In this document: positions 1 to 64,000 of the stretch, piece after piece | How positions within the stretch are numbered: position 1 is the stretch's first letter | How the letters are laid out: each line of letters begins with the position of its first letter | Source: an endosymbiont of Escarpia spicata | GTDB lineage: Bacteria; Pseudomonadota; Gammaproteobacteria; Chromatiales; Chromatiaceae | NCBI GenBank assembly: GCA_003349915.1 | Contig: QFXE01000020.1 | Location: forward strand, 124,001 to 188,000 | Direction: 5' to 3' | Length of the DNA stretch: 64,000 bases | Made by a program: the position numbers and the translations under genes | The notes under the pieces: generated by a model | Database searches by the model: none | What the model was told of the DNA's origin: nothing | Seen by the model: only the letters and a program-made list of their open reading frames with translations

Positions 1-1
1 C

Positions 2-193
2 AATGTTGAGAAGATGATGCCGATGGATTTCATCTCCGAGGATGGTTTCGGCATCACAGACAAGTGCAAGGAGTACCTCTACCCGCTGATCAAAGGCGAG
101 GCCTACCCCGAGTACGACGACAACGGCATGCCCAAGTATGTCACCATGAAGGGCGCCCCTGTGCCGCAAAAGTTGGAAAAATTCGAAATCTAA
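2..193 (+). CDS. C-terminal end of a phosphofructokinase, probably pyrophosphate-dependent
   Basis: Only the last 63 codons are present; the gene begins outside the window. The reading frame is open to a TAA at 191-193. The tail has the GFGITDKCKEYL segment followed by PLIKGEAYP and a KYVTMKG stretch, which resembles the C-terminus of PPi-dependent 6-phosphofructokinases of methanotrophs and sulfur oxidizers. Those enzymes phosphorylate fructose-6-phosphate with PPi in place of ATP, reversibly. None of the catalytic residues that separate PPi from ATP use lie in the visible part, so the donor is inferred from the tail and from the proton-pumping pyrophosphatase directly downstream. An ATP-dependent PFK is the alternative. 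Confidence 0.62.
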   Translation, partial: NVEKMMPMDFISEDGFGITDKCKEYLYPLIKGEAYPEYDDNGMPKYVTMKGAPVPQKLEKFEI

Positions 194-204
194 GGCCAAA
201 CACC

Positions 205-238
205 GAGGGGGCTGTTTCAGCGCCCCCTCTTTATTTCG
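205..238 (+). terminator. Intrinsic terminator after the phosphofructokinase gene
   Basis: An 8-bp perfect stem (GAGGGGGC at 205-212, GCCCCCTC at 222-229) with a 9-nt loop is followed by a T-rich run. It begins 11 bases after the stop codon and should separate the upstream gene from hppA. Confidence 0.85.
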
Positions 239-240
239 CC

Positions 241-385
241 TGATTTGATTCGAGTCAATGATTTGGCATTTAGGTATATTAGAAAGTAGCGGGTCCGCGC
301 GTGGGGAAGCGCGGCACGCGACCGAAGCAATATCGACCAAAAAAACCGTTATCCGATCTATTAATACGTTGAGGAGGGTTCCTAC
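241..385 (+). promoter_or_regulatory. hppA upstream region with weak -10, GC hairpin and strong ribosome binding site
   Basis: A TATATT at 275-280 could be a -10 box, but no good -35 is visible. A 6-bp GC hairpin (CCGCGC at 295-300, GCGCGG at 309-314) lies in the presumed leader. The Shine-Dalgarno sequence GAGGAGGG at 371-378 sits 7 bases before the GTG start and fixes the hppA start. No other signal was recognised. Confidence 0.35.
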
Positions 386-2416
386 GTGAGTAACGAACTA
401 ATTTTTAGTCTGGTCTGTGCCGCTGCTGCACTGGCTTATGGATTTGTATCCGTCAAATGGATAATTGCACAGCCGGAAGGCAACGAGCGGATGAGAGAGA
501 TCGCCGCTGCCATACAGGAAGGCGCCACCGCCTACCTTAATCGCCAGTACACTGCAATCGGCATCGTCGGCGCTATCATGTTCGTGGTCCTTTTTGCCGC
601 CTTGGGCACAACCACCGCCATCGGCTTCGCCATTGGCGCAGTCTTCTCAGGTGCTGCTGGCTATATCGGCATGAACATCTCGGTGCGTTCCAATCTGCGC
701 ACCGCAGAGGCCGCCAACCACGGCATCAACGCCGCACTGCAGGTCGCCTTCCGCGGCGGCGCCATCACCGGCATGCTGGTGGTTGGCCTGGGTCTGCTGG
801 GTGTTGCCGGTTACTATGCCATCCTCAGCCAGATGGGCGTCTCCGACGGCGAAGCGCTACACGCACTTGTCGGCCTCGCCTTCGGTGGTTCACTGATCTC
901 CATCTTCGCCCGTCTTGGCGGCGGCATCTTCACCAAGGGTGCGGATGTGGGCGCCGACATCGTCGGTAAGGTAGAGGCAGGCATCCCCGAGGATGACCCA
1001 CGCAACCCTGCGGTTATCGCCGATAACGTGGGCGACAACGTGGGCGACTGCGCCGGCATGGCCGCCGATCTGTTCGAGACCTACGCGGTAACCGTGGTCG
1101 CCACCATGCTGCTTGGCAGTCTGTTGGTCTCCGGTGGCGCTGCAATCACCTACCCACTGGTACTTGGCGGCGTTTCCATTATCGCCTCCGTGATCGGCAC
1201 CTACTTCGTCCAGGCGAAAGAGGGCGACACCAAAATCATGATTGCCCTCTACAAGGGGCTGGCAGTCGCCGGTATCATCGCTGCGGTAGCCTTCTACTTC
1301 GTCACCGACTATATGATGAAGGACGTGGTTATCGAAGGCGTCACCAATCCGACCATGGCGCTCTTCGGTTCCGCAATGATCGGCTTGGTGCTGACCGCCG
1401 CGATGGTGGTGATCACCGAGTACTACACTGCCACCGAGTTCGCCCCGGTCAAGCACATCGCCGAGGCATCCACCACCGGTGACGGCACCAATGTTATCGC
1501 TGGTCTGGGTGTCTCCATGAAGTCCACCGCTGCGCCTGTACTGGCAGTCTGTGCCTCCATCTGGGGTGCCTACGATCTGGCAGGCCTCTACGGCATCGCC
1601 ATCGCCGCCACCTCCATGCTCTCCATGACCGGCATCATCGTCGCCCTGGACGCCTACGGCCCCATCACCGACAACGCCGGTGGTATTGCCGAGATGGCTG
1701 AACTGGACGAGAAGATCCGCAACATCACCGACCCTCTGGATGCCGTGGGCAACACCACCAAGGCAGTAACCAAAGGTTACGCCATCGGCTCCGCCGGTCT
1801 GGCCGCCCTTGTGCTGTTCGCCGACTACACTCACAGCCTCGACACCCACCTGGGTACTCATGTCACCTTCGACCTCTCCAACCACATGGTGCTGATCGGC
1901 CTACTGATCGGCGGTCTGGTGCCCTTCCTGTTCGGCGCCATGGCAATGGAAGCCGTTGGCCGCGCTGCCGGCGGCATCGTCAACGAGGTTCGCCGCCAGT
2001 TCCGCGAGATGCCCGGCATCATGGATCACAGCGAAAAGCCTGACTATTCAAAGGCTGTGGACATGCTGACCAAGGCCGCCATCAAGGAGATGATCATCCC
2101 TTCACTGCTGCCGATTGCGGTACCGGTGATTGTTGGTCTGACCCTCGGTGCACAGGCACTGGGTGGCTTGCTGATCGGCACCATCGTCACCGGCCTCTTC
2201 GTGGCCATCTCCATGACCACCGGTGGTGGTGCATGGGATAACGCCAAGAAGTACATCGAGGATGGCAATTTCGGCGGCAAAGGCTCCGATGCACATAAAG
2301 CGGCCGTCACTGGTGACACCGTAGGCGACCCCTACAAAGACACCGCCGGTCCTGCAGTCAACCCGTTGATCAAGATCATCAACATCGTTGCGCTGCTGAT
2401 CGTACCGCTGCTGTAA
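386..2416 (+). CDS. hppA: Membrane-bound proton-translocating pyrophosphatase
   Basis: This enzyme hydrolyses PPi in the cytoplasm and pumps protons, or runs in reverse to make PPi. The 676-residue length and about 15-16 hydrophobic segments fit the family. The catalytic signature [19 protein letters not shown] is at about residues 212-231, and the second acidic motif [13 protein letters not shown] is near residue 643. The K+-dependence site reads GNTTKA near residue 458: lysine here is typical of K+-independent proton pumps, while K+-dependent members have alanine. The start is GTG, fixed by a strong ribosome binding site. The neighbouring phosphofructokinase tail suggests that PPi made in biosynthesis is used for energy. 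Confidence 0.96.
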
Positions 2417-2438
2417 CTTCAGACCTTTGGTTAGATTG

Positions 2439-2467
2439 AAAAGGGGGGCTTCGGCTCCCCTTTTTTG
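2439..2467 (+). terminator. Intrinsic terminator of hppA
   Basis: A G-rich/C-rich stem of about 9 bp closed by a TTCG tetraloop (2441-2460) is followed by six T residues. It lies about 25 bases after the hppA stop codon. Confidence 0.9.
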
Positions 2468-2652
2468 TTGGGTTCATTATTGGCCTGCAACCAGACATCT
2501 CAACAAAAAAATTTCCCGCGGCATAAAAATGGGAAATGCCCAACAAACTGGACACCCGCCGCACATACCCTTAACCTAGCCCAAAATTGCATGGCAATAG
2601 ATCAATCTTTCAGGTCGATGTCGCCAATCAAAAAAATACGTTTCACACACAT

Positions 2653-2676
2653 AGGCCGACATCTATTCGGCCTTTT
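2653..2676 (+). promoter_or_regulatory. Terminator-like hairpin in the ppa leader
   Basis: A perfect 7-bp stem (AGGCCGA at 2653-2659, TCGGCCT at 2667-2673) with a 7-nt loop runs into four T residues. It ends a few bases before the ppa ribosome binding site AAAGGT (about 2684-2689). It could act as an attenuator or help set translation; the short T-run makes it a weak terminator. The rest of 2468-2652 holds no gene that I can support. Confidence 0.35.
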
Positions 2677-2698
2677 GCGCCCATAAAGGTAGCAATTT

Positions 2699-3247
2699 AT
2701 GAATCTGGACAGAGTCAGTTCCGGCAACAACTTACCCAACGAAATCAATGTCATCATTGAGATTCCTGCTCATTCAGATCCCGTCAAATATGAGCTGGAT
2801 AAGGAAACCGGCGCAATGTTCGTCGACCGTTTCATGTCCACGGCAATGCACTACCCCTGCAACTACGGGTATGTGCCCCATACGCTCTCACCGGACGGCG
2901 ACCCGGTCGATGTGCTGGTGCTTACCCCCTATCCCTTGATCCCAGGGTCGGTCATCTCCTGCCGTCCTGTCGGTGTACTCAAGATGAAGGATGAGTCAGG
3001 CGATGACGCCAAGATTCTCGCTGTACCGATCGACAAGTCCTGCAAATCCTACCGTCACGTACAGAGTTTCCGGGATTTAGCCGGTGACGTTCTCAACCGC
3101 ATCTCCCACTTCTTCGAACACTACAAAGACCTCGATGAAGGGAAATGGGTGCGCGTTGACGGTTGGTACGGAATCGAAGAAGCGAAGGATGAGATTCTAT
3201 CGAGCGTCAAGATGTTCCAGGAAGCCCCTGAAAAACCCAATTTCTAA
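2699..3247 (+). CDS. ppa: Soluble inorganic pyrophosphatase (family I)
   Basis: This cytoplasmic enzyme hydrolyses PPi to two phosphates and so drives biosynthetic reactions. The 182-residue length is typical of bacterial family I enzymes. The metal-binding signature [10 protein letters not shown] is at residues 66-75, with Asp66, Asp68 and Asp71 at the expected spacing, after the [10 protein letters not shown] segment. The ATG at 2699 has an AAAGGT ribosome binding site. It follows hppA, so the cell has both an energy-wasting and an energy-conserving PPase encoded side by side; separate control is likely because terminators or hairpins lie between them. Confidence 0.97.
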
Positions 3248-3248
3248 C

Positions 3249-3278
3249 GGGGTGAACGGGCTATAATAACCCGCCCCT
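3249..3278 (+). promoter_or_regulatory. Short GC hairpin with a TATAAT in its loop, between ppa and the phosphoesterase
   Basis: GGGG/CCCC and CGGG/CCCG arms (3249-3260 and 3270-3277, with a 4-nt bulge) enclose a loop containing TATAAT at 3262-3267. It may be a weak terminator for ppa, a -10 box for the next gene, or both. No convincing -35 was found. Confidence 0.3.
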
Positions 3279-3295
3279 AAAATTAGCCAAATTCC

Positions 3296-3835
3296 ATGAA
3301 AATCTGCATTTTATCCGACAGCCATGACCACATTCCCCTGCTCGACGCTGCGGTTGCCGAGGCCAAATCGCTGGGTGCCGAAGCCGTCCTGCATTGTGGC
3401 GATGTTGTCGCGCCCAGCACACTGAAATGCCTGAACAAGCACCGTTTGCCGGTACATGTCATACATGGCAACAATACCGGCGACCTCTATACTCTGGGAC
3501 GTCTCACCAATCATGAAGACAGCGTGATTGAATATCACGGTATGGATGCCGGGGTGGAACTCGCGGGAAAACGTATCTTTCTGGTGCACTACCCCCATTA
3601 TGCGCGCGCAATGGCCGCAACCGGCAACTGGGATCTGGTCTGCTGTGGCCACAGCCACAAAGTCAAATTTGAAGATCTGCCCAACATCAAAGGCGGCAAA
3701 ACCCTGCTGGTCAATCCCGGCACTATCGGTGGCGTCGGAAAATCTGCAGCCACCTACGTCATGGCCGATCTTGAAAGTATGCAGTTTGAGGTCCGCGAGA
3801 TCTCGAAGAAGATAGAACACGAGGACGATGAGTAA
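3296..3835 (+). CDS. YfcE/MJ0936-type metallophosphoesterase
   Basis: This is a predicted cytoplasmic metal-dependent phosphodiesterase of 179 residues. The calcineurin-like metal-binding motifs are all present in order: DSHDH near residue 8, GDVV near 39, GNN near 61, the histidine in VHYPH near 100, and GHSH near 119, followed by NPGTIGG near 140. The natural substrate is not predictable from sequence; E. coli YfcE acts on bis-p-nitrophenyl phosphate in vitro. It overlaps moaC by 8 bases, which suggests cotranscription, although no functional link is known. Confidence 0.85.
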
Positions 3836-4322
3836 CAAACATATGTCTGAACTCACCCACTTCAACGCTATCGGCGAGGCTCATATGGTCGATGTGGGTG
3901 ATAAAACCGTTACCCACCGCGTAGCCGTCACTGAAGGACGCATCCAAATGGAGCCTGACACCCTCCAACTGATCATGCAGGGAGGGCATAAAAAGGGCGA
4001 TGTGCTCGGTATCGCCAGAGTAGCCGGCATCATGGCCGCCAAAAAGACCGCGGATCTGGTACCCCTCTGCCACCCACTGGCACTGACCAAGGTCAATATT
4101 GATCTTATCCCTGAGCCAGACGGCAACAGTGTCTACTGCCAAAGCAGGGTAGAGACCCGTGGTCAGACCGGCGTTGAGATGGAAGCACTCTGTGCAACCC
4201 AGGTAGCGCTATTGACCATCTATGATATGTGTAAGGCTGTAGATCGCGGCATGACTATCAATCAGGTACGGCTGTTGGAAAAAGCCGGCGGCAAATCGGG
4301 GCACTGGAAGCGTTCTGAGTAA
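3828..4322 (+). CDS. moaC: Cyclic pyranopterin monophosphate synthase (MoaC)
   Basis: MoaC turns the MoaA product 3',8-cyclo-GTP into cyclic pyranopterin monophosphate in molybdenum cofactor synthesis. The family hallmarks are visible: GEAHMVDV near the N-terminus, the [20 protein letters not shown] stretch near residue 57, LCHPL near 85, and the C-terminal GGKSGHW. The start at 3828 overlaps the upstream gene and has a close GAGG; an in-frame ATG at 3843 (MSELTHF) matches the usual MoaC N-terminus about equally well. No other moa gene is in the window. Confidence 0.95.
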
Positions 4323-4427
4323 CTACGATCATATTAACAAATGCAAAATAATGTAAAATAGAATGAGTGTTTTTTATATTTCTTACATGCATCTTTTGAA
4401 CAATATGCCAACCCGAGGAGATACGCC

Positions 4428-4883
4428 ATGGGTGCCTTTGTAGAGTGGTCAGATTCGCTAAGTGTTGGAATCGAAGAGATCGACGAACAGCACAAGATTC
4501 TGGTGAACCTGATAAACCGCATGCATCAGGCAATCCACGAGCGCCACGGCAGTGACGCCGTCAAAGGCATTCTCGCAGAACTCGCAGACTACACCCGTAT
4601 ACACTTTGCCGTGGAAGAGAGTCTGATGCGTATTCTCAACTACCCTGGCTATGAAGAACACAAAGAGATCCATGAAGAGTTGCTCAGCCACGTTATCGAA
4701 CTCGTACAAAAGGTCGAGTCCGGCAAAACCGCCATCGGTTTCGAATTGTTGCATTTTCTCAAGACCTGGCTCACCAAGCACATTATGGAAGAGGACATGC
4801 AGTACACCGGCTTCTTTCTTGCCGCAGGCGCCAGTCCTAAATTGAACAAAAAGTCCTGGATCCAGCGCCTTTGGGGCAGTTGA
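4428..4883 (+). CDS. Bacteriohemerythrin (single-domain O2-binding diiron protein)
   Basis: This small cytoplasmic four-helix protein reversibly binds O2 at a diiron site. All seven expected ligands can be assigned: His22, His59, Glu63, His78, His82, His118 and Asp123. The 151-residue length includes a short basic tail ending in IQRLWGS. The ATG has a GAGGAG ribosome binding site. The upstream 105 bases are AT-rich, unlike the surrounding sequence, and probably carry its own promoter. Likely roles are O2 storage, delivery to oxidases or O2 sensing at low oxygen. Confidence 0.94.
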   Translation: MGAFVEWSDSLSVGIEEIDEQHKILVNLINRMHQAIHERHGSDAVKGILAELADYTRIHFAVEESLMRILNYPGYEEHKEIHEELLSHVIELVQKVESGKTAIGFELLHFLKTWLTKHIMEEDMQYTGFFLAAGASPKLNKKSWIQRLWGS

Positions 4884-4917
4884 CCCAGTGGCCATTCAAT
4901 AAATAAAATTAGGATGC

Positions 4918-4977
4918 GTAGGGTGCGCCATGCGCACCAAAACAAGCCGAAATCTTGGTGCGCACAGCGCACCCTAC
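4918..4977. repeat. Palindromic repeat, family A (GTAGGGTGCGC type), copy 1
   Basis: A 60-bp imperfect palindrome begins GTAGGGTGCGCCATGCGCACC and ends GGTGCGCACAGCGCACCCTAC, with an AT-richer centre. Other copies are at 21280-21357, 57123-57191 and 62432-62497, and a right half is at 27241-27263. It lies between bacteriohemerythrin and engB and could act as a transcript hairpin in either direction. Confidence 0.9.
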
Positions 4978-5023
4978 ATCCTGGCTGAATCCGCAATCAT
5001 TACATTGATAAAGCACTAGGTAT

Positions 5024-5635
5024 ATGAATCCCTTCTACCACCGCGCACAGTTTCTCACCAGCGCGGCCAAGCTCTCTCAAAGCCCCGCCGACACAGGCAT
5101 CGAAGTGGCATTTGCCGGCCGCTCAAATGCCGGAAAATCCAGCGCCCTCAATGCGCTATGTCAGCAAAAAAGCCTGGCGCGCACCAGCAAAACTCCAGGG
5201 CGAACCCAACTGCTGAACTTCTTTTCACTGGATGATAACAGGCGTCTCGTCGACCTGCCGGGATACGGCTACGCTAAAGTCGCGGAGGCGGTAAAACGCC
5301 AGTGGCAGGGAGTACTCGCAGACTATCTGGCACAGCGGCAGTCTCTGCGCGGCCTGATATTGTTAATGGATGTTCGCCACCCGTTAAAGGATTTTGACCG
5401 GCAGATGCTGGAATGGAACACCCACCAGGGCCTTCCCACTCACATCCTGCTGACGAAAGCGGACAAGCTGAAACGGGGAGCAGCCAACAGCGCACTCTTG
5501 GGTGTCAGGGAAACGCTGAAAGAGTACCCTGAGATTACGGTGCAGCTCTTTTCATCCCCAAAACGCCAAGGTATTACCGAAGTACATCACCTGCTCGACA
5601 TTTGGTTTGACCTGGACCAGGACGAAACGAAATAA
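5024..5635 (+). CDS. engB: Ribosome biogenesis GTPase EngB (YsxC/YihA)
   Basis: This is an essential small GTPase for 50S subunit assembly. The 203-residue protein has the G1 loop GRSNAGKSS at residues 32-40, the PGRTQ segment (G2), [10 protein letters not shown] (G3), TKADKL (G4) and the FSSPKRQG segment near G5. It starts at an ATG 47 bases after repeat A. No downstream partner is on the same strand. Confidence 0.96.
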
Positions 5636-5670
5636 GCCCAAAGAGGTTCGTGATAGGAAATCAACAGGGC

Positions 5671-5716
5671 AAAAAAGAAGACCCCGAGCACCTAAAGGGG
5701 AAAGGCGTCCGGGGTC
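5671..5716 (-). terminator. Intrinsic terminator on the minus strand between trkH and engB
   Basis: Reading the minus strand, GACCCCG (5716-5710) pairs with CGGGGTC (5686-5680) in a 7-bp outer stem, with partial inner pairing, and is followed by TTCTTTTTT (5679-5671). The T-run is on the minus side only, so it terminates leftward transcripts: either trkH read-through or the small RNA candidate. Confidence 0.75.
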
Positions 5717-5792
5717 GATCTTCCCGGATGGGGTCACCGGGAAGGGCGGGCCGCCAAGGGAGGGAAGCAGCCCTATCAGTCGTCGCGACTTG
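5672..5792 (-). ncRNA. Candidate small RNA: four successive hairpins with C-rich loops
   Basis: On the minus strand, four hairpins follow one another closely. They are AGTCG-CGA-CGACT (5790-5778); a 7-bp stem with one G-U pair and a CCCTCCC loop (5773-5748); a perfect 8-bp stem CTTCCCGG/CCGGGAAG with loop TGACCCCAT (5744-5720); and the terminator hairpin with a TCCCCT loop (5716-5680). C-rich loops like these could pair with Shine-Dalgarno sequences. No clear sigma70 promoter was found; weak candidates (TTGAAC at 5826-5821, TATTTT at 5799-5794) have 21-nt spacing. It could instead be the 3' UTR of trkH. The remaining stretch 5793-5955 holds only a GGAAATAATTTCC palindrome (5885-5897) and no gene. 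Confidence 0.45.
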
Positions 5793-5955
5793 TAAAATAA
5801 GACCGGTATCTTCAAAGATAGTTCAAAACTGATGAAAAAATAGTCTTCATCGGCTCGCAAAAACCTCAACCATATGTTTTTACTGGAAATAATTTCCACC
5901 GACATCCTGGGTCGCAGAACAAGAACCAAGACCCCTAAAACAGTTTTGACCCACG

Positions 5956-7407
5956 CTATTTGCGCCAGAAGGCAGGGGTCAGCAGCACCAGCAAAGTAAA
6001 GATCTCCAAACGACCAAGAAGCATCGCGAAGCAGAGGATCAGTTTTGCCGTGTCATTCAGACTCGCATAGTTAGCGCCAACACCAGCAAGTCCCGGCCCC
6101 AGGTTATTGATACTCGCACCCACCGCAGAGAAGGCAGTCATCAGATCCAGCCCGGTGAATGCCAATGCCATGTACATGACGGTAAAACTGGCCACATAGA
6201 GAGCGAAAAAGCCCCACACCGCCTCAACGACCCGCCGGGGAATGGTCTTGTCTCCGACCCGGATGGGAATCTGGGCACTGGGGTGGATCAGGCGATTGAT
6301 CTCCCGCATCCCCTGTTTGATCAGCAGCAGAAAGCGAATCACCTTGATACCCCCGCCAGTGGAGCCCGCACAGCCGCCAATAAAACTGGTAAAGAGCAGC
6401 AGAATCGAAATCACCCCGGGCCAAAGAGAGTAGTCAGTTGTGGTAAATCCAGTGGTTGTGCCGATGGAGACCGCCTGAAACAACCCCTGGGTAAACGCCT
6501 CACTCCAATCGGAGTAGATGCCCATGCCATAGAGTGCAACAACCACCATCAGGGTGACCAACCCAAGCGTTGCGATATAGAGTCGAAATTCGGAATCACC
6601 CAGATAGATACCCAGTGACCTGCGCCGAACGACGAGAAAATGGAGGGCAAAATTAACCCCGGAGAGCACCATGAAGACGACTGCAATCATCTCTATCAGG
6701 GTGCTGTCAAAATACCCTATGCTTGCGTCATGGGTTGAAAAACCGCCAATCGCCACCGTCGAAAAAGCATGACCCAGCGCGTCAAAGGGCGTCATACCCG
6801 CCCCCCAATAGGCCAGGGCACAACTGACAGTGAGTCCAAGATAGATGTACCAGAGTGCCTTTGCCGTCTCGGTGATGCGTGGCGTCAGCTTACTATCCTT
6901 CATCGGCCCCGGCGTCTCGGCACGATAGAGCTGCATACCACCAATGCCAAGCATCGGTAACACTGCCACCGCCAGAACGATGATACCCATGCCACCAAGC
7001 CACTGCAGTTGCTGCCGGTAATAAAGAATTGACCGAGGCAGGTGATCGATCCCGATGATCACCGTTGCCCCAGTAGTGGTAAGCCCGGATACCGACTCAA
7101 ATATCGCATCGGTTATCGTCATGTCCGCACTTTCTGAGAGCATGAAGGGCAAGGCACCGGTCAAGCCCAATACGGTCCAGAACATCACTACCACCAGGAA
7201 GCCGTCCCTGACCCGCAACTCCTGATGCCGCCTGCGCACCGGTGCCCAAATTGCCAGCCCCAACCCCAAGGTCAGGATAAAACCATCGGTGAAACCAATC
7301 AGCTCCCCATCGCCAAACCAGAGCGACGCCAGCATCGGCGGCAGCATGGTCAGGCTAAAGAGCATGAGCAGGACACCGAGAATGCGTTGAACGACGGAGA
7401 AATGCAT
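5956..7407 (-). CDS. trkH: Trk-type potassium uptake protein TrkH
   Basis: This inner-membrane K+ translocating subunit works with the cytoplasmic gating protein TrkA. The 483-residue length and repeated membrane-pore-membrane pattern fit TrkH. Selectivity-filter-like segments are visible as TTTGATV near residue 110, AIGGFSTHD near 220, IGTTTGFTTTDY near 318 and an ASINNLGPG segment near 435. It is the last gene of the minus-strand run after trkA. The 150-bp gap to trkA contains a heptamer tandem repeat, which is unusual for a pair expected to be cotranscribed. Confidence 0.96.
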   Translation of the reverse strand: MHFSVVQRILGVLLMLFSLTMLPPMLASLWFGDGELIGFTDGFILTLGLGLAIWAPVRRRHQELRVRDGFLVVVMFWTVLGLTGALPFMLSESADMTITDAIFESVSGLTTTGATVIIGIDHLPRSILYYRQQLQWLGGMGIIVLAVAVLPMLGIGGMQLYRAETPGPMKDSKLTPRITETAKALWYIYLGLTVSCALAYWGAGMTPFDALGHAFSTVAIGGFSTHDASIGYFDSTLIEMIAVVFMVLSGVNFALHFLVVRRRSLGIYLGDSEFRLYIATLGLVTLMVVVALYGMGIYSDWSEAFTQGLFQAVSIGTTTGFTTTDYSLWPGVISILLLFTSFIGGCAGSTGGGIKVIRFLLLIKQGMREINRLIHPSAQIPIRVGDKTIPRRVVEAVWGFFALYVASFTVMYMALAFTGLDLMTAFSAVGASINNLGPGLAGVGANYASLNDTAKLILCFAMLLGRLEIFTLLVLLTPAFWRK

Positions 7408-7414
7408 AGAAATA

Positions 7415-7463
7415 GGTTAAAGGTTAAAGGTTAAAGGTTAAAGGTTAAAGGTTAAAGGTTAAA
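7415..7463. repeat. Seven perfect tandem copies of heptamer GGTTAAA
   Basis: The 49-bp array lies just upstream of the trkH start codon (7407) and reads TTTAACC on the trkH strand. A short inverted remnant (ACCTTTAACCTTT) occurs at about 7547-7559, at the end of trkA. A related heptamer array occurs at 52780-52856. Confidence 0.97.
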
Positions 7464-7557
7464 GGAAAACCGCCTTGAGCAAGCTTCGGAACAAAATGCC
7501 TGCCACCGGGCTTTAATGAAATCACCACTGTTTTTGTCCTTTCACCTTTAACCTTTT

Positions 7558-8931
7558 TTAAAGAAATGTAACCCCAACCTGGAACAGCTTCTCCACATCC
7601 CTGATTTGTCGTTTATCAACCAGAAAGAGGATCACGTGGTCACCGCTCTCGATGGCGGTATCGTGGTGAGCGATCAGCACTTCTTCGCCCCGCACCACTG
7701 CGCCGATGCTGGCCCCTTTGGGCAATTTGATCTCATCGATGGTGCGCCCCACGACCTTGGAGGAACCCCGGTCACCGTGAGCCACCGCCTCTATAGCCTC
7801 CGCAGCGCCCCGCCGCAGGGAGTGTACTACCACGACATCACCCCGCCGCACATGGGTCAGGAGACTGCCGATTGTGGCCAGTTCCGGTGAGATAGCGATA
7901 TCGATGGGACCACTCTGCACCAGGTCCACATAGGCTGCCCGATTGATCAGCGCCATCACCTTGCCGGCGCCGAGCCGCTTGGCCAGCATCGCCGAAAGAA
8001 TATTGGCCTCATCGTCGTTGGTGACGGCGCAGAAAACATCCGTATTCTCAATGTTCTCCTCCAGCAGCAGATCCTCGTCCGCCGCATCGCCGTGCAGTAC
8101 GATTGTCTTATCTAGGCGCTCCGCGATCTCACGCGCCCGATCCTGGTCGGATTCGATGAGTTTGACCCGGTACTTCGACTCAAGGGACTGTGCCAGCCGC
8201 CTGCCGATATTTCCGGCACCGGCAAAGATCAGCCGTTTGTATCGCTTCTCCTGCTTGCGCAACTCACTCATCACCGCACGAATATTCTCTGTGGCCGCGA
8301 TGAAAAAAACCTCGTCATCCGCCTCGATCACCGTATCGCCCATCGGCTGGATGACCTCACCTTCCCGATAGATCGCGGCCACGCGGGCATCAGTGTTCGG
8401 GATATGGTCATAGAGTGCGCGGAGCTTATGCCCGACCAAAGGGCCGTCATAGTAGGCCTTGACCGCCACCAGACGAACACGTCCCCCCGCGAAATCGAGT
8501 ACCTGCAGGGCACCGGGGTACTCCACTAGGCGCAGAATATATTCTGTGACCAGCTGCTCCGGACTGATCAGCACATTAACCGGAAAAGCCTCTTGGGCAA
8601 AGATCTCAGGATAGTCGAGATAAGCCTGCGACCGAACCCTGGCGATCTTCATGGGAGTGTGGAACAGGGTGTAGGCAACTTGGCAGGCAACCATATTGGT
8701 CTCATCACTGTTGGTCACCGCCAGGATCATATCGGCATCCTCAGCCCCGGCACGACGCAAAACATTCGGCTGCCCGGCATGCCCCTGCAATATTCCAAGA
8801 TCCAGCCGATCCTGCAGTTCCAGCAGCAGGTCGTTGTTCTGATCCACCACCGTAATGTCGTTGTCCTCATGCACCAGGGCATTGGCAACTGAACGCCCCA
8901 CCTGACCCGCACCAAGGATGATGATTTTCAT
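7558..8931 (-). CDS. trkA: Trk system potassium transporter peripheral protein TrkA
   Basis: This cytoplasmic NAD(H)/nucleotide-binding ring protein gates TrkH. At 457 residues it is the full two-repeat form: the first Rossmann motif [13 protein letters not shown] is at residues 7-19, the second, [13 protein letters not shown], is near 238, and each is followed by a TrkA-C domain (near 145-220 and 370-455). It starts 25 bases after the ntrX stop, so the K+ system probably shares a transcript with NtrYX. Confidence 0.97.
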
Positions 8932-8956
8932 TATTAGGATTCCAACAGAGAAAAGA

Positions 8957-10324
8957 CTAGCGCCGGTCCTTTATCTCGATTTCCAGTGAACGCAACTTAC
9001 GATAGAGATGGGTGCGCTCCATCCCCACATCCTTTGCCATGCGGGAAATATTGCCTTCGTGCTTGTGCAACTGGTATTCAAGATAGGCTTTTTCAAACTG
9101 CTCCCTGGCCTGCCTCAACGGCAGGTCAAACGAGACCACGTCGCCCCCACCATCGCCGCTTCTGAGCTCCGGCGCTCCCAGCGCCGCCTCGACTTCATCC
9201 TGTGAGACCTCGTCTCCGGCACCGAGAATCAGCAGTCGCTGCACCAGATTTTTAAGCTCTCGTACATTGCCATACCAGGGGTGGTTGCGCAGAAAATTCT
9301 GTGCCCCCACATTGAAACGCCGGTAGGGCAGCTTTTCATGTGCGACGAAATGATCAACGTAGAAGTTAAGCAAGTCAGGCACATCCTCCGGATGCTCCCG
9401 CAGGGGAGGCACACGCAGTGGCACTACATTCAGATGATAGAACAGGTCTTCCCGAAAATCGCCACTCTGCACCGACTCTTCAAGGTTTTTATGGGTTGCA
9501 GCGATGATACGCACATCAATGCTCACAGGATCGGTGCCACCCACCCGCAGAAAGGCGCCGGTATCCAGCGCGCCCAACAGCTGGGACTGGGCCTCCAGAT
9601 CCATATCCGCCACCTCATCCAGAAACAGCGTGCCACCAGCGGCCTGCTCCAGGCGGCCATAGTGGATGCGCCCCCCCTCCTCGCTGCCGAACAACTCCCG
9701 GGCAGAATTTTCGCTGGCGATGGAAGTCACCGCTACATCGACGAATGGGCGGTCCCGGCGCACGCTCTGCATATGGAGATACCGGGCCAGCGTCTCTCGA
9801 CCGCTGCCGGGTTCACCGGTGATCAGCACCCAGGTATCATGCTGGGCTATCCGCTTCACCTGCTCCTTCAGCCGCTGCATCATCGGGCTCTTGCCGGTCG
9901 GCTCATGTACCGGCATGGAGTGGCGGCGCAGCCCCACATTCTCCTGCTTCAGCTGCTCGGCCTCCAGAGCACGCTCCACCGTCAGCAGCAGCTTGGCCAG
10001 TGAGAGGGGTTTCTCCAGAAAATCATAGGCCCCAAGTCGGGTTGCCTCCACAGCCGTCTCCACTGTGCCGTGCCCCGACATCATGATGATCGGGCAGGGC
10101 AGGCCCTCATCCTCACCCCACTCTTTCAGCAGGGTGATGCCGTCCACGTCCGGCATCCAGATGTCGAGCAGCACCAAGTCGGGACGACGATCCCGCAAGG
10201 CTTGACGGGCAGACGCGCCGTTCTCTGCGACCACCACTTCGTGGCCTTCATCCTCCAGGATCTCTTTGACGAGATTGCGGATATCCGGCTCGTCATCCAC
10301 CACCAGGATATGGGATGCACTCAT
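8957..10324 (-). CDS. ntrX: NtrX-like response regulator with a degenerate sigma54-activator domain
   Basis: This is a cytoplasmic transcription regulator of 455 residues. The receiver domain (about 1-120) has DD near residue 10, phospho-acceptor Asp54 in LLDIW and the EKP lysine. The AAA+ domain follows, with Walker B FLDEV and the RDDLF-like REDLFYHL, then a Fis-type helix-turn-helix ending [10 protein letters not shown]. The Walker A reads GEPGSGRET, with Arg replacing the usual Lys, and the GAFTGA loop that contacts sigma54 is missing: the segment reads [12 protein letters not shown]. The start is ATG 10324, overlapping the kinase stop as TAATG; an 8-codon upstream extension is less likely. 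Confidence 0.9.
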
Positions 10325-12495
10325 TATTGTTCTTCCTCCGTACTGCACAGCATGGGCAACTGTAGGGTCAGACAGGCACCGTCTGAACAGTTCTCGGCCC
10401 AGATGATACCGCCATGCTCTTCCACAATCTTCTTTACGATCGCCAGCCCCAAACCGGTACCCTTTGGCTTTGAGGTTACATAGGGTTCAAACAGATGTTG
10501 CAGCATCTCATCACTGAAACCGGGTCCGTTGTCCTGCACCCGCATCTCAAAAAAGGCATGGTCTGCCCGCTCAATGATCTGAGTGGAAACCAATACACAA
10601 CCATTATCCTGGCTGGCAACCGCCTCTTGGGCATTTTTCACCAGATTATGCACCACTTGGCGCAGCCGCAGGGAATCCGCTTCAACCTGACTGGTACCGG
10701 CCTGCAAAGAGACATCAAGACAGACCTCTTTATCGATACCCCTGTAGAGATCCACCACCTCGCTGATCAGCCTATCGGCCTGCAAAGGTTTGGCCTGCAT
10801 CTGGGGGGGGCGCGCATATTCAGAGAAATCATTGACCATCTCCTTCATCGCCTCCACCTGCTGCACGATGGTGTGGGTTGCACGGTCCAGTACCCTGGCA
10901 TCCTGCTCCGGCATGGTGTGAAGATATTTGTGCCGCAGGCGTTCCGCCGAGAGCTGGATCGGCGTCAACGGGTTCTTGATCTCATGGGCAAGGCGACGCG
11001 CCACTTCACCCCAGGCCGCATCCCGCTGAGCGCGGATCAGGGCGGTGACATCATCGAACAGGATGATATGCCCGTTGCGCCCATTGGGTTGCGCAAAGGG
11101 TGTGCTCCTGCAGATCAAAACCTTTCTCCCCTCACCGCCGAAGAGCGTCACCTCACCCTTCCACTCTTCGTTCGGATTCAATAGCGGTATCTGCAGGATC
11201 TCCACAAACTGGCGCAGCACAGGGGATCCCAGCGCCAGCTCCTGCAACTGCGCCCCAATCAGGCTACCAAGATCGCTCCCCAGGATCTTTCCCGCAGCCG
11301 GGTTGGCAGTCTGTAGATTACGCGTGGCATCAAAGGTCATCACACCGGAGGAGAGGCTGCCGAGCACAGTTTCCAGGTAGGCACGCTGCCCTTCCACCTC
11401 GCGCTGGCTGCGATCCGCCTGATCCCTGGCCTGAGCGATGCGTCGGGTCATGGCGTTGAACGAGGCGACCAGAAAGGCCAGTTCGTCAGCCCGGCGTGGC
11501 ACCGGCAGCTGACGATCATAGTCACCTTCCGCTACCGCCCGGGTGCCCGCCGCAATATTCGCGATAGGCGCCACCATGCGACGCGCGGTGAAGAAGGCTG
11601 CCCAGATAGCAGACAAAACACCAAACAGCAGCACCAGCGACAGGGTCAGAGAGAAATTCCACTTCAGCGACTGACGCAGATAACCCAGCTCCTTGTAGCG
11701 GTTATAGGCCAGCTCCAGTTTCTCCGAAAGCCCGCTGATACGGGTGGATGTCGGGTAGAGTCCCTGCAGGATAAATGGCCGGCTCAACGGATCCCGTACA
11801 GCTACCCGAATCATCAGATCATCCTTGCCGTGCTCCAAAGCCACATAATCATTACCCGTGCGCAACTGCTGGCGGATCTCACTGTCCGGGACACTCGGCG
11901 CAAGCACGGTCGGGTCCACATTGGCGTAGGCGATGATCTGTCCACCCGGATCGGTGAGCGCCAGCTCCACTGCCCCTGACTGCTGCCGCAATTCGGCAAT
12001 CGCCAGGGAGAGGGCCGACTCCGACTGATCATCGATACTGCTCAACAACTGCTCGGTGTATTTGAGCAACAGCCGCTGATTCAGGCCCAACGCGGACTGG
12101 CCCAACTCACGGGCATCCTCCATCGCCCGGTCGATATCCACGTCGAACCAGCTGTCGATGCCCGCCTGGAGAAAACCGAAGGAGTAGTAGTAGACCACCC
12201 CGACAGGCCCCAGCGAGATCACGCTGAACAGCGCCACCATGCGCAGGGTCAGGCGGGAACCCGCCCGCTGCCGCACATATTGTCTTATCAGGCGGATACT
12301 GTTGTAAAAGATCAGCCCGAGCAGGATGAACATGCCGGTGATTGAGACCACCAGCAGCGGCACGAAATAACGACTCAGTTCAGCGGAATTCTGCACCGCG
12401 CTGCTCATCAAATGCAGCGACACCAACAGCAGCAGCAGCAGCAGCGCCACTGACAGACCGCCCAGACGCATTGATTTCAGGGTTGTAGAGGCCAT
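10324..12495 (-). CDS. ntrY: NtrY-like membrane sensor histidine kinase
   Basis: This is the inner-membrane sensor partner of NtrX. Hydrophobic segments near residues 10-30, 42-65 and 85-105 precede a periplasmic loop and another segment near 285-305. A HAMP domain (ARRMVAPIANIAAGTRAVAEG), a PAS domain, and a HisKA domain with phospho-His in RLAHEIKNPL near residue 500 follow. The ATPase domain has NLVKNAQEAV, DNGPGF and GTGLGLAI. ATG 12495 is chosen because GGGTGG precedes it; a GTG at 12504 and an ATG at 12471 are alternatives. It overlaps the DUF4390 gene upstream and is coupled to ntrX by a 1-base stop/start overlap. Confidence 0.92.
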   Translation of the reverse strand: MASTTLKSMRLGGLSVALLLLLLLVSLHLMSSAVQNSAELSRYFVPLLVVSITGMFILLGLIFYNSIRLIRQYVRQRAGSRLTLRMVALFSVISLGPVGVVYYYSFGFLQAGIDSWFDVDIDRAMEDARELGQSALGLNQRLLLKYTEQLLSSIDDQSESALSLAIAELRQQSGAVELALTDPGGQIIAYANVDPTVLAPSVPDSEIRQQLRTGNDYVALEHGKDDLMIRVAVRDPLSRPFILQGLYPTSTRISGLSEKLELAYNRYKELGYLRQSLKWNFSLTLSLVLLFGVLSAIWAAFFTARRMVAPIANIAAGTRAVAEGDYDRQLPVPRRADELAFLVASFNAMTRRIAQARDQADRSQREVEGQRAYLETVLGSLSSGVMTFDATRNLQTANPAAGKILGSDLGSLIGAQLQELALGSPVLRQFVEILQIPLLNPNEEWKGEVTLFGGEGRKVLICRSTPFAQPNGRNGHIILFDDVTALIRAQRDAAWGEVARRLAHEIKNPLTPIQLSAERLRHKYLHTMPEQDARVLDRATHTIVQQVEAMKEMVNDFSEYARPPQMQAKPLQADRLISEVVDLYRGIDKEVCLDVSLQAGTSQVEADSLRLRQVVHNLVKNAQEAVASQDNGCVLVSTQIIERADHAFFEMRVQDNGPGFSDEMLQHLFEPYVTSKPKGTGLGLAIVKKIVEEHGGIIWAENCSDGACLTLQLPMLCSTEEEQ

Positions 12496-13031
12496 CGTGT
12501 CCACCCGGTTGTCATTTTCCAGCCTGTGCCGAGATAGGCCAGGGGGCGCAGCGGCAGCGGCAAGGATTCGATATCCAACCCTGCCCGCAGCCGCAGTTGA
12601 TAGGACTCACCGTTTATCAACTCTGCCTGCGTCACCAGTGCCAACTCATCAATTTCTCCCAACGCCCGCAGTGCCGCATCGCGGGTGACGAAACTCTGCT
12701 CCTCACCATTCTGCAGATCCACCACCCGGTAGAGTCCGGTCAACGCCAAAAAACGGATCTGGTAGCGCAGATACCCTTCATAGGGCAGCGGCTCCCAAAA
12801 CCGGTGCCAGGTCTTCTCTACGATGAGGTGTACCTCCAGCGTCAGCGGCACGCCATTACTGAGTGCCTCCAGCGCCTGCTCGCTCAATTGAAAATCGATT
12901 TGGGCACTCATCAGGTAACGCTGATCCTGTAACTCTATCTGCACCTCCTTGACCGTAAAGTCGGCAGACCAGGCTGACGCTCCCAAAGAGAGCAGTAGGA
13001 AAAGCAGCAATAGACGGAGTGCCCCGCTCAT
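12477..13031 (-). CDS. DUF4390 exported protein
   Basis: This 184-residue protein of unknown function has a clear signal peptide (positive start, LLLLFLLLSLG core, ASAWSA cleavage region near residue 23). The mature part is beta-rich, with the family's aromatic segment WHRFWEPLPYEGYLRYQIRF near residue 72. It overlaps rsmB by 4 bases (ATGA) and ntrY by about 19, so it is tightly built into the operon between the rRNA methyltransferase and the NtrYX pair. A periplasmic role tied to NtrY sensing is possible but only suggested by position. Confidence 0.8.
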   Translation of the reverse strand: MSGALRLLLLFLLLSLGASAWSADFTVKEVQIELQDQRYLMSAQIDFQLSEQALEALSNGVPLTLEVHLIVEKTWHRFWEPLPYEGYLRYQIRFLALTGLYRVVDLQNGEEQSFVTRDAALRALGEIDELALVTQAELINGESYQLRLRAGLDIESLPLPLRPLAYLGTGWKMTTGWTRWPLQP

Positions 13032-14338
13032 TTCGCCCTCTTCTCCAGACAGGCGTAGTAGAAACCGTCCATGGAGGCGTCGCCCGGTCTGATCTGACGT
13101 CCCAGGGCACAGGCTTCACCCCACGGCGCATCAATCCCGCACTCTCTGGCGCTCTCCTCTGCCGCCAGAAAAGCGGCGACCTGCTGCTCGTTCTCCTCCG
13201 GCAGAATAGAACAGGTCGCATAGAGCAGACGACCACCCGGCTTGAGCAGTGGCCAGATGGCCGTCAGGATAGACCGCTGCAACTCTACCAGTGGCGCAAT
13301 ATCCTCCTCCCGGCGCAGAAACTTGATATCGGGATGACGGCGAATGACGCCAGTGGAGGAACAGGGCACGTCGAGCAGGATTCGGTCGTAGGCCTGCGCT
13401 GACCAGTCCCCGGACGGCGCGGCGGCGTCACCCTCGTCCAGGGTGGCGGAGAATCCCAGCCGCTCAAGATTTTCCTGCACCCTCAGCAGTCGTCGCCCAT
13501 CCACATCGAGAGCTGTCAACTGCAACCCTTGCGCCAATTCGAGCAGATGCCCGCTCTTGCCGCCGGGTGCGGCACAGGCATCGAGCACCAACTCTCCGGG
13601 TTTGGGATCCAGCAGTTCCGCCGCCAATTGGGCACCGCCATCCTGCACCGAAACCAGACCATCGTCGAAACCGGGCAAACTGCCCACATCGAGCGGCTGA
13701 TCGAGCACAATCCCTGAGCGGGTGGCTTCGATAATTTGAGCCCCAATCCCGTTTTCCGCAAGTTTCTGCAGATAGTCGTCACGGCTACCAAGCTGCTGAT
13801 TAACCCGCAGGCTCATGGGCGGCCGACTGTTGAGGGCCTCAACGGTCTCCTGCCAGTTTTGCGGCCAGTGTTGTTGAATCCGCTGCAGCAACCACGCCGG
13901 CATGCGGTAACGCACTGCGGGATCAGCATCGACCTTTGCCAGTAACGCCTCCTGTTGCCGCTGAAAAGCCCGCAGCACACCGTTGACCAGGCCTACGGCC
14001 CAGCGCTTACCCAGGCGTTCCGCTGCACCGGCACTCTCATGCACCGCCGCGTGATCCGCCACACGCAGATACAGCAGCTGGTAGAGGCCGATGAAAAGCA
14101 GTGCCTGAATGTCGAGATCTTTCGGTTTCAGAGGTTTCTTCAATAACTGCCGGGTCAGCGCTTCGAGCTGAGGATGCCAACGCATCACCCCATAGCAAAG
14201 CTCCTGGGCCAGGCCCCGGTCCTTGGGATCCTCTAATTGTGGCAGCAGGCGTGCGCTTGCCTCCGACAGGGAGTGTCCCCCAAGCACCTCCTTGAGGATT
14301 CTGGCGGCGACCGCCCGTGAATCATGTTTTTTTGCCAC
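13028..14338 (-). CDS. rsmB: 16S rRNA (cytosine-967 C5)-methyltransferase RsmB
   Basis: This enzyme methylates C967 of 16S rRNA using SAM. The 436-residue protein has the N-terminal NusB-like domain (about 1-140), then the SAM-binding motif DACAAPGGKSGHLLE near 250, DVPCSSTGVIRRHPD near 325 with the catalytic PC cysteine, and YATCSILPEENE near 377 with the second cysteine. The start is GTG, and its first base overlaps the fmt stop (TAGTG). The def-fmt-rsmB order is common in proteobacteria. Confidence 0.96.
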   Translation of the reverse strand: MAKKHDSRAVAARILKEVLGGHSLSEASARLLPQLEDPKDRGLAQELCYGVMRWHPQLEALTRQLLKKPLKPKDLDIQALLFIGLYQLLYLRVADHAAVHESAGAAERLGKRWAVGLVNGVLRAFQRQQEALLAKVDADPAVRYRMPAWLLQRIQQHWPQNWQETVEALNSRPPMSLRVNQQLGSRDDYLQKLAENGIGAQIIEATRSGIVLDQPLDVGSLPGFDDGLVSVQDGGAQLAAELLDPKPGELVLDACAAPGGKSGHLLELAQGLQLTALDVDGRRLLRVQENLERLGFSATLDEGDAAAPSGDWSAQAYDRILLDVPCSSTGVIRRHPDIKFLRREEDIAPLVELQRSILTAIWPLLKPGGRLLYATCSILPEENEQQVAAFLAAEESARECGIDAPWGEACALGRQIRPGDASMDGFYYACLEKRAK

Positions 14339-15279
14339 TAGCCCAACACCACGCCATCCACCTGATGCGCATTGAGAAAGTCGGCTGCATCCATGGCTCG
14401 CTTGCCCGGCATCTGAAGCTTTTTAATGCGTAACAGGCCTTTCCCTGTGGCGACATCGAAACCCTCCCGCCCGCTGGCGACGATGGTTCCCGGCTCAGCC
14501 TGGGTATCACCATCCAGAGGCTCACACTCCCAGATCCGCATCACCTTGCCATTGAAGTCGGCTTGGGCAACCGGCCAGGGGTTGAAGGCCCGCACCTGCC
14601 GATCGATCTGTTTCCCGGATTGCATCCAGTCGACACGCGCCTCCTGCTTGTCGAGTTTTTTTGCGTAGTTCGACTGGCTGTCATCCTGAAGCTCTGCCTC
14701 AACACTCCCGCCGACAAGTCCAGGCAACACCGCGAGCAGCGCTTCCGCACCCAACCCCGCCAGCCGGTCATGCAGGGTTCCGCCGGTATCACTCTCTGTG
14801 ATCGGACACCGTTGGATGTGCAGCATGGGTCCGGTATCGAGCCCCGCCTCCATCTGCATGATGGTGACCCCCGACTCGCTGTCGCCGGCCAAAATTGCGC
14901 GCTGAATCGGCGCTGCGCCACGCCAGCGCGGCAGCAGGGAGGCGTGGATGTTGATACAACCGAGTCGCGGCACATCCAGCACTGCCTGTGGTAGCAGCAG
15001 ACCGTAGGCCACCACGACCATCAGATCCGCATGCAGATCAGCCAGTTCGGCCTGTTCCGCTTCGCCTTTGAGGCTCTTAGGCTGGCGCACTTCGACCCCA
15101 TGCTCAAGGGCCAGTTGTTTTACCGGGCTTGCCATCAGCTTGCGCCCACGACCCGCCGGTCGATCGGGCTGAGTGTAGACCGCCACTACCTTGTGCTCGG
15201 TCTGCAACACTGCCTGCAGTGCCTCGGCTGCAAACTCCGGGGTGCCTGCAAAGATGATTTTCAGGGCATCTGTCATCAT
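14338..15279 (-). CDS. fmt: Methionyl-tRNA formyltransferase
   Basis: The enzyme formylates initiator Met-tRNA using 10-formyl-THF. The 313-residue length is typical. Visible motifs are FAGTPEFAAEAL at the N-terminus, the PAGRGRK loop near 42, the catalytic SLLPRWRGAAPIQRAI near 108 and the following GVTIMQMEAGLDTG. Two adjacent ATGs (15279 and 15276) are both usable after an AGGAA. It lies 109 bases downstream of def and overlaps rsmB by one base. Confidence 0.97.
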   Translation of the reverse strand: MMTDALKIIFAGTPEFAAEALQAVLQTEHKVVAVYTQPDRPAGRGRKLMASPVKQLALEHGVEVRQPKSLKGEAEQAELADLHADLMVVVAYGLLLPQAVLDVPRLGCINIHASLLPRWRGAAPIQRAILAGDSESGVTIMQMEAGLDTGPMLHIQRCPITESDTGGTLHDRLAGLGAEALLAVLPGLVGGSVEAELQDDSQSNYAKKLDKQEARVDWMQSGKQIDRQVRAFNPWPVAQADFNGKVMRIWECEPLDGDTQAEPGTIVASGREGFDVATGKGLLRIKKLQMPGKRAMDAADFLNAHQVDGVVLG

Positions 15280-15388
15280 TTTGTTCCTGAGTTATTTCCC
15301 GTCGCCATACAACCGGCCACTTTGAGAACAGCGTCTCAGCAACCGGGATGATGGCGGACAAATATTATCTGAACCAATGGGCAGCGGC

Positions 15389-15922
15389 TCAGATCACCTG
15401 ATGTGAACCGTCTGCATCCACCGCCTTTTGGCGACTCTCCTTCTCAAGCCGTTTGCGGATGCGCTGACGTTTGAGACTGGAGAGGTAATCGACAAACAGC
15501 TTGCCATCCAGATGATCTATCTCGTGTTGAATGCAGACCGCCAACAGATCATCCGCCTCCATCTCGAAGGCTTCGCCGTCGCGGTTCAAGGCCCGAACGC
15601 GCACCCAGGAGGCGCGAGTTACCGGTTCGTATATACCAGGCACCGAGAGGCAACCCTCTTCCATCTTCTCCTCTCCTTCACGCGCCGCTATTTCCGGGTT
15701 GACCAGACAGAGCGGCTCATTCTTCTCTTCCGAGATGTCGATCACCACCACCCGTTTTGTCGCATTGACCTGGGTGGCCGCCAAACCGATTCCGGGGGCT
15801 TCATACATGGTTTCAAACATGTCATCCACCAGGCGGCGAACGGAGTCATCCACTTCCGGCACGGGCTTGGCCTTGTTGCGCAGTCGGGGATCGGGGAAGT
15901 GGAGTATGTCGAGAATGGCCAT
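15389..15922 (-). CDS. def: Peptide deformylase
   Basis: It removes the N-formyl group from nascent proteins, which is the natural partner activity of fmt downstream. The three zinc/iron site motifs are complete: GIGLAATQ near residue 44, EEGCLSVPG near 89 and QHEIDHLDG near 132. The ATG at 15922 ([14 protein letters not shown]) matches the usual N-terminus and gives 177 residues; a 9-codon upstream extension is rejected. It is the first gene of the minus-strand run, divergent from the LysM gene. Confidence 0.97.
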
Positions 15923-16083
15923 CAGTTTTCCAGAATCTGCCGGGATCATGCCCGGCGTAAAAAGTTATTCAGTCGTTTACAGACACAGGCCGACAAACAT
16001 GGCACTGTGTGATTATCAAGTTTCCATCTTACCGGCCGAAACCTCTTATTGGAGCGGTTTTTCGAGACCCAGTTATAGAACAG

Positions 16084-16111
16084 TTGCAAGAAATTGCGCT
16101 AACATTATGAT
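16084..16111 (+). promoter_or_regulatory. Candidate sigma70 promoter for the LysM-dprA-smg run
   Basis: TTGCAA (16084-16089) and TATGAT (16106-16111) are separated by 16 bases, about 84 bases before the LysM gene start. The divergent def promoter should lie in the same 270-bp intergenic region (15923-16194), but I cannot place it. Confidence 0.45.
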
Positions 16112-16194
16112 CATATTGGAATCTGTGGGCAATTTCCGGCAACAAATAACCTTTTACAGTCTACCGGATTCGGATCTCAGCCAAAGGAATCATC

Positions 16195-17238
16195 ATGCCT
16201 TATTTTAGCCACAAACTGCTGGGAGTCATCCTCGGCCTTCTCATCTCCGGCCAGGTATTGACCGTTGCGGCCGTCGAGTTAAACCCAGCGCACCCGGAAA
16301 GTTATGAAGTGGTGAAGGGCGATACCCTGTGGGATATTTCAGCCCGCTTCCTGCGCGAACCCTGGCTGTGGCCGGACGTGTGGTATGTCAATCCCCAGAT
16401 CGCCAACCCCCACCTGATCTATCCTGGCGACCGGATTGTCCTCACTTATAAGGATGGCAGGCCAATACTGAGCCTGCAACGGGGCGCCCAGCATCTCAAA
16501 CTCTCCCCCAGAATTCGCTCCACCGCTCTGGACACGGCGATTCCGATGATTCCCATCGACGCCATCGCCCCGTTCCTGACTCGCCCCTATGTGATGGAGA
16601 AAGAGGAGATGGAACTGGCACCCTATGTGGTCCACTTCCTCGATGATCATATCGTCGGCGGCGCCGGCATCCGCTTCTACGCCCGCTCCATCGAGTCTGA
16701 AAACCCACTCAGATACGAAGTTATCCGTCCTGGCAAACCCTATAAGGATCCGGAGACGGACGAACTGCTCGGTTATGAAGCCGCTTACATCGGCGCCGCC
16801 GATCTGCAGCGCACCGGCGACCCCGCCAAACTTGAGCTGGTTTCCACCACCATGGAGTCTGTGATCGGCGACCGGCTGTTGCCAGTCACCAAAGGCGTGC
16901 CACTTAACAGCTTTCAGCCCAGGGCAGCCAAGGCGAATCTGGAGGGCCGAATCATCTCAGTGATCAACGGCGTCTCCCAGATTGGTCAATATAATGTCGT
17001 CGTGCTCAACAGAGGAGATCGCGACGGCCTGGAGCCGGGGCATGTCATGAAGATCTTCCAAGGTGGAGAGATGATCCGCGATGCGGTCGCTGGCGGCGGC
17101 AAGACCGTCAAGCTGCCGCTGGAAGAGGCCGGCCTGCTGATGGTATTCCGGACCTTTGACCGCGTCAGCTTCGCCTTGATCATGCATGCCACCCAGCCCC
17201 TTCATGTGCTGGACTGGGTGCGTTCGCCTGAAGGCTGA
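16195..17238 (+). CDS. Exported LysM-domain protein
   Basis: This 347-residue protein has a signal peptide (LLGVILGLLISGQVLTVAA) followed by one LysM peptidoglycan-binding domain (about residues 40-88, with GDTLWDISARFL and NPHLIYPGDRIVL). The remainder, about 250 residues, has no motif I recognise. An AAAGGAAT precedes the ATG. A LysM protein directly ahead of dprA is a common gammaproteobacterial arrangement. Its exact function is unknown; cell-wall binding is inferred from LysM. Confidence 0.85.
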   Translation: MPYFSHKLLGVILGLLISGQVLTVAAVELNPAHPESYEVVKGDTLWDISARFLREPWLWPDVWYVNPQIANPHLIYPGDRIVLTYKDGRPILSLQRGAQHLKLSPRIRSTALDTAIPMIPIDAIAPFLTRPYVMEKEEMELAPYVVHFLDDHIVGGAGIRFYARSIESENPLRYEVIRPGKPYKDPETDELLGYEAAYIGAADLQRTGDPAKLELVSTTMESVIGDRLLPVTKGVPLNSFQPRAAKANLEGRIISVINGVSQIGQYNVVVLNRGDRDGLEPGHVMKIFQGGEMIRDAVAGGGKTVKLPLEEAGLLMVFRTFDRVSFALIMHATQPLHVLDWVRSPEG

Positions 17239-17273
17239 TATCGGCCCAATCACCACCGAGGAAAGGAATTGTC

Positions 17274-18404
17274 ATGGATGACAAAGCAAGCAGCCTGCGG
17301 GCTGACCCGGATCCCTGGCTACTGATCCTTCAGACACCGGGGATCGGCTGTCGCACCTATCTCAAACTGTTACACTTTTTTGACTCGCCTGAAAAAGTCC
17401 TCGCTGCGACACGCGCCGAGCTGCAGGGTCTCGGCCTGCAGCAAAAGAGTATCGACCACCTTTTTGCCGGAAATCTCAATGGCATACAACTATCCCTGGA
17501 GTGGCTGGGCCAGCCGGATAACCACCTGCTGACACTAACAGAAGCTGGCTATCCACCTCTGCTGGCCGCGATCGCGGATCCACCGCCTCTGCTGTTTGTG
17601 CATGGTGATCCAGCGCACCTCTGCCAGCCGCAACTCGCTATTGTCGGCAGCAGGAACCCCTCTCCCGCCGGTCTCAGCAACGCCCGCAACTTTGCTGCCT
17701 ATCTTGCCGGTGCAGGCATCACGATCACCAGCGGCCTGGCGGTGGGAATCGATGGCGCTGCCCATGAGGGCGCGCTGCAACAGGGCGCCACTATCGCAGT
17801 CACCGGCACGGGACTTGATCGCGTCTACCCGGCCAGTCACCGTGACCTGGCGCACAAAATCGCCAAAAATGGCCTCCTTGTCTCCGAGTTCCCGCCGGGT
17901 ACCCCACCCAGACCGGAGAATTTCCCCCGCCGCAACCGAATTATCAGCGGTCTGTCTGTAGGCACCCTGGTGGTGGAGGCCGCTCTACAGAGCGGCTCCC
18001 TTATCACCGCTCGGCTCGCAGTGGAGCAGGATCGTGAGGTTTTCGCCATCCCCGGCTCTATCCACAACCCTCAGGCCCGCGGCTGCCATGTCCTGATTCG
18101 CCAGGGCGCAAAGCTGGTGGAGACCGGCCAGGACATCGTTGACGAGTTATCCTCACTGCTTGGCACGCTGGAGATTCCCGCACCGGCGCGCGCACCAGAG
18201 AGTAAGAACCCAGGCTTTCAGCTCGACCCTGACTACCGTAAATTATTGGATTCCATGGGCTATGACCCCATCTCTGCCGATGCCCTGATCGCTACGACGG
18301 GTTTGACCCCAGAAGCAGTTTCGTCCATGCTCCTATTGCTCGAACTGGAAGAATATGTATCATCCGCACCCGGCGGGTACTATTGCCGCACCGAAAAATC
18401 GTAA
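17274..18404 (+). CDS. dprA: DNA-processing protein DprA
   Basis: DprA protects incoming single-stranded DNA and loads RecA during natural transformation. The 376-residue protein has an N-terminal helical (SAM-like) region, then the Rossmann core with VGSRNPSPAG near residue 126, TSGLAVGIDGAAHEGAL near 158, GTGLDRVYPASH near 180 and the PRRNRIISGLS segment near 220, then a C-terminal winged-helix-like domain (about 310-370). It lies 35 bases after the LysM gene. Competence genes other than this are not in the window. Confidence 0.96.
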   Translation: MDDKASSLRADPDPWLLILQTPGIGCRTYLKLLHFFDSPEKVLAATRAELQGLGLQQKSIDHLFAGNLNGIQLSLEWLGQPDNHLLTLTEAGYPPLLAAIADPPPLLFVHGDPAHLCQPQLAIVGSRNPSPAGLSNARNFAAYLAGAGITITSGLAVGIDGAAHEGALQQGATIAVTGTGLDRVYPASHRDLAHKIAKNGLLVSEFPPGTPPRPENFPRRNRIISGLSVGTLVVEAALQSGSLITARLAVEQDREVFAIPGSIHNPQARGCHVLIRQGAKLVETGQDIVDELSSLLGTLEIPAPARAPESKNPGFQLDPDYRKLLDSMGYDPISADALIATTGLTPEAVSSMLLLLELEEYVSSAPGGYYCRTEKS

Positions 18405-18431
18405 TTCCCGCGACAGTGGGAGAGAGAGCGC

Positions 18432-18908
18432 ATGAACGAGAACGTGGTCGACATCCTGATCTACCTCTACGAGAACTACATGGATGGTGAACAGGCTCCC
18501 CCTGCAGATCATAATGACCTGCGCGACGAGCTTGCCCAAGCCGGTTTTCCCTCCGGCGAGGTGGAAAAAGCCTTCAGCTGGCTGGACGAACTTGCCGATA
18601 GTTATCAGGCACCGGCAGGTTGCTCCCCCGGGGATCACTCTCTGCGCATCTACACCGATGAGGAGCACACCCGCCTGGATGCAGACTCCCGCGGCCTGCT
18701 GATGTTTCTGGAGCAAAACTCCATCCTGACCCAGACCGCACGAGAGCTGGTCATCGACCGGGCGCTGGCACTGGATACGCCTTTCATCACGGAAGAGGAG
18801 CTGAAATGGATCGTATTACTGGTCCTGATGAATCAGCCCGGCCAGGAAGCAGCCTTCGCCCGCATGGAAGACATGGTCTACAACGAAGCCCCTGTCTACC
18901 TGCACTAA
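18432..18908 (+). CDS. smg: Smg family protein (DUF494)
   Basis: This 158-residue acidic cytoplasmic protein begins with the family's MNENVVDILIYLYENY pattern and contains EEHTRLDADSRGLLMFLEQ near residue 75. Its biochemical role is not established. It follows dprA by 27 bases and precedes topA, the classic dprA-smg-topA order. A terminator immediately after it separates it from topA. Confidence 0.93.
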   Translation: MNENVVDILIYLYENYMDGEQAPPADHNDLRDELAQAGFPSGEVEKAFSWLDELADSYQAPAGCSPGDHSLRIYTDEEHTRLDADSRGLLMFLEQNSILTQTARELVIDRALALDTPFITEEELKWIVLLVLMNQPGQEAAFARMEDMVYNEAPVYLH

Positions 18909-18927
18909 ACCTAACTGAACAATCCAT

Positions 18928-18959
18928 ACGCGGGGCGCCTGCTGTCCCGCGTTTTTTTA
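18928..18959 (+). terminator. Intrinsic terminator after smg
   Basis: A 7-bp stem (ACGCGGG at 18928-18934, CCCGCGT at 18946-18952) is followed by a run of T residues. It ends about 20 bases before the topA start, so topA either needs read-through or has a promoter overlapping this region. Confidence 0.85.
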
Positions 18960-18978
18960 TTGAAGCCAATATAACCCC

Positions 18979-21267
18979 ATGAATCTGGTCATCGTCGAAT
19001 CACCGGCAAAATCCAAAACCATCGAAAAATATTTGGGAAAGGATTTTGCAGTTCTCGCCTCCTACGGTCACGTCAGGGATCTGATCCCGAAGGAGGGCGC
19101 TGTCGATACCGATCACAACTTCGACATGAAGTACCAGGTGATCGAAAGGAACGAGCGCCACGTTCAGGCGATTTCCAAGGCATTGAAGAAGGCCGACACA
19201 CTCTATCTCGCAACCGATCCGGACCGCGAGGGTGAAGCCATCTCCTGGCACCTTGTGGAACTGCTCAAGGCCAAGGGCAAGCTGAAGAACAAGAGAGTAC
19301 TCCGGGTAGTCTTCAACGAGATCACGAAGAAGGCGGTCAACGATGCCATCGCCAACCCGCGGGAACTCTCCCACGATCTGATCGATGCCCAGCAGGCACG
19401 CCGCGCGCTCGACTACCTGGTGGGCTTCAACCTCTCCCCACTGCTCTGGAAAAAGATACGCCGGGGCCTCTCCGCCGGCCGTGTGCAGAGCCCTGCCCTG
19501 CGCATGATCGTGGAACGGGAGCTGGAGATCGAGGCCTTCAAGGCGGAAGAGTTCTGGACCATCGAGGCCGATACCGAAAAGGACAATCAGACCTTCAGCG
19601 CCAAACTGAGCCACTTCGCGGGCGAGAAACTGGATAAATTCAGCATCACCAACGAAGGCGATGCAAGCAAGACGGAACAGGTTCTGCAGGCCGCCGGCAA
19701 GAACGGCCTGCTGATCACCAAGGTTGAAAAGAAACAGCGCCGCCGCAATCCGGCACCGCCATTCACCACATCCACCCTGCAGCAGGAGGCGGCCCGCAAG
19801 CTCGGGTTTACCACCCAGCGCACCATGCGCGTCGCCCAACAACTCTATGAGGGTGTCGACGTGGGGGAAGGCACCGTCGGCCTGATCACCTATATGCGTA
19901 CCGACTCGGTAAATCTGGCGAACGAAGCGTTGGAGGATTTCCGCGCCTTTATCGCAGAACGCTACGGCAATGACCAGCTACCCAAAGAGGCCCGTCATTT
20001 CAAGACCAAGGCAAAGAACGCCCAGGAGGCCCATGAGGCCATACGCCCCACCGCAGTCGAGCGCGTCCCTCAAGAGATCAAAAATCACCTGAGCAAAGAT
20101 CAGGCACGACTCTACGAATTGATCTGGAAGCGGGCAGTGGCCTGCCAGATGATCCACGCAACCATCCACACCGTCGCGGCAGATCTGCAGTGTGGTGAAG
20201 GCAATATCTTTCGCGCCACCGGCTCCACCATAGCCAAACCCGGCTTTATGGCGGTCTACCTGGAAGGTAAGGACGATGCGGCCAAGGGCGACGGGGACGA
20301 AAAGATGCTGCCACCCCTCATTGAGGGGGAGACGGTGGCGCTCAAGGCGATCCGTCCGGAGCAACACTTTACCGAACCGCCGCCACGTTATGGTGAAGCA
20401 AGCCTGGTAAAGGCCCTGGAAGAGCACGGCATCGGCCGTCCCTCAACCTATGCCTCGATCATCTCCACACTACAGGACCGCGAATACGTCACCCTAGAGA
20501 AGAAACGTTTCCAGCCAACCGATGTCGGCCGGGTAGTCAACAAGTTCCTGACCGACTACTTCACCCGCTACGTTGACTACGATTTCACCGCGAAACTTGA
20601 AGACGAGCTCGACGCCGTATCCCGAGGCGAAGAGGATTGGGTGCCGCTGCTGCAGAAATTTTGGGGGCCTTTCAAGGAGCGTATCGACCATACCCAGGAG
20701 AACGTCAAACGCAGCGACGTTACCCACGAGGCTCTTGACGAGAAGTGTCCGAAGTGTGGAGAACAGCTCTCGATCCGTCTCGGCCGCCACGGTCGATTCA
20801 TCGGCTGCAACAACTATCCGACCTGCGACTACACCCGCGACCTCAACGGCAACGCTGAAGAGCGTGAGGAACCGGAGATCGTGGAGGGGCGCCAGTGTCC
20901 CGAATGCAGCTCGGATCTGGTCATCAAAAAAGGCCGCTACGGCAAGTTCATCGGCTGCACAGGCTATCCCAAGTGCCGCTATATCGAGCCGCTGGAGAAA
21001 CCGGAAGACACCGGCGTCAGTTGTCCCAAGTGCCACAAGGGCACCCTGCTGAAGCGCAAATCACGGCGCGGCAAAATCTTCTACTCCTGCTCCACCTACC
21101 CCGACTGCGACTACGCGATCTGGAACCAGCCGATAGCGGAACCCTGTCCCAAGTGCGGCTGGCCGGTACTGACCATCAAAACCACCAAACGCAATGGCAC
21201 GGAAAAGGTCTGTCCGCAGAAGGAGTGCTCCTTTGCGGAGTCTTACGATCCGCCGTCGGATTCATAA
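18979..21267 (+). CDS. topA: DNA topoisomerase I
   Basis: This type IA topoisomerase relaxes negative supercoils. The 762-residue protein has the N-terminal Toprim domain (VIVESPAKSKTIEKYLG at 4-20, TDPDREGEAISWHL near 81), the active-site tyrosine in ITYMRTDS near 305, and four C-terminal Cys4 zinc-ribbon repeats (starting CPKCGEQL, CPECSSDL, CPKCHKGT and CPKCGWPV). The last ribbon has a variant second half (CPQKECSF). Repeat A begins 13 bases after its stop. Confidence 0.98.
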   Translation: MNLVIVESPAKSKTIEKYLGKDFAVLASYGHVRDLIPKEGAVDTDHNFDMKYQVIERNERHVQAISKALKKADTLYLATDPDREGEAISWHLVELLKAKGKLKNKRVLRVVFNEITKKAVNDAIANPRELSHDLIDAQQARRALDYLVGFNLSPLLWKKIRRGLSAGRVQSPALRMIVERELEIEAFKAEEFWTIEADTEKDNQTFSAKLSHFAGEKLDKFSITNEGDASKTEQVLQAAGKNGLLITKVEKKQRRRNPAPPFTTSTLQQEAARKLGFTTQRTMRVAQQLYEGVDVGEGTVGLITYMRTDSVNLANEALEDFRAFIAERYGNDQLPKEARHFKTKAKNAQEAHEAIRPTAVERVPQEIKNHLSKDQARLYELIWKRAVACQMIHATIHTVAADLQCGEGNIFRATGSTIAKPGFMAVYLEGKDDAAKGDGDEKMLPPLIEGETVALKAIRPEQHFTEPPPRYGEASLVKALEEHGIGRPSTYASIISTLQDREYVTLEKKRFQPTDVGRVVNKFLTDYFTRYVDYDFTAKLEDELDAVSRGEEDWVPLLQKFWGPFKERIDHTQENVKRSDVTHEALDEKCPKCGEQLSIRLGRHGRFIGCNNYPTCDYTRDLNGNAEEREEPEIVEGRQCPECSSDLVIKKGRYGKFIGCTGYPKCRYIEPLEKPEDTGVSCPKCHKGTLLKRKSRRGKIFYSCSTYPDCDYAIWNQPIAEPCPKCGWPVLTIKTTKRNGTEKVCPQKECSFAESYDPPSDS

Positions 21268-21279
21268 AAAATAGGATTT

Positions 21280-21357
21280 GTAGGGTGCGCCATGCGCACC
21301 AAAACTAGCCATATTCACGGTACGCACGCCCATCATGGTGCGCACAGCACACCCGAC
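21280..21357. repeat. Palindromic repeat, family A, copy 2
   Basis: It begins GTAGGGTGCGCCATGCGCACC and ends with a decayed right edge (CACACCCGAC where other copies have GCGCACCCTAC). It directly follows topA and could form its terminator hairpin. Confidence 0.85.
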
Positions 21358-21394
21358 AGCCTTGGTTGGATCCGTAATTATCACATTGAAAGAC

Positions 21395-21436
21395 AGCACT
21401 AGGCCGGTTCAATCGCAGCGGAACCGGCCTAGTGCT
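21395..21436. repeat. Perfect 16-bp inverted repeat, loop-conserved palindrome family C
   Basis: AGCACTAGGCCGGTTC (21395-21410) and its exact complement (21421-21436) flank the 10-nt loop AATCGCAGCG. The loop resembles the AAGCGCAGCG loop of the element at 52708-52733, while the stem matches the element at 52750-52775. Confidence 0.9.
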
Positions 21437-21451
21437 GCTCAACCTCAGATC

Positions 21452-21477
21452 GCCCGATCCGCTACGCTTGATCGGGC
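21452..21477. repeat. Loop-conserved palindrome family C
   Basis: GCCCGATC and GATCGGGC (8 bp, perfect) flank the loop CGCTACGCTT, and CCTAC follows on the right edge. The loop is identical to that of 52750-52775 although the stem differs. On the minus strand the loop supplies the TAG stop of the truncated esterase. Confidence 0.9.
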
Positions 21478-21818
21478 CTACATCCACGCAATGCTTCATA
21501 AATGGCGGCTACGATCTCCAGCACTTCCGCCATATGCTCAAAGGTGTGGCTGCCGCCATCGAACAGCGCCACCCTGCCAATCCCCGCATAGATCGATTCG
21601 GCGATTCGGTAGTCGAACAGCTCATCCCTCTTTTTCTGACGTAGAGCATCCTCCAGCACCACCGAGAGGGTTGTAATCGCCGCCTCCGGCCGGTGAGCGG
21701 GATAGGTGGGGCTGACCACCACAATCGGATAGAGTCCCTCTCTGAATACCGTCGCTTTGCCGGAACTGCCCGCGCTGTTGAGTCCATGAAGATAGAGAAT
21801 CACGCTGTGTCCACTCAT
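21462..21818 (-). pseudogene. YqiA/UPF0227-like esterase with its centre deleted
   Basis: From ATG 21818 the 118-residue frame starts MSGHSVILYLHGLNSAGS, the N-terminus of YqiA-type alpha/beta hydrolases. It ends with DELFDYRIAESIYAG and FDGGSHTFEHM, which matches the C-terminal Asp and His part. The central 70-80 residues expected between them, including the GxSxGG nucleophile motif, are absent; the join falls near residue 66 (ALRQKKRDELFDYR). The last residues and stop codon come from the adjacent palindrome. It is probably inactive, although the frame is still open. Confidence 0.7.
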
Positions 21819-21896
21819 CCACACCCACCATCTCCACAGAGTAGCAACAAAAGTTGAAATACTCCTGCCCATCCATACAATACGCCACAGAAACGG

Positions 21897-22068
21897 TGCC
21901 CTAAGCGTCCAGCATGCGAAGGGTTAAAAGGGAACAGGGTGAGCAAACCATCGCAAAACCCTGGCTGTCCCCGCAACTGTAGGTGAGGAGCGTCTCCCGA
22001 CGACACCACTGGATTAAGGTCCGGGAAGGTGGGAAGACGCATCGATCCACGAGCCAGGAAACCTGCCG
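21897..22068 (+). promoter_or_regulatory. Cobalamin riboswitch aptamer ahead of btuB
   Basis: Conserved pieces occur in order: AAGGGTTAAAAGGGAACAGGG near 21918, a GGCTGTCCCCGCAACTGTAGG segment near 21963, and the B12 box AGCCAGGAAACCTGCC at 22052-22067. Binding of adenosyl- or methylcobalamin should repress the btuBFCD transcript. The aptamer starts soon after the truncated esterase's start on the opposite strand. Confidence 0.93.
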
Positions 22069-22070
22069 TT

Positions 22071-22135
22071 TCTGCGTCGCATGACCACTGAACGGGGCAT
22101 TCAGTGGGGCGGAAACCCGCTGGTCGACGCAAGAA
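22071..22135 (+). promoter_or_regulatory. Structured expression platform after the cobalamin aptamer
   Basis: An outer stem TGCGTCG (22073-22079) / CGACGCA (22125-22131) encloses a perfect 8-bp hairpin CCACTGAA/TTCAGTGG (22085-22107) and a GCGG/CCGC hairpin. No U-run follows, so this is not an ordinary terminator. The btuB ribosome binding site is about 105 bases further on. The control mechanism cannot be read directly from the sequence. Confidence 0.55.
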
Positions 22136-22252
22136 GTTTGAAGCTTCTATCGTCGATGTGTATACAAGCAGGCTCTTTTTCCGGTGTTTCTGCCAGGGAT
22201 AGACGCCCGCCGCACATCTCCCGTTTATCGCTACGATCCACGGAGATCTTTC

Positions 22253-24106
22253 ATGCATAGCCTATTGGAGAGAAAAACTCTTCTATCCATCGCCATCAGT
22301 TTCTCACTCACCATCTCAACCGCACTGGCGGAGAGTACCCAGAAACTCAGTGACATCAATGTCACCGCCACCCGCACCGCCCGCACTGTCGATGACACCC
22401 TGGCCCCGGTGGAGATTTTCACCCGCCAGCAGATCGAGCGCAGCCAGGCGAAAGATCTGATTGGTCTGCTTACAGGCCGCGCGGGCCTCGACCTGCCCAT
22501 CGCCGGCGGATACGGCCAAACCACCAACCTCTACCTGCGCGGCACAGGCTCAAATCAGACCCTGGTGCTCATCGACGGGGTTAGGGTTGGGGAGATTGTC
22601 ACCAGTATCCCTGCTCTGCAGAAGTTGCCCCTGGCGCAGATCGATCGCATCGAGGTTGTACGTGGCCCCAGATCCAGCCTTTATGGTGCCGATGCCATCG
22701 GCGGCGTAATCCAGATCTTCACCCGTCAGGGCGAGCCAGGCATAAACCCCAGCGCCGTCGCCGCCTTCGGCACCAACAATACAATCGACCTCTCCGCCAA
22801 CCTTTCAGGCGGCAGCAAGCGTACCCGTTTCAACCTGAACGCCAGCCACTTCAAAACCGATGGCATCAACGCCATCAAATTGAACAATCCCGATAGTGAC
22901 GGCTATCGTAACGACTCACTGGGGGGATCATTCAGCCATGCTTTTGACGGCGGGCAGAAGCTTAACCTCCAGTTCATGCATGCCCAGGGTGAAACCACCT
23001 ATGATGGTTTCGATCCCACCGCTGACTACCGTGAGGATTTCGTCCAGCAGACGCTGAACGGAAAGTTCACTTTCATGCCGATGGAGGCTTGGGACATCAC
23101 CCTCTCCGCCGGGGAAAGCCGGGACGAGTCAGACAACTATACCAACGACCTGCCTGCCGGGGAGTTCAACACCCGGCGACTGCAAGCCTTCTGGCAGAAC
23201 GACATCTATCTTGCCGATGACCAAATCATCACCGCCGGGCTCGACTATCTGCGCGACGAGTTGGAGAGCCGCGTCCAGTTTGCCGAGACCCGGCGCGACA
23301 ACAAAGCGGCCTTCGCCCAGTACCAGGGCGTCTTTGGCGCTTTCAGCCTGACCGCGGGCGCCCGCCGCGACGATAACGAAGCCTTCGGCAGCCACACTAC
23401 CGGCAATGTCGCCGTCGGCTACGAACTCACCGACAGCATCCGCACAACTGCCGCTTTCGGCACTGGATTCAAGGCCCCTGACTTCAGTCAACTCTACTGG
23501 CCCTTCTCCTTCGGCTTCCAGGGCAACCCTGACCTGAAACCTGAAGAGTCAAAAAATATTGAGCTGGGCCTGAAAGGCAGCCACGGCTGGGGCGGCTGGT
23601 CATTCAACCTTTTCCAGAACGATATCGAAAACCTGATCCAGAATGTGTTCGACCCGGTCACTTTTCTGCTGCAACCTGAGAATGTGGCGCAGGCCCGCAT
23701 CCGCGGCCTGGAGACCAGCCTTGATACCCGCCTTGCCGACTGGGATCTCTCCGGCAGCCTGACCCTGCTCGACCCACGGGACCGCGATACCGATGAGGTG
23801 CTGCTGCGCCGCGCACGAAAGACCCTGCGGCTGGATGCCGACCGTCAGTTTGGTGCGAGCGGGGTCGGCATGTCTCTCATCGCCCAGGACAGCCGCTCCG
23901 ATCAGGATTTTTCCACTTGGCCTGCCCAAACGGTGGATCTGGCGGGTTATGCATTGGTCGATCTGCGCGCCAGCCACCGCCTGAGCAAAGAGTGGATTGT
24001 ACGCGGGCAGATAAAAAACCTGCTCGACAAGGAGTACGAAACAGTCAAGACCTACAACTCACTGGGGCGTGAAGTGTTTCTCTCCATCGCCTATGCGCCA
24101 AAGTAG
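22253..24106 (+). CDS. btuB: TonB-dependent vitamin B12 outer-membrane receptor
   Basis: This 617-residue outer-membrane barrel imports cobalamin with energy from TonB. The signal peptide (LLSIAISFSLTISTALA) is followed by a plug domain: a TonB-box-like LSDINVTATR, then GLDLPIAGGYGQ, NLYLRGTGSNQTLVLIDGVR and IDRIEVVRGPRSSLYGADA. The barrel ends in a C-terminal segment finishing FLSIAYAPK. The start is ATG 22253, preceded by GGAG, not the earlier in-frame GTG. Its riboswitch and the following btuFCD genes support cobalamin as the substrate. Confidence 0.94.
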   Translation: MHSLLERKTLLSIAISFSLTISTALAESTQKLSDINVTATRTARTVDDTLAPVEIFTRQQIERSQAKDLIGLLTGRAGLDLPIAGGYGQTTNLYLRGTGSNQTLVLIDGVRVGEIVTSIPALQKLPLAQIDRIEVVRGPRSSLYGADAIGGVIQIFTRQGEPGINPSAVAAFGTNNTIDLSANLSGGSKRTRFNLNASHFKTDGINAIKLNNPDSDGYRNDSLGGSFSHAFDGGQKLNLQFMHAQGETTYDGFDPTADYREDFVQQTLNGKFTFMPMEAWDITLSAGESRDESDNYTNDLPAGEFNTRRLQAFWQNDIYLADDQIITAGLDYLRDELESRVQFAETRRDNKAAFAQYQGVFGAFSLTAGARRDDNEAFGSHTTGNVAVGYELTDSIRTTAAFGTGFKAPDFSQLYWPFSFGFQGNPDLKPEESKNIELGLKGSHGWGGWSFNLFQNDIENLIQNVFDPVTFLLQPENVAQARIRGLETSLDTRLADWDLSGSLTLLDPRDRDTDEVLLRRARKTLRLDADRQFGASGVGMSLIAQDSRSDQDFSTWPAQTVDLAGYALVDLRASHRLSKEWIVRGQIKNLLDKEYETVKTYNSLGREVFLSIAYAPK

Positions 24107-24141
24107 GGGCATCCAGGCTAAAGTGTGGAACTGCACTTAAT

Positions 24142-24295
24142 GTAGGTCGGATTAGATGCGCGCTGGCACTATACTGGAATCTGGCATCCTGCTTTTGTGC
24201 GCGATGTAATCCGACAAAACAGCGTCGGGTTACGATGCGCAGCAAACACGTCCCAAAGCCCAGGCTTGGTGCAATGCGCATCTAACCCGACCTAC
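24142..24295. repeat. Composite double-palindrome repeat, family B, copy 1
   Basis: The 154-bp element is edged by GTAGGTCGG and CCGACCTAC and consists of two palindromes. The left one is GTCGGATTA...TAATCCGAC and the right one GTCGGGTTACGATGCGC...GCGCATCTAACCCGAC, joined by an AAAACAGC spacer. Copies lie at 37705-37857 and 48606-48780, with a diverged relative at 43879-43962. It sits between btuB and btuF. Confidence 0.92.
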
Positions 24296-24367
24296 GTCTT
24301 TCTTGCTTTCACAGCAGAATACAAGCTTCCCATTGCGCTCCCGGCTTTTTTGACCGAGGCTATCGCC

Positions 24368-25207
24368 ATGTCCCCGCTACGCCCGATCCTGCTTCTCCTC
24401 TCACTGCTGACAGTTGCAGGATGGGTGCATGGGACGGATACGCCGCCCTCCCGAGTCGTATCCATCAACCTCTGCACCGACCAGTTGCTGCTGATGCTGG
24501 CCGATGCGGATCAGATCGCCTCGGTCAGCTACCTTTCACTGCAGCCAGAGAGTTCATTTGTTGCCGAGGAGGCAAAACGATACCCGGTCAATCACGCCCG
24601 CCCCGAGGAGTTGCTGGCTCTCAACCCCGACCTGATCCTCACCGTTGAATTCACCGACAGGCAACTGCTCGGACTGCTTGAAAAGCTCGGCTACCGGGTA
24701 GCGCAGCTTCCCATGCCCACCAGTATCGACGGTATCGAAAACAATATCCGGCGTTTGGCTGAATTGTTGGGACAACCTGCCCGCGGGGCGGCCCTCATCC
24801 ATGAGATGCGATCGGCGCTGTCGCAGATACCTCCCCAACCCGCCAACCAGAGACCCAAGGCCCTCTTCTACCAGCCACGGGGTTATACCAGCGGTAACGA
24901 CACCTTGCAGAATGAAGCCCTGGCACTGGCAGGCTGGTCCAACCTGGCCACCAAACTAGACATCAGCGGTTACAGCAGCATCGACCTCGAGAGTCTGCTG
25001 CTCGGGCAACCCGATCAAATCTTCACCTCGACCTACACAGGGGAAACCCGCTCACTAGCCCAGAGACAACTGCATCATCCTGCACTGCGCCGCATCACCC
25101 ACAACCGCCCCATCATTGAGATCCCTTTCAAATACTGGATCTGTGGCGGGCCGATGATTGCCGATGCGGTGGCTGAACTGCATGCCGCGCTGCCGAAGAA
25201 ACAGTGA
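24368..25207 (+). CDS. btuF: Periplasmic cobalamin-binding protein of the BtuFCD importer
   Basis: This 279-residue member of the periplasmic binding protein family of vitamin B12 and siderophore importers has a signal peptide (LLLLSLLTVAGWVHG). The mature start is RVVSINLCTDQLLLMLAD, followed by a RPEELLALNPDLILT segment and a C-terminal lobe ending with the GGPMIADAVAEL pattern. ATG 24368 is chosen; the longer frame would begin inside repeat B. It overlaps btuC by 1-4 bases. A heme or iron-chelate role is possible in this family, but the riboswitch favours B12. Confidence 0.9.
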   Translation: MSPLRPILLLLSLLTVAGWVHGTDTPPSRVVSINLCTDQLLLMLADADQIASVSYLSLQPESSFVAEEAKRYPVNHARPEELLALNPDLILTVEFTDRQLLGLLEKLGYRVAQLPMPTSIDGIENNIRRLAELLGQPARGAALIHEMRSALSQIPPQPANQRPKALFYQPRGYTSGNDTLQNEALALAGWSNLATKLDISGYSSIDLESLLLGQPDQIFTSTYTGETRSLAQRQLHHPALRRITHNRPIIEIPFKYWICGGPMIADAVAELHAALPKKQ

Positions 25208-26208
25208 TGTTGGGGGAGATAAGACAATCCCGGCTGCTCGGACTGCTTTGTGCGATCGCGGGCAGCCTGTTTCTATTCTCACTGCTCTTCGGCAGCCAGG
25301 CGATCCCGGTTTTCCAGGCACTGCAGGAGACGTTTGATGACACCAGCAGCGTACTGGCATTGATCCTGACCGAAGTGCGTCTGCCCCGCGCGCTGATCGC
25401 GCTTTTCGCCGGGGCCACCCTGGGACTTTGCGGCGCCGCCATGCAGGCCATGCTGCGCAATCCCCTGGCAAGCCCAGGACTCATCGGCAGTGCCAGCGGC
25501 GCTGCCCTTGGAGCGGTTATCGCGCTCTACTTCGGCAGTGCCGCACTCTCCCAGTTCAGCCTGCCTATCGGTGGTATCCTGGGATCACTCGGCGCCACCC
25601 TGCTGGTCTATCTGCTGGCAGGACGCAACGCCGGCACCCTCACCCTGATCCTCGCCGGTGTTGCGATCAACTCGCTGGCGTTGGCGCTCATCTCCCTGCT
25701 GCTCAATCTCGCCCCCAGCCCCTATGCAGTGCGGGAGATCGTGCTTTGGATGATGGGTTCACTGAGCAACAGCAGCATGGATAATTTCTGGATCATGCTC
25801 CCAGGCACCCTGCTGGGCTGGGTGCTGCTGTTGCGTGTCGGCCGGGCGCTGGATGCCCTGACACTGGGAGAGGAGACGGCCCAATCTATGGGTATAGATC
25901 TGCCCCGCCTGCGCTGGCGCATCTTTCTCGCCGTGGCACTGGCGGTGGGCTCGGCGGTTTCCGTTACCGGCGCCATCGGCTTTATCGGCCTGGTGGTGCC
26001 CCACATGCTGCGCCCATTCGTCGGCTATCAACCCGGCAGACTGCTTGCCACCAGCGCCTTGGGGGGTGCCATCCTGCTGCTTGCGGCCGACATCCTGGTA
26101 CGCCTGCTACCCGCGCAGACAGAGATCAAGGTGGGCGTCGTCACCGCACTGGTGGGGGCGCCCTTTTTTCTCTACCTCATCATCAAGAGCAGGCGGTATA
26201 TCCAATGA
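25207..26208 (+). CDS. btuC: Cobalamin ABC transporter permease (FecCD family)
   Basis: This inner-membrane protein of 333 residues has about ten hydrophobic segments. Family motifs are EVRLPRALIALFAGATLGLCG near 58, NPLASPGLIG near 88 and GAIGFIGLVVPHMLRP near 258, where BtuC contacts the ATPase. The ATG at 25207 overlaps the btuF stop (TGATG); a GTG three bases upstream is the alternative. It overlaps btuD by 4 bases. Confidence 0.94.
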   Translation: MLGEIRQSRLLGLLCAIAGSLFLFSLLFGSQAIPVFQALQETFDDTSSVLALILTEVRLPRALIALFAGATLGLCGAAMQAMLRNPLASPGLIGSASGAALGAVIALYFGSAALSQFSLPIGGILGSLGATLLVYLLAGRNAGTLTLILAGVAINSLALALISLLLNLAPSPYAVREIVLWMMGSLSNSSMDNFWIMLPGTLLGWVLLLRVGRALDALTLGEETAQSMGIDLPRLRWRIFLAVALAVGSAVSVTGAIGFIGLVVPHMLRPFVGYQPGRLLATSALGGAILLLAADILVRLLPAQTEIKVGVVTALVGAPFFLYLIIKSRRYIQ

Positions 26209-26987
26209 GTCTGCTTCGCGGAACAGCTCTCTCTCTCAGCATCGGCGATCAACCGATCCTTGAGGCCGTGGACATTGAACTGAAAAAGGGGGAGATACTC
26301 GGTCTGATCGGCCCCAACGGTGCGGGCAAAAGCAGCCTGCTGCGTTGTCTTGCCGGATCGGTCCGGACTGATAGCGGAGTGCTTCAACTTGGCCAACAGC
26401 GCTTCGTAGACATTCCGCGAAATGAACGGGCCAGACGTATCGCCTATCTGCCCCAGCAGACCGAGGTCCACTGGCCGCTCTCCGTGACCCGCATCATCGA
26501 ATTGGGCCGCATTCCCCACCTCGAACCCTGGGGCAAACTTTCCGAACGGGATCAACAGGTAATCGAAAGCGTCATCGCGGATGCTGACCTGCTGCCATTC
26601 CGTCACCGTCCCTTCAACACACTCTCCGGCGGAGAGCGCGCCAGGGTACTGCTGGCCAGGGCACTCGCTGCAGAACCGGAGATCCTACTCGCCGACGAAC
26701 CCGTAGCCGCGCTCGATCCGGCACACCAACTCGATGTCATGGAGATGCTTGCGGAGCACTGTTCACGAGGCAATGCCGCAATCGTGGTATTACACGACTT
26801 GCGGCTCGCCGCCCACTTCTGCCAGCGGCTGCAACTTCTGCATCAGGGATGCACGCTTGCCGTCGGGAAACTGGGAGAGGTGCTCACCCCGGACAATTTA
26901 GAGAACGCCTACCAGATCCATCTGCCCGATACACAAAGCGCCATCGACACCCTGCTCAATATCACCTGGAGCCGGATCAAAAAATAG
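26205..26987 (+). CDS. btuD: Cobalamin ABC transporter ATPase
   Basis: This 260-residue ABC ATPase powers BtuC. Walker A GPNGAGKSSLL is near residue 37, the Q-loop LPQQT near 83, the signature LSGGERAR near 141, Walker B ILLADEPVAALD near 161 and the switch His in VLHDLR near 195. It is joined to btuC by an ATGA overlap and closes the importer operon. A convergent small gene ends 10 bases after its stop. Confidence 0.95.
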   Translation: MSLLRGTALSLSIGDQPILEAVDIELKKGEILGLIGPNGAGKSSLLRCLAGSVRTDSGVLQLGQQRFVDIPRNERARRIAYLPQQTEVHWPLSVTRIIELGRIPHLEPWGKLSERDQQVIESVIADADLLPFRHRPFNTLSGGERARVLLARALAAEPEILLADEPVAALDPAHQLDVMEMLAEHCSRGNAAIVVLHDLRLAAHFCQRLQLLHQGCTLAVGKLGEVLTPDNLENAYQIHLPDTQSAIDTLLNITWSRIKK

Positions 26988-26996
26988 CCTATTTCA

Positions 26997-27218
26997 TCAC
27001 GGCTTGAAAATGGCCCGTGCAACAAAAAAGGTCAGCGCGCTGGCAAACACCATCGCCATGAGTAACAGAGGCCAGATGGCCGGAACCAACTCCCATCCCG
27101 TCGCCATCATAATCCATTGTCCTTCGCCCGCACTCTCGGAGAGGGCGAACTGTTCCACCACAGAATCGCTGTAGATCAGCAAAAGGGCGATCAGGGAAAA
27201 GTAGATGGCGTAACACAT
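26997..27218 (-). CDS. Small two-helix membrane protein of unknown function
   Basis: This 73-residue frame has an AGGAG ribosome binding site 9 bases before the ATG at 27218. There are two hydrophobic helices, IYFSLIALLLIYS near residues 5-17 and a long LVPAIWPLLLMAMVFASALTFFVA near 43-66, joined by an acidic loop. No family was recognised. It converges on btuD. The first 11 codons of the longer frame lie in non-conserved-looking sequence and are left out. Confidence 0.55.
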   Translation of the reverse strand: MCYAIYFSLIALLLIYSDSVVEQFALSESAGEGQWIMMATGWELVPAIWPLLLMAMVFASALTFFVARAIFKP

Positions 27219-27240
27219 GGGCGGGCTCCTGCTAGTATTC

Positions 27241-27263
27241 ATGGTGCGCACGGCACACCCTAC
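27241..27263. repeat. Right half of palindromic repeat family A
   Basis: Only GGTGCGCACGGCACACCCTAC is present, corresponding to the right arm of the full copies. The left arm is missing, so this copy cannot form the usual hairpin. Confidence 0.75.
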
Positions 27264-27364
27264 ATCTTGGGTTCTGAACCCATAATCCAGTAAACAGGAT
27301 CAATATCCGATGATTATCATCAATCCAGCTTATTAAGTCATCGGGTGATGATACTGCGCATTGC

Positions 27365-27418
27365 GTAGGAGCCGCGCCTCGCCGCGAATGTGCGTTCGCC
27401 GTGAGGCGCGGCTCCTAC
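27365..27418. repeat. Perfect 16-bp inverted repeat with GTAGG/CCTAC edges
   Basis: GTAGGAGCCGCGCCTC (27365-27380) and its exact complement (27403-27418) enclose a 22-nt loop that is itself GC-rich (CCGCGAA, TTCGCCG). It lies just downstream of the zinc-ribbon gene on the opposite strand and may end that minus-strand transcript. The rest of 27264-27364 holds nothing I recognise. Confidence 0.92.
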
Positions 27419-27431
27419 GAGGATAAACCGC

Positions 27432-27731
27432 CTATTTAAAAAGATCCTCTGCGGCGCTCAGCATGTCACCTCCTGAAGTTGTTGTAACGCCGTCATAAGC
27501 CGCTTCCCAAGGCTCAAAATAGTCACAGAAATTTGGCCGCTCTTTGTCGGTCACCCGCTCGGCAACAGGTTCCCGGCAATCATTGGCCAAACCGGGTTTG
27601 TAGTAGCGGCAGTTTTTACAGGCATGGGTCGCCTTGCTGCAATCCGGACAACGCGCTTCACGGCTGAAATCTGCCCCCTTAAGGATTTGTCCACAATTCC
27701 AGCAACGACCCTGCCAGTTCTCTCTTGTCAT
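27432..27731 (-). CDS. Cysteine-rich zinc-ribbon protein
   Basis: This 99-residue cytoplasmic protein contains paired cysteine motifs CWNC (residues 10-13), CPDC (28-31) and CKNC (38-41), then C52 in NDCREP and C69 in FCDYF, which suggests one or two zinc sites. The segment NDCREPVAERVTDKERPNFC is the recognisable part of a conserved but uncharacterised proteobacterial family. It overlaps the RND transporter gene by 4 bases (ATGA), so the two are probably translated together. Confidence 0.7.
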   Translation of the reverse strand: MTRENWQGRCWNCGQILKGADFSREARCPDCSKATHACKNCRYYKPGLANDCREPVAERVTDKERPNFCDYFEPWEAAYDGVTTTSGGDMLSAAEDLFK

Positions 27732-30700
27732 GCAGCACTCCCTGCCTGGATATCATCGAGGCGATTTCTCATCGCGGCATAGTAAACCACCGGGATCACG
27801 ATCAGGGTCAATACCGTCGAAACGAACAAACCGAAGATCAAAGATACCGCAAGACCGCTGAATATCGGATCATCGAGGATGAAAAATCCACCTGCCATGG
27901 CCGCCAGCGCAGTCAACGCGATAGGTTTTGCACGCACTGCAGCGGCACTGACAACCGCCTCCTCAAAGCGCAAACCTTCGCGCACCTGCTGATTGATAAA
28001 GTCCACCAGCAGGATGGAGTTGCGCACGATGATACCCGCCAGGGCAATCATGCCGATCAGGGAGGTGGCAGTGAACTGGGCACCCATCAGCGCATGTCCC
28101 GGCAGGATGCCGATGATGGTCAGCGGGATCGGCGCCATGATCACCAGGGGCACCAGGTAGGAGCGGAACTGCGCCACCACCAGCAGATAGATCATCAACA
28201 GACCCACCGAGTAGGCGATGCCCATATCACGGAAGGTCTCGTAGGTAATCTGCCACTCACCGTCCCACTTGAGACTGTATTCGTACGGATTTTCCGGCTG
28301 GGAGAGAAACCACTGCTCCACACCCCCGTCACCATTGAGCTGGTCTGAAATCCCAAACAGACCATAGAGCGGGCTATCTGTCTCACCCGCCATATCACCC
28401 GTAACATAGACCACCGGCATCAGATCCTTGTGGTGGATGGAGTATTCCCGCACACGCGGTACCACCTGGACAATCTCCGAGAGCGGCACCAGCGTGCCAC
28501 TCTGAGCGCGCACCCGCAGTGAGAGCACCTGCTCCAGATCCGCCTTGTCTGCATCCGAGTACTCCAGGCGAATAGGCACGGCATACTTCAGGTTCTCACC
28601 GTGAAGGAAACTCACGTCTTCACCGCCCAATACCGTGGCCAGCGCCTCAGCAACCGTGCTTTGGGCCACACCCAGACGCGCCGCCTTGGCACGATCGACC
28701 TTTACGACAAACTTCACGGATGGATACTCGACGCTGTCATCCACATCGATGATGTCAGGGGTGTTTTCAAAAATCTTGCGCGTCTCCCAAGCCACCTCCG
28801 TCTGCCCCTGATAGTCGAGACCGTAGATCTCAGCCACCAGCGGCGACATCACCGGAGGGCCGGGAGGCACTTCGACAACCTTGGCGTTACCGTTGTACTC
28901 ACGGGCGATTTTCTGCAGTGGTGCTCGCACCGAAAGTGCTATTTCGTGACTCTTACGCTCACGCAGATGTTTGTCCACCAGGTTGACCTGGATATCGCCC
29001 AGGTGAGCCCCCTCCCGCAGGTAGTACTGGCGCACCAGACCATTGAAGCCGATCGGCGACGCTGTGCCTGAGTAGACCTGGTAATCGGTCACCTCGTCCA
29101 CGCTGGCGAGGTAGTCACCCATCTCGTCGAGTACACGGGTGGTCTGCTCCAGACTGGTTCCTTCCGGCATATCGAGCATCACCTGGAATTCCGACTTGTT
29201 GTCGAAGGGCAGCATCTTCAATACCACCGATTGGTTGACCACCAATGAGACAGAGATAGCCATGAGAGTCAGGATGCCGCCCAGCAACACCCAGCGCATC
29301 AGATTACCCCGAGATCCCAGCAGAAAAGGACGCATGACCCTGCCGAAAAAACGACTGAGTCCGGTCTCCGCCTGGTCATCGTGGGCATGGGCGGCGATCT
29401 TCTCAACATGATTGGCCAACACAAGGTTGGTCAGCCAAGGGGTGAAGATGAAGGCCACCAACAGGGAGATCAGCATGCCGGTGCTGGCATTGATCGGGAT
29501 CGGACTCATGTAGGGTCCCATCAGACCGGTGACGAAGGCCATCGGCAACAGGGCCGCAATCACGGTAAAGGTCGCCAGAATGGTGGGGCCACCCACCTCA
29601 TCCACTGCTTTCGGGATTGCCTCCCGCAGATTTTTCGCGCCCATCTGCAGATGACGATGAATGTTCTCCACCACCACTATGGCATCGTCGACAAGAATAC
29701 CGATGGAGAAGATAAGGGCGAACAGCGACACCCGGTTGAGGGTGAATCCCCAGACCCATGAGGCAAACAGGGTGATCGCCAGGGTCACCACCACAGCAGC
29801 GCCGACGATAAAGGCCTCACGCCAGCCGATAGCCAAAAAGACCAGCACGATCACCGAAAGGGTTGCAAACGCCAACTTGGTGATCAGCTTGTTCGCCTTG
29901 GCTTCAGCCGTCTCGCCATAGTTGCGGGTGATGGTGACGTTAACTCCATCGGGGATGAAGGTGCCCTGGAGCTGTTCGAAACGCTCAATCACCGCCTTCG
30001 AAATATCCACCGCATTGGTGCCGGCCTTTTTCGCCACAGCGATGGTGACCGCCGGATATTTCCCGCTGGACGGGACGCCCTTGAGCTCACCCTGTTCACC
30101 ACCTCCCATCCAGACATACTGGTTCGGCAAATCAGGTTCGTGGCTCACTCTGGCCACATCCCGCAGATAGATCGCCCTGCCCTCCTGGACACCGACCACC
30201 AGGGAGTCGATCTCCTCGGCAGAGGTAAGGAAGGTACCCGCCTGCACCAATACTTCATGGTTTTGTGCAGTTATCGTAATGTCGTCACGAATCCGGTTGC
30301 CCGCCTGCAGCGCATTGCGCAGGTCACTCAGGTCGATGTTGTGGCCCGCCAGGGCTTGGGGGTCCAGCTCCACATGCACCACGCGGTCTGGGTTGCCGAT
30401 GGTGTAAATATCCCGCGTACCCGGCACCCGTTTCAGCTCAGACTCGATGGCATGCGCCACCTGTCCCAACTCATAGGCCCCCTTCTCTGGATCTTCGGTC
30501 CACAGGGTCGCGGTAACGATCGGCACATCATCGATGCCCTTCGGTTTGATAATCGGCAGCCCCACTCCCAAATTTTGCGGCAGCCAGTCCTGGTTGGAGT
30601 AGACCTTGCTGAAGAGTCGCACGATTGCGTCCTCACGATTTTCTCCGACCACGAATCTCACCGTCAGTACCGCCATACCGGGACGGGAGGTGGAGTAGAC

Positions 30701-30955
30701 GTGCTTTACACCGTCTATCTCCGACAACACCTGCTCCGCAGGCGTTGCCACCAGACTCTCCACCTCTTTTGCTGTGGCACCGGGAAAGGGAATGAAGACG
30801 TTTGCGAAAGTGACGTTGATCTGCGGCTCCTCCTCACGAGGCGTAACAAGCACCGCGAAAACACCCAGCAACAGCCCCACCAGGGCCAGCAAGGGAGTAA
30901 TCTCCGTAAGCATGAAACGCTCAGCGATGCGTCCCGATATCGCCAGCTTACTCAT
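27728..30955 (-). CDS. RND-family efflux transporter permease
   Basis: This is an inner-membrane proton-driven exporter of 1075 residues, a normal length for the hydrophobe/amphiphile efflux RND group. An N-terminal transmembrane helix is followed by a large periplasmic porter domain. The helix-4 relay segment FSIGILVDDAIVVVENIH, with adjacent aspartates, is near residue 415, and a second porter domain and membrane block complete the protein. The substrate is unknown. The adaptor gene overlaps it upstream by 8 bases. No outer-membrane channel gene is present, so it may use a shared TolC-like partner. Confidence 0.94.
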   Translation of the reverse strand: MSKLAISGRIAERFMLTEITPLLALVGLLLGVFAVLVTPREEEPQINVTFANVFIPFPGATAKEVESLVATPAEQVLSEIDGVKHVYSTSRPGMAVLTVRFVVGENREDAIVRLFSKVYSNQDWLPQNLGVGLPIIKPKGIDDVPIVTATLWTEDPEKGAYELGQVAHAIESELKRVPGTRDIYTIGNPDRVVHVELDPQALAGHNIDLSDLRNALQAGNRIRDDITITAQNHEVLVQAGTFLTSAEEIDSLVVGVQEGRAIYLRDVARVSHEPDLPNQYVWMGGGEQGELKGVPSSGKYPAVTIAVAKKAGTNAVDISKAVIERFEQLQGTFIPDGVNVTITRNYGETAEAKANKLITKLAFATLSVIVLVFLAIGWREAFIVGAAVVVTLAITLFASWVWGFTLNRVSLFALIFSIGILVDDAIVVVENIHRHLQMGAKNLREAIPKAVDEVGGPTILATFTVIAALLPMAFVTGLMGPYMSPIPINASTGMLISLLVAFIFTPWLTNLVLANHVEKIAAHAHDDQAETGLSRFFGRVMRPFLLGSRGNLMRWVLLGGILTLMAISVSLVVNQSVVLKMLPFDNKSEFQVMLDMPEGTSLEQTTRVLDEMGDYLASVDEVTDYQVYSGTASPIGFNGLVRQYYLREGAHLGDIQVNLVDKHLRERKSHEIALSVRAPLQKIAREYNGNAKVVEVPPGPPVMSPLVAEIYGLDYQGQTEVAWETRKIFENTPDIIDVDDSVEYPSVKFVVKVDRAKAARLGVAQSTVAEALATVLGGEDVSFLHGENLKYAVPIRLEYSDADKADLEQVLSLRVRAQSGTLVPLSEIVQVVPRVREYSIHHKDLMPVVYVTGDMAGETDSPLYGLFGISDQLNGDGGVEQWFLSQPENPYEYSLKWDGEWQITYETFRDMGIAYSVGLLMIYLLVVAQFRSYLVPLVIMAPIPLTIIGILPGHALMGAQFTATSLIGMIALAGIIVRNSILLVDFINQQVREGLRFEEAVVSAAAVRAKPIALTALAAMAGGFFILDDPIFSGLAVSLIFGLFVSTVLTLIVIPVVYYAAMRNRLDDIQAGSAA

Positions 30956-32000
30956 TACCGGCCTCCGCCATCTGCTGCTTCACCAGGGCACCTGCCGCAA
31001 TCGGATCGATCGTCACCCGGTCGCCCGCCGAAAGCCCGGCTATCACCGCCATCTTGCCGTCCTCCGACCGATGACCCACACGAATATGGCGGAACCGGAC
31101 GCGCCCACTCTCCTCCACCACATAGACTGCAGTGACTTCTGAGCGATAGACCACCGCCTCGACCGGCACAACCAGTTCCCGCTTGGTCCCGGTGACAAAG
31201 GCTGTCTTCACAAACATCCCGGGAAACAGGTCAGGAATGCCTTCGGGCAGGTCGAGCCGTACCTTGAAGGTATTGCTGCCGTGGTGTGCAAAGGGGAAGA
31301 TGGTGAGCTTGGTCGCTTCCACGAACACATTATCCGGCTGCAATATCCTTGCCTTGCCGGTCTTGCGAATGATGGGGATAAGACTCTGTGGTACGTCCAC
31401 CAACACCCGTAGCTGATCCAGCGAGGTGCCACTCATCAGCTTCTGTCCCGGTTGGGCGATCTCACCCACCTCGATAAGGCGATGGGTCACAATGCCACTA
31501 TAGGGCGCACGGATTTTTGTGTACTCCAGTTGCTCACTGGCCTGTACCAGACCCGCACTGGCGGCATCGTGACGGGCACGGGCCGACTTCAGGCTTGCAT
31601 TCGCCTTATCCAGCTGCGACTGAGAGACCAGCTTTTTTACGGACAGCTCCTTGGTGCGCACATATTCATCTTTTGCCTCCTGCAATCGCGCCAAGGCCTC
31701 CTTCAGGTCAGCTTCGGCCTGACGCAGGCGCGCCTTCTGTTCGGTATCTTTCAGGGTGATGAGTAACTGTCCATTTTCGACATAGTCATCCACATCAAAG
31801 AGAATCTCCTGCACCTGACCCTGAGTCTGGGCGGAGACCGTAGTCTGATTGATCGCTTCCACCACACCGTCGAGACGAAACTCCCTTGGTGTCTCGCGGA
31901 AATCTGCCTCCACTGTGGTCAACTCAGCAGATGCAAACAGTGGGAACAGGCTGAGTATGACAAAATTCCACTTCAGCAATACTTGTGTATTTAATTTCAT
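30948..32000 (-). CDS. RND efflux periplasmic adaptor (membrane-fusion protein)
   Basis: This 350-residue exported protein has a signal-like N-terminus (FVILSLFPLFASA). The lipoyl halves are GVVEAINQTTVSAQTQGQVQ near residue 46 and the later APYSGIVTHRLIEVGE near 166. Between them is a long charged coiled coil (about 85-150). It bridges the inner-membrane pump to an outer-membrane channel. It is first in the operon, divergent from ubiD across 164 bp, where I could not place a confident promoter. Confidence 0.93.
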   Translation of the reverse strand: MKLNTQVLLKWNFVILSLFPLFASAELTTVEADFRETPREFRLDGVVEAINQTTVSAQTQGQVQEILFDVDDYVENGQLLITLKDTEQKARLRQAEADLKEALARLQEAKDEYVRTKELSVKKLVSQSQLDKANASLKSARARHDAASAGLVQASEQLEYTKIRAPYSGIVTHRLIEVGEIAQPGQKLMSGTSLDQLRVLVDVPQSLIPIIRKTGKARILQPDNVFVEATKLTIFPFAHHGSNTFKVRLDLPEGIPDLFPGMFVKTAFVTGTKRELVVPVEAVVYRSEVTAVYVVEESGRVRFRHIRVGHRSEDGKMAVIAGLSAGDRVTIDPIAAGALVKQQMAEAGNE

Positions 32001-32164
32001 GGGATTTTCCCGATTGATATATTAGATTCTGCTTATATTAGCCTTAAATCCGGATAATACAAGTTTCTTATGCCGCATAAAATAAATTTTGGTCACAAAA
32101 TACCGCTCAACCCACCCGCTCTGGTAAGGTTTGAGATCAAATATTGGAAACGCCTATAGAACCC

Positions 32165-33637
32165 ATGCAATACCAGGACCTGCGCGACTTTATCCGGCAA
32201 CTTGAATCCCGGGGTGAACTGAAACGCATTCAGACAGAAGTTGACCCCAACCTCGAAATCACCGAAATCTGCGACCGCACCCTGCGGGCCGGTGGACCCG
32301 CGCTGCTGTTCGAAAACGTAAAGGGTTCAGACCATCCGCTGCTGGGCAATCTCTTCGGCACCCCGCAAAGGGTCGCCATGGGCATGGGCGAGGAAACTGT
32401 GGAGGCATTACGGGAGGTCGGCAGACTGCTGGCTTTTCTGAAAGAGCCCGATCCGCCAAAAGGGATGAAGGACGCCTGGCAGAAACTGCCGATCTTCCGG
32501 AAGGTATTGGATATGGCGCCGAAGGAGCAACGCAATGCCCCCTGCCAAACGAAGATCCTTGAAGGCGAAACTGTCGACCTGACCGATCTACCGGTGCAGA
32601 CCTGCTGGCCTGGGGATGCCGGCCCACTGATCACCTGGGGACTGGTGGTGACCCGGGGGCCCAACAAGTCACGCCAGAACCTGGGCATCTACCGGATGCA
32701 GGTCATCGGACGCAACCGCGTCATCATGCGCTGGTTAGCCCACCGTGGCGGTGCCCTGGATTTTCGGGAGTGGCAGGAGAGCCATCCGGGAGAGTCCTTC
32801 CCTATTGCCGTAGCACTGGGCGCAGACCCTGCCACCATTCTGGCTGCGGTAACGCCGGTACCCGACACACTTTCAGAATACGCCTTCGCCGGGCTGCTGC
32901 GGGGCAGCCGCACTGAGGTGGTGAAGTGTATCGGCTCAGACCTGCAGGTACCCGCCTCAGCGGAGTTTGTGCTGGAAGGCCACATCCATCCGGATGACAT
33001 GGCGCCGGAAGGCCCTTTCGGTGATCACACGGGTTACTACAATGAGGTGGAGAGCTTTCCGGTCTTCACCATCGACCGCATTACCCACCGCGAGGACCCC
33101 ATCTATCACAGCACCTATACCGGGCGGCCGCCGGATGAACCTGCAATCCTCGGGGTGGCACTGAACGAGGTCTTCGTGCCGATCCTGCAGAAACAGTTCC
33201 CGGAGATCGTCGACTTCTACCTGCCGCCGGAGGGCTGCTCCTACCGCATGGCAGTGGTGAGCATGAAAAAGCAGTATCCGGGGCACGCCAAGCGGGTGAT
33301 GATGGGAGTCTGGTCCTTTCTACGCCAGTTCATGTATACCAAGTTCGTTATCGTAGTGGATGATGACGTCAACACCCGCGATTGGAACGACGTCATCTGG
33401 GCCATGACCACCCGCATGGATCCCGTGCGGGACACCACCCTGATCGAAAACACCCCTATCGACTATCTCGATTTCGCTTCGCCGGTCTCCGGACTGGGTT
33501 CAAAGATCGGTTTCGATGCCACCAATAAATGGCCGGGGGAGACAGACCGGGAGTGGGGCACGCCAATTCTCAGGGACGATGCGGTCAAGCAGCGGGTCGA
33601 CGACATCTGGGACGAACTCGGCATCGACTCACCCTGA
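32165..33637 (+). CDS. ubiD: UbiD family decarboxylase (4-hydroxy-3-polyprenylbenzoate decarboxylase)
   Basis: The enzyme removes the carboxyl group in ubiquinone synthesis using prenylated FMN made by UbiX. The 490-residue protein starts [19 protein letters not shown], as in known UbiD. It carries the prenyl-FMN/metal region ([19 protein letters not shown] near 178), [11 protein letters not shown] near 282 and the [12 protein letters not shown] segment near 398. ATG 32165 is preferred over an upstream TTG. ubiE, ubiJ and ubiB are at the other end of the window. Confidence 0.96.
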
Positions 33638-33707
33638 CTGTCGCTTTCCACTCCATCCGCTACAATTCAGATTTGTACTCATCCAACTACCAGTAGGAAA
33701 ACTAATC

Positions 33708-34340
33708 ATGCGCACCGTCATGCTGATGAATGCCAAGGGTGGATGCGGCAAAACCACACTGGCAACCAATCTTGCCACCTGGTATGCGGACGAAGGTCTC
33801 AATGTGGCCCTCGCCGATTTCGATCCTCAGAAATCCTCGCTGGACTGGCTGGAGGCGCGTCAGGACTACGAAGGCATCCCCGACATCCAGGCGATCGATG
33901 CCACCGGCGAACCAATCAAGACAAAGAAGGGAACCGACCTGCTGATCATGGACGCCCCGGCCGGCACCCATGGCAAGGCGATCAACAAGATGCTGAAGCG
34001 GGTGGATACGCTGGTCCTGCCGGTACTGCCTTCACCCATCGATATCCGGGCCTGCAGCCGCTTTCTGGAAGAACTCCTGAGCAGCGGTCGTATCTCCCGG
34101 CATCAGACCCGAATCGGCATCGTCGCCAACCGGGTACGCGAACAGACAATCATCTATCATGAATTGGAAAAGTTTCTCGGCCACCTCAAAGTGCCGGTAA
34201 TCACCCATTTGCGAGAGAGCAGGAACTACATCCAGTCGGCAGAGCAGGGTTTGGGCATTTTCGAGCTGGCGCCCTCTCAGGTCTATCAGGATGTCATTTT
34301 GTGGGATGCGTTGTTCGACTGGCTCGACATCAAGACCTGA
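33708..34340 (+). CDS. Orphan ParA-family ATPase
   Basis: This 210-residue cytoplasmic ATPase has the deviant Walker A NAKGGCGKTTLATNLA at residues 8-23, with the signature lysine, then ALADFDPQKSS near 37 and LLIMDAPAGTHG near 77. There is no parB, plasmid gene or minC/minE beside it, so it is not an obvious chromosome partition pair; positioning of a cell structure is a reasonable guess. ATG 33708 follows an AGGAA. The longer frame begins inside ubiD and is rejected. Confidence 0.85.
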   Translation: MRTVMLMNAKGGCGKTTLATNLATWYADEGLNVALADFDPQKSSLDWLEARQDYEGIPDIQAIDATGEPIKTKKGTDLLIMDAPAGTHGKAINKMLKRVDTLVLPVLPSPIDIRACSRFLEELLSSGRISRHQTRIGIVANRVREQTIIYHELEKFLGHLKVPVITHLRESRNYIQSAEQGLGIFELAPSQVYQDVILWDALFDWLDIKT

Positions 34341-34393
34341 AGCAGAACCGCCCCGAAGGTGTGACCATCGGGACGGCAAGCCCGGAAATGTAG

Positions 34394-34420
34394 GATGTGC
34401 TGAGCGTAGCGATGCGCATC
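34394..34420. repeat. Loop-conserved palindrome family C, short copy
   Basis: GATGTGC and GCGCATC (7 bp with one G-T pair) enclose a loop containing AGCGTAGCG, after a TAG(G) edge. It lies in the 208-bp gap between the parA-like gene and the next minus-strand gene; the rest of that gap holds no recognised feature. Confidence 0.65.
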
Positions 34421-34548
34421 TGTCACGATTGATGCGGTTTGTTTTACTCGGTAATTGCTCCTGCATTTCTCTACCTCCTGCATCCCTGCAGTCGTCACCA
34501 CATCCTACAGGTTACCTCTGCGTTTTCAGGAGCACTTCCAGACAGACA

Positions 34549-35160
34549 CTATTTGGCCTTTTCGGCCTTGCTCTGCAGTAAGGCTCTGTGCAACAGCAGT
34601 TGATCCGGCACACCGGTCTCATCAAGCCCCACTGTCTTCTGAAACTTTACGATTGCATCCCGCATCTTGTTTCCGTAGGCACCATCAATGGCTCCATCGT
34701 AGTATTTGTTCTCTTTCAGCCAAGTCTGCAGCCTCTCCAAAACCTCTTTATAAAGATAAGTCTTGTGCTCGCCATTCTTGGCTTCCACCACCGGTGACAG
34801 TGAGACGATGCGGTTACTCTGCATGGCTCTGGCCAGACTGGCTACTGCCACATAGAAACGCTGCTCCGGATTAGCTTTGCAATGCACCGCCAGCATCGTG
34901 CCAAGATAGACGGCGTTGCCCCAGGGAACGACATCGTAAGTATCTTTGGCATATTGACTGGTCGCCGTCAGATACCCTTCCATCCAACCCAAAAACGCAG
35001 CGTATTTACCCTCGGCTTTGGCCTTCTCCTCTACATATTGACTGCAGGTAGCCAAACCCATGCTTCTGACAGAAAACTTCCCATCACTATCAGCCGCCCA
35101 TGCCTGGGACTGGATCATCCCCATTACCAACACGCCGGTGGCGATCCACTTGTTTAACAT
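34549..35160 (-). CDS. Exported protein with a C-terminal peptidoglycan-binding domain
   Basis: This 203-residue protein has a signal peptide (ATGVLVMGMIQSQAWA). A roughly 100-residue domain of unknown fold with Cys39 and Cys94 follows (a possible disulfide). A PG_binding_1 domain is near residues 135-190 (LQTWLKENKYYDGAIDGAYG, MRDAIVKFQKTVGL). The ATG at 35160 follows a GGAG. An intrinsic terminator lies 30 bases upstream in the same direction, so expression probably depends on read-through control (see the leader). Confidence 0.8.
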   Translation of the reverse strand: MLNKWIATGVLVMGMIQSQAWAADSDGKFSVRSMGLATCSQYVEEKAKAEGKYAAFLGWMEGYLTATSQYAKDTYDVVPWGNAVYLGTMLAVHCKANPEQRFYVAVASLARAMQSNRIVSLSPVVEAKNGEHKTYLYKEVLERLQTWLKENKYYDGAIDGAYGNKMRDAIVKFQKTVGLDETGVPDQLLLHRALLQSKAEKAK

Positions 35161-35190
35161 CGCGCTTCCACTCCTAACGAATAATCGGAC

Positions 35191-35221
35191 AAAAAAAAAG
35201 CTATACGGAAACCGTATAGCT
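35191..35221 (-). terminator. Strong intrinsic terminator just ahead of the peptidoglycan-binding protein gene
   Basis: On the minus strand a perfect 10-bp stem AGCTATACGG/CCGTATAGCT (35221-35212 and 35208-35199) with a TTT loop runs into nine T residues (through 35191). It ends 30 bases before the start codon of the gene on the same strand. Confidence 0.9.
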
Positions 35222-35431
35222 GTTAGTTTACTACGTAGATCCCGTCCTCCGACGGATTATTATTTTTTCAAGTACAATTCCAATTCAAATCATCTGAAAC
35301 GGCGGGTCGGCGGCCTAATGCTTTCCGTCACTTCATTTGACTAGGATTCAGATTGTCTATCCAACCTCAGCTAAAAGCCTTGTCATAACTACTAGCAATA
35401 GCCATGCCATCTAGTTATTTTCTTTATTATT
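35222..35431 (-). promoter_or_regulatory. Candidate structured leader RNA or short RNA between promoter and terminator
   Basis: The roughly 210-nt minus-strand segment lies between a good promoter and a strong terminator. Visible pairings include a CAATCTGAA/TTCAGATGATTTG-type closing stem (about 35359-35351 with 35299-35286), CCTA/TAGG and GTCA/TGAC inside it, and a CCGTC-ggag-GACGG hairpin (about 35253-35240). It is much more AT-rich than its surroundings. It could be a riboswitch-type leader for the downstream gene or a free small RNA. The stretch 35466-35628 beyond the promoter is AT-rich with nothing recognisable. Confidence 0.45.
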
Positions 35432-35437
35432 CAGTCT

Positions 35438-35465
35438 ATTATAAATTTTAACATTAGGCTGACAA
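35438..35465 (-). promoter_or_regulatory. Near-consensus sigma70 promoter on the minus strand
   Basis: TTGTCA (35465-35460) and a perfect TATAAT (35443-35438) are 16 bases apart on the minus strand. A transcript starting near 35431 would run through the leader, into the terminator at 35221-35191, and towards the peptidoglycan-binding protein gene. Confidence 0.65.
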
Positions 35466-35628
35466 GCAAACGTGTAAAAGAATCCGACAGTTTATTGGAG
35501 GGGGCCACAGAGAAGATTTGTGGACTTTCTACGGCAAAAATCTCAAGTCCTTGTTTTTTAATACGTTAGAGCAATGAAATGTAAACTCACGGAATTCGAG
35601 CGACTGTAAAATATCCTGACAGTGTTTT

Positions 35629-36522
35629 TCAGCCCTGATTATTGCCACCCTGCTCTTCATCCAGCGAGGCAGGCAACCCATCTGCCAGAGTTGGGTAGCG
35701 CAGACCGACCTCCAACTCCTCGACCATTTTGCGATTACTCAGCCGCCGTGACTCTGCCAGATAGGAGAGCATGCCAGGGGACAACCGCCGTCTCGCCTCA
35801 GCCAGAGAGATAACCGGGGGGCGGGCAAGTCCAAGAAAGTCCGCCACCTGGTTAAAGTAGGCAGTCATGGTGCCGGGGTGCCCATCACTCACATTGTAGA
35901 CCTCACCAGAACACCCCCGCGCCATTGCCGCCAGACAGACATCCACCAGATCCCGGGAATGAATGTGGTTGGTTATGGGCGAGTCAGTTTCCGCCACCAT
36001 CGGCGCCCCTGACTGCAACCGCTTTAGCGGCAGTTTGCCCGGACCGTAGATCCCGGCCACCCGGAGAATCACCAGTTCGCCGCCGCTCGATAGACTCCAT
36101 TCGCGCCAGCGCCGTTCAGCATCCAGTCTACGCCAGGCTCGATCAGCCCTGGGTGAGGGTGGGCGCTGTTCATCCACCCACTCCCCATCACAATCACCAT
36201 AAACACCTGAGGTGCTCAGGTAGACCACCCGGTGCGGATGCCCGGTTTCAGCTATCGCCCTAATCAGGGCCGCCACCCGCATATCTTCGACACCGCTACC
36301 CGGCGGAGGGGCAAAATAGAAGAGTGAATGGCCCGCAACGACAGGAAGGGAAATCGCAGAATCATCCAGATCAACCACCTCGGATGCCAATCCCAACCCT
36401 TGAAGCTTTCGGGAACTGGCACGGCTCCTTACCCAACAGGAGACACTCGATTCCCGCACAGGCAGACGCAGCGCAACCCGGTGACCAATGTCTCCGCATC
36501 CAACAATAGTGACTCTCTGCAT
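35629..36522 (-). CDS. SDR-family NAD(P)-dependent epimerase/dehydratase-like protein (YeeZ type)
   Basis: This 297-residue Rossmann protein has the nucleotide-binding motif VGCGDIGHRVALRL at residues 7-20, the YLSTSGVYGD segment near 102 and NHIHSRDLVDVCLAA near 195, all typical of atypical short-chain dehydrogenases such as YeeZ. The substrate is unknown. It is divergent from the 2Fe-2S reductase gene across 114 bases. No ribosome binding site is strong. Confidence 0.82.
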   Translation of the reverse strand: MQRVTIVGCGDIGHRVALRLPVRESSVSCWVRSRASSRKLQGLGLASEVVDLDDSAISLPVVAGHSLFYFAPPPGSGVEDMRVAALIRAIAETGHPHRVVYLSTSGVYGDCDGEWVDEQRPPSPRADRAWRRLDAERRWREWSLSSGGELVILRVAGIYGPGKLPLKRLQSGAPMVAETDSPITNHIHSRDLVDVCLAAMARGCSGEVYNVSDGHPGTMTAYFNQVADFLGLARPPVISLAEARRRLSPGMLSYLAESRRLSNRKMVEELEVGLRYPTLADGLPASLDEEQGGNNQG

Positions 36523-36636
36523 TACCCAATCAACTCCCCGGTTTAATTCCTGACTAAAATAGGCGAGAATTATTTGTTTACTGTTTTCTTGCCTGGATTC
36601 GTAGATTCAGGCTCTACTTCAATACCAAGGAATCCC

Positions 36637-37644
36637 ATGAGTTTCAAAGTTCACGTCGAACCCAGCGGTCACGAATTCAGCGTGGATGCTGACGAAAGCA
36701 TCCTGGACGCAGCCGTAAGACAGGGGGTCAACCTCACATACGGCTGCCGCAATGGTTTTTGCGGAGAGTGCAAAAGTACGCTGCTCGAAGGTGACGTGAG
36801 CTATGCAGGCGGCACCCCGCCCGCACTGGAGGACTTGCCGGAAAACAGCTGCCTGACCTGTAAGGCGATACCTTCCACCGATATCCGTCTAGAGTCAAAA
36901 GAGATCGTCGAGGCGGCGGACATCGAGATTCGCGAGTTTCCCTGCCGGGTGGATAAGATCGAGCATCTTAACGATGACGTGATCCGTCTCTACCTTAAAC
37001 TCCCGGAAGGCGAGCGACTGCAGTTTCTGGCCGGACAATATCTCAATTTCATTCTTGAAGACGGCAGCAAACGGGCATTCTCCATCGCCAATGCGCCCCA
37101 CAATGACGACTATATCGAACTGCACATCCGCCATGTTGCCGGTGGCTCTTTCACCGACTTCCTCTTCGACGGCATGGAGGAGAAGAGCATTCTGCGGCTG
37201 GAGGCACCCCTGGGCAGTTACTTTCTGCGCGAGGAGTCATCCCGGCCCATCATCTTCATGGGGGGCGGTACCGGCTTTGCACCATTGAAAGGCATTATCG
37301 AACACGCCTTCGAGATCGGCATCGATCGACCCATGCACCTCTACTGGGGTGTTCGCGCCAAACAGGATCTCTATCTGCCTGAGATGCCGGAAGCCTGGGC
37401 GCGTGAGCATGCCAACTTCAGCTACACACCGGTCCTCTCTGAACCTGATTCGGATTGGGAGGGGAAAAACGGCTGGGTGCATGACCAGGTAATCAGTGAC
37501 AATCCGGACTTGAGCGGCCACGAGGTCTACATGAGCGGCCCACCACCAATGATCAAAGCAGGCAAGGATACCTTCCTCGCCCACGGACTGAGTGAAGAGC
37601 ACCTCTTTTCAGACTCTTTCGAGTATGGTGCCGCGGCAAAATAA
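36637..37644 (+). CDS. 2Fe-2S ferredoxin-domain NAD(P)H reductase (CDP-6-deoxy-glucoseen reductase-like)
   Basis: This 335-residue electron-transfer flavoprotein carries an N-terminal plant-type 2Fe-2S domain with CRNGFCGEC (residues 37-45) and CLTC near 73. An FAD-binding barrel (RAFSIANAP near 145) and an NAD-binding domain (FMGGGTGFAPLKG near 207, GVRAKQDLYL near 242, YMSGPPPMI near 299) follow. It most resembles AscD-type reductases, but no dideoxysugar genes are nearby; its partner oxygenase or role is unknown. ATG 36637 follows AAGGAA. Confidence 0.88.
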   Translation: MSFKVHVEPSGHEFSVDADESILDAAVRQGVNLTYGCRNGFCGECKSTLLEGDVSYAGGTPPALEDLPENSCLTCKAIPSTDIRLESKEIVEAADIEIREFPCRVDKIEHLNDDVIRLYLKLPEGERLQFLAGQYLNFILEDGSKRAFSIANAPHNDDYIELHIRHVAGGSFTDFLFDGMEEKSILRLEAPLGSYFLREESSRPIIFMGGGTGFAPLKGIIEHAFEIGIDRPMHLYWGVRAKQDLYLPEMPEAWAREHANFSYTPVLSEPDSDWEGKNGWVHDQVISDNPDLSGHEVYMSGPPPMIKAGKDTFLAHGLSEEHLFSDSFEYGAAAK

Positions 37645-37704
37645 CGGCGACTTTAAGCAGTAAGATAAAGAGTGGCCCTGCCATTCCAGGCGAGAGAAAC
37701 AGTC

Positions 37705-37857
37705 GTAGGTCGGATTAGACGCGCAATGGCACAAAGCCGGGCTTTGGCACGACATTTATGCGCGATGTGATCTGACAAAACAGCGTCGGGTTACGATGCG
37801 CGGCAAGCCAGGCCACGAAATTCAAGCTTGGCACAGTACGCATCTAACCCGACCTAC
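37705..37857. repeat. Composite double-palindrome repeat, family B, copy 2
   Basis: The 153-bp element has GTAGGTCGG and CCGACCTAC-type edges. It keeps the same order of parts as 24142-24295, including the AAAACAGCGTCGGGTTACGA junction, while the interior differs. It lies between the reductase and the anti-sigma gene. Confidence 0.92.
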
Positions 37858-37883
37858 AGAACTGCACGGGATCAGATTCAGGT

Positions 37884-38576
37884 TTATTTCGACATATCCC
37901 AAAACCGTTCAAGATAAGCCTGGTGCAGGCACTCATACCCTTTGAGATCGCCATCTTCCTTCAGTCTGTTCATCTGCTCAATCCAGATCTGTTTACTATC
38001 GCTGTCAGGAAGAGAGACCTTATCGCACGCCAAATCCTGCATCTGTGCCGGGACGGCCTGCCGGGACATGTGTTTCTCCAGCTTGGGCAGCGTTCTAACC
38101 TCTTTTCCAGCCCGATCTGCCTGCAGTGACTGGATCTCACGTCTTGGCTTCATGCTGCTTTTAGCCGCCTTCTTTTTTGGCGCTACGGAAGGTAAGGATG
38201 CCGGCCCGGTAAAATCCATCGCCGGAGCTGAAGAAGATTCCACCGGCCAGCCGGCCTCTTCCTGCTCCATCAGCATGGGTACTGGAACTTCAGGTTCAAG
38301 CATGGAGACCGGCTCAAAGAGTCGGATGACCAGCCCGAAACTGAGCATCAGCACAGCAGCGGCTGCCATAAAGCTGAGTTGAGCAGCTCGTCTGTTCAAA
38401 CGAAACTTATGCCCTTTGGGTGCAAAACCCAGATAAAAAGGCCGCTTGCGGCGCTTCACGGCCTGGTGGGCAGCCTCGCGGACCCGACCATCCAGATCCG
38501 GGGATGGTTTCTCTGAGCTACCCTGTTTGTAGAGATGGGAGATGCGTTCATCATGGATGTCGTTCTGATCACTCAT
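37884..38576 (-). CDS. Probable membrane anti-sigma factor
   Basis: This 230-residue protein has a cytoplasmic, basic N-terminal region (about 1-63). One transmembrane helix (FMAAAAVLMLSFGLVIRLF, near 68-86) is followed by a long proline- and lysine-rich periplasmic part with two cysteines near the C-terminus. It overlaps the ECF sigma gene by 8 bases, which is the main evidence for an anti-sigma role. No HxxxCxxC zinc motif of the ZAS class is present. ATG 38576 has a GGAGGG. Confidence 0.65.
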   Translation of the reverse strand: MSDQNDIHDERISHLYKQGSSEKPSPDLDGRVREAAHQAVKRRKRPFYLGFAPKGHKFRLNRRAAQLSFMAAAAVLMLSFGLVIRLFEPVSMLEPEVPVPMLMEQEEAGWPVESSSAPAMDFTGPASLPSVAPKKKAAKSSMKPRREIQSLQADRAGKEVRTLPKLEKHMSRQAVPAQMQDLACDKVSLPDSDSKQIWIEQMNRLKEDGDLKGYECLHQAYLERFWDMSK

Positions 38577-39117
38577 CACAACCCTCCAGACCCTGCCGCA
38601 GTCGTTTCAGCGCATAACGCAGACGGCTCTTGATGGTCTCGCGCCCGGTATCCATCACCTCGGCAATCTGTTCCAGACTGAGTCCACCCTCCTCCTTCAA
38701 CAGAAAGGCGCTGCGCTGCGGTTCGCTCAAGCCACCAAGCAGTTGATAGAGACGTTCCACGCACTGCCGAATCATCACCCAGGCATCCGGCCAGGCACTG
38801 ACTTCCAGAGAGATCACTTCATCAGGTTTTTCAAGGGGGTCCACGGGACGAAGACTCCTCCAGTGGTCGACCACACGATTGTGGGCGATACGATATATCC
38901 AGGGCCGGAATGTGAGCTCTTTTTTCCACTGGCCTCTGGCGCTGATTACCCGCAACCAGACATCCTGGTAGATCTCATCCACAATCCCGGCATCACTGCA
39001 CTGACGGGTGATATAGCGATAGAGCGGTCCCCTATACCTTTGGTAGAGAGCATCGAAGGCCACTGTCTCACCCAATCGATAACGTTGCATCAGTGATTCG
39101 TCGCTGGGGTTATCCAT
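38569..39117 (-). CDS. ECF-type RNA polymerase sigma factor
   Basis: This 182-residue sigma factor has region 2 (DALYQRYRGPLYRYI near 19 and the FRPWIYRIAHNRVVDHWR segment near 76) and region 4 (LSEPQRSAFLLKEEGG near 132, LEQIAEVMDTGRETIKSRL near 150). It is located between a VWA lipoprotein gene (15 bases upstream) and its likely anti-sigma factor. Its regulon cannot be read from this sequence. Confidence 0.93.
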   Translation of the reverse strand: MDNPSDESLMQRYRLGETVAFDALYQRYRGPLYRYITRQCSDAGIVDEIYQDVWLRVISARGQWKKELTFRPWIYRIAHNRVVDHWRSLRPVDPLEKPDEVISLEVSAWPDAWVMIRQCVERLYQLLGGLSEPQRSAFLLKEEGGLSLEQIAEVMDTGRETIKSRLRYALKRLRQGLEGCDE

Positions 39118-39132
39118 CGAACATCTTTCGCT

Positions 39133-40851
39133 TTATTGTTTTTGGAAAATGGCTAGCGGCTGACTGGCAGAGAGGTCGCTAGCCAGACCAACCAGGCGAA
39201 TCAGATCATTCCGATAGCCTCCGCTGTCTTCGCCCCGTGCCCCACGGGCAAGTTTAATGATCTCATCGTAGCCGAAATTTTGCAGATAAGAACCGCCTCT
39301 CAGCACTTGCCAGAATGCAGCCACCGCCGAGGTAAAGCGGTAGTCGTGGCTGGTCTGATCAAGGCGCTGTTTGGTCTCACTGGACAGAAGAGGTCGTTCG
39401 ATCAGTTCACTGATATCTGATCCCGGGCGTTTATAGCGCAGCCTGAGAAAGGCGATCTCTTCTCCGCTGGTGTCCCGCTTGGACTCACCACTGCCGTATC
39501 GCAGCGGGTCGATCCTGTTGCCCTTGCCGCCGACAAGCGCGACCTCATACAGCGCGGAGACTGAGTGACCGGCACCGATCTCACCGGCATCCACCTTGTC
39601 GTTGTTGAAATCCTCTCGCGCCAGTAAGCGGTTTTCGTAACCGATCAATCGATACTCCGAGACCAGATCCGGGTTGAACTCGATCTGGATCTTCACATCA
39701 CCCGCCACAGTCTGCAGGGTGGCGCCCATCTCTTCGACCAACACCTTGCGCGCCTCCAGCAGAGTGTCGATATAGGCGTAGTTGCCGTTACCGTGGTCGG
39801 CAAGTTGTTCCATCAGTCGGTCATTGTAGTTGCCACCACCAAAACCCAGCGTGGTAAGAGCAATACCGCCCTTGCGCTGTTCATCGATCAGATCGATGAG
39901 TGCCTGATGGTTTACCGTGCCGACATTGAAGTCACCATCGGTAGCCAGAATGACACGGTTCACGCCATTTTCGATAAAAGCCTCCCGCGCCTTCCCATAG
40001 GCCAGACGAATACCCGCGGCACCATTGGTCGAGCCACCCGCATAGAGACGTTCCAGCGCCTGCTCGATAGTCGCCCGGCGGTTGCCGGCAGTCGGCTCCA
40101 ATACCACACCCGATGCCCCTGCATATACCACCAGGGTGACACGGTCATCGGCATCGAGCTGTCCGGTCAACAGGCGCAGGCTGCGCTTGAGCAGCGGCAA
40201 CTTGTCCGGAGAGCGCATGGAACCAGACACGTCCACCAGAAAGACAAGATTGGCAGAGGGCCGTTCAACATCCCGGGGAACCCATGATCGAAGGCCGACA
40301 CGCAACAACCGGGTTTCCTGATTCCAGGGATTCGGTCCCAGTTCGGTGGTAATGCTGAAGGGCTGGTTTTTTTCCTTCGGCACCGTATCGTCGTAGGTGA
40401 AGTAGTTGATCATCTCCTCGACCCGTACCGCATCCTTAGGCGGCAGCCTGCCCTCCTTGAGTATTCGCCGCAGGTTGGCATAACTACCGGTATCCACGTC
40501 GATACTGAAAGTCGAGACCGGAACCTCCTGAACACGCTTGACGGAATTATCCTCTATGTGAGCATAAGACTCCCGGTCCAGCGGCTCTGATGACAGCCGG
40601 ATTCCACTTGAAACAGCGGCCACCTGAGAGGGAGCAACGGCTTGCCCAGACCCGTCTGCCTCCCGCTTCATAAGCCCCACTGACTTATGTTTATGCTGGG
40701 CGGATAGATCCATCATAACCGTCTGTTCAGCCACAGCCGGGCGGCCCGGTCCTGGGTCGACAACCTCTGAGGTCGAATGCGACTCATACAGGCCGCAACC
40801 CGTTAACAATGACGCCGTAAGGGCGATAGTAGCAAATGGATTCAGTTTCAT
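39133..40851 (-). CDS. VWA-domain lipoprotein of the YfbK type
   Basis: This 572-residue predicted lipoprotein has lipobox LLTGC (Cys19). The YfbK-type N-terminal domain includes VPVSTFSIDVDTGSYANLR near 110. The von Willebrand A domain follows with a full MIDAS start LVFLVDVSGSM near 203, and a C-terminal DUF3520-type region runs from about 390 to 560. The metal-binding domain suggests protein-protein interaction in the periplasm. It starts after a GGAGAG and is first in the operon ahead of sigma and anti-sigma genes, so it may feed an envelope signal to them. Confidence 0.88.
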   Translation of the reverse strand: MKLNPFATIALTASLLTGCGLYESHSTSEVVDPGPGRPAVAEQTVMMDLSAQHKHKSVGLMKREADGSGQAVAPSQVAAVSSGIRLSSEPLDRESYAHIEDNSVKRVQEVPVSTFSIDVDTGSYANLRRILKEGRLPPKDAVRVEEMINYFTYDDTVPKEKNQPFSITTELGPNPWNQETRLLRVGLRSWVPRDVERPSANLVFLVDVSGSMRSPDKLPLLKRSLRLLTGQLDADDRVTLVVYAGASGVVLEPTAGNRRATIEQALERLYAGGSTNGAAGIRLAYGKAREAFIENGVNRVILATDGDFNVGTVNHQALIDLIDEQRKGGIALTTLGFGGGNYNDRLMEQLADHGNGNYAYIDTLLEARKVLVEEMGATLQTVAGDVKIQIEFNPDLVSEYRLIGYENRLLAREDFNNDKVDAGEIGAGHSVSALYEVALVGGKGNRIDPLRYGSGESKRDTSGEEIAFLRLRYKRPGSDISELIERPLLSSETKQRLDQTSHDYRFTSAVAAFWQVLRGGSYLQNFGYDEIIKLARGARGEDSGGYRNDLIRLVGLASDLSASQPLAIFQKQ

Positions 40852-41024
40852 AGGGCTCTCCTGCCTGTGTGATTAATTCCATCTATTAATACGGATACGC
40901 AGGAGAAATGGGGTTAAATAACGGGAAGATTGACGATTTTTTCTTGCGAGGGTGCATGCTACACACCCCACGCACAAGCTCAATTGAATTCGTGAGATAT
41001 AACTCCTAGCCAACTGTAGGACCT

Positions 41025-41255
41025 CTAACGCCCTATCGGCCCTCTGGATGACTGCTGCTTCAGTGTCTGCTCAATCCGGGCCACCACGTCGTACACATCC
41101 CGGATCGCACGAGCCAAAGCGGCCTGGTTCCAGATGATTGTCTTGAACGAGTAGAGCAGCTCCTTGTCATCCACCTTGCCGTCTGCCTTGATCTTCGGAA
41201 CAACTTTGTCGAAATATTGCTGTGAGGTTGTGATTGCTGACTCTGTGGGTCTCAT
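41025..41255 (-). CDS. Small hypothetical protein
   Basis: This 76-residue frame starts at ATG 41255 with a GGGAG 9 bases upstream. It is hydrophilic and probably helical: SAITTSQQYFDKVVPKIKAD, then KELLYSFKTIIWNQAALARA. There is no signal peptide and no family that I recognise. It is flanked by AT-richer noncoding sequence on both sides. Confidence 0.5.
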   Translation of the reverse strand: MRPTESAITTSQQYFDKVVPKIKADGKVDDKELLYSFKTIIWNQAALARAIRDVYDVVARIEQTLKQQSSRGPIGR

Positions 41256-41490
41256 CGCGTCAATCTCCCATTTTTTAGATACCCTAATATCAGGATAAAC
41301 CACATTTCAGAAAGCGGTTGGAAATATCACGGCGGACAGGTCCAACAACAGCGCAGATTCAGGCTATCCACTTTCTGGCAAAGCAATAATCGATACGGAA
41401 CTTCCCGGCCTCTCACACTGTTACTCTAGCGCTTCAAGGCGGATAATAGTGGACGGTTCCCGGCTTTACCGGCTATGGAGGAGAAACCTC

Positions 41491-41766
41491 ATGCAATCCG
41501 ATCCGGAAAAACTACTCAAGCGACACGCAAAGCTCGTTCATTCCGATATGCTCAAGGTGGTCTCTCATGTGCAGCGGGATGAGGGCGAGTGGATTATCAA
41601 TACGCTGATGGTGGAGGGACATGAGGTTCCCTTCAGCTACAAACGCAAACGGAGATACAAGAACATCGCCGGTCAACAGGTCAACCTGACCTACTACCCG
41701 GGAATCAAGATAGTTGCCGGAATAGAGCTTGAAGTGATGAACGTGGTAAGGATCAAGGTCGCCTGA
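41491..41766 (+). CDS. Conserved-looking small protein of unknown function
   Basis: This 91-residue basic cytoplasmic protein starts at ATG 41491 with a strong GGAGGAG. It is beta-rich, with EWIINTLMVEGHEVPFSYKR and a run of basic residues (KRKRRYKN), then a hydrophobic C-terminal strand. No domain was recognised. The in-frame upstream extension has no ribosome binding site. It converges on dbpA. Confidence 0.6.
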   Translation: MQSDPEKLLKRHAKLVHSDMLKVVSHVQRDEGEWIINTLMVEGHEVPFSYKRKRRYKNIAGQQVNLTYYPGIKIVAGIELEVMNVVRIKVA

Positions 41767-41801
41767 GGAGAGATTTGGTCACTCCGCCAATACCCTGCCG
41801 A

Positions 41802-43283
41802 CTAGCCATGAATCAGCCTGACCCGAAACGAACGTCCCTTCAATTTTCCTTCACCTAATTTTTTCAGTGCCGGTTGAACAACGTCCTGACTAACGGCCAC
41901 ATATGCCCAGTTATCAAAAATTTGAATCTTTCCGACCTGTTTTCCTGCAATGCCGTTTTTTCCGGTCAAAGCGCCCAGGATATCTCCAGGACGGACTTTT
42001 TGTTTTTTTCCACCGTCAATTTGCAGCGTTGCCATTAAGGGTTTCATTGCCGATTCTTCCAACAAACTGAGCGGCGGCAAAGATTCGCTATCTAAAATCG
42101 GGTCTACATTTGCATCCAGCGAAGCGACCTTGTAACTCTCTTTTCCACTATACAAAGAGTACGCAGTTCCTTTGCTTCCAGCTCGACCCGTGCGACCAAT
42201 ACGGTGAACATGACCTTCAGACTCGTGAGCTATGTGGTAATTGATTACAGCATCCAGCGCATCAATATCCAGACCACGGGCAGCGACATCGGTAGCAACT
42301 AGAATCGAGACGCTTTTGTTGGCAAACCGCACCAGTGTTTGATCACGGTCTCTCTGTTCAAGATCGCCATGCAAGGCGAGCGCACTAAAGCCAAAATGAA
42401 GTAACTCATCAGCCACTTCCTGGGTTTCCCGTTTGGTATTGCAAAATACCAGGGCGGATTCAGGGCGATGTTGCAAAAGCAGCAGACACAGAGCAGTCAA
42501 ACGGTGCTCATTATTCTCAACCTTGAAAAAATGCTGCTGAATACTGGCATTATCATGCGTGGAAGCCACTTGCACCATGACGGGTTTAACCATAATGCGC
42601 TTGGCGATAGACTGAATTTGATCTGGAAAGGTTGCGCTGAATAACAGGGTTTGACGTTGCTCGGGGGTCTGATCAATGATGGCATCAATCGCTGCCTGAA
42701 ACCCCATATCAAGCATGCGATCGGCTTCATCGAGGATGAGCATATTCACATTATTCAGCTGCAGAGTCCCTTTGTTCAAATGGTCCTCTATGCGTCCGGG
42801 GGTTCCGACAATAATGTGGGCGCCATGTTCCAGTGAGCCTATCTGAGGACCGATCGACATACCGCCACATAATGTCAAGACCTTGATATTGTGGATAGCC
42901 CTAGCCAATCTCCGAATCTCTTTTGCAACCTGATCGGCAAGTTCACGGGTCGGACAAAGCACCAGTGATTGCACACGAAAACGCTTTACATCGAGCTTTT
43001 CCAGCAGGCCAAGACCGAACGCAGCAGTTTTTCCGGAGCCGGTTTTTCCCTGGGCGATAACATCTTTTCCCGCCAGAATATGGGGCAGGCTCTGTGCTTG
43101 TATGGGGGTCATCTCCTCATAACCAAGAGAGGATAAGTTTTTAAGCAGAGCGGCATGCAGCTTAAGGGTTGAGAATGCTGTTTGGCTCAATGTGTTTTTT
43201 CCTGTGTTGGTGCTAGGGGGACTATGTTGATTGTTACGTTTTACACCGCTTAAACCTGTCTCGGCGTTTTGAGTGGTTTCCAT
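41802..43283 (-). CDS. dbpA: DEAD-box RNA helicase DbpA
   Basis: This ATP-dependent helicase acts in 50S subunit assembly. The 493-residue protein has the Q motif (EEMTPIQAQSLP), motif I AQGKTGSGKT near 80, PTRELA, TPGR, DEAD near 185, SAT, and VATDVAARGLDI and HRIGRTGRAG in the second RecA domain. The C-terminal DbpA RNA-binding domain (GDILGALTGKNGIAG near 430) recognises hairpin 92 of 23S rRNA. An N-terminal extension of about 35 residues is low-complexity. It overlaps yehS by 34 bases and is noticeably more AT-rich than neighbours. Confidence 0.95.
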   Translation of the reverse strand: METTQNAETGLSGVKRNNQHSPPSTNTGKNTLSQTAFSTLKLHAALLKNLSSLGYEEMTPIQAQSLPHILAGKDVIAQGKTGSGKTAAFGLGLLEKLDVKRFRVQSLVLCPTRELADQVAKEIRRLARAIHNIKVLTLCGGMSIGPQIGSLEHGAHIIVGTPGRIEDHLNKGTLQLNNVNMLILDEADRMLDMGFQAAIDAIIDQTPEQRQTLLFSATFPDQIQSIAKRIMVKPVMVQVASTHDNASIQQHFFKVENNEHRLTALCLLLLQHRPESALVFCNTKRETQEVADELLHFGFSALALHGDLEQRDRDQTLVRFANKSVSILVATDVAARGLDIDALDAVINYHIAHESEGHVHRIGRTGRAGSKGTAYSLYSGKESYKVASLDANVDPILDSESLPPLSLLEESAMKPLMATLQIDGGKKQKVRPGDILGALTGKNGIAGKQVGKIQIFDNWAYVAVSQDVVQPALKKLGEGKLKGRSFRVRLIHG

Positions 43284-43765
43284 ACAGACGCAGTTTCCTG
43301 TTCAACACCAGGACGGTATTTAAGCTGTAGCCCTTTTAGAAAATTACGCAAGACCTGATCTTTGCAATCACGATAGTGTTTATGACCTGGTTTACGAAAA
43401 AACGCGCTTAATTCATGTTTACTTATGCGCACCCCTGTCAGACCCAAAATCTCCAATACATCTTCGTTTTTCAGGTTTAATGCGATTTTTAATTTTCTAA
43501 AAATGATGTTGTTGGTTAACCGTTGCTCCACTTCAGGTTGTGCTCCCTCTTTTTTTCCTCGTTTGTCATTGATCAAACCATTCAGAAAAATGGCCAATTG
43601 AGAATCGGAGCATTTCTGGTGGGCTGGATCATCCTCTTTTTTTAACCAATCGCTGATCTGCCCCCTCGTTACCTGGTATTCGGCCAAGGTAAATAGAGCA
43701 ATCATTTTCGAATCGCTAAAGTCGAAGGTATAGCGGATACGGCGCAAGATATCGTTATTGGTCAC
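43250..43765 (-). CDS. DUF1456 protein, YehS family
   Basis: This 171-residue protein consists of two copies of the DUF1456 repeat, starting NDILRRIRYTFDFSDSKMIA near residue 3 and NNIIFRKLKIALNLKNEDVL near 84. Function is unknown. It starts at GTG 43765 and its end overlaps dbpA by 34 bases. Like dbpA it is AT-richer than the rest of the window, so the pair may have been acquired together. Confidence 0.88.
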   Translation of the reverse strand: MTNNDILRRIRYTFDFSDSKMIALFTLAEYQVTRGQISDWLKKEDDPAHQKCSDSQLAIFLNGLINDKRGKKEGAQPEVEQRLTNNIIFRKLKIALNLKNEDVLEILGLTGVRISKHELSAFFRKPGHKHYRDCKDQVLRNFLKGLQLKYRPGVEQETASVWKPLKTPRQV

Positions 43766-43878
43766 AAGTATGCTCTGATCATGAAGTTATAGGGAAGCAA
43801 ATCGGATCTGGGAGGAATGGCACTGGCTTAAGGAAACAATATTCGTGTTATCAATGGCCTGACCTAAACCCAAAAACA

Positions 43879-43962
43879 GTAGGTCGTGTTAGCGTAGCGT
43901 AACACGACAAGAGTGGTGCATAGGTTGGGTTACGGCCAAAATGACGGCCTAACCCAACCTAC
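43879..43962. repeat. Composite palindromic repeat combining family C and family B parts
   Basis: The left palindrome is GTCGTGTTA (43883-43891) with an exact complement at 43900-43908 around the loop GCGTAGCG. The right palindrome is TAGGTTGGGTTACGGCC paired with CGGCCTAACCCAACCTA around AAAATGA. Edges are GTAGG and CCTAC. It fills most of the gap between yehS and hemY. Confidence 0.85.
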
Positions 43963-44011
43963 CCATGCGGACTCTCTTCAATATTCGGGGCAGGCAAAGA
44001 GTCCTTCCTGC

Positions 44012-45289
44012 CTAAGAACTCTCCACGCCCAACAGTAATTCTGACGACTGTTTGGTGTTCGTCTCTGCGGAGGCCGGCAACTGTTTCACCGTATCCTGCA
44101 ACGTTGCCGGACCTGCCGATAACGCTAATCCGGAACGATAGCAATCCATCGCGGCCTCTGATTCGTCCATCTGCTCCAGCAACGCCCCGAGTTCCCGGTA
44201 AGCCTCAGGTGACGGCGCCAGTCCGATCCTGGCTTCGAGATAACTCCTCGCTTTACCCCAGAGTTTGCAGTGAAGACAGAGGCGGGCAAGCGTCAACAAC
44301 AGCACGGGATCATCCGCATGCGCCGGCAACCAGCTTTCGGCCAGCGCAAGACGCTGAGCGGGGTCGCCCCCCTCGATCGCAGCGAACAACGTCACAAGCC
44401 GGTCACTCCAGGTGTGTCTCAGATAGTCTATGATGATCCTTTCGGCCTGTTCGCCCGTACCCCGCTCTATCTGCAGTTCACAGTAGGCCTCCACCAACGC
44501 CTGGTTACCCCGCAGCGAACGGGGCAGCTGATTCCATAATCTCAGCAGCACGAGTTGATCACTCTCCCCGGCGGCCTTGCGCAGCCGCTCCAGGTAGACC
44601 CGGCTCTCCAACTCAAGCTGCTCATCCTGAGAAATGACTTTGCGGCGGCGCAACTCGGGCAGCAGACCCTCCAGTTTGTCCCACTCACCCAGGTCTTCGT
44701 AGAGCTTCTTCAACAACTTCAGGACATAGGCGTGTTTCGGCGCCAGGGTGCGCACATGCATGAGAGTCGCCAACGCCTGTTCATATTGCTGATGGGCAAG
44801 CTGCAACTCCGCCTGGGTAAGACCGACCGCCACGTCTGCCGCAGGCATGCTTTCGTGGGCCAGATTCAGGTAGTGGTCCCGGCGCTCATGGGCGCCCTGC
44901 AACTGCGCCGCCCTGGCTGCGGCCAGGTAGTTGAGCAACGGTGTCTCCGACTGGCTCGCGTAACGCAGCAGGTGCTTCTCTGCCGGTTCCCAGCGTCCTT
45001 CGGAGAGCTCCACCAGCCCCTGAGTCAGAGCCTGCTGAGCCTTGCGTGTCCGGCGCTGTCCCCGCCAATCATGCACCTGTCCAGGAAAGGCCCAGAGTCG
45101 GGAGAGAGATCTCAGCAACAGGTAGAAAAGTACAAACAACAGCGCTCCCGCCAGGACGAAGAGCGCCAGACTCCCCTCTATCGTCCAATGTCCATAGCCG
45201 ATGAGCACATAACCATTGTCCTCTTTCACCCACAGGGTCAAAGTGGCGGCCAACAGCAGGGCAACAAAACCGGCGATGAGGGACTTCAC
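44012..45289 (-). CDS. hemY: HemY, heme-biosynthesis-associated TPR protein
   Basis: This inner-membrane protein of 425 residues has two N-terminal transmembrane helices (LIAGFVALLLAATLTLWV at 3-20 and a long one near 40-62) followed by TPR-like helical repeats. Its role in heme synthesis is inferred from gene order in many proteobacteria and is not a defined enzyme step. It overlaps hemX by 4 bases (ATGA) and ends the hemCDXY run. Confidence 0.93.
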   Translation of the reverse strand: MKSLIAGFVALLLAATLTLWVKEDNGYVLIGYGHWTIEGSLALFVLAGALLFVLFYLLLRSLSRLWAFPGQVHDWRGQRRTRKAQQALTQGLVELSEGRWEPAEKHLLRYASQSETPLLNYLAAARAAQLQGAHERRDHYLNLAHESMPAADVAVGLTQAELQLAHQQYEQALATLMHVRTLAPKHAYVLKLLKKLYEDLGEWDKLEGLLPELRRRKVISQDEQLELESRVYLERLRKAAGESDQLVLLRLWNQLPRSLRGNQALVEAYCELQIERGTGEQAERIIIDYLRHTWSDRLVTLFAAIEGGDPAQRLALAESWLPAHADDPVLLLTLARLCLHCKLWGKARSYLEARIGLAPSPEAYRELGALLEQMDESEAAMDCYRSGLALSAGPATLQDTVKQLPASAETNTKQSSELLLGVESS

Positions 45290-46464
45290 TGCCTCTCTCC
45301 CTGTTTCTCAAGCGCCTCGCGGCGGGCATGCAGGGTGCGCAGGGAACCGGAGATATCCGGCAGATCGGGCAGCAGCACCTCCCCGCCCAAACCTTGAAGT
45401 TGCGCCAAAAATGCCTGCACCTCTCCCGCCTCCATTTCAAAATTGCCCTCGATCCATTCGGCTGCAGTTCTCAGACTGTCGCGGTAGAGTCCTGCGTCCC
45501 GCGCCAGCAAAGCCACCTTCGCCCCTTCAAGCTTCAACTGCAGATTCTGATAGAGAAAATAGCGCTGTTCGGGCGGCAGCATGGCAGCAATGGGGCGATC
45601 GTGATGCCGCACCACCATCATCGATTTAAACCCCTCCCAGAGGTCGTCGAGAATCTTCCGCAGGTTGAAGCCTTCGGCTGTCAGCGACTCAATACTCTCT
45701 GATGTCTGCGGCGGACGTGGCGGTATACCGCCCTGGTCCCGCAAGGGCAGCTGATCCACCTGCCTGATCAACCCACCAATACGGGCACTCAGGCCAGCCA
45801 TATCTACAGTGGGCGCAATCTTCAAAGCAGCTATCTCGCGGGCCACCGCTTCCCGCACGCTGTTCCACGCAGGGTCGAGAGTATCGCGCAGGCGTGAATC
45901 GGCTGCCTCCAGCGCGGTGATACTGGTGGCCACATCACCCTCCAGCGTGAGGCGGTGGTTCGCCACCCGCATCAGATATTCCGCCTCCGAGATACGCCAC
46001 TGTCCCTGATCACTGCCAAGCTTGCGTTGCATATCCGACAGGGAGTCTTCCATCTGGACGCGCTGCGCCTGCATGGCATCGTGAGACTGCTGCAGTTGCT
46101 GATTTTGATCCGCCAGTGCCTGGCGCTGGGACTCAATCTGCTGCTGCTGCAGTTCAAAAACACGGCGGGTCTCTTGCAGACCGGCGGCAAAGGTCGACTG
46201 CTCTTGCGCCTTCCGGGTCAGATCTGCATCGATCCGCTGCAACGACTGCTGCATCTCCTGCCAATAGTTGTGACCGGTAAATAGCCCGACACAAACAGCC
46301 AACAGCGCAATCACTGCCAGCACAACCGCCAGTTTCGGGATGTAACCTGACGATGGGCGCGACCCCATGTCTGTTGTTTGTGCTTCACTATCGGCCCCGA
46401 CAACCGGCTCGATGGACTCATCGACCCGCTCCTGCTCAGTTGCCGTTTTCTCCTGTTCTGTCAT
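45286..46464 (-). CDS. hemX: HemX-like membrane protein
   Basis: The 392-residue protein has a hydrophilic acidic N-terminus, one transmembrane helix (LAVVLAVIALLAVCVGLFTGH near 45-65) and a long glutamine-rich coiled coil (about 70-150). A helical periplasmic domain with the YLMRVANHRLTLEGDV motif near 164 follows. It is annotated as HemX (proposed uroporphyrinogen methyltransferase) by synteny, but the methyltransferase function is doubtful. It lies 117 bases after hemD, with a palindrome between. Confidence 0.9.
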   Translation of the reverse strand: MTEQEKTATEQERVDESIEPVVGADSEAQTTDMGSRPSSGYIPKLAVVLAVIALLAVCVGLFTGHNYWQEMQQSLQRIDADLTRKAQEQSTFAAGLQETRRVFELQQQQIESQRQALADQNQQLQQSHDAMQAQRVQMEDSLSDMQRKLGSDQGQWRISEAEYLMRVANHRLTLEGDVATSITALEAADSRLRDTLDPAWNSVREAVAREIAALKIAPTVDMAGLSARIGGLIRQVDQLPLRDQGGIPPRPPQTSESIESLTAEGFNLRKILDDLWEGFKSMMVVRHHDRPIAAMLPPEQRYFLYQNLQLKLEGAKVALLARDAGLYRDSLRTAAEWIEGNFEMEAGEVQAFLAQLQGLGGEVLLPDLPDISGSLRTLHARREALEKQGERQ

Positions 46465-46528
46465 GACTCAGTGGTACCGTTTGTTATGCGGCCATAGGCC
46501 ACTTTTCGATTCTGTTTCTCTATCTTTT

Positions 46529-46554
46529 GCCTGATCCACTGCGCTTGATCAGGC
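46529..46554. repeat. Loop-conserved palindrome family C
   Basis: GCCTGATC and GATCAGGC (8 bp perfect) flank the loop CACTGCGCTT, between hemD and hemX. The stem is the same as in 52708-52733, in the opposite orientation. Confidence 0.88.
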
Positions 46555-46580
46555 CTGCTAAATCTTACTCGGGACGAAGG

Positions 46581-47348
46581 TTAGTGAGTCTCCATCCACC
46601 ACTCACAGAGCCGCCGGACGATGGACTCTTCATCCGCGCCATCAGCAAGCACTATCTGTTCAAATCCCATCCGCCGCGCCTCTTCCACCATACGCGGACT
46701 GATCACCAGCAGCGGGGTTAAACACAACCTCTGCCGACCGGCATCTCCCAGCAGTGCGGCCAGGTTGGCGAGAATATCGTTGCTCGTGGCCGTCACTACC
46801 TGAACCCGCCGGGACCAATCGGCCAGCATGGGGGCAACATCCACCACCGGGCGCTGCCGCCGATAGACCTCGGCATAGCTCACCTCGGCACCCCGTTGTT
46901 TCAGGGTCTCGCCCAGCAGCGCCCGGCCACCCACGCCCCGCACAATGACAATCCGCTTGCCAGCGACCTGTTGCAGCTCTGGGGTTGCCAGCAGCCCTTC
47001 GCTGTCGAAACGCTCCGATGGAACCACATCCGGCGGATAACCTGCCTGCATCAATCCCCGTGCCGTTCCCTTGCCGACCGATGCCAATCGGATGCCATCG
47101 GGTAACCGCTCTCCATGCAGCAGTTGCAGTCCGAAGGTGACCGCATTGGGACTGACGAAGATCAGCGTCTCCCCTGCCTCCAGGCCTAGCAACAAGCGGG
47201 CGGCGTCCGCATCTTCTGTCGGGTCTATCCTGATCGCCGGGAAAGGAAGCGCCTTTCCGCCATTCTCTTCGATCCGTTCGCACAGCCCCCCGGCCTGATG
47301 CTCAGGCCGGGTGACAAGCACCCCGATGCCCCGCAGGTCGCAACTCAC
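46581..47348 (-). CDS. hemD: Uroporphyrinogen-III synthase
   Basis: HemD closes hydroxymethylbilane to uroporphyrinogen III with inversion of ring D. Sequence conservation in this family is low. The 255-residue protein shows the typical two-lobe pattern: VLVTRPEHQAGGL at the start, ETLIFVSPNAV near 60, SVGKGTARGL near 90 and TATSNDILANLA near 185. The start is GTG 47348, six bases after the hemC stop, which supports both identity and coexpression. Confidence 0.92.
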   Translation of the reverse strand: MSCDLRGIGVLVTRPEHQAGGLCERIEENGGKALPFPAIRIDPTEDADAARLLLGLEAGETLIFVSPNAVTFGLQLLHGERLPDGIRLASVGKGTARGLMQAGYPPDVVPSERFDSEGLLATPELQQVAGKRIVIVRGVGGRALLGETLKQRGAEVSYAEVYRRQRPVVDVAPMLADWSRRVQVVTATSNDILANLAALLGDAGRQRLCLTPLLVISPRMVEEARRMGFEQIVLADGADEESIVRRLCEWWMETH

Positions 47349-47354
47349 ATTCAG

Positions 47355-48284
47355 TCAGTCTTCATAGAGGGTGGCCAGAATCTCATCAGCCCCCCAATCA
47401 AGCAATTTTTCCGCCAGCCCAAACCCCATCTGTTCCGCTTCGGCTGTGGTGCCCTCCACTTCTCCCCGGAGAATACGGCTGCCGTCCGGCTCTCCCACCA
47501 GACCGCGCAACCAGAGAACCCCATTCTCCAGCATCGCGTACCCCGCAATGGGCACCTGGCAGCCACCCATCAGGCGTTGGTTCATCGCCCTTTCCGCAGT
47601 AACGCAATAGGCGGTCTCCTGATGGTGCAGGGGCGCAAGCAGGGTGTTGATCCGCTCATCGTCGCTGCGGCATTCGATCCCGACCGCCCCTTGACCGATC
47701 GCCGGAAGACTCTGCTCCGGACCGATGGTGGCGGTGATGCGATCCTCGAAACCCAGACGAATCAAACCCGCCGAGGCAAGGATGATGGCATCGTATTCCC
47801 CTTCGTCAAGTTTTCGCAGGCGGGTGTTGACGTTACCCCGCAATGGTTTGATCACCAGATCCGGCCGCAACTCGGCGAGCTGGCACTGACGACGCAGGCT
47901 GGAGGTACCGACGCAACTGCCTTGCGGCAGTTCATCGAAGCTCTTGAAGTTATTGGAGACGAAGGCGTCCCGGGGATCCTCGCGCTGCATGATGACCGGC
48001 AGATGCAGTCCTTCCGGCAGCTCCACCGGGACATCCTTCATGGAGTGGACCGCGATATCGGCCCGGTCTTCCAGCATGCCCTGTTCCAACTCCTTGACGA
48101 ATAACCCCTTGCCGCCGATCTTGGCCAGGGGGGTGTCCAGTATCTTGTCACCCTGGGTCTTCATACCCACCAGTTCAACCTTGATGCCGGGATGCGCTTT
48201 TCCAAGCTCTGCGGCCACATGTTCAGCCTGCCACATGGCAAGGGGGGAGACTCGGGTGGCGATACGGATGGTTTTCTGGGGCAT
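47355..48284 (-). CDS. hemC: Hydroxymethylbilane synthase (porphobilinogen deaminase)
   Basis: HemC polymerises four porphobilinogen units on a dipyrromethane cofactor. The 309-residue protein contains [12 protein letters not shown] at the start, [11 protein letters not shown] near 85, [11 protein letters not shown] near 128, [19 protein letters not shown] near 150 and the cofactor cysteine in [12 protein letters not shown] near 242. It heads the hem run. In pseudomonads hemC follows algR directly; here about 490 bp of repeats and a cytochrome gene intervene. Confidence 0.97.
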
Positions 48285-48328
48285 GTAAAGGGGCCTCGAT
48301 ATTAAAAATGCCGGTATTATTGTTTTCC

Positions 48329-48492
48329 AGGAGACTGTCGGGTTTATCCGTTTGAAGCGAAAATCACTGGGGGCGAATCAAATCAGTTTATCGAACGAGG
48401 CGAATAGTGGGCCTATTTAACGAGTTCGATAAGCTGAGTTGATCGCCATCCAGGGATTTGCAGCCAAACAGTGTTAAACCCGACAGCCTCCT
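48329..48492. mobile_element. MITE-like 164-bp full-length palindrome
   Basis: The 18-bp terminal inverted repeats are AGGAGACTGTCGGGTTTA on the left and TAAACCCGACAGCCTCCT on the right (one mismatch). The interior is also palindromic: GGCGAATCAAATCAGTTTATC pairs with the later GATAAGCTGAGTTGATCGCC, so the whole element can fold into one long hairpin. There is no coding capacity. It lies upstream of hemC on the hemC strand and may affect its transcription. Confidence 0.75.
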
Positions 48493-48605
48493 AGAGGTCT
48501 GATCCCGGAAGGGCTTACAGCCAAATCCAGCCCAGACAGCGCCTATGCTAAAGCCTGCTTTGCCTGCAAGCAATTTATTATGTGATCAGCTCGCATCATA
48601 GCCTC

Positions 48606-48780
48606 GTAGGTTGGGTTAGGCGCACATCACCGCAATGATCAGTCATTTCCACTAATGCCAAGCGTGCGCCGTAACCCAACAGTTTCCGCGATATTCCTGC
48701 TCAGGCGTTGGGTTACGATGCGCTCAGGCAACGCCGACAAGCAGAAAAAGAGGCATTGTTGCGCATCTAACCCAACCTAC
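48606..48780. repeat. Composite double-palindrome repeat, family B, copy 3
   Basis: The 175-bp element is edged by GTAGGTTGGGTTAG and CTAACCCAACCTAC. It has the same two-palindrome plan as the other copies (GTTGGGTTACGATGCGC starts the right half), but with GTTGG in place of GTCGG, balanced on both arms. The region 48493-48605 between it and the MITE holds nothing recognisable. Confidence 0.92.
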
Positions 48781-48802
48781 GCTTTCTTTGTAACGATAGG
48801 GT

Positions 48803-49454
48803 TCAGCGTTGTCTCGCGTAGTAATTGACCAGTGCTTCCAGACTCTCGACGCCCTGTTTTCGCATCATTTTGGGTGAACTTTTTCGACATGCCCCGTTCC
48901 GCACGATTGACGCCAACCAGATAGTCTTTCAAGGTCCAGCGCAGGTAGGGTTTCCACTGACCGGCAAGCCGTCCGGCATTGTCTTCCGGATCGCTGCCGG
49001 CCTCTCCGTGACACTTTTCACAATAGCGACGATGCAATATAGCCCCTCTGTCCACCAGCCGCCAGTCGGTTTTTTGCATCGGCGGACGCTGTTCCCTGGA
49101 GGAGAAGTAACCAGCCATCCGGCGTACCTCGTCCGGCGTGTATCCAGGCAGGATTCTGCCCATTACCGTGCTGAAACGATCTCCCCGGCGATAGGCCTCC
49201 ATCACTTCGATGAAATAGTTTTCGGAGAGTCCCGCAATCGACGGGGTGGCCGGACCAAGACTGCGTCCCTCGAAGCCATGACAGCCAAAGCAGCCTCCGG
49301 CGAGGGTTTCTCCATCGGCCCCGTCCATCAGTTCAGGAGTGGTTTCGGTGTTCGCTTGCGGTACAGCAGGCAACGGCTTTTGCGCCTCTTTGGGGGGCAC
49401 ACTGCAAGCAGTCAGCAGCAGTGCAGCGATAACGGCACACAGACGAAATGTCAT
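48803..49454 (-). CDS. FccA-like diheme c-type cytochrome lipoprotein, frameshifted near its end
   Basis: This exported diheme cytochrome of the c4/FccA type has a lipobox (LLTAC, Cys17), heme sites CFGCH (55-59) and CEKCH (145-149), and likely axial Met98 and Met189. It resembles the cytochrome subunit of flavocytochrome c sulfide dehydrogenase, but no flavoprotein subunit is adjacent. After about residue 195 the annotated frame turns into unrelated sequence, while the next frame continues MMRKQGVESLEALVNYYARQ and stops at 48803-48805. The shift is at an AAAA run (48871-48868); three A residues would restore the family C-terminus. It overlaps algR by 4 bases. Confidence 0.82.
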
Positions 49455-50191
49455 CCGTCAGGCGCCCCTTTCAACCAACGCCGTACCTCCGGCAGATGAC
49501 GGCGACTCACCTCCAGACGTTCCTCGCATCCGTTCAAGACCACCTGCATCTTCCCATCCGCCCCTCTCTCCAACCCTTTCAGACGCCGCCTCACCACCAG
49601 TGCATTCCGATGGATACGCAACAACCAGTCGGCATAACGATCCTCCAGTGACTTCAGGGTATCCTCCAACAACGCCTCTCCCGCACCGTGCCGCACGGCA
49701 ATATATTTACTGTCGGCCCGCAGGTAGATCACTTCATCGAAGGAGAGACTCAATACGCCGCCACGATAGGAAACACTTAGCTGTGGTATCTTCTCTCGCT
49801 CCACCCGTCCCAGCGTTTCGCGTTGTGGCCGGGTGATCCGGCGGGATCGCTCCAGCGCCTGGCGCAGGCGCTCCCGGCGCACCGGTTTCAATAGATAATC
49901 CTGCGCCTCCCGTTCGAACGCCTCCAGCGCATGTTCTTCGTAGGCAGTGGTGAAGATCACTGCAGGAGGCGTTTCAAATCCGGCAAGCCGGCCTGCGGCT
50001 TCCAACCCATCCATGCCCGGCATACGGATGTCCATCAATACCAGATCGACACCCTGTTGGGCGCAAAACTTCAGGGAATCTTCTCCATTGACGGCCTCTC
50101 CCACCACCCGGTAGGGCGCGCCCAACTCGGCTATGAGCCCAGCCAGCCGTTCCCTGGCCAGCGCCTCGTCATCCACCAGCAGAATCCTCAC
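49451..50191 (-). CDS. algR: AlgR-type LytTR response regulator
   Basis: This 246-residue regulator has a receiver domain (DD near residue 8, phospho-Asp in LVLMDIRMPGMDG near 55, and the KP pair in YLLKPVRRE near 102). A C-terminal LytTR DNA-binding domain follows (about 140-240, with RADSKYIAVRHG and WLLRIHRNALV). It starts at GTG 50191, overlapping the algZ stop by 4 bases. In pseudomonads AlgR controls alginate, pili and heme genes; here the target set is unknown. Confidence 0.94.
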   Translation of the reverse strand: MRILLVDDEALARERLAGLIAELGAPYRVVGEAVNGEDSLKFCAQQGVDLVLMDIRMPGMDGLEAAGRLAGFETPPAVIFTTAYEEHALEAFEREAQDYLLKPVRRERLRQALERSRRITRPQRETLGRVEREKIPQLSVSYRGGVLSLSFDEVIYLRADSKYIAVRHGAGEALLEDTLKSLEDRYADWLLRIHRNALVVRRRLKGLERGADGKMQVVLNGCEERLEVSRRHLPEVRRWLKGAPDG

Positions 50192-51254
50192 TCCAGCCTC
50201 CAGGGATGGGGGAAAAACAGCCGCACCTGATGCTCCCCCTCCACCTTGGACTCGCTCAGACCCGCCTCTGTATCGAATAGCCCGGCCAGTCGTTGGCGGA
50301 CATTTTCCAACGCCAGACGATTGCCTTTGCGCTGGGAAGTGACCGTCGACTGCGGCAGGGTATTACGGATACTGAGATTAACCCGTCGTCGCCGGTAACG
50401 ACCGACGATGCGCACCACCCCCCCTCAGCCGCAGGTTCGATCCCGTGATAGACGGCATTCTCCAGCAGGGGCTGCAGAATCAGCGATGGCAGCATTGCTC
50501 TCTCCGGCAGCTCTTCCAGATCCCACTCCACACGCAAGCGTTCTCCGAGTCGCTGACGCTCCACGTTCAGGTATTGGCGGGCCAACTCCAGCTCTCTGCC
50601 GAGGGTGGAGAGGCGACGCACATCCCCCAGCGAGGCCCGGAACAGGTCAGCCAGATCCTCCACCAGCTCCTCGGCCAGCCTGGGATTACTGCGGGTAAGA
50701 CTGGCGATGGTGTTCATACTGTTGAAGAGGAAATGGGGACGGATGCGGGACTGCAGCGCCTGCAGCCGGGCATCGTTCTCTGCCTCCACCTGCTGCCGCC
50801 AGAGATATTGCAGATAGAGATAACGCAGCACTACCACTCCGATGATGGCGCTGATGCCCAGACTTTTGACCAGTAATTCAAGATGTCGCTCCGGCGACAG
50901 ATCCTGACCGGAAAACAGCTGACTCAACTCGATAACCACCACCGTGGCGCAGAGCAGCAGACCCCAGGCCAGCAGCCCGGCCCATTGATTTCCCAGACCC
51001 GGCAACCGGCGTCGCAACAGACAGAGCATTCCCGCCGTAGCCAAGGCGATCCACTGCAGCAGCAGAGAGTTGACGCTGAGAGTCTGCCAGAACAACGTCA
51101 GTGGGCGCTCGTCGGCCAGGGTGAGCACCATCGCCAACAGCTCTGTCGTCACCACCACGGCAAAGACCGCACGGATACTGCAAAAGCCGGGCAGAAAGGT
51201 CTCCTGTCTGCCCCCATCGCCGATCTCCGTCCGTTCCTTTTCCGCCTGATGCAT
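50188..51254 (-). pseudogene. algZ: AlgZ/FimS-type sensor kinase, frameshifted in the ATPase domain
   Basis: From ATG 51254 the protein has four to five transmembrane helices, then the His-kinase box RIRPHFLFNSMNTI and LILQPLLENAVYHGIEPAAEG. At a run of seven G (plus-strand C7 at 50418-50424) the frame shifts into unrelated sequence. The other frame continues VVRIVGRYRRRRVNLSIRN and RLALENVRQRLAGLFD, the expected C-terminus, and ends with the GTGA overlap to algR. Eight G residues would restore it. As written, the kinase lacks the second half of its ATPase domain. Sequence error is possible. Confidence 0.82.
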
Positions 51255-51269
51255 CTCTCGATCGCCTGC

Positions 51270-51275
51270 TATAAT
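51270..51275 (+). promoter_or_regulatory. Likely -10 box of argH
   Basis: A perfect TATAAT lies 38 bases before the argH start, in the short gap between the divergent algZ and argH genes. No good -35 is seen at the right spacing (TGATGC is at 17 bases). Confidence 0.45.
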
Positions 51276-51312
51276 CCGCGTTTTTCCGCTTTCATCTTCA
51301 GGATAGCCCTTC

Positions 51313-52707
51313 ATGAGCGAAAACAACGCGTCTGCGAAACTTTCATCCGCCCGCCTGAACGCGCCCACCGACGCCTTTGTGGAGGCCTTCACCGCCTCCG
51401 TCGAGTTTGACCAACGACTCTACCAGCATGACATCCAGGGCTCCATTGCCCATGCCACCATGCTGGAGAAACAGGGCATACTCACTGCAACGGATCGGGA
51501 TGACATCATCCGCGGGCTGGAGGCGATTGGCGAGTCTATCGCCCAGGGAAACTTCGAGTGGTCAATCGCCCAGGAGGATGTCCACATGAACCTGGAGGCC
51601 GCTCTGACCGAGAGCATCGGCGATGCCGGTAAAAAGCTGCACACCGGACGTTCCCGCAACGACCAGGTGGCCACCGACATCCGCCTCTGGCTGCGCGATG
51701 AGATCGAAGTGGTCCGTGACGGCATTTTACGCCTGCAGCAGGCACTGCTGGACCTCGCCGAGCGGGAGGCCGACACCATCCTGCCCGGCTTCACCCACCT
51801 GCAGACCGCCCAGCCGATCACCTTCGGCCACCACATGATGGCCTGGTTCGAGATGCTGGTGCGGGACCGGGAGCGTTTCGCCGACTGCAACCGGCGGCTC
51901 AACGTTTTGCCCCTGGGGGCTGCTGCCCTGGCAGGTACCACCTACCCCATCGATCGCCACTACACGGCGGAACTGCTCGGTTTCGACCGACCCAGCGAGA
52001 ACTCCCTGGATTCGGTCTCGGACCGGGACTTCGCCATCGAATTCGCCGCCAACGCCAGCATCCTGATGATGCACCTGTCGCGCTTCTCCGAGGAGTTGAT
52101 CATCTGGTCCTCCGCCCAGTTCGGGTTTATCGAACTCTCCGACAGCTTCTGCACCGGCTCATCCATCATGCCGCAGAAGAAAAATCCTGACGTGCCGGAA
52201 CTGATTCGCGGAAAAACGGGACGTATCTTCGGTCACCTGATCGGCCTGCTGACCCTGATGAAGGGCCAGCCGTTGGCCTATAACAAGGACAATCAGGAAG
52301 ACAAAGAGCCCCTGTTCGACACCATCGACAACCTGCAGGGATCACTCAAGGTCTTCGCCGAGATGATGCCCGGTGTTACCTGCCGCAAGGAGAATATGCG
52401 CAACGCGGCGATGAAGGGTTTTGCCACCGCCACCGACCTTGCGGACTACCTGGTGGGCAGGGGGATGCCCTTCCGGGATGCCCACGACGTGGTGGGACGC
52501 GCCGTCGCTTTTGGCGTGGCGGAGGGCAGGGACCTCTCAGCCATGAGCCTGGAAGAACTGCAGGGATTTTCCGAAACCATCGAGGCCGACGTCTTCGAAG
52601 TATTGACCCTGGAAGGTTCGGTCGCGGCCCGCAACCATATCGGTGGCACCGCCCCGGCCCAGGTCCGGGCCGCCATCGAACGAGCCAGGACAGCGATTAC
52701 TCAGTAG
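51313..52707 (+). CDS. argH: Argininosuccinate lyase
   Basis: The last step of arginine synthesis: argininosuccinate to arginine and fumarate. The 464-residue length is normal. Motifs are [15 protein letters not shown] near 88, [13 protein letters not shown] near 108, TFGHHMMAW near 175 and the signature [20 protein letters not shown] near 281. Its stop codon TAG is the first three bases of the TAGGCC edge of the following palindrome. The divergent argH/algZR-hem arrangement matches the pseudomonad layout. Confidence 0.98.
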
Positions 52708-52733
52708 GCCTGATCAAGCGCAGCGGATCAGGC
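52708..52733. repeat. Loop-conserved palindrome family C, touching argH stop
   Basis: GCCTGATC and GATCAGGC (8 bp perfect) flank loop AAGCGCAGCG. It begins at the base after the argH stop codon, and the upstream TAG is part of its TAGG edge. Confidence 0.9.
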
Positions 52734-52749
52734 ATTTACGCCGCCTGGT

Positions 52750-52775
52750 GCCGGTTCCGCTACGCTTGAACCGGC
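52750..52775. repeat. Loop-conserved palindrome family C
   Basis: GCCGGTTC and GAACCGGC (8 bp perfect) flank loop CGCTACGCTT, followed by CTAC. It stands in inverted orientation to the element at 52708-52733, forming a pair 16 bases apart. Confidence 0.9.
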
Positions 52776-52779
52776 CTAC

Positions 52780-52856
52780 GGTTTCAGGTTTCAGGTTTCA
52801 GGTTTCAGGTTTCAGGTTTCAGGTTTCAGGTTTCAGGTTTCAGGTTTCAGGTTTCA
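52780..52856. repeat. Eleven perfect tandem copies of heptamer GGTTTCA
   Basis: The array is 77 bp, followed by a twelfth, imperfect unit GGTTTCC. It starts directly at the edge of the palindrome at 52750-52775 and lies about 110 bases before the MazG-like gene. Copy number is likely to vary by slippage. Confidence 0.97.
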
Positions 52857-52967
52857 GGTTTCCAACGCTTGTGTCGACCCGGAAGCGCGTCAACCTGCTA
52901 TTTTGCAGTAATTTGGTAGACTCGCCCTGTTACCTGTCACCTCTAACCTTTCGCCTTTGGACCCGTC

Positions 52968-53330
52968 ATGCCAAAAGATTCCCTCGACAACCTGAACACC
53001 CGCCTCAAGACCTTCGCCCAGACCCGCAACTGGGAGCAGTTCCACGATCCTAAAAACCTGTCGATGGCGTTGATCGCGGAGTGCGCGGAACTGGTGGAGC
53101 ATTTTCAGTGGCTGACGCCGGAGCAGAGCATGAATCTGCCGCCGGAGAAACATGATGAAGTCGCGCTGGAGATGGCCGACATCCTGATCTACCTGATCCG
53201 CTGTGCCGAGCGCCTTGACATCAACCTGGTCGATGCTGCTTACCGCAAGATCGGCATCAATGAAGCGCGCTACCCCACCGATAAAGTCTACGGCGACGCC
53301 CGCCGGGCATCTGAATACGATAAAGATTAA
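52968..53330 (+). CDS. MazG-like nucleotide pyrophosphohydrolase (RS21-C6/dCTPase type)
   Basis: This 120-residue cytoplasmic enzyme is predicted to hydrolyse (d)NTPs to monophosphate and PPi as a housecleaning step. The metal-binding EXXE...EXXD pattern is seen as AECAELVEHFQW near residue 36 and EVALEMADILIYL near 63. The length fits the short all-alpha NTP-PPase group, and dCTP or a modified nucleotide is a likely substrate by family. It stands alone after the heptamer array. Confidence 0.87.
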   Translation: MPKDSLDNLNTRLKTFAQTRNWEQFHDPKNLSMALIAECAELVEHFQWLTPEQSMNLPPEKHDEVALEMADILIYLIRCAERLDINLVDAAYRKIGINEARYPTDKVYGDARRASEYDKD

Positions 53331-53359
53331 AGATTCTTCTTCCCCTGCCGTTAAGGTTT

Positions 53360-54274
53360 TTGCGGGTTCCTCTCTCCATCCGTCAGAGGAACAAACAAAG
53401 ACCGGGCCGAAGAGAAATACATTGGGCCGCCATCATTGAGTGGGGAATCAGAATAACTGATGGAATCAGTTTCAACCAAGCGCTGTTGGAGGCCTGCCCG
53501 ACAGGCGTTTTGGCAGTGGACCAGGATATTCGTATCCGATGGATCAACCCAGCCCTTGAATCCATGTTGGATCTGTCCGCCAACGAGCTTGTAGGCAAGG
53601 ATCAGCAAACACTCCCGGAAGGGTTGCACGCACTATTCGAAACCACGGAGATCCTCCACCTCTCCGTCGACGGTACAGATGAACGCTGGCTGCGGCGGGA
53701 TGTACGGGAGATCAATGATGGTGCACAGTCACCACTCAAACTCCATTTCTACCAGGATATCAGCGGTCAGGTGACTGCGCAGATGGAACGCGAGGCACTG
53801 CAGAAGCAGGTTGAGGAGTTGACCATAACCGACCCCTTGACCGGGCTGGCGAACCAACGCGCAACCTTGCAGGCCCTGGCGGCGCAGGTGACGCGCAGCC
53901 GCCGCTATAACAATCCGCTAACCCTTGCCGTGGTCCGCATCAGCGATCCGGACGATCCATCCGCCCTCCTGGATAGTGACAGGGTAATTGCAGTCGCCCA
54001 GTATCTGCGTGACCGGCTCCGGTGGGCCGATACCATTGGCCATTACGAAGAGGATCTGTTCATGCTGGTGCTGCCCGAAACCAGCGAATCCGATGCCCGC
54101 AACCTGCTGGAACAGATCCAGCAGGAGTGCCGGGATGGCAGCCTGACCTTACTGGGAGACAAAACCGCACCCCATATTGGGATCGGTGTTGTCACTTGGG
54201 AAAGAGGTAATGACCCGCATCTGCTGATTCGCCACGCCATGGAGGCTTTGGAGTCATCATCCGGGAGCCGTTAG
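53360..54274 (+). CDS. PAS-GGDEF-like protein with a degenerate active site
   Basis: This 304-residue cytoplasmic protein has an N-terminal PAS domain (about 38-125, with ACPTGVLAVDQDIRIRWINPA), a linker helix (AQMEREALQKQVEEL) and a GGDEF-family fold beginning TDPLTGLANQRA near 157. The catalytic GGDEF signature reads HYEED (GHYEEDLFMLVLPE), so diguanylate cyclase activity is unlikely; a sensor or scaffold role is plausible. The only in-frame start upstream of the PAS domain is TTG 53360 with a weak AAGG, so the start is uncertain. Its TAG stop overlaps the cyaA GTG start by one base. Confidence 0.78.
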   Translation: MRVPLSIRQRNKQRPGRREIHWAAIIEWGIRITDGISFNQALLEACPTGVLAVDQDIRIRWINPALESMLDLSANELVGKDQQTLPEGLHALFETTEILHLSVDGTDERWLRRDVREINDGAQSPLKLHFYQDISGQVTAQMEREALQKQVEELTITDPLTGLANQRATLQALAAQVTRSRRYNNPLTLAVVRISDPDDPSALLDSDRVIAVAQYLRDRLRWADTIGHYEEDLFMLVLPETSESDARNLLEQIQQECRDGSLTLLGDKTAPHIGIGVVTWERGNDPHLLIRHAMEALESSSGSR

Positions 54275-57099
54275 TGCCGGAACCCCAGCAAATCAGTTTT
54301 GAGGAGGGCATCAGCCGCAAAGATCTGAAGACCATCCGGCGGCGCTTCATGAATCTGCACCGTGAGCGGCTACGGCGCATCCTCGGAGAACTCAGACCCA
54401 GCCAGCATGAGTTCATCACTCTGCTGCCGCTGCTGTTTCATATCAACCATCCGATGCTGCCGGGTTTCGTCAACAGTGAATCCCCGGCCGGCATTCCCGA
54501 TTATGGGCCCTCGCAGAAGGCCCTGACCATTGCGCGCAAACTCAGCCGCAGTTTCAGCTATAAGAAACGGGCACACCGTACCTTTTTGCTGGAGGGCCTC
54601 TACCTGATGGGCAGTACCGGCACCATCGGCCAGTCCGCCGGCAGCGATTTTGACGTCTGGCTCTGCCACACCCCATCCCTCTCCGGCGATCAACGCAGAA
54701 CCCTGCAGGAGAAAGCTGAACTGGTCGAAAAGGCTGCGGACGAACTGGATCTGGAACTTCACATCTTCCTTATCGATCCAGAAGATTTCAGGGCCGGCAA
54801 AAAGGCCGCCCTCTCCCGTGAGAGCAGTGGCACCACTCAACACAGCCTGCTGCTGGAGGAGTTCTATCGCAGCGCCGTATTGCTGGCGGGACGCTATCCA
54901 CTCTGGTGGCTGGTGCCCCCCGACCGCGAACTGGACTATCGGAACTACGCCGACAACCTGATCAGTCACCGCTTCGTCAACAACGCGGAACTGCTCGACT
55001 TCGGCGGTCTGGATCAGACACCTGCAGACGAATTCTTCGGCGCGGCGCTATGGCAGCTCTACAAAGGCATCGACTCGCCCTACAAGTCGATTCTCAAGAT
55101 TTTTCTCATGGAGGCTTACAGCCGCGACTTCCCCCATCCTCAATGGCTGGCGCAGCAGGCCAAGGCCGCCATCTACGCCGGAGAAGACGATCTCAACAAA
55201 CTCGACGCCTATATCCTGCTCTACCGCCGGGTTGAAGAGTATCTCATCCAACTCAAGGATGAAGACCGTCTTGAGCTGGCGCGGCGCTGCTTCTACTTCA
55301 AGGTCGGCGAGACCCTGAGCAGGGACAGCAACCTGCAGCACTGGCGCGCCGCCGAGCTGTTCAAGCTGACGCGGGAGTGGGGCTGGAGCCAGGCCCAGCT
55401 GCAGATACTCGACACCCGCGCCGACTGGAAGATCGACCAGGTGATCAGGGAGCGCAACGTGCTGGTAGGGGTGCTATCCCGCAGTTACCGGCTGCTCACC
55501 GACTTCGCCCGCACTCAGGGAGAGCATAGCCGCATCGACCCCATGGAACTCAATCTGCTGGGGCGCAAGCTCTATGCCGCGCTGGACCATCACCCCGGCA
55601 AGGTCGACAGCATCAACCCCGGCATCTCCAAGGATCTCTCCGAACCCCACCTCTCGCTGCACCACCGGCGTTCACGGGATGGCAGCCTCGCCTGGATGCT
55701 CTACCGTGGCGCCGTTGATGAAGAGGAGGTTCTGGAGTTCAAACCGATAAAGATCACCCTGAACCTCATTGAGATTCTGCTTTGGAGCCACATCAACCAA
55801 GTGTGGGACAAGGACACCATCATCAACCTCTATCCTGAAGAGGATCACGTCAGCAGAGATGAACTGCTTGCCCTGCACAAGAGTTTGCGAAATTTTTTCC
55901 CCAGCGGAAAACCGGCAACAGCCTCCATGAAAACACTGTCACGACCCGCTTATGCGCGCTCCCTGACACTCTTCATCAATCTCGGCACAGACCCGCTGCA
56001 ACACCTTGCGAAAGAGGGCAAACAGCTTACCAGCGACCGCCATGACCCGCTCAGTTTTGGTGCCTCCCGCAACAACCTGGTGCTCAACCTCGAAGAGTTG
56101 GTGGAGACAAGCTGGGGTGAACTGCTGGTCACCCGCCGCGAGGGGACAGAGGGCCTGCTCGATGCCCTATGTCAAAATCTCAACCTGCAGGGACAGGCCG
56201 AAACAACCACCAGCCGGATATCCAGTTACAGCTTCTCCTCCATCCGTGGCAGCCAGATCGCATCACGGGTCACCGAACTCTTTCAACATATCATCGGCCA
56301 CTTTCAGCAGTCCGAAAACCACGAGGGGCGTTTCGCATTCCGCCTGGGACACGAGTTTTACATGGTGCAGCAGAATGACAAAGACTTTGCGTGGCGCAGT
56401 CTGGAGTCCTTCGAGAGCCTGCTGGAGGAGTTGGAACAGCCACAACAGACGTTCCGCCCCCTGACGTTCGACCCGAGGATTCTTACCGATACCCCCTATC
56501 CGACGCTCTTCCAGCACAGCAGAAGAGACTTTATCCAGATCTTCTACCAGGTTGGCAGGCAGCAGACGCATATCTATCTGCTCGACGAGCAGGGCGCACT
56601 CTTTCAACAGACCCTGCCCGCTGACAGCCCCAGATTTCTCATGCGGCAGCAGCGGCGTTTTCTCAACAGTCTGCAGCAACTACGCAGCCTGATGCCCGGC
56701 GGTGAAATCAATCTCTTCGAAGAGCCCCGGTTTTACGAGTTGAAACAGGCGTCCAACGGCGACTGGAGGGTCGAACCCCGCCGAGTACCCCTGACCCGGC
56801 CTGACGACTATATGGAACTCTCCCTGGTCACCGACTCCCTCGATGCCACTGCCCGCCCCCACTCCCTGATCTGTGGTGATCATGAGTTCAGCCGCCTGGA
56901 ATATGGTGAAGAGATCTATACTGCCACCGCCATTCATCTACAGGGCCTGCGTGAGGGTAACCAACGCTACCCTATCTATCTCACCTCTCTGCGACTTGCC
57001 GGGATGCAGACGATCGAGCCGCCCCGCACTGTGGAGCTGCTGCAACTGAAAAAACGTGTCGAACAGCGCCTTAACCGCGTGCTTGATCTTGCCCCCTGA
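54274..57099 (+). CDS. cyaA: Class I adenylate cyclase
   Basis: This cytoplasmic enzyme makes cAMP for CRP. The 941-residue protein has an N-terminal catalytic nucleotidyltransferase domain with GSTGTIGQSAGSDFDVWLC near residue 112 (the DxD metal site is DFD), and a long C-terminal regulatory region. It is longer than the 848-residue E. coli enzyme. It starts at GTG 54274 in a one-base overlap with the PAS-GGDEF-like gene, so the two are probably coexpressed. The order cyaA-lptM-dapF-DUF484-xerC is as in E. coli. Confidence 0.95.
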   Translation: MPEPQQISFEEGISRKDLKTIRRRFMNLHRERLRRILGELRPSQHEFITLLPLLFHINHPMLPGFVNSESPAGIPDYGPSQKALTIARKLSRSFSYKKRAHRTFLLEGLYLMGSTGTIGQSAGSDFDVWLCHTPSLSGDQRRTLQEKAELVEKAADELDLELHIFLIDPEDFRAGKKAALSRESSGTTQHSLLLEEFYRSAVLLAGRYPLWWLVPPDRELDYRNYADNLISHRFVNNAELLDFGGLDQTPADEFFGAALWQLYKGIDSPYKSILKIFLMEAYSRDFPHPQWLAQQAKAAIYAGEDDLNKLDAYILLYRRVEEYLIQLKDEDRLELARRCFYFKVGETLSRDSNLQHWRAAELFKLTREWGWSQAQLQILDTRADWKIDQVIRERNVLVGVLSRSYRLLTDFARTQGEHSRIDPMELNLLGRKLYAALDHHPGKVDSINPGISKDLSEPHLSLHHRRSRDGSLAWMLYRGAVDEEEVLEFKPIKITLNLIEILLWSHINQVWDKDTIINLYPEEDHVSRDELLALHKSLRNFFPSGKPATASMKTLSRPAYARSLTLFINLGTDPLQHLAKEGKQLTSDRHDPLSFGASRNNLVLNLEELVETSWGELLVTRREGTEGLLDALCQNLNLQGQAETTTSRISSYSFSSIRGSQIASRVTELFQHIIGHFQQSENHEGRFAFRLGHEFYMVQQNDKDFAWRSLESFESLLEELEQPQQTFRPLTFDPRILTDTPYPTLFQHSRRDFIQIFYQVGRQQTHIYLLDEQGALFQQTLPADSPRFLMRQQRRFLNSLQQLRSLMPGGEINLFEEPRFYELKQASNGDWRVEPRRVPLTRPDDYMELSLVTDSLDATARPHSLICGDHEFSRLEYGEEIYTATAIHLQGLREGNQRYPIYLTSLRLAGMQTIEPPRTVELLQLKKRVEQRLNRVLDLAP

Positions 57100-57122
57100 C
57101 TCGCCACGGATTCAGCCAGGAT

Positions 57123-57191
57123 GTAGGGTGCGCCGTGCGCACCATGATCAGCGCGAATACGGCTTGTTTTGGTGCGCATGGCGCACCCTAC
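57123..57191. repeat. Palindromic repeat, family A, copy 3
   Basis: The 69-bp element begins GTAGGGTGCGCCGTGCGCACC and ends GGTGCGCATGGCGCACCCTAC. The change of the inner CATG/CGTG on one side is matched on the other. It lies 23 bases after cyaA. Confidence 0.92.
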
Positions 57192-57300
57192 AATTCTTAA
57201 TTGCATTTATTGAAGCCCCACCAGCCATCAGCACGAACTCAGAAACTTGAGTTATAATTCCGTCTCTCTCTTCCTTGCCCTTCAATTGTTGAGCACTACT

Positions 57301-57450
57301 ATGACCTGTTGGCCTAGATATCTCCTGTGGCTGGTAATCGCTGTGCTTGGCAGCGGCAACCTGCTCAGCGCCTGCGGCCAGAAAGGCCCCCTCTATCTGC
57401 CACCGTCTGAAGAGGCCGTGGACCAACAGGACAACGGAAAGAAGCGATAA
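57301..57450 (+). CDS. lptM: LPS translocon maturation lipoprotein LptM (YifL)
   Basis: This 49-residue lipoprotein has hydrophobic leader [15 protein letters not shown] and lipobox LSAC (Cys25), followed at once by the family hallmark GQKGPLYLP. In E. coli LptM helps assemble the LptDE outer-membrane translocon. Its place directly before dapF is conserved. The ATG at 57301 is the right start; the longer frame begins before the leader. Confidence 0.92.
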
Positions 57451-57460
57451 GCCCGTCCTC

Positions 57461-58291
57461 ATGCAACTCGCGTTCACCAAAATGCACGGCCTCGGCAACG
57501 ACTTCGTGGTGATTGACGCCATCAGTCAGCAGGTCGAATTCACGCAGCAGCAACTACGCTTCATTGCCGACCGGCGCTTCGGCATCGGCTGCGACCAGAT
57601 TCTGCTGGTGGAATCCCCTCGGGACGCGGCAACCGATTTCCACTATCGCATCTTCAATCCCGACGGATCAGAGGTGGAACAGTGCGGCAATGGCGCCCGC
57701 TGTTTCGCCCACTTCGTCCGTGACAAAGGACTCAGCACCAAGAACGAAATCCCTGTCGGCACCGCCGCCGGGAGAATCCAGCTCAAACATCTGCCCGATG
57801 GAATGGTGCAGGTGAACATGGGGCAGCCGCAGCTAAGCCCTGCCAAGATCCCTTTTCGAGCAGAGAGACAGGCCGCCACCTACGACCTCGAAGTCGGGGG
57901 GGAGAGACTCACCATCGCAGCCGTCTCCATGGGAAACCCCCATGTGGTGATCCAGGTCGATTCAGTGGCACAGGCCCCGGTTCAACGGCTGGGCCCCCTG
58001 ATCGAGCGCCATGCCCGCTTCCCCAACCGTGTCAATGCCGGTTTCATGGAGATCGTCAACCCGGACCACATCAAGTTGCGGGTTTTTGAGCGCGGCACCG
58101 GCGAAACCCTGGCCTGCGGTACCGGTGCCTGTGCCGCAGTGGTGGCCGGACGCATTCAGGGATTGCTGAATCCGCAGGTGCGGGTCGGCCTCCCCGGTGG
58201 CGATCTTGTGGTAGAGTGGCGGGAAGAGAGTGAACCGGTACTGATGAGCGGGCCGGCGGCCACGGTTTTCGAAGGTAGAATCGAACTATGA
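57461..58291 (+). CDS. dapF: Diaminopimelate epimerase
   Basis: DapF converts LL- to meso-diaminopimelate for lysine and peptidoglycan. The 276-residue protein begins [19 protein letters not shown]. It carries the first catalytic cysteine in EQCGNGARC near residue 72 and the second in [13 protein letters not shown] near 217, with MGNPHVV near 159. ATG 57461 is chosen by the family N-terminus. It overlaps the DUF484 gene by 4 bases. Confidence 0.97.
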
Positions 58292-58986
58292 GTCAACATG
58301 CTTCAGAGTCAGACAATACCAGCCTGGAGGAACGGGAGGCGCAGATCGCCCGGTACCTGACCGATCACCCTAACTTCTTTGAGCGCCATCCAGCGCTGTT
58401 GCGCAACCTGCTGATCCCCCACGAAAGCGGCGCTGCGATATCTCTCATCGAGCGTCAGGTGGAGAGCCTCCGGGAACAGGTGCATCACTACAAGTCACAT
58501 CTGGAAGATTTGGTGGACGTGGCCAGGGAGAACGAGGCGCTGCAGGAGCGTATGCATCGCCTCACTCTAGCACTCATCGACGCAGCCTCTTTCGACGAGG
58601 TCATGAACGCCCTGGAAGATGAACTGCACGATGACTTCAAGGCAGATGCAGTGGAACTGAGGCTCTTCTCCAACAATCACCTCGAAGACCATCTGCTCGA
58701 CGACAAACCTGAACACATCGCCACCTTCGAGCAGTTTTTCTCCGACAGCGTACCTATCTGCGGTCCCCTGCAACCCGCCCAACTCAATTTCATCTTCGGC
58801 ACTGAAGGGGAAGAGATCGCCTCCACTGCGCTGATTCCGCTGAAAAATGATGGGGTACTGGGTCTGCTCGCCATCGGCAGCCGGGATCCCAAGCGGTTCG
58901 CAGCCCACCAGGGCACGCAGTTCCTGATGCGGCTCGGAGAGGTCATTGGCCGCACCCTGCAGGCAGTCTCGCTGCCTGGTATCTAG
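58288..58986 (+). CDS. DUF484 (GAF-like) protein
   Basis: This 232-residue cytoplasmic protein starts with a short helical region containing [16 protein letters not shown] (about 25-40). A coiled coil ([20 protein letters not shown]) and a GAF-like domain (about 95-225, with [20 protein letters not shown]) follow. Function is unknown. It is joined to dapF (ATGA overlap) and followed by xerC, the conserved position of yigA. Confidence 0.9.
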
Positions 58987-59033
58987 CAAACAACCAGCAT
59001 CCTACATAAGCTGTCATCGCGACAGGTTACGGA

Positions 59034-59948
59034 ATGTCTGATATGTCATTGCCCAACGATCCGCAAGAGTGGGTAGAACGTTTTCTCGGCCATCTGCGTC
59101 TCGAACGCCACCTCTCCCCCCGCACCCTGGAGAGCTACGCCCGGGATCTCAACCAAGCCACCCACTGGCTGGAAACAGAAAAGATCACTGCCTGGCAACA
59201 GCTTGACCAACACCAGGTCAGAAGTTATATCGCCCGACGCCACCGCCAGGGGCTAGACCCCAAGAGCCTGCAGCGTGAGCTCTCCAGCCTGCGCAGCCTG
59301 TTTCGTTACCTGTTGCGGGAAGGTGTTGCGGCGGCCAATCCAGCACTGGGTGTCCGCGCCCCCAAGGTTCGGCGCAAACTGCCGGTCACCCTTGATGCAG
59401 ACCAGATCAGTCATCTGCTCGATATCCGGGACGACGACCCCGTTGCCATCCGGGACCTGACAATCATGGAACTCTTCTACTCCTCTGGCCTGCGTCTGGC
59501 AGAGCTGATCAGCCTCAACCTCGGCGATATCGATATTCCCGACGCCATGGTGGAGGTCACCGGCAAGGGCGCCAAGACCCGCCGGGTTCCCGTCGGTCGC
59601 AAGGCGCTGGCGGCGCTCGACCGCTGGCTCGCGGTGCGGAGCCAACTTGCCGGGGCCGGGGAGAACGCGCTGTTTGTTGGAGTGCGGGGCAAACGCATCA
59701 GCCGCTCCACCATCCAGCAGCGCTTGCGGCACTGGTCCATCGAGCAGGGGGTACCCAGAAACGTCCACCCTCACCTGCTGCGCCACTCCTTCGCCAGCCA
59801 CCTGTTGGAATCCTCCGGCGACCTACGGGCGGTACAGGAGCTGCTGGGCCACGCCGACATCAGCACCACCCAAATCTACACCCATCTCGACTTCCAGCAT
59901 CTTGCGGAGGTCTATGACAAAGCCCATCCCCGCGCCCGCAAGAAATAA
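59034..59948 (+). CDS. xerC: Site-specific tyrosine recombinase XerC
   Basis: With XerD it resolves chromosome dimers at dif. The 304-residue protein has the N-terminal SAM-like core-binding domain ([13 protein letters not shown] near 26) and the catalytic domain. The catalytic set is complete: Arg in [12 protein letters not shown] near 148, Lys in [14 protein letters not shown], His-x-x-Arg in [12 protein letters not shown] near 243, His in [10 protein letters not shown] near 267 and Tyr in IYTHLD. ATG 59034 is used; a second ATG three codons later is possible. Confidence 0.96.
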
Positions 59949-60027
59949 CAGGGTCAATCAATTTCTAACCAAGCCTCAGCTCAGGTACAATCGCTCCTTT
60001 GTAGTCATAGTGCGGATCTCCGTAACA

Positions 60028-60567
60028 ATGTTTAAAGGCACGACAATCCTCTCAGTGCGCCGTAACGGCAAGGTGGTGATCGGTGGAGACGGCCAAGTCT
60101 CCCTCGGCAACACAGTGATGAAAGGCAACGCCCGCAAGGTGCGCCGCCTCTACAAAGGCGGCGTAATTGCAGGTTTTGCAGGCGCCACGGCAGACGCATT
60201 CACCCTCTTTGAGCGCTTCGAGGGCAAGCTGGAAAAACATCATGGGCACCTGACCCGGGCGGCCGTTGAGCTGGCAAAAGACTGGCGCACCGAACGCTCC
60301 CTGCGGCGTCTGGAAGCGCTGCTGTGTGTCGCTGACGCCAAGGCATCTCTGATCATCTCCGGCACCGGCGATGTAATCGAGCCGGAAAACAGCCTTATGG
60401 CGATCGGCTCCGGCGGCGCTTTTGCGCAGGCTGCTGCCCGCGCCCTGCTGGAGAATACCGAGCTAGGCGCGGCAGAGGTGGTCAACAAAGGCCTCTCCAT
60501 CGCGGCAGATATCTGCATCTATACCAACCACAACATCGTTCTTGAAGAACTCGACTGCGAGCAATAA
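60028..60567 (+). CDS. hslV: ATP-dependent protease HslVU, peptidase subunit
   Basis: HslV forms the double-hexameric peptidase chamber fed by HslU. The 179-residue protein begins [15 protein letters not shown]; cleavage after Gly4 would expose catalytic Thr5 (TTILSVRR), which is a four-residue propeptide, as in many proteobacteria. [13 protein letters not shown] near 18 and the C-terminal [10 protein letters not shown] are typical. ATG 60028 is the family start. hslU begins 8 bases after its stop. Confidence 0.97.
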
Positions 60568-60575
60568 CCGTTATC

Positions 60576-61916
60576 ATGTCGGAAATCACTCCCCAGCAGA
60601 TCGTCGCTGAACTCAACAAACACATCATTGGTCAGGCGGATGCCAAACGGGCCGTGGCCATTGCCCTGCGTAACCGCTGGCGGCGATCCCAGGTACCTGA
60701 TGATCTGCGTAACGAGATCACCCCGAAAAACATCCTCATGATCGGCCCCACCGGCGTCGGCAAGACTGAGATTGCCCGCCGTCTGGCCAAACTGGCAAAC
60801 GCCCCATTCATGAAGGTCGAGGCGACAAAATTCACTGAGGTTGGCTACGTTGGACGCGAAGTCGACTCCATCATTCGCGATCTTGCCGATTCCGCCGTGA
60901 AAATGGTACGCGAAACCGAGATGAAAAAAGAGGCGGACGCCGCCCGCCATGCCGCAGAAGAGCGCATTCTCGACGCCCTGCTGCCCACTCCCAAGTCGAG
61001 TGACTGGGGTGATGACAGCAGCGCCGACAGCGGCGTCTCCAGCGCCACCCGTGAAAAATTCCGGGAGAAGATCCGCAACGGCGAAATGGATGACAAGGAG
61101 ATAGAGATCGAGGTCAGCGCCTCGCCCATGGGGGTCGAGATCATGGCTCCACCCGGCATGGAGGAGATGACCAATCAGCTGCAGGGCATGTTCTCCAACA
61201 TGGGTTCCGGCCGCACCCGGCGGCGCAAACTGCGCATCAAGGACGCTTTCAAGATATTGCAGGACGAAGAGGCGCAGAAGCGGATCAACGAAGAGGATCT
61301 CAAACTGCGCGCCCTCGACATGGTGGAGCAACAGGGCATAGTCTTTCTCGATGAACTGGACAAGGTGGCAAGCCGCTCCGACCATGGTGGCGCCGATGTC
61401 TCCCGTGAGGGGGTGCAACGCGACCTGCTGCCACTGGTGGAAGGATGCACCGTCTCAACCAAGCACGGCATGGTGAAGACCGACCACATCCTCTTTATCG
61501 CCTCTGGCGCCTTCCACCTCTCCAAGCCCTCCGACCTGATCCCGGAACTGCAGGGACGCCTGCCGATCCGTGTGGAACTGGGTGCGCTGAGCACCGAAGA
61601 CTTCACCCGCATACTCACCGAACCGGACGCCTCACTGACCGAGCAATACCAAGCGCTGATGGCCACCGAGCAGGTAAAGCTGGAATTTACCCCGGATGGT
61701 ATTCAACGCATCGCCGAGACCGCATGGGAGGTCAATGAGCGTACCGAAAACATCGGCGCAAGACGTCTGCACACGGTTATGGAGCGCCTGCTGGAGACGG
61801 TCTCCTTCGAAGCGACCGAGCATACCGGCGAGAGCTTCACGGTCGACGCGGCCTATGTTGATGAACACCTGGCGGAACTCGCAGCGGACGAGGACCTGAG
61901 CCAGTACATTCTTTGA
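60576..61916 (+). CDS. hslU: ATP-dependent protease HslVU, ATPase subunit
   Basis: HslU is the AAA+ unfoldase of the HslVU protease. The 446-residue protein has Walker [13 protein letters not shown] near 58, the long I-domain insert (about 110-240), Walker [10 protein letters not shown] near 252, the sensor/arginine-finger region [20 protein letters not shown] near 309 and a C-terminal end LSQYIL that docks into HslV. Confidence 0.98.
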
Positions 61917-62009
61917 TAGAGCGTACCAACCCGCTTTGCTGCCGGGTTTCTGCCGCCGGGCAAGTGCTTAAAATTGCATCTTTGAATCAAGTTTAGAGAG
62001 AGAAGAGAG

Positions 62010-62378
62010 ATGTCACACCCCAATCCCACCGAGATCCATCTGCATCGTCAATCCAAGGCACTCGAGATCACCTTCGACGACGGCAACAAATTTGCCTATC
62101 CGGCAGAGTATCTGCGGGTATTCTCCCCCTCCGCCGAAGTACAGGGTCACGGCCCGGGTCAGGAGGTATTGCAGACCGGCAAGGAAGAGGTGAACATTCT
62201 CCATATCGATCCTGTGGGAAATTACGCCGTCTGCCTCCATTTCGACGACGAACACAACACCGGCATCTACTCCTGGGAGACCCTCTACAAACTGGGGGCC
62301 AACCAAAATGCCAACTGGAAGGGTTACCTGGCAAGGCTAGAAGCCGCCGGATATCAACGTAAAGCACGAGCGAATTAG
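62010..62378 (+). CDS. DUF971 (gamma-butyrobetaine hydroxylase-like N-domain) protein
   Basis: This 122-residue cytoplasmic protein has the family pattern ALEITFDDGNKFAYPAEYLR near 17-36 and NYAVCLHFDDEHNTGIYSWE near 71-90. The fold is the small domain found at the N-terminus of butyrobetaine hydroxylase, here free-standing; in some proteins it is linked to iron-sulfur or metal functions. It keeps its common place between hslU and ubiE. A purine-rich AGAGAGAGAAGAGAG precedes the ATG. Confidence 0.9.
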   Translation: MSHPNPTEIHLHRQSKALEITFDDGNKFAYPAEYLRVFSPSAEVQGHGPGQEVLQTGKEEVNILHIDPVGNYAVCLHFDDEHNTGIYSWETLYKLGANQNANWKGYLARLEAAGYQRKARAN

Positions 62379-62431
62379 TCGCTCACGTTTCGAAATTCGT
62401 GATGATGTTGACATGGGTGAATGTGGCGAAC

Positions 62432-62497
62432 GTAGGGTGCGCTGTGCGCACCATGACAGCTGTAACGGCTTATTCTGGTGCGCACAGCGCACCCTAC
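62432..62497. repeat. Palindromic repeat, family A, copy 4
   Basis: The 66-bp element begins GTAGGGTGCGCTGTGCGCACC and ends GGTGCGCACAGCGCACCCTAC. It is between the DUF971 gene and ubiE; if transcribed it forms a strong hairpin in the ubiE leader. Confidence 0.92.
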
Positions 62498-62586
62498 CAA
62501 ATGAATCATACGCCCTCATTTAGAAAAGGGGTTGGAGTCAAATTTGACCCCGCCCCCTGCCAGACACAGCAGCAGGCAAACGAAAC

Positions 62587-63336
62587 ATGAGTGACGACAA
62601 GACCACACATTTCGGCTATGAACAGGTTAATGTCGAAGAGAAGGCCGGGCGGGTACGTGCCGTCTTCGATTCGGTCGCCAACAAATATGACCTGATGAAC
62701 GACCTGATGTCATTCGGGGTTCACCGCCTGTGGAAGCGCCACACGATAGAGATCTCCGGCGTGCGCCGCGGCCAGCGGGTACTCGATCTGGCAGCCGGCA
62801 CCGGCGACCTCTCCGCCCGCTTCAGCGGCCTGGTAGGTCCTGATGGACAGGTGGTCTTTACCGACATCAATGCCGCCATGCTGGAACAGGGCCGTGAACG
62901 CATGCTGGACGAAGGGCGTGTCGGCAACCTGCAATACGCCCAAGTCGATGCCCAATATCTGCCATTTCCCGACAACTATTTCGACTGCGTTACCATCGCT
63001 TTCGGATTGCGCAACGTCACCGACAAACAGAAGGCACTGGACGCCATCTTCAGAGTTGTCCGCCCCGGCGGTCGCATGCTGGTGCTGGAGTTCTCCAAAC
63101 CGACCATCAAGCCGCTAGAGAAAATCTACGACTTCTACTCCTTCTCCCTGCTGCCCAAGATAGGCAAGCTGGTAACCAACGACGAGGATAGCTACCGCTA
63201 TCTGGCGGAATCGATTCGCATGCATCCCGACCAGGAGACCCTGAAGGGGATGATGGAACATTCCGGTTTCGAGCGTTGCGACTACTTCAACGAGACCGGC
63301 GGCGTGGTGGCGATCCATCGGGGTTATAAGCTTTGA
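62587..63336 (+). CDS. ubiE: Ubiquinone/menaquinone C-methyltransferase UbiE
   Basis: This SAM-dependent enzyme methylates the ring carbon in ubiquinone (and menaquinone) synthesis. The 249-residue protein has [17 protein letters not shown] near 28, the SAM-binding [14 protein letters not shown] near 67, [20 protein letters not shown] near 128 and [13 protein letters not shown] near 160. It leads the ubiE-ubiJ-ubiB run. Confidence 0.97.
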
Positions 63337-63342
63337 TCAAAC

Positions 63343-63957
63343 ATGACTGTTAGCGCCGCTGCCTTCGCCACCCTTGAACAGCTGATTAACCAGGCTATCC
63401 GGCTCGACCCTGAGGCGCCGGCACGCCTGGAGCCCATGTTTGGGCGGGTCATCCGGCTCGACCTGCTGGGATTTGGCCTGTCGCTCTACCTGATCCCGGA
63501 ACCCGGCGGCATACAGTTGCTGAGTAACTTCGAGGGAGAACCGGACTGCGCCCTGCGCGGTACCCCACTCGATCTGGCCGCCATGCGCGGCAACCGTAAA
63601 AGCGCCGACCAGCTTTTCAGCGGCGCTGTCGAGATCGAAGGTGATTCTGCCCTGGCCCACCGTTTCGGCGACTTCCTCTCCGCACTCGATATCGACTGGG
63701 AGGAACAGCTCTCCCACCTCACCGGTGATCTCATCGCCCATGAAGTCGGCAATGCTGCACGCAGCCTGTTTGACTGGGGGAAGAAGTTGCGCCGAACCTC
63801 CGGACAGAACCTGCAGGAGTATCTGCAAGAGGAGCTGCGTCTGCTGCCCAGCCGCTACGAGATCGAGCCTTTCCTGGCAGGCGTCGACACCCTGCGCGAT
63901 GATGTGGAACGCCTGGCAGCCAGACTGCAGCGCCTGCGCGGCAAGGCAGTTTCATGA
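63343..63957 (+). CDS. ubiJ: Ubiquinone biosynthesis accessory factor UbiJ
   Basis: UbiJ carries the hydrophobic ubiquinone intermediates in the Ubi metabolon. The 204-residue protein has an N-terminal SCP2-type lipid-binding domain (about 10-115) and a helical C-terminal region. Identity rests on length, the SCP2-like domain and the position: it starts 6 bases after ubiE and overlaps ubiB by 4 bases (ATGA). Confidence 0.92.
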   Translation: MTVSAAAFATLEQLINQAIRLDPEAPARLEPMFGRVIRLDLLGFGLSLYLIPEPGGIQLLSNFEGEPDCALRGTPLDLAAMRGNRKSADQLFSGAVEIEGDSALAHRFGDFLSALDIDWEEQLSHLTGDLIAHEVGNAARSLFDWGKKLRRTSGQNLQEYLQEELRLLPSRYEIEPFLAGVDTLRDDVERLAARLQRLRGKAVS

Positions 63958-64000
63958 TCCGCCCCTCTCAGGCACTCCGGCTCGCACATATCAATCTGGT
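63954..64000 (+). CDS. ubiB: Start of ubiB (ubiquinone biosynthesis kinase-like protein), cut by the window edge
   Basis: An ATG overlapping the ubiJ stop opens a frame reading MIRPSQALRLAHINLV to the end of the window. UbiB is expected here from the conserved ubiE-ubiJ-ubiB order, and the short N-terminal piece is compatible; the protein itself cannot be checked. Confidence 0.75.
   Translation, partial: MIRPSQALRLAHINL

Follow-up and report, generated by a model that had tools for sequence, protein, structure and literature searches.

A candidate PrsR- and sigma-54-dependent small RNA of the PEP-CTERM/exosortase regulon in tubeworm symbionts

The window analysed here, a stretch of 64,000 nucleotides, is located on contig 4 of a 4.06-Mb symbiont genome, which was compared with five congeners (G001-G005) to give a set of six genomes. 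An earlier, sequence-only reading of this DNA had described a terminated leader directly before a gene and had overlooked a sigma-54 site and two enhancer sites, so that the conserved unit in fact extends up to position 35621. In the direction of transcription, the features of the locus are:

35605-35621, minus strand: distal enhancer motif TGTCAGGATATTTTACA (PEP-CTERM box motif 1), a candidate PrsR site, kept in six of six genomes with one variable base
35473-35489, minus strand: proximal enhancer motif TGTCGGATTCTTTTACA (PEP-CTERM box motif 1), kept in six of six genomes with one variable base
35438-35465, minus strand: sigma-70-like site of the earlier reading, probably fortuitous, its hexamers decaying in the five congeners
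35394-35409, minus strand: sigma-54 -24/-12 promoter TGGCATGGCTATTGCT, strict consensus, kept in all six genomes
35191-35383, minus strand: predicted small RNA of 193 nt, its start placed 12 nt behind the C of the -12 element and its end at the last U
35274-35356, minus strand: long imperfect hairpin, predicted by the consensus fold, without covariation
35256-35273, minus strand: A-rich linker CTTGAAAAAATAATAATC, predicted to be unpaired in the consensus fold, invariant in six of six genomes
35242-35255, minus strand: small hairpin CCGUC-GGAG-GACGG of the consensus fold, invariant in six of six genomes
35222-35331, minus strand: slowly evolving core of the RNA; 103 of its 110 alignment columns are the same in all six genomes
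35191-35221, minus strand: intrinsic terminator, a 10-bp stem and nine U, from the sequence and the six-genome alignment
34549-35160, minus strand: gene for an exported 203-aa protein with a PG_binding_1 domain (48.8 bits, cut-off 23)

The perfect 10-bp hairpin and nine U of the earlier reading are confirmed on the minus strand, where the stem (35221-35199) is followed by the T run; stem and T run are kept in all six genomes, and the loop is variable. The placement of this terminator 30 nt before the start codon of an exported peptidoglycan-binding protein is also borne out, with the ATG 30 nt behind the T run in six of six. Within a 1.5-kb region, three terminator-like sites were counted against a mean of 1.2 (sd 1.0) in shuffled sequence, and three promoter-like sites against a mean of 1.4 (sd 1.4).

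It had been proposed that a near-consensus sigma-70 promoter starts the transcript. The site is present, with 11 of 12 matches at 35465-35438, but it is complete in just one of the six genomes: the -10 hexamer is TATAAT in this genome only, TATAAC in two and CATAAC in three, and the -35 hexamer is divided evenly between TTGTCA (3/6) and TTGCCA (3/6). Since the hexamers are not conserved among the congeners, a sigma-70 start was rejected. The sigma-54 -24/-12 site, TGGCAY-N5-TTGCT, is by comparison kept in 6/6 genomes. The strict sigma-54 pattern has six matches in the 4.06-Mb genome and four to seven per congener, and its reversed control has one match here and two to five per congener. Consequently, the pattern alone is little above chance, and the case for this promoter depends on conservation and spacing. 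Transcription is predicted to start at 35383, rather than near 35431 as the sigma-70-like site would imply; a start at another place was one of the outcomes that the earlier reading had named as counting against it.

The spacing is that of a described class of promoters. In the excerpted text of Haft et al. (2006, PMC1569441), PEP-CTERM genes of Proteobacteria are preceded by a 17-nt motif that ends in TTTACA and is sometimes repeated; this motif 1 is followed by a spacer of 62.8 nt on average and then by a -24/-12 site, motif 2, which lies a mean of 71 nt and at most 221 nt before the start codon. PrsR is proposed there as the activator of these PEP-CTERM box promoters, and work elsewhere that used primer extension and RT-PCR has shown that a PEP-CTERM gene depends on RpoN (PMC9850573, in excerpt). 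The present locus resembles the PEP-CTERM box / PrsK-PrsR-RpoN regulon in its repeated 17-nt motif 1 ending in TTTACA, in its -24/-12 motif 2, and in a spacer of 63 nt between the proximal motif and the sigma-54 site in 6/6 genomes. It differs in that motif 2 lies 232-235 nt from the start codon and in that a terminated RNA stands directly behind the promoter, in place of the PEP-CTERM gene that is usual, though not universal, at such sites.

The likeness extends to the proteins, as PrsR, an exosortase and PrsT are all encoded in this genome. PrsR scores 733.6 bits with TIGR02915 (cut-off 502.6) and the exosortase 142.2 bits with TIGR02602 (cut-off 105.55), with the narrower XrtA model below its cut-off; beside them are encoded PrsT and PEP-CTERM-type polysaccharide genes. 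The adjoining prsK is split in this assembly into three ORFs, all of which match TIGR02916 (L113:6444-8541, contig 10 of this genome, G000). The split could be a real loss or an assembly error, so the signal input to PrsR may be lost here. In 5/5 congeners, the part examined upstream of prsR, at most 490 codons long, is open.

Other members of the putative regulon can be recognized by the same motif. The pattern TGTMRRNNNNYTTTACA has 24 matches in this genome, which form 19 clusters, and 23-28 matches per congener, where the reversed control has 0-1. From the genes that follow other clusters, seven proteins were picked by their C-terminus; six exceed the cut-off of TIGR02595, and the seventh (L069) matches related models only, below cut-off. 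The remaining clusters lie in some cases at contig ends, in some before other genes, and in some lack a sigma-54 site. A strong terminator straight behind the promoter was found at this cluster alone among the 19, in a scan that began 70 nt and ended 600 nt past the last motif of each and that contig ends shortened at L058, L059 and L067. One further cluster, L061, has a weaker terminator at +553.

The predicted RNA is 192-195 nt long across the six genomes. Conservation of the leader in relatives, which the sequence-only reading had expected of a functional element, is strong: between congeners, the core has a mean p-distance of 0.024, compared with 0.157 for the fourfold sites in the gene that follows and with 0.148 and 0.166 for the intergenic blocks. 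The limits of the core were set after the alignment had been viewed, and the excess of invariant core columns over intergenic columns outside the motifs (121/188 invariant; Fisher p 2e-9) is to be read with this post hoc choice in mind. Low divergence extends beyond the core to the terminator (0.035), the spacer to the ATG (0.044) and the first 54 bases of the gene (0.041); the 5' part of the RNA evolves faster (0.131).

No conserved open frame was found in the RNA in the six-genome alignment. The sole start with at least 13 codons in 6/6 genomes was rejected as a small ORF, as its frames end at differing stops (13 or 23 aa), and no Shine-Dalgarno sequence was noticed before it. The consensus fold predicts, in order, the long imperfect hairpin, the A-rich linker, the GGAG-loop hairpin and the terminator. 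None of its 51 pairs is changed on both sides among the six sequences, which are nearly identical. The folding z-scores are -1.07 for the 194-nt RNA, -1.70 for 246 nt and -0.87 for 211 nt; the folding energy of the predicted RNA is ordinary. A three-part structure with a closing stem, as suggested earlier, is not supported by these results, and in the consensus fold the GACAA/TTGTC pairs that close it draw on bases that come after the T run.

At gathering score, the leader has no match in Rfam. Four near-hits below threshold appear at E up to 10, namely SNORD28, ncS54 (E 0.0072), mir-2154 and RsaJ; ncS54 was set aside as a match below gathering score that falls mainly on the terminator. The window's one Rfam match at gathering score is a Cobalamin riboswitch at 21877-22084 on the plus strand (121.9 bits, gathering 31.5).

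In the searches made, the RNA is confined to this genus. BLASTN over 92 genomes found the leader in the six genomes of the genus only; matches outside it (best E 0.0015, L008) were dismissed as coding-like or GC-rich chance, nine of them judged by eye. An exact 20-mer of the core occurs in four records among 84,980 species, all of them Escarpia or Lamellibrachia tubeworm symbionts, in a collection that may omit records very near the window's genome. The genus is probably Candidatus Endoriftia or a near relative, in the family Sedimenticolaceae. A model of the RNA, R1, was also searched, with part of the candidates per genome scored at first look: in 369 genomes of the class it recovered this genome, with three further hits (18.7-20.3 bits, E 0.44-0.86) that were taken as chance, and in 38 genomes of the family it recovered two of the genus and one hit at E 0.05 (G024), which overlaps a GAATTGG-repeat stretch.

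The arrangement recurs outside the genus. A stricter motif-spacer-sigma-54 pattern, run on 51 other genomes of the family, gave 27 sites in 11 genomes, against none for the reversed control. At 16 of the 27, an ORF follows that ends, by eye, like a PEP-CTERM or related sorting signal. A terminator lies within 141 nt at four (L096, L097, L098 and L109), and L104 and L108 have terminator-like sites beyond 400 nt, within ORFs. For the first of the four, L096, a search of 37 other genomes gave matches in five, each a member of the same genus, g45 (three across almost the full query, two at its 3' end); together they define a second unit:

L096:1351-1489, with L117-L121, minus strand: second RNA unit, with two PEP-CTERM-box motifs, a sigma-54 site and a terminator, in six of six g45 genomes

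All six genomes retain the near motif, the sigma-54 site and the terminator of this unit; its distal motif is kept in five and one base off in L120. Like the present unit, it has two motif-1 sites, a sigma-54 site, an A-rich stretch, a terminator and no gene product; it differs in the length of its RNA (128-139 nt) and in preceding what we take to be a yidD-like gene. In its fold, four of 25 pairs are changed on both sides, three of them in the middle hairpin, and its RNA has no Rfam match at gathering score. With model R1, two of the six g45 units score 23.2 and 22.3 bits and the other four 8.7-13.3 bits; the best scores of R1 elsewhere are 18.5 bits in the window (opposite strand, same terminator) and 16.1 bits in 23 other loci. 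Model R2, built from the g45 RNA, fails to find the present RNA and gives 20.9 bits on L097.

The three other terminated sites can be described briefly. At L098 (plus strand, from 1501), a PEP-CTERM-box promoter is followed within 130 nt by a terminator, with a fragment between them that resembles a PEP-CTERM tail; the site seems to be the scar of a lost gene. L109 (plus strand, from 1501) has a PEP-CTERM-box promoter and a terminator at +141, without an evident gene between them; the gene behind it is probably parE-like. When 37 other genomes were searched for this site, a single partial match appeared, and a second genome from the genus of L109 gave no match. L097 (minus strand, from 1501) has a PEP-CTERM-box promoter and a terminator at +70, again without an evident gene.

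Taken together, these results make it likely, as judged from the DNA, that the unit from 35621 to 35191 on the minus strand encodes a separate regulatory RNA, some 193 nt long, and is part of the PEP-CTERM/exosortase regulon. In this model, the response regulator PrsR would bind the two enhancer motifs and activate RNA polymerase carrying sigma-54 at the -24/-12 site, and the transcript would stop mostly at the U9 terminator. The RNA would thus probably be switched on together with the exported PEP-CTERM surface proteins of the tubeworm symbionts, and it may act in trans, perhaps with help from Hfq, on other mRNAs as targets during surface-protein and exopolysaccharide production. Incomplete termination would supply the downstream peptidoglycan-binding protein. 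When pairing was predicted between the RNA and 137 start regions from the examined loci, a single GC-rich outlier emerged, before a gene that we take to be DUF484-like; it was judged to be probably chance. Of the two possibilities raised earlier, a riboswitch or a free small RNA, the small RNA is the better supported; the riboswitch has against it the lack of an aptamer and of an antiterminator and the presence of a controlled promoter upstream.

A different role for the same promoter and terminator is suggested by the downstream gene. The gap between the terminator and this gene is too short for a separate promoter, and the peptidoglycan-binding gene is most likely transcribed by read-through. 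Consequently, and because the ATG follows the terminator by 30 nt in an order kept in 6/6 genomes, a role of the RNA in cis is possible. The unit could then be a PrsR/sigma-54-controlled 5' leader with an attenuator, in which a protein or RNA on the core sets read-through into the gene. The slow evolution of the spacer and the gene start would fit this, as would the distance from motif 2 to the start codon, which in the excerpted text of Haft et al. (PMC1569441) reaches 221 nt and here is 232-235 nt. However, the 5' arm of the terminator has no upstream partner that beats shuffled sequence in any of the six genomes (out of 200 shuffles, 49 to 174 did equally well), nor a partner at a position common to the genomes, and the other members of the regulon in this genome lack such a terminator. 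We therefore regard an attenuator as rather unlikely.

The 203-aa protein itself has no PEP-CTERM match, and its HdeA-like match stays just below threshold (21.3 bits, cut-off 22). Homologues occur in three other genera (L038-L040), one of them cut by a contig end; visual inspection of the two that have upstream sequence showed no such leader. The gene that precedes L040 ends, also by eye, like a PEP-CTERM protein.

It is very improbable that the RNA is functionless, the remains of a PEP-CTERM gene whose coding part was lost and of which the promoter and terminator stayed behind. Such a remnant seems to be present in another genus, at L098, but the core evolves about six times more slowly than fourfold sites over six species, and no PEP-CTERM remnant was seen in the listed frames of the RNA. 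A scar may nevertheless be the origin of the locus, even if the RNA is functional. There is similarly little to recommend a protein sponge, for example for CsrA, acting through the GGAG-loop hairpin: this hairpin is invariant and, by eye, a few other GGA triplets are kept in the alignment, but one GGA alone is clearly in a predicted loop and Rfam gives no match to a CsrB, CsrC or Rsm family. Hardly credible, finally, is the riboswitch of the earlier reading, a classical ligand-binding transcriptional switch of no known class, which has the usual order of leader, terminator and gene and the slow core in its favor, but no Rfam aptamer beyond sub-threshold matches, no antiterminator that would exclude the terminator in the shuffle comparison over six genomes, no homologue outside the genus in the genomes searched, and no pair changed on both sides in sequences that are too alike for covariation. 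What stands of that riboswitch-like plan is the terminator and the non-coding leader; its promoter and the riboswitch itself find no support.

As a small RNA gene, the unit has counterparts elsewhere. Qrr and CrcZ are short terminated RNAs driven by sigma-54 and an enhancer-binding activator; the present RNA differs from them in activators, sequence and targets and has no Rfam match. By analogy, GlmY, which is similar in size to the present RNA, would be the nearest working model. Like the present RNA, it is an sRNA under sigma-54 with sites for a two-component activator (QseF/GlrR) upstream and a gene directly behind (PMC8745638, PMC6075780, in excerpt). In the excerpted text of PMC8745638, GlmY of Escherichia coli ends in an intrinsic terminator and qseE has its own promoter, whereas in Proteus mirabilis GlmY and the next gene form an operon without such a terminator. 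The present RNA differs from GlmY and GlmZ in having no Rfam match to either and in its activator. In Desulfovibrio vulgaris, the response regulator DVU0679 has an sRNA target, and PEP-CTERM genes are among the targets of another regulator, DVUA0057; unlike the situation proposed here, no sRNA is linked to DVUA0057 in the excerpted text (PMC3333781).

Published accounts present PEP-CTERM/exosortase systems as regulons made up of exported proteins and exopolysaccharide, and no regulatory RNA tied to PrsR was found in the open-licence literature, judged mostly from listings. A broader proposal is offered tentatively, as one that may well prove wrong: this regulon could have an RNA arm, in which small RNAs dedicated to it would be transcribed under PrsR and sigma-54 in two or more genera of this family, at unrelated loci, perhaps born from scars of PEP-CTERM genes, and which in tubeworm symbionts would couple surface-protein export to post-transcriptional control. 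Tubeworm symbionts are hard to study by genetics. If the present reading is correct, a PrsR-controlled RNA would be a handle on the tuning of PEP-CTERM/exosortase systems in symbionts. The locus also suggests a cheap search, for a PEP-CTERM box followed by a terminator without a gene, and it was such a search that yielded the g45 unit.

Two further observations concern the motif and promoter scans of this genome. L058 and L067, at the ends of contigs 4 and 17 of G000, show a nearly identical protein start behind a PEP-CTERM box, probably because the gene is repeated and the assembly broke at it. At L049 (contig 11 of G000, 23490 and 25762), two strict sigma-54 sites are opposed; similar pairs occur in all five congeners, and in four of these they lie on one contig, 2.0 to 11.4 kb apart.
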